Below are positions 1 to 33,473 of a DNA stretch of 33,473 nt, one piece after another; positions within the stretch are counted from its first letter, which is position 1, and every line of letters begins with the position of its first letter. A model generated the notes under the pieces. It had not been told where the DNA came from, searched no databases, and saw only the letters and a program-made list of their open reading frames with translations. This DNA is from Verrucomicrobiota bacterium (GTDB lineage Bacteria > Verrucomicrobiota > Verrucomicrobiia > Chthoniobacterales > UBA10450): the NCBI GenBank assembly GCA_003218535.1, contig QHNV01000049.1, positions 1-33,473 of the forward strand, given 5' to 3'. A program made the translations under genes and the position numbers.

Positions 1-1
1 C

Positions 2-610
2 GTGACCGAGGTGGGACGATTCATCTTCGCCTCCAGTTCATCCGTTTACGGCGCGTCGAAAACGATCTCTTTCTCGGAAGGTCAATATCTTAGTCAGACG
101 CTCAGTCCTTACGGCGCGACGAAAATCGCCGGCGAATTTCTTTGCTCGACCTACTCACATCTTTATCAGTTGCGCGTGGTATCGCTTCGTTATTTCACCG
201 TTTATGGTCCGCGGCAACGGCCGGACCTTGCGATCCATAAATTCACCCGCCGCATTTACGCCGGACAACCGATCGATCAATTCGGTGATGGTACGACGCG
301 CCGCGATTACACTTACATCGACGACATTGTTCAGGGAACACTAGCGGCGCTCGGCTATGACGGGCCGCTGTTCGACATTTTTAATTTGGGGGAGAGCGAA
401 ACCATTCAGCTCAAGGATTTGATTTCCGCGATCGAGAAGGCGCTCGGAAAAAAGGCAAAAGTTAACCGGCTGCCGGAGCAACCCGGCGATATGCCGCTGA
501 CTTGCGCGGACATTTCGAAAGCGCGAAAGTTGCTTGGTTACAAGCCGATTACACGACTAAGCGACGGACTTCCGCGTTTTATCGATTGGTTTCTGGGCCA
601 AGTGAAATGA
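2..610 (+). CDS. NAD-dependent nucleotide-sugar epimerase, 3' part (UDP-glucuronate epimerase-like)
   Basis: The reading frame is open at the left edge, so only the C-terminal ~200 residues of an extended short-chain dehydrogenase are seen; the GTG at base 2 is simply the first possible codon. The catalytic Y-x3-K is present as SPYGATK, after the SSSSVYG stretch that normally carries the catalytic Ser/Thr. RYFTVYGPRQRPD and the GDGTTRRDYTYIDDIV segment are typical of UDP-glucuronate/UDP-glucose 4-epimerase relatives. The enzyme would interconvert nucleotide sugars for surface polysaccharide or glycan synthesis in the cytoplasm. The N-terminal Rossmann glycine motif lies outside the window. 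Exact substrate cannot be told. The sulfotransferase that follows on the same strand fits a polysaccharide-modification setting, but this is inference. Confidence 0.85.
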   Translation: MTEVGRFIFASSSSVYGASKTISFSEGQYLSQTLSPYGATKIAGEFLCSTYSHLYQLRVVSLRYFTVYGPRQRPDLAIHKFTRRIYAGQPIDQFGDGTTRRDYTYIDDIVQGTLAALGYDGPLFDIFNLGESETIQLKDLISAIEKALGKKAKVNRLPEQPGDMPLTCADISKARKLLGYKPITRLSDGLPRFIDWFLGQVK

Positions 611-636
611 ACATGTCGGTCTTGCAGCTATGGTGG

Positions 637-678
637 CGCTCGCCGGGGCGGGCGGGGGAGGCAACTTGCAAAGTTGCC
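637..678 (+). repeat. Two-hairpin palindromic element over the ORF 5' end of the sulfotransferase
   Basis: Two adjacent inverted repeats. The first is CGCTCGCC pairing with a GC-rich arm ending GGGCG (637-654, with one G-T pair). The second is a perfect 8-bp stem, GGCAACTT-GCA-AAGTTGCC (660-678). The layout matches the tandem-hairpin copies at 7995-8033 and 24641-24681, but the arm sequences differ, so membership in that family is likely rather than proven. Confidence 0.5.
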
Positions 679-686
679 CCACATTG

Positions 687-1697
687 ATGATGTCACTGTG
701 TACTTTGCCATTCGAGGAGCGCGCCTGTTTTGTCGCCGGCCAGGCAAAGTCCGGCACCACGTTGTTAGTGGCGCTGCTCGATAATCACCCTGAGCTTCTC
801 GTGTTGCCGGAGGAAACTGCCTATTTCCCGACCGTCCTTACCAAGTACGCGCCCCGCGGCCGCCGGGCGCAGTTTGATTACCTGACGAAACAGTCGCTTT
901 CCAATGTGTTGTTTGGCGGGCCGTGCAAGTGGGGTAAACGAAATTACACTACGTTCCCACGCGAGAAATTTCTGGAAACGTTTGAGCGCGCAGCGTTCGA
1001 TCCTGTGAATGCAGAGGAAGATTTGCTCGTACTGATGGTAAAGGCTTACGCAGCCATGCTGGGGCGTTCGCTGGACACAGTCAGACGCTGGGTGGAAAAA
1101 ACACCCGCTAATCGCAATCACATTCCCGCGATTCTTGCTCGTTTCCCCCACGCGAAAATTCTCGTTACCATTCGCGATCCCAGGGCCATTCTGGCGGCGC
1201 AAATTGCGCTGGAAAAAACGAGAAAGACCGGAAGGTTTTCAACCTACTATGTGATCGCACATTGGTGTGTCGCCGCCAGGCTCGCCAGGCGCGTGGCCGA
1301 CGGCGAGATTCCCGGTTTTGTGGTGCAATATGAGGATTTGGTCTGCGAACCGGCCAAGATGATGGAAAAAGTTTGCGCTTACCTGGAGATCGACTTCGAC
1401 CGGGCTACAGTTCTTACGCCCACAAAAGTGGGCCAGTTCTGGAGCGGCAACTCAGCGGCGCGCATTCACTTTTCGCAGATCAGCACCGAACCCGTGACAC
1501 GCTGGCAGCGCGAGCTTTCCGAGGACGAAATCGGATGGGTGGAATGGCATTGCCGCGATCTGATGCCGGAATTCGGCTACGAGCCAAGACTGACCCGACG
1601 CGAATTGCGATATTTTATGCGGCCGATTCGCGGCGAACGCCCGCGGGAATATTTGAAATCACGCGCCTATTCTCTGCGAGACCAAATAACGCGCTAA
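687..1697 (+). CDS. Sulfotransferase family protein
   Basis: A cytoplasmic PAPS-dependent sulfotransferase, transferring sulfate to a carbohydrate, peptide or small molecule; the acceptor is unknown. The 5'-phosphosulfate-binding loop is visible near the N-terminus as GQAKSGTTLLVALLDNHP, and the 3'-phosphate-binding region as ILVTIRDPRAILAAQ in the middle. The tail WHCRDLMPEFGYEPR is typical of the Sulfotransfer_3 group. The ORF track opens at 630, but the first 19 codons are encoded by a palindromic repeat (MVALAGAGGGGN...), so I prefer the ATG pair at 687/690, which puts the PAPS loop at the usual distance from the N-terminus. No convincing Shine-Dalgarno sequence precedes either start. Length (about 336 aa) is normal for the family. 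Confidence 0.85.
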   Translation: MMSLCTLPFEERACFVAGQAKSGTTLLVALLDNHPELLVLPEETAYFPTVLTKYAPRGRRAQFDYLTKQSLSNVLFGGPCKWGKRNYTTFPREKFLETFERAAFDPVNAEEDLLVLMVKAYAAMLGRSLDTVRRWVEKTPANRNHIPAILARFPHAKILVTIRDPRAILAAQIALEKTRKTGRFSTYYVIAHWCVAARLARRVADGEIPGFVVQYEDLVCEPAKMMEKVCAYLEIDFDRATVLTPTKVGQFWSGNSAARIHFSQISTEPVTRWQRELSEDEIGWVEWHCRDLMPEFGYEPRLTRRELRYFMRPIRGERPREYLKSRAYSLRDQITR

Positions 1698-1700
1698 TCT

Positions 1701-1815
1701 GTCATTCCGAGCCGCGAAGACGGCGAGGGACCTCCCCTACGAAGTCTGTTACACCCGAGCCAGATTAGCGTGCTCCAGGAGCCTTTGAGCGATCCTTCGC
1801 TTCGCTCGGGATGAC
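1701..1815. repeat. Dispersed inverted-repeat element, copy 1 (GTCATTCCGAGC type)
   Basis: The segment begins GTCATTCCGAGC and ends GCTCGGGATGAC, which are inverted copies with one mismatch, and has CTTCGCTTCGCTCGGGAT at the right end. A second copy with the same termini lies at 22314-22395 and a fragment at 19380-19396. It carries no ORF of its own and starts a few bases after the sulfotransferase stop. Confidence 0.7.
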
Positions 1816-2190
1816 CGCGCATCTGGTGGCGGCAGCAAGCGCACAGATCGTAAGCGCCACTTGCAATCGCGGCCGAAGGAGGCATAATCTCGACCGAGAT
1901 GTCGGGAATCTTCTTCGATCTTCCGAGCGTCCGGTTTCTACTACGATTCAGGTTTTTTGGAACCATGATGCGAATCTTTGCATCCTTACTGCGTCGTTGG
2001 TTGAGTGCGCCGGCTTGCGGTTCGAGAAAAGTCTATTTCCGGCTCGACGAGGCGGAGTTTTCAGCGGCGTCGCAGAGTGCTTGCAATTTGTTTGATTGGA
2101 CCATCGGTGATTCGCGCGCCGCGGACGGTGTCCCGAATGTTTCCGGGGCGCTCCGCCCATTTAACAATTGGGTCAAACGTGAAGATTATT
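1816..2190. other. Non-coding spacer upstream of the RRM gene
   Basis: About 375 bases in which I recognise no gene. Several ORFs cross it in both strands, but none resembles a known family and all run into neighbours in the wrong frame. It presumably holds the promoter and leader of the RRM gene; I cannot point to a convincing -35/-10 pair. Confidence 0.5.
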
Positions 2191-2694
2191 ATGAACTCTT
2201 ATTCATCCGGAAGACGCTCACGCCGCTCGCGCGGTGGGGGCCGACGCAAAGGAAATCACGAACGATTTCGGCGTCAGCAAGGAGCAGCGAAAACTCAGAA
2301 AAAGACATTCTGGCAGCGGGTGGTCGAATTTTTTGGAAACGGCGGGACCACAAAGAAGAGAGCACCAACCGCGCGCAACGGCACGGAGCCTTCGCGCCAG
2401 GCGCGAAAACCTGAGGTCGTCGAGGTCACATCGCCGCGTCTTTACGTCGGCAACCTCTCCTTCGACGCCACTGAGAGCGATCTCTTTGAGTTGTTTAACG
2501 GCGTCGGACACGTGCAAAATGCCGAGGTAGTGAGCTACCGGCATAACCAGCGTTCCAAGGGATTTGCGTTCGTGCAGATGCAGACCATCGAGGAAGCGAA
2601 ACGCGCCGTGCAGGAATTGCACGACAAAGAATTCCTCGGGCGCAGACTCGTGGTAAGCGGCGCGAAATCCAGCGAGCATCAGATGCGCTCATAG
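2191..2694 (+). CDS. RRM-domain RNA-binding protein
   Basis: A 167-residue protein with a single C-terminal RNA recognition motif (about residues 82-160). RNP2 is LYVGNLS and RNP1 is SKGFAFVQM, both canonical, so single-stranded RNA binding is expected. The first ~75 residues are very basic and low in complexity (MNSYSSGRRSRRSRGGGRRKG...), a likely disordered RNA-binding tail; a short WQRVVEFFG segment sits in the middle. The ORF track opens at 2005, but that extension has no family character; the ATG at 2191 gives a plausible protein. Small bacterial RRM proteins are known in cyanobacteria and several other phyla, where they act as RNA chaperone-like factors. Here the gene lies just upstream of miaA-hflX, a place where hfq sits between those genes in E. 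coli. Confidence 0.85.
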   Translation: MNSYSSGRRSRRSRGGGRRKGNHERFRRQQGAAKTQKKTFWQRVVEFFGNGGTTKKRAPTARNGTEPSRQARKPEVVEVTSPRLYVGNLSFDATESDLFELFNGVGHVQNAEVVSYRHNQRSKGFAFVQMQTIEEAKRAVQELHDKEFLGRRLVVSGAKSSEHQMRS

Positions 2695-2709
2695 GCGGAT
2701 CGTTATTTT

Positions 2710-2751
2710 CAATCAGGAGACGCGATGCTGGAGGCCGACGTCTCCCGATTG
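2710..2751. repeat. Inverted repeat between the RRM gene and miaA
   Basis: CAATCAGGAGACG (2710-2722) and CGTCTCCCGATTG (2739-2751) pair at 12 of 13 positions around a 16-base loop. It follows the RRM stop by 15 bases, so it may end that transcript, but there is no T-run after it. It also ends 5 bases before the first possible miaA ATG. Confidence 0.55.
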
Positions 2752-2756
2752 TTGAT

Positions 2757-3632
2757 ATGTCTCGTAAATCTTACGGGTCATATTCAATGCGGCGCATATT
2801 TTTCATTGTTGGGCCCACCGCCTCCGGAAAGACCGAGTTGGCCGCTGATGTCGCTCAAGAGATCGGCGCCGAAATCGTAAGCGCTGACGCGTTTCAAATT
2901 TATCAGGGCCTCGATCTTCTGACGGCCAAGCCCGAAGCCGGGACGCTGCAGAAAGTGGCGCATCATCTCATTGGCGTAACGCCGCTTCACGAAGAAATGA
3001 ATGCTGAGAAATTTCGTCATACGGCCACGCGCGCCATCGATGAAATTCACTCGCGCGGCAAATTTGCCATCGTTGTGGGTGGAAGCGGGCTCTATGTCAA
3101 AGCACTCACTCATGGCCTGACATCTCTTCCAGAGTCGGACCCAAAACTGCGCCAAAAGCTGAATGCGATGAGCTTAAATGAATTGCGCTCGGAGCTCGTG
3201 CAGCTCGATCCCGAAGCGGCGCGCAAAATTGACACCAACAATCGGCGTCGCGTGTTACGAGCCCTGGAGATTTGCCTGGTAACCGGCAAGCGCGTATCTG
3301 CACAGCGCAAGCAATGGGCTGTAGCCGCCTCGCTGCGCGAGGCGCGCCGCGGCGTGATTGAAGAAGTGCGCGCCGCTACCGCGGTCAGTGCGACTGCTTC
3401 GCAGATGATCGGTTTACGTCAGATTCGCGACCTGCTCAGAGGCAAGATGTCGATCTTGCAATGCATCGGCGAAATTCAGCAAGCAACCCGGCGTTACGCC
3501 AAAAGACAGTTGACCTGGTTTCGTCACCAAAGTAATTTTGAGCCGCTTAATTTATCGCTTTTCAGTCACAACGAAGCTGTGAAATGGATCTCGCAAAGAG
3601 CGCGTCGCTCATTTGCGCTCAGGAATGATTGA
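2757..3632 (+). CDS. miaA: tRNA dimethylallyltransferase MiaA, with an internal repeat insertion/deletion
   Basis: Transfers dimethylallyl from DMAPP to N6 of A37 in tRNAs reading UNN codons; cytoplasmic. Visible: P-loop GPTASGKT, the ADAFQIY...LTAKP segment (usually DSRQVY...TAKP, so Ser is replaced by Ala), VGGSGLYVKAL, and the C-terminal ATRRYAKRQLTWFRH signature. ATG 2757 or ATG 2787 could start the protein; family alignment favours 2787, giving 281 aa. After TGKRVSAQRKQW the usual ~30-residue segment with the L-x-x-RI-x-x-RV motif is absent. In its place is AVAASLREARR, encoded by a GTAG-type hairpin (3321-3344), and the frame then resumes at RGVIEEVRA. The enzyme may therefore be impaired. 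It overlaps hflX by 8 bases. Confidence 0.88.
   Translation: MSRKSYGSYSMRRIFFIVGPTASGKTELAADVAQEIGAEIVSADAFQIYQGLDLLTAKPEAGTLQKVAHHLIGVTPLHEEMNAEKFRHTATRAIDEIHSRGKFAIVVGGSGLYVKALTHGLTSLPESDPKLRQKLNAMSLNELRSELVQLDPEAARKIDTNNRRRVLRALEICLVTGKRVSAQRKQWAVAASLREARRGVIEEVRAATAVSATASQMIGLRQIRDLLRGKMSILQCIGEIQQATRRYAKRQLTWFRHQSNFEPLNLSLFSHNEAVKWISQRARRSFALRND
3321..3344 (+). repeat. GTAG-type palindromic element inside miaA
   Basis: GTAG (3321-3324) is followed by CGCCTCG-CTGCG-CGAGGCG, a perfect 7-bp stem (3326-3344), and then by the short palindrome CGCCGCGGCG. It is read in frame and sits exactly where the MiaA family segment is missing. The GTAG-plus-hairpin layout matches the copies at 7990-8033 and, on the other strand, in rnpB. 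Confidence 0.6.
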
Positions 3633-4896
3633 AACTCGCCCGCACAAAACACAAGAGCGCGCACTCCTGATCGGCTTGGAAAAGCAAGGCGTCTCGAAAT
3701 GGGACTTGCGCGATTCGCTCGAAGAACTCGCTGAGCTTGCTAATTCCGCAGGCGCAGAAGTCGTCGATACCGTTACGCAAAAATTACCGAAGCCGACAGC
3801 ACCTTACTACATTGGCCGCGGAAAAGCTGAATCGATCAAGGACGCGTGTCAGAACCGGCGCGTGACGTCGATCATATTCGACGATGAACTCTCGCCAGCG
3901 CAGGGTCGGAATCTCGAGAATCTATTCGCGCGCAAGGTTCTCGACCGAACACAGTTGATTCTAGATATTTTCGCCCAACGAGCGCGCAGCCGAGAAGGCC
4001 GATTGCAAATCGAGCTGGCACAATTGCAGTATCTCCTGCCGCGCCTGACTCGGATGTGGCATCATTTGTCGCGGCAGACGGGCGGGATCGGCACGCGCGG
4101 TCCAGGTGAAACCCAATTGGAAGTTGACCGCCGCCGCGTGCAGGAGCGCATTGCACGGCTCGAGCGGGAGTTGGAAGGGGTACGTAAAACGCGCGCCATC
4201 CAACGACAGGGCCGCAAACGTCATCAATGGCCCGTCGCCGCGGTCGTTGGCTACACGAACGCAGGCAAATCGACACTGCTGAATTTACTCACCGGCGCCG
4301 ACGTCGTTGCCGCAGACAAACTTTTCGCTACACTCGATCCGACCACGCGCAGCTTCGTTTTGCCTAACAAGCAGCGCGTTTTGCTCACCGACACCGTAGG
4401 ATTTCTGCGCAAACTGCCGCACACCTTAATTGAATCGTTTAAGGCAACGCTCGAGGAAGTGAGCGAAGCCGACCTGCTCATTCACATTGCCGATCTGAGC
4501 CACCCGCGCGTGGACGAGCAGATGGAAGCGGTCGATACCGTGATCAAAGAACTGGACGCTTACGGGAAGCAAACGGTGATCGTGTTTAACAAGATTGATA
4601 ATCTGCCGAATCGCGAACTGGTTGACTCATATTTAAGGCGATTTCCGGCGAGCGTGGCGATTTCCGCGCGTACGGGAGAAGGAGTCAACAAGCTCGTGCA
4701 AGCTCTTGAACAGGCACTCAGTTCCTGGCGACTGCGCTCGCGTTTTCGTATTCCGTCCGAGGAATCTGCATTGATCGCGGAGATTCATCGCGTCGGTCAC
4801 GTGCTCGAGCTGCGGTACGAAGGTAATGACGCTGTGATCGTCGCGCACGTGCCTGCCGATCTGGCGCAAAAGCTGGAACGCCACGCCATGGCGTAG
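3625..4896 (+). CDS. hflX: GTPase HflX
   Basis: A ribosome-associated GTPase that splits stalled or stressed 70S ribosomes. The N-terminal HflX domain (ERALLIGLE..., about residues 10-110) is followed by the glycine-rich linker GGIGTRGPGETQLEVDRR and a coiled-coil helix, then the G domain: G1 GYTNAGKST (209-217), G3 DTVGF (256-260), G4 NKID (322-325). GFLRKLPHTLIESFKATLEE is the family hallmark. About 424 aa, normal length. A TTG at 3613 could add four residues; I chose ATG 3625, which has AGGA just before it and overlaps the miaA stop by 8 bases, implying translational coupling. In E. coli hfq lies between miaA and hflX; here the two genes abut. Confidence 0.95.
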   Translation: MIETRPHKTQERALLIGLEKQGVSKWDLRDSLEELAELANSAGAEVVDTVTQKLPKPTAPYYIGRGKAESIKDACQNRRVTSIIFDDELSPAQGRNLENLFARKVLDRTQLILDIFAQRARSREGRLQIELAQLQYLLPRLTRMWHHLSRQTGGIGTRGPGETQLEVDRRRVQERIARLERELEGVRKTRAIQRQGRKRHQWPVAAVVGYTNAGKSTLLNLLTGADVVAADKLFATLDPTTRSFVLPNKQRVLLTDTVGFLRKLPHTLIESFKATLEEVSEADLLIHIADLSHPRVDEQMEAVDTVIKELDAYGKQTVIVFNKIDNLPNRELVDSYLRRFPASVAISARTGEGVNKLVQALEQALSSWRLRSRFRIPSEESALIAEIHRVGHVLELRYEGNDAVIVAHVPADLAQKLERHAMA

Positions 4897-4901
4897 TGGC
4901 G

Positions 4902-5618
4902 CTAATGTGTAGCCAGGTTGCGGACGGACGATTCGACGCTCTGGGCGATCTGTGACCAGCCTTCGCGATTGTTTGGAGTCGCTGCGAAATCGAGCGGCGC
5001 GCCAATTGCGATTTTAATTCGTGCGGGATGCGGAATTTTCCGGTGCGGCGGCAATGCTTCGAATGTTCCGGCGATGAAAGAGGGCACAACCGGCACTTGC
5101 GTTTCGGCAACAAGCATGCCGAGGCCGTGTTTGAAATGGGCCATACGGCCATCGCGACTGCGCGAGCCCTCAGGGAAAATTACGTAAATACATTTTTCTT
5201 CCTCCAATTTGCACCGCAGATCCGCTAGCGCGTGAGTGCCGCAATTCTTCCGCCACATTGGTAGCGCGTTTAGAACGATCGCTGAGAAGACGCTGACCGC
5301 CTTGGTTTGAAAAAAAACGTCCCCGGCGGCGATCGGAAAGGCGCGCTCGCGATGGCGCGGTTTCAATGCCGCCACAAGACAAAGCGCATCGAGATGGCTG
5401 CAATGATTCGCTGCCACAATGAAAGGTCCATGCGCGGGCAGGTGTTGCCAGCCGATGATTTGGAAACGATGGGCCACTGCCAAATAGATTCGAAGAACTG
5501 TGAACGAGAAATGATGCGCAAGGCTTTCGAGCAGGCCGCTCTCGCGCCGAACACTGCGAAACCGCTCGCTGGGAGTCAGGCCTGTGTCGCGCGCAGGCTG
5601 AAGGTTCCAAGATTCCAT
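4902..5618 (-). CDS. plsC: 1-acyl-sn-glycerol-3-phosphate acyltransferase (PlsC family)
   Basis: Acylates the sn-2 position of lysophosphatidate to give phosphatidate at the inner face of the membrane. The catalytic NHCSHLD (H-x4-D) is followed by the substrate-binding FPEGSRSRDG and a VPVVPSFIAGTF segment, in the usual order for PF01553. At 238 aa it has normal family length and one hydrophobic N-terminal stretch (FSFTVLRIYLAVAHRF). It is the last gene of a three-gene minus-strand operon, starting 8 bases after the cdsA stop, and converges on hflX with a gap of only 5 bases. A paralogue acting on another lysolipid cannot be excluded. Confidence 0.88.
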   Translation of the reverse strand: MESWNLQPARDTGLTPSERFRSVRRESGLLESLAHHFSFTVLRIYLAVAHRFQIIGWQHLPAHGPFIVAANHCSHLDALCLVAALKPRHRERAFPIAAGDVFFQTKAVSVFSAIVLNALPMWRKNCGTHALADLRCKLEEEKCIYVIFPEGSRSRDGRMAHFKHGLGMLVAETQVPVVPSFIAGTFEALPPHRKIPHPARIKIAIGAPLDFAATPNNREGWSQIAQSVESSVRNLATH

Positions 5619-5626
5619 CCGATTTT

Positions 5627-6628
5627 CTATCCGCCGAAAATTTTCTGCGGCTGGCCAGCAGCGAAGCCGACAAAGTAATTCACGTAATGAAACACGGCGG
5701 GTGCGACAAGTATCAGACTGTCGAACCGATCAAGAATGCCGCCGTGGCCGGGAATAAGTTTCGCCGTGTCCTTGAGGCCGAGGTCGCGTTTGATGGAGGA
5801 AAGCATAAGATCACCGAATTGTCCCACTACACTGACGATAATGCCAAGGCCCAGCAAGCGGACGGGCGTGTCGAGCACCGTGCTCGACCAAACAAAATGC
5901 GCGCCGAGCGCAACGAGGGGTGTAGTCAATACTATTGCGCCAAGAGCGCCTCCTACTGTTTTGTTCGGACTGGTGTTAGGCACAAATTTTCGGTGACCGA
6001 ACACATGGCCGCAGATGTAAGCAAAGATGTCATTGAGCTCCACGGCGCATATGATCAGCAAAACGATCGGCCGATAGTTCCAATCGTTCGCCATGTAGCC
6101 AAGATGGCCAAGCGCGCTTCCGAAAAGAGCGAAGCCGAGCAGACCCAGACCAACGCGTTGAATGTAGCCCTTCGGTTGATCGGGGATCAACCCACCGCTG
6201 GCAATCAACGCGACTGTCAACGGAAACAACGCAACAAAGAGCCGATACCAATTGTCCAGCACCGAAAAGGTAATTAGAAGAATACCGATGACTACGATGA
6301 GGCTGATGGTTCGTTCCCGAAACAACCCGGTGATGCGGGCATATTCCCGATAACAAAGAAAACTCAGTGTAGCCACGGCGAGGATCGTCCAGAAAGCGCC
6401 TGCCAGAATGGGAATCAGAATGAACAGCGCCAGCCAAATCCATGATCGATAACGATCCCAGAGTTCCTTTCTCTTATCCCTGGTGCTATTGGCTACGCGG
6501 GTCACGATAAAAATCAGTAGCGGTGTTAAAAGGAGCAGAATGAGAACCGTCAGCGTCAGAACAACGGTCACGCGATCGTCAAAGGCGTGCTGAAACCCAA
6601 GGAGTCGCTCGCGCGTGACTGGGTTCAT
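5627..6628 (-). CDS. cdsA: Phosphatidate cytidylyltransferase (CdsA family)
   Basis: Makes CDP-diacylglycerol from phosphatidate and CTP; an integral membrane enzyme. The C-terminal CDP-diglyceride synthetase signature is complete: SSIKRDLGLKDTAK...PGHGGILDRFDS. Upstream NKTVGGALGAI and ELNDIFAYICGHVFG also fit. I count roughly eight hydrophobic segments over 333 aa, somewhat longer than E. coli CdsA because of an extra N-terminal hydrophobic region. The ATG overlaps the stop of the CDP-alcohol phosphatidyltransferase gene (ATGA), a sign of translational coupling. The grouping CDP-alcohol transferase/cdsA/plsC gives consecutive phospholipid steps. Whether this is the housekeeping CdsA or a second copy, like E. 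coli YnbB, cannot be told from the window. Confidence 0.9.
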   Translation of the reverse strand: MNPVTRERLLGFQHAFDDRVTVVLTLTVLILLLLTPLLIFIVTRVANSTRDKRKELWDRYRSWIWLALFILIPILAGAFWTILAVATLSFLCYREYARITGLFRERTISLIVVIGILLITFSVLDNWYRLFVALFPLTVALIASGGLIPDQPKGYIQRVGLGLLGFALFGSALGHLGYMANDWNYRPIVLLIICAVELNDIFAYICGHVFGHRKFVPNTSPNKTVGGALGAIVLTTPLVALGAHFVWSSTVLDTPVRLLGLGIIVSVVGQFGDLMLSSIKRDLGLKDTAKLIPGHGGILDRFDSLILVAPAVFHYVNYFVGFAAGQPQKIFGG

Positions 6629-7305
6629 TTCAGGGCGCGTGCGATTCGGCCAAGCCGGCGAATAACTGTGATTATGCAGCCGATGACGATCACCGCGAGT
6701 CCGAGACTCGTCAGACCGATCTGCAAATCGTTGAAAGCGATCATCTGCCAGGAACGCGGCGTGATTGCCGCGTATAAGCCAATCAGCGTGATAACCAACA
6801 TGCGATGTTGTTTCGCCATCGGTCCGCAGAACTCGTTAGGCGCGCCGGCGATTTTTCCTGCCGAACGAACATAAGCAGTGAAGATTGCCAGAATTGTTGC
6901 GATATAACCGAGTGCAACGTTTCCGCCCCACGCAAAGCCTGCGCCAATAAAAACGGCCGCATCCGAGATGCGATCTGGAAATTCGTTATAGAGCTCACCG
7001 ATTTTTGACGTGCGACCCGAAGCGATGGCGACCATGCCATCGAGCATATTCGCGGTCAGGCGCAGTTGTGCACCAAGCGCAGCGATAAGCCACAAGACTC
7101 GATAATCAGAAATCGATGTTAAACCGAGGGCGATCCCTGCGACAATGCAAGCGCACATGCCGGCGATCGAAATTGCATTCGGCGAAACATTTCGTGACGC
7201 GAGCCAGACCGTCACTGCTTGTGCCCATTTTCGATTACGCGTGGCGATTGGTCGACGATCAATTAGTTCCGCCGCCGATTCTTTCATCGTCGAATTGAAA
7301 TCCAT
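6625..7305 (-). CDS. CDP-alcohol phosphatidyltransferase with an atypical active-site motif
   Basis: An integral membrane enzyme that should displace CMP from CDP-diacylglycerol with an alcohol such as glycerol-3-phosphate, serine or inositol phosphate. The family motif D-x2-DG-x2-AR-x8-G-x3-D-x3-D is present with correct spacing, but as N86-x2-D89-G90-x2-A93-I94-x8-G103-x3-N107-x3-D111. The first and third Asp are Asn and the Arg is Ile; D89 and the proposed catalytic base D111 remain. About five to six hydrophobic segments over 226 aa. First gene of the operon with cdsA and plsC; its start is 26 bases from the divergent nth start. The Asn at the third position recalls the YnbA-like branch as I remember it, which is also next to a CdsA paralogue. 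The alcohol substrate is not predictable. Confidence 0.78.
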   Translation of the reverse strand: MDFNSTMKESAAELIDRRPIATRNRKWAQAVTVWLASRNVSPNAISIAGMCACIVAGIALGLTSISDYRVLWLIAALGAQLRLTANMLDGMVAIASGRTSKIGELYNEFPDRISDAAVFIGAGFAWGGNVALGYIATILAIFTAYVRSAGKIAGAPNEFCGPMAKQHRMLVITLIGLYAAITPRSWQMIAFNDLQIGLTSLGLAVIVIGCIITVIRRLGRIARALK

Positions 7306-7330
7306 AGCAGGCTTGGAGAATAATAGCGAG

Positions 7331-7993
7331 ATGACAACTCGGGAGCGCGTCGCCCAGCTTGTGAAAGCCTGGCCAAAGGTCTATTCAACCGCGCATTGCG
7401 AGCTGGATTTTCGGAATCCGCTGGAGCTGCTCGTAGCGACAATTCTTTCGGCGCAGTGTACGGACAAGCGGGTCAACATAGTCACGCCTGCTCTGTTTAG
7501 AAAATATCGGACGGCGAAAGACTATGCAGACGCGTCGCAAGTCGAGTTTGAAAATGCAATTAAATCGACAGGATTTTACCGCAACAAGGCGAAAAGCATC
7601 CGCGCAGCCATGCGCGCCATTGCAGATGAACATGGCGGCAAAGTTCCGGACACGATGGAGGAATTATGCGCCCTGCCGGGCGTGGGCCGCAAGACGGCGA
7701 ATGTTGTTCTCGGCAACGCGTTTGGTAAGAACCAAGGCATCGTGGTGGACACGCATGTCATCCGGCTCTCGCAGCGGCTGGGTCTAACGAAACACAATGA
7801 TCCCAGCAAAATTGAGCAAGACCTGATGAAACTGGTGCCGCGCGAGCATTGGACCGATTGGAGTCACTGGCTCATCTGGCATGGGCGCCGCCGTTGCTAT
7901 GCGCGCAAACCGGATTGCTCGAACTGCGAAGTTTTCCGCCTTTGTCCAAGCGGGAAAGTTTTCCTGCGAACCGGGAAAGCCCAAACTAGGTAG
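7331..7993 (+). CDS. nth: Endonuclease III
   Basis: A bifunctional DNA glycosylase/AP lyase for oxidised pyrimidines in base excision repair. The helix-hairpin-helix LPGVGRKTANVVL holds the catalytic Lys121, and VDTHV holds Asp140. The C-terminal [4Fe-4S] cluster ligands are complete as C-x6-C-x2-C-x5-C (CYARKPDCSNCEVFRLC). At 220 aa the length is that of E. coli Nth. The ORF track begins at 7145, but everything before the ATG at 7331 overlaps the divergent gene and has no family character. The stop codon TAG is the last three bases of the GTAG that opens a palindromic element, so the C-terminal end (GKVFLRTGKAQTR) may have been altered by the insertion; the cluster is not affected. Confidence 0.95.
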   Translation: MTTRERVAQLVKAWPKVYSTAHCELDFRNPLELLVATILSAQCTDKRVNIVTPALFRKYRTAKDYADASQVEFENAIKSTGFYRNKAKSIRAAMRAIADEHGGKVPDTMEELCALPGVGRKTANVVLGNAFGKNQGIVVDTHVIRLSQRLGLTKHNDPSKIEQDLMKLVPREHWTDWSHWLIWHGRRRCYARKPDCSNCEVFRLCPSGKVFLRTGKAQTR

Positions 7994-8033
7994 CGCACGC
8001 GTCACGCGTGCTGGTTTCGGCGTCGCGCCGAAA
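7990..8033 (+). repeat. GTAG-type two-hairpin element after nth
   Basis: GTAG is followed by GCACGCG-TCA-CGCGTGC (7995-8011, perfect 7-bp stem), a TGG spacer, and TTTCGGCG-TCG-CGCCGAAA (8015-8033, perfect 8-bp stem). The copy in acnA (24641-24681) has the same first-hairpin arms but a different second hairpin, TTGAAGGCG-CCT-CGCCTTCAA, with pairing kept. It lies between nth and the TPR gene, without a T-run, so it is not an ordinary terminator. Confidence 0.75.
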
Positions 8034-8056
8034 CGAGTTCTCTGGGACGAAATTGC

Positions 8057-9469
8057 TTGAAGCGTCTGATCGCTACGGCCAAGATCGCGCACCAATTGAG
8101 CGCACTCGTCATCGCTTGTTTCACTCTTCTGGGGAGCGCCGCTTTGGCGCAAGCAGAGACATCGGAGCTACGACATTTGCGTTTCCAGCTCAAAGCAGCC
8201 AAAGAGGCGAATGACAAGCCGGCAATCATAGAATTGAGCCGGCGGATCGTCGCCATCAATCCTAAGAATTCCGACATCTGGGACACACTCGCTAAGACTC
8301 AGCTCGAGATTGATGACCTCGATCGCCTGGAGCAAACGCTCGATGCGTGGCAAAAAGTAGGACGGCGACCCGCTCCAGCGATCGAAGACTTTCGCGGCGG
8401 TCTGTGCTTCAAGCGCAAAGATTATCAATGCGCGGAACGACACTGGCTCGCCTTTATCGCGACAAAGCTGGCGAAGGCAGATGTCGCGACCGATTACGAT
8501 AACCTCGCGAACTTATGCGTTGAGCAAGCGCGTTGGGGGGACAACGCTGCCTATCGGACGAAGGCAATCGCCGCGCAGGACTCAGCTGCGCGCCGTGTGT
8601 TGCGTGCGTGCGCTTTCCTGCGCTTGCACAAATGGGACGCGGCTTACGCGGACATGGGGAAGGCGAATAAGATGGATCGCACGGATTCGCAATTGAAAGA
8701 GTGGCTGCCGCAGTTTGAGCGATTGCAGAAATTTCTGCCGCGCATAAAAGCACTCGACGCGCAGATCAGTAAATCACCCAACGACGTCACACTGTTGCTC
8801 GATCGCGCGCGGCTTTTCACTCTGGCTGATCGGCCCCTGCTGGCACTCGATGACGCCGAGCGCGCGCTGAAACTCCAGCCCGCATCGATGCGCGCGCGCA
8901 TCCAAACCGCCGAAGCGCTGCTCCAGGTGGATCGCGCGGAGGACGCAGCGAAATTGGAGGTCAGCAAAGATCTTGTTCGTGAGAAGGATAGGCTTGTTAC
9001 CGACGACGCGTTGCGCGAACTCGGCGCACTGGACACGCGTCTCCCGGCGAATCCCAAAGACATCGACGCGCTTGCGTCGCGCTCGAAAATCTTGAGAGAC
9101 GTGCGCCAATTCACCCTGGCACTTACTGACGTGCGCGCCGCGCTGGCGATCGACGATAAATCCGCAGCTGCGCATTTCGAAGCTGCGCATGATCTCGACG
9201 GGTTGGGCCAAACCGGGGAAGCGCTCGCGCATGCGCGAATCGCGACGGAGTTGGATTCGAACGATTCGGCAAAGTGGTTTTTTCGCGGCGTCCTCGAACG
9301 ACAGCGGGCAAACTTCGCTGCGGCGATCGAATCACAAACTCGCTCGCTCGAAATCGGCGAATCGCTTGTGGCGCTAAATGAACGAGAGGAATGCGAGCGC
9401 CGCATCGGGAAGACCAGCGAGGCCGATGCCGATCTTCGCCGGATTCAAGAACTCGCGCCGCAACGGTAA
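8057..9469 (+). CDS. Secreted TPR-repeat protein
   Basis: A 470-residue protein with an N-terminal signal peptide (LSALVIACFTLLGSAALAQA, cleavage after ALA or AQA expected), so it acts outside the cytoplasm. The rest is alpha-helical with TPR-like units, clearest near residues 40-110, 250-310 and 345-460 (for example DIWDTLAKTQLEIDD and AKWFFRGVLERQRANFAAAI). No enzymatic motif is seen; a scaffold or partner-binding role is the natural inference. The start is a TTG (8057); the signal peptide supports it and no in-frame ATG lies nearby. It is the first gene of an apparent operon: the alpha-2-macroglobulin ATG follows its stop by 5 bases. The two-hairpin repeat lies just upstream. Confidence 0.8.
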   Translation: MKRLIATAKIAHQLSALVIACFTLLGSAALAQAETSELRHLRFQLKAAKEANDKPAIIELSRRIVAINPKNSDIWDTLAKTQLEIDDLDRLEQTLDAWQKVGRRPAPAIEDFRGGLCFKRKDYQCAERHWLAFIATKLAKADVATDYDNLANLCVEQARWGDNAAYRTKAIAAQDSAARRVLRACAFLRLHKWDAAYADMGKANKMDRTDSQLKEWLPQFERLQKFLPRIKALDAQISKSPNDVTLLLDRARLFTLADRPLLALDDAERALKLQPASMRARIQTAEALLQVDRAEDAAKLEVSKDLVREKDRLVTDDALRELGALDTRLPANPKDIDALASRSKILRDVRQFTLALTDVRAALAIDDKSAAAHFEAAHDLDGLGQTGEALAHARIATELDSNDSAKWFFRGVLERQRANFAAAIESQTRSLEIGESLVALNEREECERRIGKTSEADADLRRIQELAPQR

Positions 9470-9474
9470 CGGGA

Positions 9475-12400
9475 ATGGACCGGCGAATCGGAGAAACGGG
9501 GGACCGGCGATTTTGCCGATTCATACCTTTTCTGATTTGCGTTCTCGCTTTCGGCTTGGCATCTGTCGCACTCGCGCAGAACGAAGAGCAGGAGCCGGAA
9601 CCCACAAATGCAAAACCCGACGCCGGCGGAATTGTGATTGAACCGTCGGGAGGGAAAATTGGCGAGGGCGATCAGATCACGATCACGTTTCCGCAGGCGA
9701 TGGTTGCGCCCGATTTGATCGATGTCGGCAATCAAGCTCCTCCGTTTGTCAGCGAACCGAAACTCGACGGCAAGTTCCTGTGGAAAAGTCAGACCGAGGG
9801 CGTGTTTACGGTGAGCGGCGTTGTCGCCGGTGCGCGTCCTCGATTGATATTGGCGCCCGGGCTGAAAGATGCCGCGGACCATCCGTTCGTGGTGAAAGAT
9901 TGGAGCGCCGAATTTACGACGCCGGAGTTTGCGATTCGTAGCGATGTCACCATGCGGGAGCGTCTGCCGGCACGCCCGCAAATCTACCTTGGATCAAGTT
10001 ACGCCGTTCGCCTCGATGAAGCCGTTGAGCACATTTATTTTCAAGATCGCGATTCGCGAGAGCGTTTCCCAGTCGAAGTAATCCAAACGGCGGAAGAGAA
10101 GAGCACAGGCCCGCTCGAAGCGACTGGGTTCAGGGTCGAGCCGCGAGCGTCGCTGCCCGTCGGACGCACCTTTGATCTAATTGTGAATGGATTGGTCGAC
10201 GCAAAAAGCCGGCGTCCGCTTCCGTATTTGCAGGTGACCCCGCTGGGAAAAACTGAGCCGCTTAAAATCGAATGGCTCGGCGCGTTCAATCACGCCCTGG
10301 AGGACCCGGCGATCGGCATCAAGTTCAACGACTACATTGATCCTGTGGATGCAACGCCGGAACGAATCCGTGTCGAGCCTGCGGTGGAGAAAATGAAACT
10401 CCTCGCGAGCAACGACCAGATTAAAATCACGGGTAACTTCGATCTCAAGCAGCACTACAAAGTTACGATTTCGCCGGAGCTGAAAGGTGATCGCGGCTAC
10501 GGACTTCCTGCTGAATCCCGCTGGGGCGCGACGTTCCGCCCGAAAGAGTCGTGCCTGATCTTTCCGTCCACGCAGGTGTTTGCGCGCGCACGCCAGGAGT
10601 TGCGCTTTGCATTTTTCCAAGTCAACACGCCGCAGGTGACATGGAAACTGGCGCGCATCCCGGCGGAGAAACTTTCAGCAGTCACGGCGCGCGTCAGAGA
10701 ATTTGAAAAGGATGCCACCGATCCTGTCACCGGCGAGGTCGTAATCGATCCGCGCACAGGATTTTCGAAGCAGTTTCAAACCGAATTGCTCGTTGACGCC
10801 TTTCAACTGCCAGTGACGAGCAGTGGCACATTCGATGCCACCAGCGGCGACATCGAAACGCGGCGCGACGTTCATTGCACACCACCGGCGAACGAAGCAT
10901 TTGCAGGCGCATATCTCTTCGAAGCGAGCGCGACCTTACCCGATGGACGGATCGTTGGGAATCGATCGATCATTTGCGTCAACGATTATCTGCTGACGCA
11001 AAAACGAACGCCGATAAGCGTCCTGATGCGTCTGGCGAAAATGTCCGACGCGAATCCAGTGGCGGCCGTGACGGTGCACGCTGTGACCGAGGAGAACATC
11101 GAGCTTGCACGAGACGTTACTGACAAGGACGGCATCGCTCGCTTCGCAAAGGACACAATTTTTCCAAAGACGCATGATTCTAAGGCGAAAAGCGCCCATC
11201 TGTTTATCGCGGACACTGCGACCGGTCCGGCGCTGCAATTTGCCGAACGAACATCCTACCCCTCAGGCAGTGATTACGCAGCTCCTAGAGGAAGAGCGCA
11301 TGCGGAAATTATTACGGACAGAAATCTCTACCGGCCCGGCCAGACCGTAAAGATGAAAGGATTGGTGCGCGATGTGAGCGGCACCAGCCTGGCGATTCCG
11401 GTCGCTGCGCACGCGCACTGGAACGTGAAAGAAGGCGACGGCGAACGTGTCGTTGGCGAAGGCGAAGTGGCGGTTTCAGGTTACGGAGGATGGGAAGCTG
11501 ATTGGATCGTCCCAGAGATGGCGAAGCTTGGCGATTACATCATCGACTGTCGCGTGAAGCGGAACGATTACCAGGGTTCGACCAGAATCAGCGTTCAGGA
11601 ATATCGGGTGCCGCTTTTTTCGGTCATTGTTGAAGCAACGACTCCGGAGGTGGGCGCGACGGCGCATGCTCAAGTTTCCTCGTCGTATTTTCACGGCGCG
11701 CCAAATGTCGGCGCGCGGGTCCACTGGAAAGCGGTTTGGACAGCGTGGGCTGATTACGGGAGCGAGGAAGAGGGCCCTTCTCGAAAACGCTTCAACACTT
11801 ATCCCACGATCGGCCCATTCCTGGATCCCGACACCGAGGCGATGAAAACAATTGAAGGCGATGCACAACTCGATCGCGACGGAGTTGTGACGCTCGCGTG
11901 TGAATCGCCATTCAAAGATAATCCGGCCGTTGGGCGTGCGCAGGTGGTCTGGCGTGTGGACGTCACTTCAATCGATGGCCAAACGCTCACCGGCGGCGAT
12001 ATGGCGACGCTGTTCTCAGCGGAAACGCGCCTCGGCGTCCGCGCTAGCGAGCAGTTGACGGAGCCCGCTGGGGTAAAAGTCGAGATCGATGCTGTCGATC
12101 CGGAAGATGAAAAGGTGAATGGCGTTTCTGTTCGGGCCGATCTGTTTCATGTCACCACAAAAACGGTCAAGGAACAAATCGCGCCGTTCGTTTATCGCTA
12201 CCGCAACACCGATCAGTTTACCAAAGTCGCGGCACAAGAATCGAAAACACCAGCGGAACTGATTTTCCCAACGAGCGAGACCGGCCGATACGTCGTTGCG
12301 ATCACCGCGCCGGACGTCAAAGCGCCGCTTGTCAGCGATGAAACCACCGTCTCAGGCGAAAAGCCGGCGGAGCTGCCCGTGATAAACGAGACCACGTTCA

Positions 12401-15060
12401 AGATTGAGCATCGCAAGGAGCCATTCCTACCAGGCGACAAAGCCGCGCTCACGATCCAGGCGCCGTTTGGCGGCGTCGCTTGGGTGTCGGTCGAGACGGA
12501 CGAAGTGCTCGATACGTTGCTTGTTTCAGTAAAAGGCAACGCTGGCAGGATCGAGTTGCCGATAAAAAAGGAATACGCTCCGAATGCGACAGTTTCGATC
12601 TATCTCGTTAAGCCCGGCGGCGAGAACGAACTTCCCCGGGAACGTTTCGCGTACAGCGATATTGAAGTGCGCCGACCGGACCGCGAATTGAAAATCGAGC
12701 CGCGTCTCGTGAGCGCCACGGCGAAGCCGGGAGAGATCGTGCGCGGCGAAGTGCGCGTAACTTCGGAAAGAAAACCGGTCCCTGATGCAGATCTTCTCGT
12801 GTTCGCAGTAGATGATGCTGTACTGACGCTCGGCGATTGGAAGCTGCCGGCCGTCGGCGAGAAATTTTATCCGCGGAATCCTTTTTCCGTGCGGACGTAC
12901 GAGGCGCTGCACGGTTACATCGAAAATTTTGCCAAGCTCAGCCTCACTGAAAAAGGGTTCGTTATCGGTGACGGCGGCGAGGAAGCCATCTCCAACGTCA
13001 AAAATGTTCGCAAGGAATTTCGCACGCTCGCGTATTGGCAGGGGAATTTGAAAACTGACGCCAAAGGCAAGGTCGTTTTTGAGTTCACCGCTCCAGATAA
13101 TCTGACGACGTATCGGATCGTGGCCGTCGGCCAGACAAAGGCGAATCAGTTTGGCGGCGACGCGACGCAGACGGTAAAAATATCAAAGCCGCTCCTGATT
13201 GATCCGGCATTGCCACGTTTCTTGCGCGATGGCGATGAAGTCGAATTGCGCGCCGTGGTTCGGCAAAACTTTGCTGATAGCGATGGGATCACCGCGCGTT
13301 GCTTCACGGACGCACAGCTGAAACTCGTGGCCGCTGAGGCTGTGACCCAGTCATCGCGGCGCGATGCCCCGACGGTGTTCCGTTTCAAAGCGAAAGTGAC
13401 CGATGCCGATCTTCTGCCGGCAAAGATCCGGTTCCAAGCCGTCTCAAACTCAAATGACAAAATGTCAGACGTGGTGGCGATCACGCTTCCGGTGCAAGCG
13501 CCGACGATTGTGCGCAAGGAAAGCGTCGCCGGTTCGTTTCGTGCTGAGAAGTCGGGATTCGATGCGCATCGCGTGATGCCTGAAGCATGGAAACATGGTC
13601 GAGGCCAATTCACCACAACCATTTCCACTTCGCCGTGGTTGCCCGAAATCGTGGGCCTGCCGGTCATTCTGCAATATCCACACGGTTGTTTCGAACAAAT
13701 TTCAACGAAGCTGCTAGGTTACAGCTTACTGACGAATCTGCTCGGGTATCTGCCCGATTTTCAGCAGCGCGCCGCCGAGTATCGCACCACGCTCGAACAC
13801 GGGATGAAACAGTATGCCGACTCGCTGTTGAGCGACGGCATGCTTCCCTACTGGCCTGGAGGCAGCACTGGCAACGGCTTTGTGACCTGCCAAGCCTTGT
13901 GGTCGGTAAACGAATCTATCAATGCCGGCTTCGAAACGCCTCCGGAGTTGCAAGAGAAACTCGCTGGCGCGGTAAAGAAAATCGTGAAAGGCCAGCTTCC
14001 GGCGTCGCGATTTGAAAAATGTTTTGCCCTGTTAGTGCTCACGCAATCAGCAACTGACGACGACTTTCGAAGCGAATCGCAGGAACTGTATCTGCACCGG
14101 AACGAAGGGAGCGACGAAGATAGCGCGCTGCTGGCAATTGCGCTGCATCGGCAAAACATCATGGCACGTGAGCAGCAGCAATTGCTGCGTGAAATCGACG
14201 TGCCAATCAAGGAGCGCGCATTTAATCCGGCGACGTTCACGTCCATGACGCGCGCCGAGGCGATGCGCGCGTTTGCGTTCGACGTTATCGCGCCGCCAAC
14301 GTGGACGAAGCAACGGAGACAGCAGGCTCGCGAGCGCATGTCGAAGCTGATGGAATCGGCAGGATCACTTTCGACGCAGGAAAATCTGTGGCTGTTGCTC
14401 GCGTTCAAATCAATGCTCGGCGCGGAAACAGCACCGCCGTTGCAAGCCACGCAGCCGTCGGGCGTGCTCTCAAAAAATGGCCGCTCGGCTACATGGCTCG
14501 ATCGCAAAATGGAAGATGACCTCGTTGTCAAAGGTCTCAATGAAAACGCGCTGACGTTTTTGATCCAAGTGGAATATTCGACCAAAGAAGTTGATACTGA
14601 TCGAGTCGATCGCGGCTTTCGCATCGAACGCGTCGTCAAAAATCTGAGCGATCCAAAGCGCGTCGGCACTTCGGATGCGCCGTTGAAGCTCGGTGATCAA
14701 TTGCTCGTCACGTATCGATTGAACACCCGGAAGCTTCAAAATTTTGTGGCGCTCGAAGATTCTTTGCCGGCGGGTCTGGAGGTCGTGAATCCAAATCTTG
14801 CGCTCGTCGGAAAGTTTTTTCAGCTTCCGCCGCCCGATCCGCAGGATCGTTTGCTGGGATTGTCGTACTCCGAGATGCGTGATCGTTCGGCGCTGCTGTA
14901 CTTTGATGTAGTCGATCCAGGATCGGGAATCTATTCCGTTTTAGTGCGCGCCACCGCTGCGGGAACGTTTCGCTGGCCGGCGACGCAGGTCGCGCCTATG
15001 TACGACAGCCGTTTTTCGGGTCTTTCGCCATCAAGCGTATGCGTCATCTCCGCCGACTAA
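9475..15060 (+). CDS. Bacterial alpha-2-macroglobulin (thioester type)
   Basis: A very large (1861 aa) periplasmic protein of the bacterial alpha-2-macroglobulin family (E. coli YfhM relatives), thought to trap foreign proteases that breach the outer membrane. Signal peptide FLICVLAFGLASVALA ends before QNEEQ. Macroglobulin domains follow; TDRNLYRPGQTVKMKG is the MG2-type motif, and PDNLTTYRIVAVGQT marks the A2M domain. The thioester motif GCFEQ is intact with Cys at about residue 1405, followed by the helical thioester domain. There is no lipobox, unlike lipoprotein members. ATG 9475 was chosen over the ORF-track start 9391 because the signal peptide follows it and the longer start would overlap the TPR gene. 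Its 3' end overlaps pbpC by 22 bases, the classical A2M-PBP1C pairing. Confidence 0.93.
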   Translation: MDRRIGETGDRRFCRFIPFLICVLAFGLASVALAQNEEQEPEPTNAKPDAGGIVIEPSGGKIGEGDQITITFPQAMVAPDLIDVGNQAPPFVSEPKLDGKFLWKSQTEGVFTVSGVVAGARPRLILAPGLKDAADHPFVVKDWSAEFTTPEFAIRSDVTMRERLPARPQIYLGSSYAVRLDEAVEHIYFQDRDSRERFPVEVIQTAEEKSTGPLEATGFRVEPRASLPVGRTFDLIVNGLVDAKSRRPLPYLQVTPLGKTEPLKIEWLGAFNHALEDPAIGIKFNDYIDPVDATPERIRVEPAVEKMKLLASNDQIKITGNFDLKQHYKVTISPELKGDRGYGLPAESRWGATFRPKESCLIFPSTQVFARARQELRFAFFQVNTPQVTWKLARIPAEKLSAVTARVREFEKDATDPVTGEVVIDPRTGFSKQFQTELLVDAFQLPVTSSGTFDATSGDIETRRDVHCTPPANEAFAGAYLFEASATLPDGRIVGNRSIICVNDYLLTQKRTPISVLMRLAKMSDANPVAAVTVHAVTEENIELARDVTDKDGIARFAKDTIFPKTHDSKAKSAHLFIADTATGPALQFAERTSYPSGSDYAAPRGRAHAEIITDRNLYRPGQTVKMKGLVRDVSGTSLAIPVAAHAHWNVKEGDGERVVGEGEVAVSGYGGWEADWIVPEMAKLGDYIIDCRVKRNDYQGSTRISVQEYRVPLFSVIVEATTPEVGATAHAQVSSSYFHGAPNVGARVHWKAVWTAWADYGSEEEGPSRKRFNTYPTIGPFLDPDTEAMKTIEGDAQLDRDGVVTLACESPFKDNPAVGRAQVVWRVDVTSIDGQTLTGGDMATLFSAETRLGVRASEQLTEPAGVKVEIDAVDPEDEKVNGVSVRADLFHVTTKTVKEQIAPFVYRYRNTDQFTKVAAQESKTPAELIFPTSETGRYVVAITAPDVKAPLVSDETTVSGEKPAELPVINETTFKIEHRKEPFLPGDKAALTIQAPFGGVAWVSVETDEVLDTLLVSVKGNAGRIELPIKKEYAPNATVSIYLVKPGGENELPRERFAYSDIEVRRPDRELKIEPRLVSATAKPGEIVRGEVRVTSERKPVPDADLLVFAVDDAVLTLGDWKLPAVGEKFYPRNPFSVRTYEALHGYIENFAKLSLTEKGFVIGDGGEEAISNVKNVRKEFRTLAYWQGNLKTDAKGKVVFEFTAPDNLTTYRIVAVGQTKANQFGGDATQTVKISKPLLIDPALPRFLRDGDEVELRAVVRQNFADSDGITARCFTDAQLKLVAAEAVTQSSRRDAPTVFRFKAKVTDADLLPAKIRFQAVSNSNDKMSDVVAITLPVQAPTIVRKESVAGSFRAEKSGFDAHRVMPEAWKHGRGQFTTTISTSPWLPEIVGLPVILQYPHGCFEQISTKLLGYSLLTNLLGYLPDFQQRAAEYRTTLEHGMKQYADSLLSDGMLPYWPGGSTGNGFVTCQALWSVNESINAGFETPPELQEKLAGAVKKIVKGQLPASRFEKCFALLVLTQSATDDDFRSESQELYLHRNEGSDEDSALLAIALHRQNIMAREQQQLLREIDVPIKERAFNPATFTSMTRAEAMRAFAFDVIAPPTWTKQRRQQARERMSKLMESAGSLSTQENLWLLLAFKSMLGAETAPPLQATQPSGVLSKNGRSATWLDRKMEDDLVVKGLNENALTFLIQVEYSTKEVDTDRVDRGFRIERVVKNLSDPKRVGTSDAPLKLGDQLLVTYRLNTRKLQNFVALEDSLPAGLEVVNPNLALVGKFFQLPPPDPQDRLLGLSYSEMRDRSALLYFDVVDPGSGIYSVLVRATAAGTFRWPATQVAPMYDSRFSGLSPSSVCVISAD

Positions 15061-17279
15061 TTTCCAGATTTTGGCCTCGTTCATTACTCGCGATTTTCGC
15101 GGGACTTCTTGGGATTGCGATAGCGTTTGTTTGGTGGCTGCCGATTCCGACGGAGCTTAAAAGATCGCCCGCTGGAACTTTGACGCTGCTCGACAGTCGC
15201 GGCCGCGAACTTGCCGAGTTCGCATCGCCGGAAGCGCGCACGCAATTCCCGGTTGCGTTTGATCAGATGGGCGTGTGGTTGCCGCGAATCACGGTCGTGC
15301 TGGAAGATCGGCGCTTTTACAAACATCGTGGCATCGACTGGGGCGCCACAGTTGCCGCATGCGTGCGGAACTTGCGATCGTGCCACGTGATTTCCGGCGC
15401 ATCGACCATCACGCAGCAACTGGTGAAACTGGCAACGGGTCGCGAGCGACGCAGTTGGACCGGGAAATTCTATGAGGCAATCGTCGCCTGGAAATTAGAG
15501 CGACGCTGGAGCAAGCAGCGCATCCTCACCGAATATTTGAATCGCAGCAGCTATGGCAACCGCAGGATCGGCCCTGAAGCCGCAGCCCGGGCATATTTCG
15601 ATAAACCGGCGCGCGATCTCACTTTGAGCGAAGCAATTTTCCTCGCCGGTTTGCCGCAAGCGCCGACGCGGTTGAATCCGCGGCGGCACCCGGAGGAAGC
15701 AAATCGTAAATACTCGCGCTCGCTCATCCGACTCGCTGAGCTTGGCGTTATCACTCACGATGAGCAAACATTGCTCGCGCAGCCGCCGCAGGTTGTCCGA
15801 ATCGATCCGCCGCGGCGCGCGCCGCACTTTGTCGACGCACTCGTGGCGCGAAATCCGGGACTGCGCGGGACGGTGAGAACAACGCTGGACCTCGATCTGC
15901 AGACGACAGTCGAACGTCTGGTGCGCGCGCATTTATCGGCGCTCAATCGCTACGACATCACGCAGGCTGCCGTGGTGGTGATTCAAAACGCCACGGGCGC
16001 AGTTCGCGCCACGGTTGGCTCTGAGAATTATGCAGTGTCTCAAATCAATGGCGCAACGCAGCCGCGCAGTTGTGGATCGACATTGAAACCGTTCGTTTAC
16101 CTCGACGCCATAGATAAACGGCTCTTCACCGCGGCGAGCTTGTTGCCGGACACGCCCGATGCGATCCGCAATGAATACGCCGATTACGATCCGCAAAATT
16201 ACGCGCGTCATTATTTTGGACCGGTGCGCTTGCGCGAGGCGCTCGGGTGTTCGCTAAACGTGCCGGCAGTATTTGTGCTGAGCCAGCTCCGCGCGCGTCC
16301 AACGTTCTATCAGTTGCAGAAGTGGGGCTTCAATTTTCCACAGGGCCTCGAGCATTACGGTGCCGGTTTTGTTTTGGGAAATGCCGAGACGCGTCTGGTG
16401 GATCTTGCCGCCGCCTACGCTGGACTGGCCCGCGGCGGGACGGCCATGCGCGCGAAATTCTTCGCAGCGGAACATCAGCCGATCACCCGCATCGCCTCGG
16501 AAGAAGCGACAGCGATCATTACAGACATTTTGTGCGACAATGAGGCGAGACAGAAAAGTTTCGGATTGCATTCGCCACTCGCCTTCGAGCAACGCGTCGC
16601 GGCGAAGACTGGAACAAGCAGCGGTTTTCGCGACACCTGGACAGTGGGGTTTGACAGGGAACACACGGTCGCCGTTTGGGCGGGAAACTTCGATGGACGA
16701 CCGATGCGCGACACGTTCGCTGTGCGCGCAGCAACGCCGCTCTGGGCGGCGGTCATGCAGGAATTGCTCACGCATGATCACCCGCTCGATCTGCCGGCGG
16801 AAAACGACAAACTGGTGCGCCGCGCGATTTGCAAAGCAACAGGTCTGCTCCCATCTCGTTTTAGCAACGCAACGATGAGCGAGCTTTTTCTCGCAGGCAC
16901 CGAGCCGTGCGAAAATTCGGCAGACTACTTTGCGAACGATGGGAAATTGCTTTTGCAGGACGCATACGCGCGTTGGTGCGCGAGCAGCGACAACACCATT
17001 GGCGCGCATGTCCGGTCCGATTTTCGCATCACGAGTCCGCCGCCGAACGCGCGCTATCAGATTGATCCTGTCCTGCCATCGTCACAGCAGATGGTCGAAC
17101 TCACAGCGGCGTGCGCCAGCGATGTAGAGTGGTTCGTTAACGATGCGCGAGTCGCGCCAGCGCACGACGGCCGATTCTTCTGGCAGCTTGCCGCCGGTGA
17201 GTGGAACGTGCGCGCAGTCAGTCGCGGTAAAATCTCCCAGGAAAAAATCACCGTCGAAGGCATTATCGGCGCCAATTGA
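15039..17279 (+). CDS. pbpC: Penicillin-binding protein 1C
   Basis: A bifunctional peptidoglycan glycosyltransferase/transpeptidase-like protein anchored by one N-terminal membrane helix (about residues 15-35). The GT51 domain shows EDRRFYKHRGID with the catalytic Glu90, GASTITQQLVKL, and LERRWSKQRILTEYLN. The transpeptidase domain has S347-TLK, SLN (405-407) and KTGTS (523-527). The ~90 C-terminal residues (FRITSPPPNARYQID...) match the PBP1C C-terminal domain. At 746 aa the length is usual for PBP1C. The start overlaps the alpha-2-macroglobulin gene by 22 bases, indicating coupled translation; the pair is thought to link peptidoglycan repair with protease trapping after envelope damage. Confidence 0.95.
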   Translation: MRHLRRLISRFWPRSLLAIFAGLLGIAIAFVWWLPIPTELKRSPAGTLTLLDSRGRELAEFASPEARTQFPVAFDQMGVWLPRITVVLEDRRFYKHRGIDWGATVAACVRNLRSCHVISGASTITQQLVKLATGRERRSWTGKFYEAIVAWKLERRWSKQRILTEYLNRSSYGNRRIGPEAAARAYFDKPARDLTLSEAIFLAGLPQAPTRLNPRRHPEEANRKYSRSLIRLAELGVITHDEQTLLAQPPQVVRIDPPRRAPHFVDALVARNPGLRGTVRTTLDLDLQTTVERLVRAHLSALNRYDITQAAVVVIQNATGAVRATVGSENYAVSQINGATQPRSCGSTLKPFVYLDAIDKRLFTAASLLPDTPDAIRNEYADYDPQNYARHYFGPVRLREALGCSLNVPAVFVLSQLRARPTFYQLQKWGFNFPQGLEHYGAGFVLGNAETRLVDLAAAYAGLARGGTAMRAKFFAAEHQPITRIASEEATAIITDILCDNEARQKSFGLHSPLAFEQRVAAKTGTSSGFRDTWTVGFDREHTVAVWAGNFDGRPMRDTFAVRAATPLWAAVMQELLTHDHPLDLPAENDKLVRRAICKATGLLPSRFSNATMSELFLAGTEPCENSADYFANDGKLLLQDAYARWCASSDNTIGAHVRSDFRITSPPPNARYQIDPVLPSSQQMVELTAACASDVEWFVNDARVAPAHDGRFFWQLAAGEWNVRAVSRGKISQEKITVEGIIGAN

Positions 17280-17289
17280 CGCGTTTCTT

Positions 17290-17760
17290 TTAGCGCGACT
17301 TTGTCAGCTTGACATCGCGACGATGTTTGCCGTCGTTTTCGGCTTTCCTGCGAAGTTTTTGAAACTGCTGTTCCAATTTTTTCAGTTCTTCGTCGGAGAG
17401 GTCCTCGAGATCGACAAGTTCGTTGCGCGCGCTTTTTAACGCACGAATCAGCTCGTCGAGTTTTAGATGCACAACTTTGGCATCTCGGTTCTGCGTGTTC
17501 TGGATCAGGAATACCATGAGAAACGTAACTACGGTTGTGGCGGTATTGATGACCAGCTGCCAGGTGTCCGAAAATTGAAAAGTCGGTCCAGCGAGCAGCC
17601 ATACGAGGACGACTACAACGGCGCCGGCAAACGCCCAGGCAGTGCCCAGAACAATCGACGATTGATGTGCGAAGATGCGAAATGCGTACTGCACCACCTC
17701 GAAAAACTTTCGCCGGGCGGCATGGTTTTGTAACTTTCTAACCTTGGTCTCAAGCGCCAT
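17290..17760 (-). CDS. Low-affinity iron permease family membrane protein
   Basis: A 156-residue protein matching the bacterial branch of PF04120 (low-affinity iron permease, Fet4-like). Two hydrophobic helices, ALVLGTAWAFAG...VVLVWLL-like and LVINTATTVVTFLMVFLIQ, are followed by the family hallmark NTQNRDAKVVHLKLDELI and a charged coiled-coil tail (DLSDEELKKLEQQFQKLR). Iron transport by bacterial members is not well established, so the name is a family label only. Convergent with pbpC (10 bases between stops) and divergent from the arginase-fold gene with a 23-base gap between starts. Confidence 0.82.
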   Translation of the reverse strand: MALETKVRKLQNHAARRKFFEVVQYAFRIFAHQSSIVLGTAWAFAGAVVVVLVWLLAGPTFQFSDTWQLVINTATTVVTFLMVFLIQNTQNRDAKVVHLKLDELIRALKSARNELVDLEDLSDEELKKLEQQFQKLRRKAENDGKHRRDVKLTKSR

Positions 17761-17783
17761 CTATCTTAGCTTCGTGACTGCCT

Positions 17784-18629
17784 TTGGAATTGCGCGCACT
17801 TCATCTGAATCTCGACGACGCCTGGCAATATGAACCATTGCGTTTACCGATAGTCAATGCACGCGAATGGGGGCCGCAATTACGCTTCTCTGCGCCACCG
17901 CGCTTGATAGAACGATTTTATCGTGACCACGAGGCGCATATGGCCGCGCCGTTTGTGCTTTACGGCTCCGGTGACTTTCATCATTTGACGGCGCTTCGAT
18001 TGCGCCGCATTGCCGGAGCAATCATCCTCGTTTCGTTTGATAATCATCCGGATTGGGATGTGCGCCCGCCAAAATGGGCCTGCGGCGCATGGGTGAATCG
18101 CGTCTTGGAATTTCCCCACATCAAGCATGTGGCAGTTTGGGGCTGCGGCAATTTTGAATGCTGGTGGCCACACCAAATTTTCGGCAACCGTCGCGCGGAA
18201 CGCGCCGGCAGGCTGGAAGTGCATCCTTGGGCAGATGATCGTCCCGCCAAAGATCGACAACGTCGGGGCGCGATTCTTCGCGACAATTGGCGACAGCGGT
18301 TTGGCCAGTTTCTAAATGATCTAGCTGATGAAAATATTTACGTTACCATCGATCTCGATTGTCTGCGCACCGAGGAAGCGGTGACGAACTGGGAGAACGG
18401 TCGGTTTACAACTGCCGATCTTGAGTGGGCGCTGGGAAAATTGCGCGAGTCTTGCCGGATTGTCGGTGGGGACATTTGCGGCGCGTATTCGCTGCCAAAA
18501 TACGCTCGCTGGAAACAGAAGTTCGCTTCAGAGTGGGATCATCCCAAGCTCGATCTGCCAAACGCGGAGCAAATTCGAAAGATAAACTTCTCTGCCCTGG
18601 AACGATTGTCGCCGGCGTTAGCTCAATGA
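17784..18629 (+). CDS. Arginase/ureohydrolase-fold protein of unknown substrate
   Basis: About 281 aa. Three segments correspond to the metal-binding motifs of the arginase fold: GSGDFHH (61-67) in place of GGDHS, SFDNHPD (84-90), where D86-x-H88-x-D90 matches the family D-A-H-x-D, and TIDLDCL (188-194), where D190-x-D192 matches the S-x-D-x-D motif. A binuclear metal site is therefore likely. The surrounding sequence (WACGAWVNRVLEF, WWPHQIF) does not look like arginase, agmatinase or formiminoglutamase, so I do not assign a substrate. The start is TTG at 17784 (or TTG 17790); an in-frame stop just upstream rules out a longer protein. The 3' end overlaps the convergent SMR-type gene by 12 bases. 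Confidence 0.65.
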   Translation: MELRALHLNLDDAWQYEPLRLPIVNAREWGPQLRFSAPPRLIERFYRDHEAHMAAPFVLYGSGDFHHLTALRLRRIAGAIILVSFDNHPDWDVRPPKWACGAWVNRVLEFPHIKHVAVWGCGNFECWWPHQIFGNRRAERAGRLEVHPWADDRPAKDRQRRGAILRDNWRQRFGQFLNDLADENIYVTIDLDCLRTEEAVTNWENGRFTTADLEWALGKLRESCRIVGGDICGAYSLPKYARWKQKFASEWDHPKLDLPNAEQIRKINFSALERLSPALAQ

Positions 18630-18962
18630 CACCAGCACGATCCCAACGCTGATGAATAACGCGCCAAGCGTCAGGCGAAGGTTTAGTTTTTCCCGCAACA
18701 CGACTGCGGCGGCGAGACTAATTATAATGACGCTCAGTCCTTGAAATGGATAGACGTAGCTAAGATCGAGATGCCCAAGCAGGCCGAGTGTCACAAAGAA
18801 GTGGATGGTCATGGAAAAAATCCCGCAGCCGAGAAATGAAATAACCTGCGCGTCGCGAAATCCTTTGGCGGCGGAAGATTCCATGGCGTGTTTCAGAAAA
18901 AGCTGGCCGGCCACAAATGCCATCAGCGCGATCGGAATAAGAAAAAATACGGGCCAGCTCAT
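18618..18962 (-). CDS. SMR/EamA-type small membrane transporter subunit (ArnE/ArnF-like), downstream partner
   Basis: A 114-residue protein with four hydrophobic helices, the size and layout of small multidrug resistance proteins. The first helix reads ALMAFVAGQLFLKHAM; the AGQLxxK pattern recalls the ArnE/ArnF flippase subunits (Gln where EmrE-type drug pumps have the essential Glu). The ORF track starts at 19034, but ATG 18962 overlaps the stop of the preceding gene by ATGA and leaves a typical protein. With its partner it may form a heterodimer moving a lipid-linked precursor across the inner membrane; the substrate is inference only. Confidence 0.68.
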   Translation of the reverse strand: MSWPVFFLIPIALMAFVAGQLFLKHAMESSAAKGFRDAQVISFLGCGIFSMTIHFFVTLGLLGHLDLSYVYPFQGLSVIIISLAAAVVLREKLNLRLTLGALFISVGIVLVSLS

Positions 18963-19363
18963 AATTTCTCTTCCAATTGCGCGACTGGTTTCGCCGTCAG
19001 CATTAAGCCAATGACCACTAGCGCGATGCCGCACCAGCGACGCGAGGAAATGTTTTCGCCGAGAATAGCCCAGCAGCTCAGCGGAATCAGGACATCGACC
19101 GCGCGCGAGAGCGGAAACGCGATGGAAAGCGGAATGTATCTCAGAACGTAAAGCCAGCTGACCAAGCTAATGATCATTAGCGCCATCGCCAGCCAGACCA
19201 AGGGAGAAACCAGAGCGGTTATGCCTGTCCACGACCAGACTTCCGAAAGGTTCGCCGTCTCGCTGGCGCCGCGTTTCTGGAGCAATTCGTAAACAAGCAC
19301 ACAGACAACCCCGAATCCAAGTTGGAACCAGGGATTGGTAAAACCAGAGGGCCGATCACGCAT
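18959..19363 (-). CDS. SMR/EamA-type small membrane transporter subunit, upstream partner
   Basis: A 134-residue protein with four hydrophobic helices: FQLGFGVVCVLVYELL, ITALVSPLVWLAMALMIISLVSW, YIPLSIAFPLSRAVDVLIPLSCWAIL and WCGIALVVIGLML. SIAFPLSRAVDVLIP followed by ENISSRRWCGIALVVIGL is typical of the EamA/SMR superfamily helix 3-4 hairpin. It overlaps the next SMR-type gene by 4 bases. Such overlapping pairs usually make heterodimers in which the two subunits insert with opposite topology. The gene lies about 97 bases after the GNAT-like transferase, in the same direction. Confidence 0.68.
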   Translation of the reverse strand: MRDRPSGFTNPWFQLGFGVVCVLVYELLQKRGASETANLSEVWSWTGITALVSPLVWLAMALMIISLVSWLYVLRYIPLSIAFPLSRAVDVLIPLSCWAILGENISSRRWCGIALVVIGLMLTAKPVAQLEEKL

Positions 19364-19379
19364 GATGTCGACTTTCTGT

Positions 19380-19396
19380 TATGTCGAGCGGAGTCG
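19380..19396. repeat. Fragment of the GTCATTCCGAGC-type element
   Basis: TATGTCGAGCGGAGTCG matches the left end of the copy at 22314 (CATGTCGAGCGAAGTCG) at 15 of 17 positions. No right end is seen, so it is a decayed remnant in the spacer between the transferase and the SMR pair. Confidence 0.4.
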
Positions 19397-19460
19397 CCCG
19401 CCGCGCCGTAGCTTTGGGCGAATGCCAATTATGCCTGCTACAGTCTTCACGGGAGCTGGT

Positions 19461-20660
19461 TCAAAGTTCGTGCGCGTTGGGAAATTTGTGCAGCACGGGG
19501 TCATGCCGCGTTGGCCCGAGAAGTTTGAAGATGCGCCGAAACGCTGGATTGAGAAACGCGTTTGTGTGCGTTACGTAGAGGTCCAGCGGCACGAGCTCGC
19601 AATCGAGATGCAGCTTCGGCTCATAATTTAGCGGATTGCTGTAGTAGTATTTTAACCGTTGTCGCAACGCCCACGAGATGATGTCGCGCAGCGTGTAAAA
19701 ATACAGATGCAGATCGAGCGCGACACTATAATCGAGCCCGATACACTCGTCATAAATTGCATCGTCACAGACCAGACAAAAGCTAAATGCGACGATCTTC
19801 CCTGATTGCCGCCAGACGAAAAAACGGGCCCGGTCCGCCATACGTTGCCCGACAGCACGAAAATAATTTTCTGTGAGCTTCTCGAATTTTAACGGCGAAC
19901 GCTCATGCACCGCGAGGTAAAGCGGATACGCTTCGTCAATGCAGGGCGCGATATCGTTTACAATCTCTACCTCGATCTTCTGCGCGTGCTCGGCTTTCCG
20001 GAATTTCCTGCGCAAATCTTTCCGGGTCGCCTTGCTAAGCGTGCGAAAATACGCATCCCAATTCTCGTAACGAAGCGGAAGACACGTCATGGGCATGCTC
20101 GGGATTCGCGCGTAACCGTTTGAAGAAAATGTTTCAAAGACCACCCGATATTTTGCCCGGAAATCTTTGAGAACAATCAGAGATGCCCTCTTTTGCCGCG
20201 CATATTTATGAAGGCTCGCTCGCAACGCATTTGCCACCCACTTCTCGTTCTTTTCATCACACGCACCCAACTCTCCTGCTCCGGCAGCGCATCCGACCAT
20301 CAATACGCGCATAGTCAGAAAGCGCGGGAATATTTTTCGGACAAGATCGACAACCGAACGAATTTTCCCAGGCACGCCTTCGACAAGATTTTGCCGGACG
20401 AAGAACATCGGCTGGACTGCCCGCAGCTTGCCCGAATCATCCTCGAGCAGGAGGTAATGAAATTCGAAGCCTTCCAACGTCTCTTGGACGATCTCGTAGT
20501 AACGGTGGTCTTTGCAGTTATTCTGGAACGCGCGCTTCCATGCCTCGCAATTCTGTAACTCGGCGAGCGTAACCACTTTCGCCACGCCTTGCTCGAACGG
20601 AATGAAGTTGCCGACTGCCATGCGAGAAAAAGCCCGACGAGTCGATCGGAGCAAGCGCAT
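19461..20660 (-). CDS. GNAT-fold (FemAB/BioF2-like) acyltransferase family protein
   Basis: About 399 aa, soluble. The C-terminal half reads as a GNAT-type domain: LPLRYENWDAYFRTLSKATR, KDLRRKFRKAE, then RARFFVWRQSGKIVAFSFCLV and IGLDYSVALDLHLYFYTLRD, the order found in the FemAB/acetyltransferase_6 group used in peptidoglycan cross-bridge or capsule modification. No specific donor or acceptor can be named. I prefer ATG 20660, one codon inside the TTG of the ORF track; ATG 20621 is an alternative without a better ribosome site. On the same strand, rnpB and its terminator lie upstream and the SMR pair downstream, which suggests an envelope-modification role. Confidence 0.65.
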   Translation of the reverse strand: MRLLRSTRRAFSRMAVGNFIPFEQGVAKVVTLAELQNCEAWKRAFQNNCKDHRYYEIVQETLEGFEFHYLLLEDDSGKLRAVQPMFFVRQNLVEGVPGKIRSVVDLVRKIFPRFLTMRVLMVGCAAGAGELGACDEKNEKWVANALRASLHKYARQKRASLIVLKDFRAKYRVVFETFSSNGYARIPSMPMTCLPLRYENWDAYFRTLSKATRKDLRRKFRKAEHAQKIEVEIVNDIAPCIDEAYPLYLAVHERSPLKFEKLTENYFRAVGQRMADRARFFVWRQSGKIVAFSFCLVCDDAIYDECIGLDYSVALDLHLYFYTLRDIISWALRQRLKYYYSNPLNYEPKLHLDCELVPLDLYVTHTNAFLNPAFRRIFKLLGPTRHDPVLHKFPNAHEL

Positions 20661-20754
20661 CAATTACTCGCGACCAATGATTTTCTCAAGCCTTACTGAG
20701 GAAAAACACATATTGCCGGCCCTCCTTGTCGACCTTACAAGCAATAGAAAGAGC

Positions 20755-20787
20755 GAAGGGCGCCTTCGGTTTCCGAAAGCGCCCTTC
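20755..20787 (-). terminator. Terminator of rnpB
   Basis: A 15-bp stem with one mismatch (GAAGGGCGCCTTCGG / CCGAAAGCGCCCTTC) around a 3-base loop, 6 bases after the rnpB 3' end. On the minus strand it is followed by a pyrimidine-rich GCTCTTTCTATT. It separates rnpB from the downstream transferase gene. Confidence 0.75.
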
Positions 20788-20793
20788 ATATTT

Positions 20794-21262
20794 TCGATGG
20801 CGATAAGCCGAATTCTGTCGGCGTGATTGCTCACGCGGATGATCATTTATCTTCCAGCCCCAGTTTTTCTGGCCAGCTCTAACCAGCTCGCTGCCTTTCA
20901 GAAAAACTGGAGCTGGACGGGCCTTTTGCGTCGGCGGTCACAGACCGCCGCTACAATTTCGACCGCGTGCGACGATACCCGAGGATCTTGATCGGGCCGG
21001 CTGCCCTTCCTCTGTTTTGTCTTGCACCGCATGGGGTTTTTCCTGCCTCGCGAATTACTTCGCGAGCGGTGAGCTCTTACCTCGCCTTTTCACCCTTGCC
21101 TGCGCTTCTTTCAAAGAACCGGCGGTGTCTTTTCTGTGACACTCTCCGTCAACGTCGGCTTTCGCGGACGTCGCCCGCGTATTTTACGCGGCATGCTGCC
21201 GTATGGTGTTCGGACTTTCCTCCAGCGAATCTTGCGATTCACCAGCGATCATCTGCCATCGA
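20794..21262 (-). ncRNA. rnpB: RNase P RNA (RNA subunit of ribonuclease P), enlarged
   Basis: The ribozyme that removes the 5' leader of pre-tRNAs. On the minus strand the universal core is clear: GAGGAAAGTCCG near the 5' end, AGTGTCACAGAAAAGACACCGCC, GGCAAGGGTGAAAAGG with GGTAAGAGCTCACC, AAACCCC with GTGCAAGAC, AGATAAATGATC, and the 3' ACAGAATTCGGCTTAT. TCGATGGC at the 5' end pairs with GCCATCGA at the 3' end (helix P1), which sets both ends. P4 has changed on both strands relative to the usual CCGGG/CCCGG: here CCGAA pairs with TTCGG. At about 469 nt it is longer than typical. Two extra helices lie before AGATAAATG: a GTAG-type repeat hairpin (20932-20954) and an 18-bp hairpin (20854-20871 with 20899-20916). 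All ORFs drawn over it are spurious. TTAGAT just upstream (21269-21274) could be the -10 box. Confidence 0.95.
20932..20954 (-). repeat. GTAG-type palindromic element inserted in rnpB
   Basis: Read in RNA sense: GTAG, then CGGCGGTC-TGT-GACCGCCG, a perfect 8-bp stem. The GTAG-plus-hairpin form equals that of the elements in miaA and after nth. It lies in a variable part of RNase P RNA, between the P15-P17-like region and the conserved AGATAAATG. Confidence 0.7.
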
Positions 21263-21324
21263 TTGCCAATCTAACACAATCATCAAAGAAGAAAAGAGAA
21301 CCACGGATTACACGGATCCTTTCA

Positions 21325-21373
21325 GACAGAATTAACAAAATGAAATCCAATTTTTTATTTTGAAGATTCTGTC
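21325..21373. repeat. AT-rich inverted repeat at the DUF456 3' end
   Basis: GACAGAATTAACAAAAT (21325-21341) and ATTTTGAAGATTCTGTC (21357-21373) pair at 14 of 17 positions. A direct repeat (ATTCTGTCAATTCTGTC) follows on the right, and ACCACGGATTACACGGAT lies on the left. The element supplies the last codons and stop of the DUF456 ORF and lies upstream of rnpB. Confidence 0.5.
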
Positions 21374-21723
21374 AATTCTGTCCAAGAACTCAGAATGGCG
21401 GCGGGACGGTCACCAGGAAAATAGCGATCATCGACAGCCCGATGGATTGCGCCCAAAATTGCTCCAAACATTCCCCATTTGGTCGCACCGAAATATTTCG
21501 CACCGAAATAGCCGGCGAAAATGTCGAGCGCATACGTCGCGAGCGTCAGCAGCACGAGCACGATTATCGTGCCCCAGCCGATGCTTTTCTCCGCCCCAAG
21601 CATGAGTCGGTGAATCACCGCGGCGGCAAGAATGATTGTCGTGCCGGGCAGGATCGGCGCGATCGTGCCGATCAGGCCGACAGCGAACAGCACAATCGTG
21701 ATAAGCCACCAAAACAGTTCCAT
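21355..21723 (-). pseudogene. DUF456-family membrane protein, C-terminus truncated
   Basis: The first ~95 residues match the DUF456 family: three hydrophobic helices with the hallmark GLIGTIAPILPGTTIILAAAV and the later FAGYFGAKYFGATKWGMFGAILGAI. Family members go on with a second glycine-rich membrane segment to about 160 aa. Here the frame changes after GAILGAI into a hydrophilic HRAVDDRYFPGDRP... tail that ends in the repeat at 21357-21373. In the next frame a short hydrophobic run (IGLSMIAIFLVTV) can be read, so a frameshift plus loss of the 3' end is likely. The family has no firm function. It is divergent from the peroxiredoxin gene. Confidence 0.65.
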
Positions 21724-21744
21724 GGTGTGGGGGTAGCAAAATTT

Positions 21745-21772
21745 TTGACCCCGCTGATCTGGATCTTATACT
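21745..21772 (+). promoter_or_regulatory. Sigma-70-type promoter of the peroxiredoxin gene
   Basis: TTGACC, a 16-base spacer, then TATACT, close to the housekeeping consensus, about 40 bases before the peroxiredoxin ATG. The -35 box lies in the right arm of a GGGGT...ACCCC inverted repeat (21730-21752). Confidence 0.6.
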
Positions 21773-21812
21773 GAGTTTCTCCCCGCTTAAATTCAAACCG
21801 GAGGACTTATTT

Positions 21813-22307
21813 ATGCCACTTACAGTTGGAACCAAAGCGCCAGATTTCACTTTATCGAGTAAAACCGCCGATGGGCCGAAGCAAATCAAGCTCAGCGACA
21901 ATTTCGGAAAGAAAAACACACTGTTGCTTTTCTTTCCCATGGCGTTCACGGGCACGTGTACGACCGAAATGTGCGAAGTCAGTCAAGGCCTGAATGCTTA
22001 CAATGATTTGAACGCCGCGGTTTACGGAATCAGCGGGGATAATCCGTTCGCGCAGGAAGCATGGGCGCAAAAGGAAAAGATCACGGTGCCGCTGCTGAGC
22101 GATTACGAGCACAAAGTAGCGAGAGATTATGGGGTCATGTACGACTCGTTTCTGCCGCAAATGAATCTTGGGATGGGAGGCGTAGCCAAACGATCCGCGT
22201 TCATCATCGATAAGAACGGCGTAATCCAGTACGCGGAAAGCAAGGATGACGCCAGACAGCTGCCTAATTTCGACAACATCAAAGCGAAGCTGGAAGAAAT
22301 AAAATAA
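21813..22307 (+). CDS. Peroxiredoxin (AhpC/TSA family)
   Basis: A thiol peroxidase reducing hydrogen peroxide or organic peroxides in the cytoplasm. The active-site motif P-x3-T-x2-C is FPMAFTGTC with the peroxidatic Cys49; a second Cys follows at 54 (CTTEMC), which could resolve the disulfide locally. [16 protein letters not shown] and [12 protein letters not shown] complete a normal thioredoxin-fold peroxiredoxin of 164 aa. A strong ribosome site, GGAGG at 21800-21804, precedes the ATG by 8 bases, and a good sigma-70 promoter lies upstream. It is closest in style to AhpE/BCP-like single-domain enzymes, but I cannot settle the subfamily. Confidence 0.92.
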
Positions 22308-22313
22308 ACCGCT

Positions 22314-22395
22314 GTCATGTCGAGCGAAGTCGAGACATCTCTTATCTATTGCAGCAAGAGATTCCTCGACTCCGCTGCGCTTCGCTCGGAATGAC
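22314..22395. repeat. Dispersed inverted-repeat element, copy 2 (GTCATTCCGAGC type)
   Basis: Begins GTCATGTCGAGCGAAG and ends CTTCGCTCGGAATGAC; the outer 15 bases pair at 13 positions. Inside, GAGACATCTC and GAGATTCCTCGACTC give further short inverted repeats. Same termini as 1701-1815. It fills the whole spacer between the peroxiredoxin stop and the acnA ATG. Confidence 0.7.
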
Positions 22396-22988
22396 ACAGG
22401 TTGGATGCACGACGAATTCAAAACACTGAGGAAATTCGATGCCGGCAAGGGCCGCGAAGGATTTCTTTATTCGCTGCCCGCGCTGGAGGAGCAGGGCATT
22501 GGCAAAATTTCGCGGTTGCCAGTTAGCATTCGTATCGTGCTGGAATCACTGCTCCGAAATTGCGATGGGAAAAAAGCCCGGCGCAAAGATGTCGAGACGC
22601 TGGCTAACTGGAACGCGAAATCGCCCGCGAACTCGGAGATTCCATTCGTCGTCGCGCGTATCGTTTTGCAGGATTTCACCGGTGTGCCGCTGGTGGTTGA
22701 TCTCGCTGCAATGCGCAGCGCGGTGAAACGGCTCGGGCGCAACCCGAAAATCATTGAACCGCTGGTGCCGGTCGATCTGGTGGTCGATCACTCGGTCCAA
22801 GTGGATTTCTTTGGTTCAGCGCGAGCGCTGGAACTCAATCTGGAAATGGAATTCAAGCGCAACCGCGAGCGCTATCAGTTTCTCAAATGGGGGCAGCAGG
22901 CATTTAAAACTTTCCAGCTCATCCCACCGGGAATCGGTATCGTTCACCAAGTTAATCTCGAATACTTGGCCAAAGGCGTTCTCTCCTC

Positions 22989-23016
22989 TCAACCTTCAAC
23001 TCTCAACTCTCAACTT
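22989..23016 (+). repeat. Tandem heptamer repeat inside acnA
   Basis: Four units of about 7 bases: TCAACCT, TCAACTC, TCAACTC, TCAACTT. It is read in frame as part of [13 protein letters not shown] between EYLAKGV and [10 protein letters not shown], a variable loop of aconitase, so it is tolerated in length but foreign in sequence. Confidence 0.65.
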
Positions 23017-24640
23017 TACTTCCCCGACACGCTAGTTGGCACGGACTCGCATACCACGATGATCAACGGTCTCGGCGTGGTTGGTTGGGGCGTGGGCGGA
23101 TGGACAGCCGGTTTACTTTTTGACGCCAGAAGTGGTGGGCGTGCACATGAGCGGGCAATTGCGCGAAGGCGTTACCGCGACTGATCTCGTCTTACACATC
23201 ACACAGCTGCTACGCGCGCAAAAAGTGGTTGGCAAATTCGTCGAGTTTTATGGAGAGGGCGCCGCGTCGCTCCCTGTGCCGGATCGCGCAACTATCGGAA
23301 ACATGTCGCCCGAGTACGGCGCGACGATGGGATATTTCCCAGTTGACCATGAATCGGTGGATTACCTGCGGGCCACGGGACGCAGTGAAGAACAATGCCT
23401 TGCGTTCGAAAGTTATTTTCGCGCCCAAAAAATGTTCGGCATGCCGCGCAAGGGCGAAGTCGATTACAGTGTCGATCTCGATCTGGATTTGGCAGACGTG
23501 CAGCCAAGCGTTGCCGGACCGAAAAGGCCGCAGGACCGGATCAACTTGCCGGAGCTCGGAAAGACATTTCGTGAGCTACTCGAGAAACCGGTGCATGACG
23601 GCGGCTACGGAAAAGAGCATGTCGATCTTCGTGAAAAACATCTCGTGGAACTGAACGGAAGCGCGCCAGGGAACGGCGGGATGTTTTCAACCGACAAAAA
23701 GGAGGACCAAGGGATCAGTCCGGGCGAAGAACGCAACGTGCTGGAGATGGTTGCAAACCGGCCAACCCCCGATCCAGGGAAAGAAATTGAGGCGGAATCA
23801 CGAGAAATCTTTACGCGAGGGCGAACGCACATCGGGCATGGCAGCGTCCTGATCGCCGCAATCACGAGTTGCACAAACACGAGCAACCCGAGCGTGATGA
23901 TCGCGTCCGGCTTGCTTGCAAAAAAAGCCGTCGAGCGTGGATTGCGCATCGATCCTGCAGTGAAAACATCACTGGCCCCCGGATCGCGCGTTGTTTCCGA
24001 TTATCTTCACAAAACTGGCCTGCAAAAATATCTCGACCAACTTGGGTTTAACCTTGTCGGTTACGGCTGCACGACCTGCATCGGCAACTCTGGGCCGTTG
24101 CATCCAAACATCGAGAAGACAATCCACGAACACGACCTGGTTGCAGCTTCAGTTCTTTCGGGCAATCGCAATTTCGAAGCGCGCGTGCATCAGCATATCA
24201 AAGCGAATTTCCTGATGTCGCCGCCGCTGGTTGTCGCCTTCGCCCTGGCCGGTCGGGTCCATATCGATCTCTCGCGCGACCCGATCGGAAAAGACAAGCA
24301 CGGCAACGAAACGTTTCTTCGCGATCTCTGGCCGACTCTCAGCGAAATCCGGGACATCATGCAATCCGCGCTCGCCCCTGAAACTTTCCGTCAACTCTAT
24401 CGCGATTTTGCCGGTCAAAATCCGAAGTGGAACGATATTCCATCGAGCACAGGCGACATCTATCAGTGGGACGAGAAAAGCGACTACATTCATGAGCCGC
24501 CGTTCTTTCAAAATTTTTCCATGGAGCCGGGGCACATCGAGGAAATCCGAAGCGCCCGCGCCCTTGGCATTTTCGGCAACACAGTTACCGAACTTGATGG
24601 TGCCCGGAACAGAAGGTGGTGTGACGAAATTCTGGGGAGC

Positions 24641-24681
24641 GCACGCGCCCTCGCGTGCAGTTGAAGGCGCCTCGCCTTCAA
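24641..24681 (+). repeat. Two-hairpin element inside acnA
   Basis: GCACGCG-CCCT-CGCGTGC (24641-24658) followed after AG by TTGAAGGCG-CCT-CGCCTTCAA (24661-24681), both with perfect stems. It is preceded by GGAG where other copies have GTAG. It encodes the [16 protein letters not shown] segment in frame three, absent from aconitases, and supplies the TGA that ends frame two. Confidence 0.75.
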
Positions 24682-25232
24682 CAAATGGAGAAGCGATGTC
24701 GATCTTCGATGCGGCTACGAAGTATGCGATGAAAAACAGACCGCTGATTATTCTTGCCGGTCACGAATACGGCGCTGGTTCATCGCGTGACTGGGCCGCG
24801 AAAGGAACGCGTTTGTTAGGCGTGAGGGCGGTCATCGCCGCGAGTTTCGAACGGATTCATCGCTCCAACCTTGTCGGTATGGGGGTTTTGCCGTTGCAAT
24901 TTCCCGATGGAACGACGGCGCAATCGCTCGGGCTCGACGGCTCGGAAACTTTTTCGATTACCGGGCTGTCGAATGGCATCAAACCCGGGCAAAAGCTAAC
25001 GCTCGAGATCGAAAGCAAGGACGGACAAGAACGATCAGTCCCGATGAAGCTGCGCATCGATACGCCGATCGAGATCGATTATTACCGGCATGGCGGGATT
25101 CTGCCGTTCGTCCTGCGACAATTGCTGGCGCCATAAACTCGGCGCCGAACCAAGTTTCATTTCCCGGCACGCGGGTTCCGCCAGTTGCTGCCGTCGCAAG
25201 AAAAACTGACTGGAACTCGGGGATCCCTTTCT

Positions 25233-25338
25233 GCCGACGCCGAATCTCCTCCGCGTGCGCCAGCGTGGGCGCGCTCGAGTCCGGGTTCACGGTTGAGCCG
25301 TGCGCGACAATCAAGAGCGCGCTGTCATCTGATCTCAC
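25233..25338 (-). pseudogene. Remnant of a CbiX/sirohydrochlorin chelatase-like gene
   Basis: From a GTG at 25338 the minus strand reads VRSDDSALLIVAHGSTVNPD followed by SSAPTLAHAEEIRRR. This resembles the N-terminus of CbiX-type chelatases, with the metal-binding His in the AHGS motif. After RRR the similarity stops and the frame continues without family character into the antisense of acnA. Only ~35 of the ~120 or more residues expected are left, so this is a fragment. The rest of 25137-25525, apart from the TonB receptor leader at its right end, holds nothing I recognise. Confidence 0.45.
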
Positions 25339-25466
25339 AGACGAAACGTTCAACAGCCTGTTCTGAGCGCAAGTCGAATGAGGCCAAGGCCGAATTGCAG
25401 CGGAACTTTCGCTAAATACTGCGTCGTTTAGGGAGGCGTCAGACAACTTTTTCCACGCGATTTAGA

Positions 25467-25546
25467 TTGAAAGTTTTCGTGGCAATCGGCTTAATCGCAG
25501 TTTGCGCGGACCTTCGGGTCTAACCATGAACGCGCCGATTAAGCCG
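25467..25546 (+). promoter_or_regulatory. Promoter-like site and dyad spanning the start of the TonB receptor gene
   Basis: TTGAAA (25467), a 17-base spacer and CTTAAT (25490) form a promoter-like pair. An 11-bp perfect inverted repeat, CGGCTTAATCG (25487-25497) and CGATTAAGCCG (25536-25546), spans both the -10 box and the ATG at 25526. Inside it lies GACC-TTCG-GGTC, a UUCG-capped hairpin just before the ATG. It could be an operator dyad or an mRNA structure hiding the start. Confidence 0.4.
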
Positions 25547-25618
25547 GCAGCCGCTTGCGCCACCCTTGCGGCGACGCTCGCCGTTTCCTTAATTTTCGTA
25601 TCGAGCGGGCTTGCTTAG
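25526..25618 (+). CDS. Signal peptide of the TonB-dependent receptor, cut off by an in-frame TAG
   Basis: ATG 25526 opens a 30-residue peptide, MNAPIKPAAACATLAATLAV followed by SLIFVSSGLA, a good type I signal peptide with cleavage after GLA. The next codon is TAG (25616-25618), then the frame continues unbroken as ETAAPGTVEAERVTV into the receptor. A single CAG to TAG change (giving the common A|Q cleavage site) would explain it. TAG ends other genes here (RRM, hflX, nth), so the codon is not reassigned. Confidence 0.6.
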   Translation: MNAPIKPAAACATLAATLAVSLIFVSSGLA

Positions 25619-25639
25619 GAGACGGCAGCTCCGGGCACG

Positions 25640-28564
25640 GTGGAAGCCGAGCGGGTGACCGTGACTGGCGAGCCCGTGATTGTGACTGGCTCTCTCATTC
25701 CAACCACGGAGGAAGTCGGCTCGAACCCAGTTTCAATTCTCAACCGCGATTTGATCAACAAGTCTGGTCAAGGCACCACCACGGAAGAGCTTCTCAAGAG
25801 TCTACCGATCGCAAGTGCGAACAGCATTCCCGTTCAGAATAATGCGACCGGCGCGGGCGGCCCGCCGGGGGCGGCGTCGATCTCCCTGCGTGGTTTCGAT
25901 CCAGGCGCCACACTTGTTCTCATCGACGGCCGCCGTGTCGCCCCGTATCCGGGGAGCTCCCCCGGGGGCGCCGCTTTCTTCGATCTAAATACTATTCCCA
26001 TTGCCGCTGTCCAGAGCATCGAAATTCAGAAGGACGGCGCTTCAACCACCTACGGAGCGGACGCGGTTGCCGGCGTGGTGAACCTCAAGTTATACAAAGA
26101 CTACCGCGGCGCTCAGTTGACTCTGTATTATGGCAACACGCTGGATAAAGACGCGGGCGAGTACGCCAGCGACATTCTTTTCGGCACGGGCGACGACAAA
26201 ACAAGTATCATCGGCGACATCTTTTTCTATCACCGTAACTCGATGTTCAATCGCGACCGGGGCAACTCCAATCGCCCGCCATTTTTGAGCCCGAACTCGA
26301 ATCCGTACAATCTTCAGTTGAGCAGCGATGTGGCGGCCGCCGCTGGCGGAGAGAATTTAAATCCGGGAGGTTTTGAATTTGCGACTCCGCCAAATTTTAC
26401 GAACGGATTAGTCCCGGCAAGCAATTATATTTACAGCACGAGACTTGTCCGGAGTAACTTCGGTTTGCTCCCTGCCTTTAACTTTAACGCGTTCGCCGGT
26501 TCTTTTCCCGACCAGGAACGCTGGGGCGGCTACGCGGCGTTCGAGCACAAAATCTGCGATGATCAGTTTCGGGTTTTCGGCGACTTCTATTACGCCCGGG
26601 TGAAGACGCATGACGAACTTGCGCCCCCCGCCACGGGTCCATTCGAGAATCCGGGCCAGGGTACACTCTACATCCCGCCTCATTCCCCTCTCCCGGGCGG
26701 AGTCGCGCCTCCGAACACGCCGACCATCGCGGAGACTGGCATGCCCGCGGATGCATTCAATCCATTCAACCCATTTGAGCAGATCATCTCCGGTTTCACT
26801 TGGGCACGCCTTGCCGATTTCGGCAATCGTTTGGTCGATGAGGAAAACATCGCCGAGCTTTTCACGGTTGGTGTAAAAGGCGACAAGCTCTTTAACGGAA
26901 GCTGGGGCTACGATGGAGCATTCCGCTATAGTCAAATCCAGGATACTTCTGAGCTTCGAAATGTCTCCGTCTCGCGCTTCAATCGCATTCTGAACGCGGC
27001 GGACTCAATCTTTAATCCCACCAAGCCGGATTTTATTGGAACCACTATCCCCTACAATCCGTTCGGAGACTTCCGCGTTCCGATCGCATCCAACCTGCCA
27101 TTGATCGACTATGCGATCATACATGCAAGGGACCTTAATACATCCAAACTGGCGACGCTGGACTTAAATATTTACACCACGGATCTGTTTGATTTGCCCG
27201 CAGGCGGCGTCGGACTCGCCTTTGGGGGAGTCTTTATTCGGGAATCTTTGACTGAAAATCCGGATGACGAAAACCGCACTAAAGACAACGTCGGCGTCTC
27301 GCAAGAGTTCCCTGTCAAGGTCGGACGCAAAGAATACGCGTTGTATGCGGAAACGCTTATTCCAATTTTCAGTCCCAAATGGAAGGTACCGTTCTTCTAC
27401 TCGCTGGAGTTCGCGGCCGGGGCCCGGTTTGAGGCCTTCAACAACGACACAAATTCGTTAGTGCCCAAAGTGGGGGTACGCTGGCAGCCGTTTGACGAAC
27501 AGCTTACGCTTCGCAGCACGTGGGGTGAAGGCTTCGTTGAGCCCTCGCTCACCGAGCTCTATGGACCTAGAATTTTCGGTTTCGAGGCAACGTCCTTCAA
27601 GGGCGACCGCAATCCGGAAACGACAATTCTAAACAACCCCAACCCACACCTCGGGCCGGAAGATTCCCGTAATTGGACTGGTGGTATTGTTTATACGCCG
27701 AAGTGGATTCGGGCGGGTGCATTGACATTGACGATTGACCTGTGGGATATCGAGCGGACGGGCGTTGTCATGACGCCTTCTGCTCAGAGCGTCATTGAAC
27801 ACTTTTTAGCCGGCAGACTCCAGCCTGGAGAAGCGGTTCATCTCGACCCGTCCGGAAACTTCATATCAGAGGTGGTATTCCCCTTTGTCAACGGTGGCCG
27901 CCAAAGCGCGCGTGGTGTTGACCTTGGCCTTGAGTACCAACTCAAGACTCGTTTTGGAACATTTACTTCCCTAACCCGGGCGACTTATCTGGATCAGTTC
28001 GTCTTCCAGTTCAAGGGAGACAGGGCATGGCAAGTGGCCGGGCGTACCAACGGCGATTGGTGGGGAGGCAGCGATTTTGGGATCGGTGGCGATGCCTGGT
28101 ACAAATGGAAGGGACTCTCCACACTTGACTGGACGTGGCACAACTTCGACTTGAACGCGACCGTGCATATGCTCGATGGATTCTGGGAAGAGATCTTTGC
28201 CAAGAAGTTTGATGGTAAGTTCAGGCAGCACTACGTGCATCCGACCTGGTTCACGGACGCGCAGCTCTCCTACAGCCTGATCTTCACGCCACCGGTGGAA
28301 ACGGCACCGGTGGCCGGGTACTCAAAGGATAGCAAGGAAGTGATGGGCAAAGAGAAGGAAGCGGCGCCCACAGCTGCCTACGCCATACCATGCTGGAAAA
28401 AGATCGTGAACAACTCCACGGTCACCGTTGGTGTGAACAATATATTTGGTGAGGACCCACCGCACGAGTTTGGGTTCGAATTTGGCAGCCCCATAGGCTA
28501 TCCGGGCTTCGCCTATGATAACCTGGGACGATTCTGGTATGTTCGACTGATCAAGAAGTTCTAA
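25640..28564 (+). CDS. TonB-dependent outer membrane receptor (signal peptide separated by a stop codon)
   Basis: A 974-residue outer membrane beta-barrel that would import a substrate such as a siderophore, vitamin or oligosaccharide with energy from TonB-ExbBD. The plug domain is clear: NPVSILNRDLINKSGQGTT, ISLRGFDPGATLVLIDGRRV, and IEIQKDGASTTYGADAVAGVVNL. A long barrel follows with the usual aromatic-rich strands, including LRSTWGEGFVEPSLTELYGP, and it ends in Phe (WYVRLIKKF), as expected for BAM-dependent insertion. The GTG at 25640 is only the first start codon after the TAG; the natural start is ATG 25526. Unless the stop is read through, the product would lack a signal peptide and not be exported. 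The rest of the frame is intact over 2.9 kb, suggesting a recent lesion, an error, or readthrough. Confidence 0.85.
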   Translation: MEAERVTVTGEPVIVTGSLIPTTEEVGSNPVSILNRDLINKSGQGTTTEELLKSLPIASANSIPVQNNATGAGGPPGAASISLRGFDPGATLVLIDGRRVAPYPGSSPGGAAFFDLNTIPIAAVQSIEIQKDGASTTYGADAVAGVVNLKLYKDYRGAQLTLYYGNTLDKDAGEYASDILFGTGDDKTSIIGDIFFYHRNSMFNRDRGNSNRPPFLSPNSNPYNLQLSSDVAAAAGGENLNPGGFEFATPPNFTNGLVPASNYIYSTRLVRSNFGLLPAFNFNAFAGSFPDQERWGGYAAFEHKICDDQFRVFGDFYYARVKTHDELAPPATGPFENPGQGTLYIPPHSPLPGGVAPPNTPTIAETGMPADAFNPFNPFEQIISGFTWARLADFGNRLVDEENIAELFTVGVKGDKLFNGSWGYDGAFRYSQIQDTSELRNVSVSRFNRILNAADSIFNPTKPDFIGTTIPYNPFGDFRVPIASNLPLIDYAIIHARDLNTSKLATLDLNIYTTDLFDLPAGGVGLAFGGVFIRESLTENPDDENRTKDNVGVSQEFPVKVGRKEYALYAETLIPIFSPKWKVPFFYSLEFAAGARFEAFNNDTNSLVPKVGVRWQPFDEQLTLRSTWGEGFVEPSLTELYGPRIFGFEATSFKGDRNPETTILNNPNPHLGPEDSRNWTGGIVYTPKWIRAGALTLTIDLWDIERTGVVMTPSAQSVIEHFLAGRLQPGEAVHLDPSGNFISEVVFPFVNGGRQSARGVDLGLEYQLKTRFGTFTSLTRATYLDQFVFQFKGDRAWQVAGRTNGDWWGGSDFGIGGDAWYKWKGLSTLDWTWHNFDLNATVHMLDGFWEEIFAKKFDGKFRQHYVHPTWFTDAQLSYSLIFTPPVETAPVAGYSKDSKEVMGKEKEAAPTAAYAIPCWKKIVNNSTVTVGVNNIFGEDPPHEFGFEFGSPIGYPGFAYDNLGRFWYVRLIKKF

Positions 28565-28568
28565 GGAG

Positions 28569-31415
28569 CTATCTGCTGGCGGCTTTGGCTGCGGCAACGA
28601 TTTTGTCGAAGCGCTTGTCACCGCGCAAATCATCCCAGCACGGATTGAGAAGCAGATCGCCGTATGTGACTGCATCATGCCAGACTCCCGGAAGGGTCGC
28701 GACTTTTTCGAGTTGCTCGAGCGCGCGGTCGTGCTCGCCGGTCCACGCGTAAACCAACGCTAGATTGGCAGCCAACGCTGGACCGTTGAGCGAGTCCTTG
28801 GCAATCGGCTGGAGCTCGACCGCGCGGCGCGCCTCGCGGATCGCCTCTTCTTTGCGTCCAAGCCCAGCGTCAAGTTTTGCAACGCCCGCGAAGTAGTCCG
28901 CATCCTTGGGTTTGTCGCCCTGTTGGGCTTCCATTTTCTGGCGTGCGGCTGCAAACGCCGCTAGCGCCTTCTGCCGATCGCCCTGCGCACGCGCGACCTG
29001 TCCATAAGCCCAACCCGAACCTGTCTCGCTGGAGCTGGTCTCCGCCGAGTTTGCAGGATTCGCGGCAATCACCCGATTCACCACGTCGTAATCTCGCAAG
29101 TAAAGCGCTGCCTTGAATCTGACGTCCCAAATCCATCCGCCCGGATCATACTCCGGCGGCACTTGATCTAGAAGAGATTGAGCCGCGACTGGATCACCCT
29201 GTGCCAGCTTCATCATAGGTAGCCAATTGAAAGGGTCCTCTAGTGGACCGGTTCGGGGTCCGCCGCTGGCAGCCTGTTTCTTTATGAATTGTTCCAACTC
29301 GGAGTAGCGGCGCATCTCAAAATAAATCTGCTCGAGACGGTATGCGACCTCACCATTGCTTGGATCCAGCTCGCTCGCCCTTTGGAGATTAGCCAGCGAA
29401 GCGTCCCAGCGATTTTGGCGCCTGCCAATCGTCGCGTCGATCAGAAGGGCTTCGGCATTATTTGGCAACATGCGGCGAACGATCGCCAACTCATCACGTG
29501 CCTGGGCGTAGGCAGCCTCTCTGTCAACACCAAGAATAGAGTCAGGAGCGAGCCAGTAATACCGGGCGAGCGCTAAATGACCCTCAGCCAAATCTGGACG
29601 CAGTCGCAAAGCAGTCTCCGCAGCTTTCTTTGCTAACTCGAAGTTTTCAAGATCGAGCTGCGCTTTCGCGAGCTTGCAATACGCCAAGGCGAAGTTCGGA
29701 TCGCGCTGCGTGGCTTTTTCGAGCAGTTCCACTTTTTGCTTCGCGGCTTTTTCATTTTCTGCACCCTCCCAATTGCTGTAGATGTCGATCTCCTTGGCCT
29801 TTGTGTAATAGGCATAGGCCACTGGATCGGCGGTCGGGCGTTCGGCGATCGCAGCTTTTTCCGCGGTAGAGAGCTTGGCCTGAAGTTGATTAGCGATTTG
29901 CTCCGCAATCTCAGTCTGAACAGCAAACACGTCTGCGACATCGCGATCGTAATGCTCAGCCCAAAGATGTGTGTCAGTGCGCGCATCAATTAGTTGCACC
30001 GACACCCGCACCTTGTTGCTGGCGCGACTAACACTACCTTCCACCACGTTGTTAACACCTAATTGCTGGGCGATCTCTTTGAGATTGCGCGCGATGCCGC
30101 TCTTATACTGCATGACCGAAGTACGGCTGATCACTTTCAGCTCCGCAATCTTGGAAAGATCAGTGAGGATTTCGTCCTGCACGCCTCCGGCGAAAAATGC
30201 GTTTTCGGGATCGGCGCTCAGATTTTCAAACGGAAGCACCGCAATCGATTTTCTCGGCAACGCCGTCGGTGCGGCTGCTGATGGCGCGATGTTCCCCGCA
30301 GAGGCAGACGTTATTTTTTGACGATTTACTCGGAGCGTGAAGAACGTTGTCGCGACAATAGCCACGACGGCGATCAACGCGGCCAGTTTGTAGAAAACGC
30401 CGATGCGATTAGCCAGCTTCCGGCGGCAGGATTCCAGGGCTTCCATCAACTCGCGAGCCGATGCGGATCGTTTGCTGGGATCGATGGCAAGCGTGGAGCG
30501 CAGCAGTTTTACTACCGGTTCAGGAACTTTCCTTGCAACTAATTGCGCGATTGGCAGATCATCGCGGGTTTGACGCTCGCGAATTTCTTCGATCGTTTTG
30601 CCGGAGTGTGGCGGCAATCCGGTGAGCGCAAACCACAGCGTGGCGCCTAGCGAATAGATATCCGACCGCGCGTCGACCGGGCCAGTTCCAAATTGCTCAG
30701 GGCTCGCGAAACTCGGTGTGCCGACAAATTCCCCATGTGTCAGATCCATCTCTCCTCCGGCATCGGCAATCGCCTTGGCCAGACCGAAGTCGATGACTTT
30801 TACTTCCAGTTCCGTCGTCGCAGCGTTACCAGCCGTTAGCATGATATTACCCGGCTTCAGATCGCGATGGATCAAGTTCTGGGCCGCCGCAGCCATCAAT
30901 GCCCGCGTAGTTTGGATCGCAATTTCCAGAGCGAGTTCCACCTTAAGAGGACCATCCCTCCGAACGCGCGCCGCCAAGGTTTCGCCCTCGACTAGCTCCA
31001 TCGCGTAATAGCAGTAAGTGCTATCGGGGGAAGTTCCGAACTGGAAGACCGCAGCCACATTCGGATGTCGGAGAGCTGCCGCGGCGCGGGCTTCACGCAA
31101 AAAGCGTTCGCGCACAGCTTGTGAGCCGCGTGCGGCCGCTGGAACGTCGATCACTTTCAACGCCACTCTGCGGCGCAACACTTTGTCCACGGCGAGATAG
31201 GTCACTCCCATGGCGCCGTGACCGAGTTCCCAGTAAGAGCCGTCTGCGCCTTGCTCGACCTCGAAGTCGCCAAAGACCAACGCTGACGGTTTGGTTTCGA
31301 CGAGTGTTTCCTCGAGGCCCGTCCGAAGCAGACAAGCCGGGCAGTCGCCTTTCGCGTTCAACGGCTGGCCGCATACCGAACAGACCACAACGCCAGATGC
31401 CAGTGGTGTTGCCAT
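28569..31415 (-). CDS. Ser/Thr protein kinase with TolB-like and TPR extracytoplasmic part
   Basis: A 948-residue membrane kinase. An N-terminal zinc-ribbon-like C-x2-C-x9-C-x2-C (residues 12-28) is followed by a Hanks-type kinase domain (about 51-330): glycine loop LGHGAMGVTY, VALKVI with Lys87, HRDLKPGN (183-190), DFG (209-211) and GTPSFASPEQ. One membrane helix lies at 341-363 (LAALIAVVAIVATTFFTL). Beyond it, KSIAVLPFENLSADPENAFF and VVEGSVSRASNKVRVSVQLIDA form a TolB/adenylate-cyclase-associated-like domain, then TPR units to the C-terminus. All catalytic residues seem intact. AAGGGAG precedes the ATG, which lies 13 bases after the sigma factor stop, so the two are one operon. The kinase probably relays an envelope signal to the sigma factor or its targets. 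Confidence 0.92.
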   Translation of the reverse strand: MATPLASGVVVCSVCGQPLNAKGDCPACLLRTGLEETLVETKPSALVFGDFEVEQGADGSYWELGHGAMGVTYLAVDKVLRRRVALKVIDVPAAARGSQAVRERFLREARAAAALRHPNVAAVFQFGTSPDSTYCYYAMELVEGETLAARVRRDGPLKVELALEIAIQTTRALMAAAAQNLIHRDLKPGNIMLTAGNAATTELEVKVIDFGLAKAIADAGGEMDLTHGEFVGTPSFASPEQFGTGPVDARSDIYSLGATLWFALTGLPPHSGKTIEEIRERQTRDDLPIAQLVARKVPEPVVKLLRSTLAIDPSKRSASARELMEALESCRRKLANRIGVFYKLAALIAVVAIVATTFFTLRVNRQKITSASAGNIAPSAAAPTALPRKSIAVLPFENLSADPENAFFAGGVQDEILTDLSKIAELKVISRTSVMQYKSGIARNLKEIAQQLGVNNVVEGSVSRASNKVRVSVQLIDARTDTHLWAEHYDRDVADVFAVQTEIAEQIANQLQAKLSTAEKAAIAERPTADPVAYAYYTKAKEIDIYSNWEGAENEKAAKQKVELLEKATQRDPNFALAYCKLAKAQLDLENFELAKKAAETALRLRPDLAEGHLALARYYWLAPDSILGVDREAAYAQARDELAIVRRMLPNNAEALLIDATIGRRQNRWDASLANLQRASELDPSNGEVAYRLEQIYFEMRRYSELEQFIKKQAASGGPRTGPLEDPFNWLPMMKLAQGDPVAAQSLLDQVPPEYDPGGWIWDVRFKAALYLRDYDVVNRVIAANPANSAETSSSETGSGWAYGQVARAQGDRQKALAAFAAARQKMEAQQGDKPKDADYFAGVAKLDAGLGRKEEAIREARRAVELQPIAKDSLNGPALAANLALVYAWTGEHDRALEQLEKVATLPGVWHDAVTYGDLLLNPCWDDLRGDKRFDKIVAAAKAASR

Positions 31416-31427
31416 GGCGCGTCTCCC

Positions 31428-32189
31428 TTAAACTTCCGTTAGCACACGGAGTAAGTCGTGCAACTCTTCGTCCACCTCCGCTTCGGTCTCTACGGTTTGG
31501 CGCACCTCAGCGCGCAACGCTTCGCGGTAACGCGCTCGCAGGCGGGTGACATGGCTGCGTAGTGTTGACTCCGTCATGCCCAGCCGAACTGCCAGCTCAG
31601 CGTAACTCGGCAGTGGTTCTGCGCCACCGGCAACAAAAATCCTCAATTCGTTGAAGAGCTTCTTCTTGGCCTCACCTTTGTAATCTGTCGAGAGCCGTTC
31701 CAGTCCGGCAGCGATTAACGCCTCCGCCCAGGTGCGATCAAAGAGCGAATCTTCGCTGCTCATGGCGCTGTGAGTTTGGAAAAGCGACTCCGCCTCTTTG
31801 GCCTGCTCTTCATGCAGAGGCAGAAAACTTTGTCCGCCGCCGCGCTTGAGCGTCCGTTCGCGGTCGGAAGCGTCAGCGAGAAAATTTTTCAGCGAGGCGA
31901 GCAGAAATGAGCGGAACTTGCCTTTCTGCCGATCGACGCGGGCGTAGATTTTATGTTCGATCAAGTACGCGAAAAAGCTCTGCGTGAGATCCTGCGCATC
32001 ATGCACGGTGTATCCGCGGCTGCGCACGAAACTGTAAAGCGGCGCCCAATAGGTTTGGCAAAGCTCGGTCAGTGCGGCCTGCGCAATCTCCGGATCGGTC
32101 TGGCTTCTCCCCGCCGCGAGAACCGCGCTCCAGTGAGTGGAAGGAAATAGAGCACTCTGGCTAGAAGCGTTTCCCGCGAGGGTCTTCAC
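31428..32189 (-). CDS. RNA polymerase sigma factor, ECF family
   Basis: A 253-residue sigma factor. Region 2 is seen in ALTELCQTYWAPLYSFVRSRG and DAQDLTQSFFAYLIE, with RQKGKFRSFLLASLKNFLAD following. Region 4 helix-turn-helix is SYAELAVRLGMTESTLRSHV with TRLRARYREALRAEV after it. FPSTHWSAVLAAG near the N-terminus is typical of the group found next to large Ser/Thr kinases in Planctomycetes, Acidobacteria and Verrucomicrobia. No anti-sigma gene is near; the kinase downstream probably takes that role. It starts with GTG at 32189. TTGCGT, 17 bases, then TAGAAC upstream could be a promoter, but this is weak. The propeller gene is divergent, 121 bases away. Confidence 0.92.
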   Translation of the reverse strand: MKTLAGNASSQSALFPSTHWSAVLAAGRSQTDPEIAQAALTELCQTYWAPLYSFVRSRGYTVHDAQDLTQSFFAYLIEHKIYARVDRQKGKFRSFLLASLKNFLADASDRERTLKRGGGQSFLPLHEEQAKEAESLFQTHSAMSSEDSLFDRTWAEALIAAGLERLSTDYKGEAKKKLFNELRIFVAGGAEPLPSYAELAVRLGMTESTLRSHVTRLRARYREALRAEVRQTVETEAEVDEELHDLLRVLTEV

Positions 32190-32310
32190 GTTAATAAGGT
32201 TCTATCAAGAGCGCAGAAGAAACGCAACTTGCGAGAAAAAATTTAAAATTGCATGCAGCGCGCGCTCCAAAATCCCTTTGTAAGAGGGAAAGCAAAAGAA
32301 AGGAACAACC

Positions 32311-33222
32311 ATGAATCCACTAACTCACTTCAGAAAAATACGAATCCTGCCACTCCTCAGTCTTGGCTCGATCTTCGCGTTAGTCACCGCCGCTCACGCA
32401 CAGAACCTCTACGTCTCAGCTAACGTCCCCGGCGGAAATCACGCAATCTTCGAGTACACGCCGACTGGGACGCAGAGCACTTACGCTACCGGGCTAGATA
32501 ACCCTCGAGGCTTGGCCTTTGACAGCATCGGCAATCTTTTCGCGACAACAGCCCACAATGCCGACGACATTGATCTTGGAAAAGTGCTGAAATTTAACCC
32601 GCGTAACCATGTCAATACCGTTGGCAGCGCCGCTCACTTTTTCTTTGAAGGCCTCGCGATAGACATCGCGGGCAATGCCTATGTCATGGCGAACGATGAC
32701 AGAAGTCCCACAGGCGCCAGCACTATCTTCAAGTTCACACTAAATGGAGACCGAATTGTCTTCGGCTCGATTCCCGGTCAAGGCTGGGGCCTGGCTTTTG
32801 ACAGCACCGGCAACCTCTACGCAGCAGAGGGCGGTATAAATTTTGGCGGAGAGCGCGCGATCTATAAATTCGCTCCGGATGGGACCCGCACCGTTTTCGC
32901 CGGGCCAAGCGAGTTTGCTGAGGGCGAATATCCTATAGGCCTGGCCTTTGATAGCAGCAGCGGCAATCTGTACGTTTCCATTGAAACCTTTACCGATCCA
33001 GGAGCCGACTCGATTGTTTATTTCACTCCAATGGGCGCGAAGAGCATCTTCGCGATCGGCCTAACTACACCTCGTGGCCTGGCCTTTGACAGCTTCGGCA
33101 ATCTCTTTGTAGCCGAGGCAATTACGAACGGCCCTATCTTGAAGTTCACTGGCGGAGTGCAAAGCACCTTTGCCTCCAGCCCCGGCCGCCCAGAATTCCT
33201 CACCTTCGGGCCTCCGCGATAA
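32311..33222 (+). CDS. Secreted NHL/SMP-30-type beta-propeller protein
   Basis: A 303-residue protein with a signal peptide (ILPLLSLGSIFALVTAAHA, cleavage before QNLYV). Five propeller-type repeats are visible: PRGLAFDSIGNLFAT, FEGLAIDIAGNAYVMA, GWGLAFDSTGNLYAAEG, IGLAFDSSSGNLYVSIE and PRGLAFDSFGNLFVAEA. These fit the NHL/SMP-30 propeller class. No catalytic residue set or C-terminal sorting signal is seen, so binding is more likely than catalysis. AAAGGA, 6 bases before the ATG, is a good ribosome site, and a GC-rich hairpin follows the gene. Being divergent from the sigma/kinase operon, it may be one of its targets; that is inference. Confidence 0.85.
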   Translation: MNPLTHFRKIRILPLLSLGSIFALVTAAHAQNLYVSANVPGGNHAIFEYTPTGTQSTYATGLDNPRGLAFDSIGNLFATTAHNADDIDLGKVLKFNPRNHVNTVGSAAHFFFEGLAIDIAGNAYVMANDDRSPTGASTIFKFTLNGDRIVFGSIPGQGWGLAFDSTGNLYAAEGGINFGGERAIYKFAPDGTRTVFAGPSEFAEGEYPIGLAFDSSSGNLYVSIETFTDPGADSIVYFTPMGAKSIFAIGLTTPRGLAFDSFGNLFVAEAITNGPILKFTGGVQSTFASSPGRPEFLTFGPPR

Positions 33223-33234
33223 GACTCACGTAAT

Positions 33235-33270
33235 TGCGCCGCGCTGCATTTTCTTTTGCAACGCGGCGCA
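33235..33270 (+). terminator. Hairpin after the propeller gene
   Basis: TGCGCCGCG pairs perfectly with CGCGGCGCA, extended inward by TGCA/TGCA after one mismatch, with a T-rich loop. It follows the stop codon by 12 bases and precedes GAATTTAAG. There is no long T-run, so termination strength is uncertain. Confidence 0.55.
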
Positions 33271-33317
33271 GAATTTAAGTAGCCGACATCGATCCCAAGG
33301 AACCTCTTGTCCAGCCG

Positions 33318-33435
33318 CGACCTGATTGGCGCTGAGACGAGCGGCACTAATTCCGCGAGCGCAGCATCGTCGCCATCACTCCATCGCACTAGGAGAATCG
33401 GTCACTCGTTCCTGAGAGACAGAAGGCGCGTCCAT
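33318..33435 (-). pseudogene. N-terminal remnant of an ECF sigma factor gene
   Basis: From ATG at 33435 the minus strand reads MDAPSVSQERVTD, then after a one-base frame change (near 33396) LLVRWSDGDDAALAELVPLV. This is the start of many ECF sigma factors that precede kinase genes in Acidobacteria and Verrucomicrobia (V-T-x-L-L-x-x-W-S-x-GD-x-x-AL). Beyond SAPIRS the similarity ends, and regions 2 and 4 are missing. It is a truncated, frameshifted fragment. Confidence 0.5.
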
Positions 33436-33473
33436 AACACCCCTTTTGAGACCCTATCACCCGCGCAAGCGTC

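Follow-up and report, generated by a model that had tools for sequence, protein, structure and literature searches.

The miaA gene of the verrucomicrobial genome studied here (positions 2757–3632, + strand) encodes a tRNA dimethylallyltransferase of 291 residues with an internal in-frame deletion, which runs from a palindromic GTAG-type REP element in a loop of the protein into the active site. Positions are those of the window, i.e. the whole stretch of 33,473 nucleotides that was analyzed (contig C93 of a 2.69 Mb draft assembly in 269 contigs, 90% complete). Comparison of related gene sequences establishes the in-frame insertion of a REP dimer into the MiaA loop as the first of two events; the second would be a later deletion that removed half of the dimer together with neighboring coding sequence. 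To the whole account, including the loss of DMAPP binding and a recent origin of the lesion, we assign a probability of about 0.58.

The miaA gene of the window

The window protein scores 202.6 bits against TIGR00174, above the curated cut-off of 148.65, and 208.8 bits against the Pfam IPPT domain (PF01715). The IPPT match is split into two pieces (model positions 1–144 and 178–243), such that ~33 positions (145–177) are absent and the domain is incomplete; this bears out the sequence-only reading, which had proposed that a conserved MiaA segment with an L-x-x-RI-x-x-RV motif is missing. The protein shares with other MiaA enzymes the P-loop, the catalytic aspartate, the tRNA-binding residues and the C-terminal RRYAKRQLTWF motif (conserved residues kept include D44, H69, R165, and R168), but lacks the β-strand and helix that carry Arg213 and Arg217 in Escherichia coli MiaA, the Arg217 equivalent lying in an Lxx-RI-xx-R(V/F) helix. 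In a 36-protein alignment, columns R267, L270, R273, R277, and M281 are near-invariant, with gaps in the window protein alone. On sequence grounds, 2757–3632 is a MiaA gene by descent, the function of which is doubtful.

Between RKQW and GVIEEVRA, the gene encodes the peptide AVAASLREARR (residues A188–R198, positions 3318–3350, + strand) with the reading frame kept. The 3′ neighbor hflX (3613–4896, + strand), identified from the ORF list and by tblastn in relatives, overlaps the end of miaA; the miaA-hflX order is conserved in the genus, and the HflX proteins adjoining miaA in relatives are ~92–94% identical. A second miaA was not found, there being a single IPPT locus across the whole draft assembly.

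GTAG-type elements and the MiaA loop in relatives

The DNA encoding most of the peptide is a single hairpin, GTAGCCGCCTCGC TGC GCGAGGCG (3321–3344, + strand), in which GTAG is followed by a 9-bp stem with a 3-nt loop, as fits a GTAG-type REP; it corresponds to the left half of an inverted REP dimer present in congeners. The folding energy of the hairpin is unremarkable (z = −0.54), and as this measure is uninformative in this GC-rich sequence, copy number was used instead. The 24-base hairpin core occurs at 26 places in its own genome with three or fewer mismatches, whereas a reversed control pattern occurs at none. Repeat count and translation thus confirm the earlier proposal that AVAASLREARR derives in frame from a GTAG-type hairpin. 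After most genomic copies comes a further hairpin in inverted orientation, which ends ...GGCTACAG, so that the two form a REP dimer. Profile searches gave six Y1_Tnp/RAYT (PF01797) matches in the genome; at two loci (L068 and L069) GTAG hairpins of opposite orientation lie close to a transposase match, and at a third (L066) a unit of the same family lies ~1.2 kb from one.

Other elements were observed in the same genome. In the window, another lone GTAG hairpin (TGTAGCGGCGGTCTGTGACCGCCG) lies between ORFs at 20865–20955 (− strand), and an inverted-repeat stretch at 1690–1820 (GTCATTCCGAGCCGCGAAGACGGCGAGGGACC ... GATCCTTCGCTTCGCTCGGGATGACC), 3′ of a sulfotransferase-like ORF, has the look of a further palindromic element of the dispersed kind. 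A heptosyltransferase-like protein encoded next to dnaN (L038; source assembly G000, contig C12:54694–55632, − strand) has an end, ...AVAASLCEA*, that is supplied in frame by the same GTAG element. A DR2241/Fer4_23 protein (L056:854–1594, + strand) has the GTAG element within its Fer4_23 match (112 residues for 80 model positions), likely another in-frame insertion.

The miaA region was compared in 28 relatives, of which 22 belong to this genus. The conserved strand-helix segment is kept in all 28, which makes its loss specific to this genome and excludes the possibility, raised with the sequence-only reading, that the short segment is a normal family variant; no relative offers a supporting case, and we give that explanation practically no weight. 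A broader sample of 195 genomes from the phylum gave a MiaA match in 193, and at least among the matches listed all run from model positions 1–9 to 242–243. G168 and G205 gave no MiaA match at all; G168, from the same class and assembled as a single contig (100% complete), appears complete and its genus-mates have a MiaA, making it a candidate for a clean natural MiaA loss.

Five congeners (L004, L005, L006, L007, and L010) carry this element at the codon where it stands in the window, but as a complete REP dimer (~80 bp, inverted, in frame) and with the segment intact. The layout is GTAGCCGCCTC(G/C)C...GCGAGGCG, a spacer, and the inverted partner CGCTTCGCA(C/G)AGCGAAGC(G/A)GCTACA, followed by the segment; a 34-nt run identical between the window and L005 reaches into the element (ACAGCGCAAGCAATGGGCTGTAGCCGCCTCGCTG). 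The coexistence of full element and intact segment in five species implies that the insertion is old and tolerated. Most other relatives, including the sister species G007, have a different GTAG element at the loop (GTAGCCGGGGTCGGTGACCCCGG...GGGATCAACGATCCCGGCTACAG in most, encoding the peptide VVAGVGDPGxPGSTIPAT). Two members of other genera of the family (L026 and L027) have no element, the N-terminal part leading through a short spacer to the GV(F/C) strand. L009, the sister of the full-element L010, retains a remnant only, with a deletion confined to the element, which indicates that the element does shed pieces. In three further sequences (L020, L017, and L015, the miaA genes of G018, G017, and G034) a second, GCTAAAGCTACGGCGGACA-like repeat is nested inside the GTAG element of the loop, encoding the peptide SAKATADKP or its reverse strand.

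On the MiaA tree the types of element are intermixed, the window (type A) grouping with L012 (type B), and L004 (A) with L018 (B). Parsimony requires seven changes of type, compared with a mean of 9.7 when labels are shuffled; repeated insertion and recombination between species are both possible at this loop.

In-frame GTAG REPs are known from other proteins. They often occur as dimers encoding 20–30 residues, are most numerous in the Verrucomicrobium Opitutus terrae, and have hosts in other species that include tRNA pseudouridine synthase genes (PMC3733652). The miaA element resembles them in its GTAG end, short stem-loop and in-frame inverted dimers, as well as in its verrucomicrobial host with RAYT genes in the genome, but differs in that the host gene is miaA, that one loop holds different GTAG elements across a genus, and that half of the dimer is gone with neighboring coding sequence. 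Rickettsia palindromic elements, the classic parallel, likewise place an in-frame palindrome, encoding a tolerated peptide, in housekeeping enzymes (PMC10969869). These are, however, ~150 bp long and belong to other sequence families and another phylum; the miaA element is set apart by its GTAG type, and the notable loss here arises from a later deletion and not from the insertion. The open-licence literature yielded no report of a GTAG REP in miaA or in this genus/Udaeobacter. New are the repeated use of one MiaA loop as a REP site within a genus and a deletion that extends from a REP into the active site.

Putative deletion and its predicted effect on the enzyme

The first event, established by the comparison with relatives, is the insertion of a GTAG-type REP dimer, made up of two hairpins in inverted orientation and stop-free in frame, between the ...GKxxSxQRxQW and GVFVFRDREELYxRINxRVEAMF segments of MiaA, where it encodes a ~26-residue, low-confidence loop tolerated in several species of this Candidatus Udaeobacter-like genus. 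Since congeners hold element and segment together, the insertion is older than the loss, and the loss is a separate, second event. The element did not, as the sequence-only reading had supposed, replace the segment.

Relative to L005, ~41 codons between GV(M/T) and GVI are absent from the window, comprising the right half of the dimer and ~25 residues of conserved protein. We infer an in-frame deletion of ~123 bp, joining the element interior to codon GVI at CGCCGC|GGCGTGATT (3345–3359, + strand); the exact breakpoint is estimated from comparison with L005 and L007. A short GGYGTNAT similarity is seen at both edges of the lost stretch, as read from congeners only ~80% alike in DNA. Replication slippage between such short direct repeats, helped by the hairpins, is a probable route for the deletion, in line with the polymerase slippage at a hairpin between short direct repeats shown in vitro (PMC4134008). 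The event would have removed the right REP, one core β-strand and the helix that bears the donor-binding arginine.

In E. coli MiaA, Arg217 binds DMAPP (PMC8234997). It aligns with R223 of L005, which is nearly invariant and lies in the lost helix. Structure models, one of the checks proposed with the sequence-only reading, agree with the alignment. The AlphaFold model of L005 MiaA (pLDDT 90.5, pTM 0.83) has strand 205–210, helix 213–229, and a C-terminal strand 293–297, whereas in that of the window protein (pLDDT 86.1, pTM 0.72) all three are missing, including the further C-terminal strand beyond the lost segment, and pLDDT falls below 50 over residues 185–198, i.e. across the junction and the whole element-encoded peptide. 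The L005 element peptide is modeled as a low-confidence loop, as fits a tolerated insertion. Among structures available for comparison in the TIGR00174 class (2zm5, 3foz, 3crm, and 3exa), E. coli MiaA 2zm5 gave a TM score of 0.85 with the L005 model and 0.72 with the window model (normalized by target). AlphaFold is no stability assay, and the models support inactivity without proving it. The window MiaA is probably inactive, unless the assembly is wrong here. The protein would still be made but would not properly bind DMAPP, leaving A37 without i6A in tRNAs that read UNN codons. Loss of i6A37 is a likely consequence of the deletion.

Decay in the rest of miaA was sought by branch length and dN/dS and was not found. 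Outside the gap, the window branch length is 0.140 versus 0.145 for the sister, and pairwise dN/dS of the window gene is 0.13 to L012 and 0.10 to L005, against 0.13 between intact genes. This implies that the lesion is recent, that the protein is still constrained, or that the assembly is wrong here.

An independent sign of lost i6A was not found, the search for miaB having met a contig end. Most members of the genus have a true MiaB, or fragments of one, but none was found in the G000 assembly, where its expected place is just beyond the end of a contig; judged by score and by its start (MISLGCAKNLVD), the match at C123 in G000 resembles RimO. Contig C6 of G000 is colinear with the miaB region of its closest relative, G007, and stops ~4 kb short of miaB, with the neighboring genes missing too. 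An assembly gap therefore accounts for the absence, which gives no evidence of pathway loss. On contig C12 of G000 the heptosyltransferase gene is followed by pepF and not by miaB, but a reading of this junction as the scar of a lost miaB was rejected, given that G007 shares this gene order and has its miaB at another locus. Of the two options in the sequence-only reading, silent loss of i6A37 is the better, although the miaB test proposed for it, once run, proved uninformative. In two congeners (G009:C210 and G017:C68), miaB is split over two adjacent reading frames, possibly through a frameshift or assembly error.

Alternative explanations and significance

The deletion is known from one draft assembly of the species, in which a genuine loss and an error of assembly are indistinguishable. 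The true gene may hold the full REP dimer and the segment, the assembler having skipped ~123 bp flanked by hairpins or short repeats, or recorded a minority strain variant. The draft is fragmented and incomplete, the group is known from metagenomes, the break adjoins a hairpin with 26 relatives in the genome, and the rest of the protein is normally constrained, the last point also counting against the two-event account in that a long-dead gene would not be so well kept. However, just ~8 bases of direct repeat are present at the junction, well under usual k-mer sizes; miaA's own sequence stands on both sides in the right order, followed by hflX, so that a chimera with another copy of the element is excluded; and the frame is kept, for which the chance is one in three. 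An artefact or minority variant is, overall, unlikely, albeit the weightiest of the alternatives.

A deletion that is real could also be tolerated, the short enzyme working with another arginine, or with the element peptide replacing the lost strand and helix. The kept frame, the other retained conserved positions and the unaccelerated window branch are consistent with this, but the DMAPP-binding arginine helix is lost together with a core strand, in the model one more strand is gone and confidence drops at the junction, and no such MiaA occurs in the 28 relatives or among the phylum matches listed; we consider tolerance improbable. The comparison with Rickettsia palindromic elements in the sequence-only reading holds for the in-frame insertion of a palindrome, but not for a replacement, and tolerance of the shortened form is unlikely, given the missing Arg217 equivalent and core strands. 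Very improbable, too, is a single event in which one REP monomer took the place of the segment. One complete REP hairpin is indeed what remains, and at this site another GTAG element is present in the sister species G007, but L005, with its 34-nt identity and the same codon and frame, has both dimer and segment, and a shared insertion is simpler.

We return to the two-event account, an in-frame dimer followed by a deletion. A wider proposal, in which the loop is a genus-wide, standing site of landing and exchange for GTAG palindromes of at least two types and a palindrome-driven, fixed deletion has ended i6A37 formation here, is put forward tentatively, as a possibility that we favor less than the account for the window gene itself. 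MiaA is close to universal, and its loss alters the decoding of UNN codons. If real, the deletion would be an instance of i6A37 lost in nature, within an uncultured soil group, and a clear two-step case in which an in-frame palindrome escaped notice in a disordered loop before making its host gene prone to deletion; a repeat harmless in a housekeeping enzyme would later have destroyed that enzyme. Should the deletion prove an artefact, the different GTAG elements in the MiaA loop across the genus would still provide a good natural series on the gain, exchange and loss of in-frame REPs.
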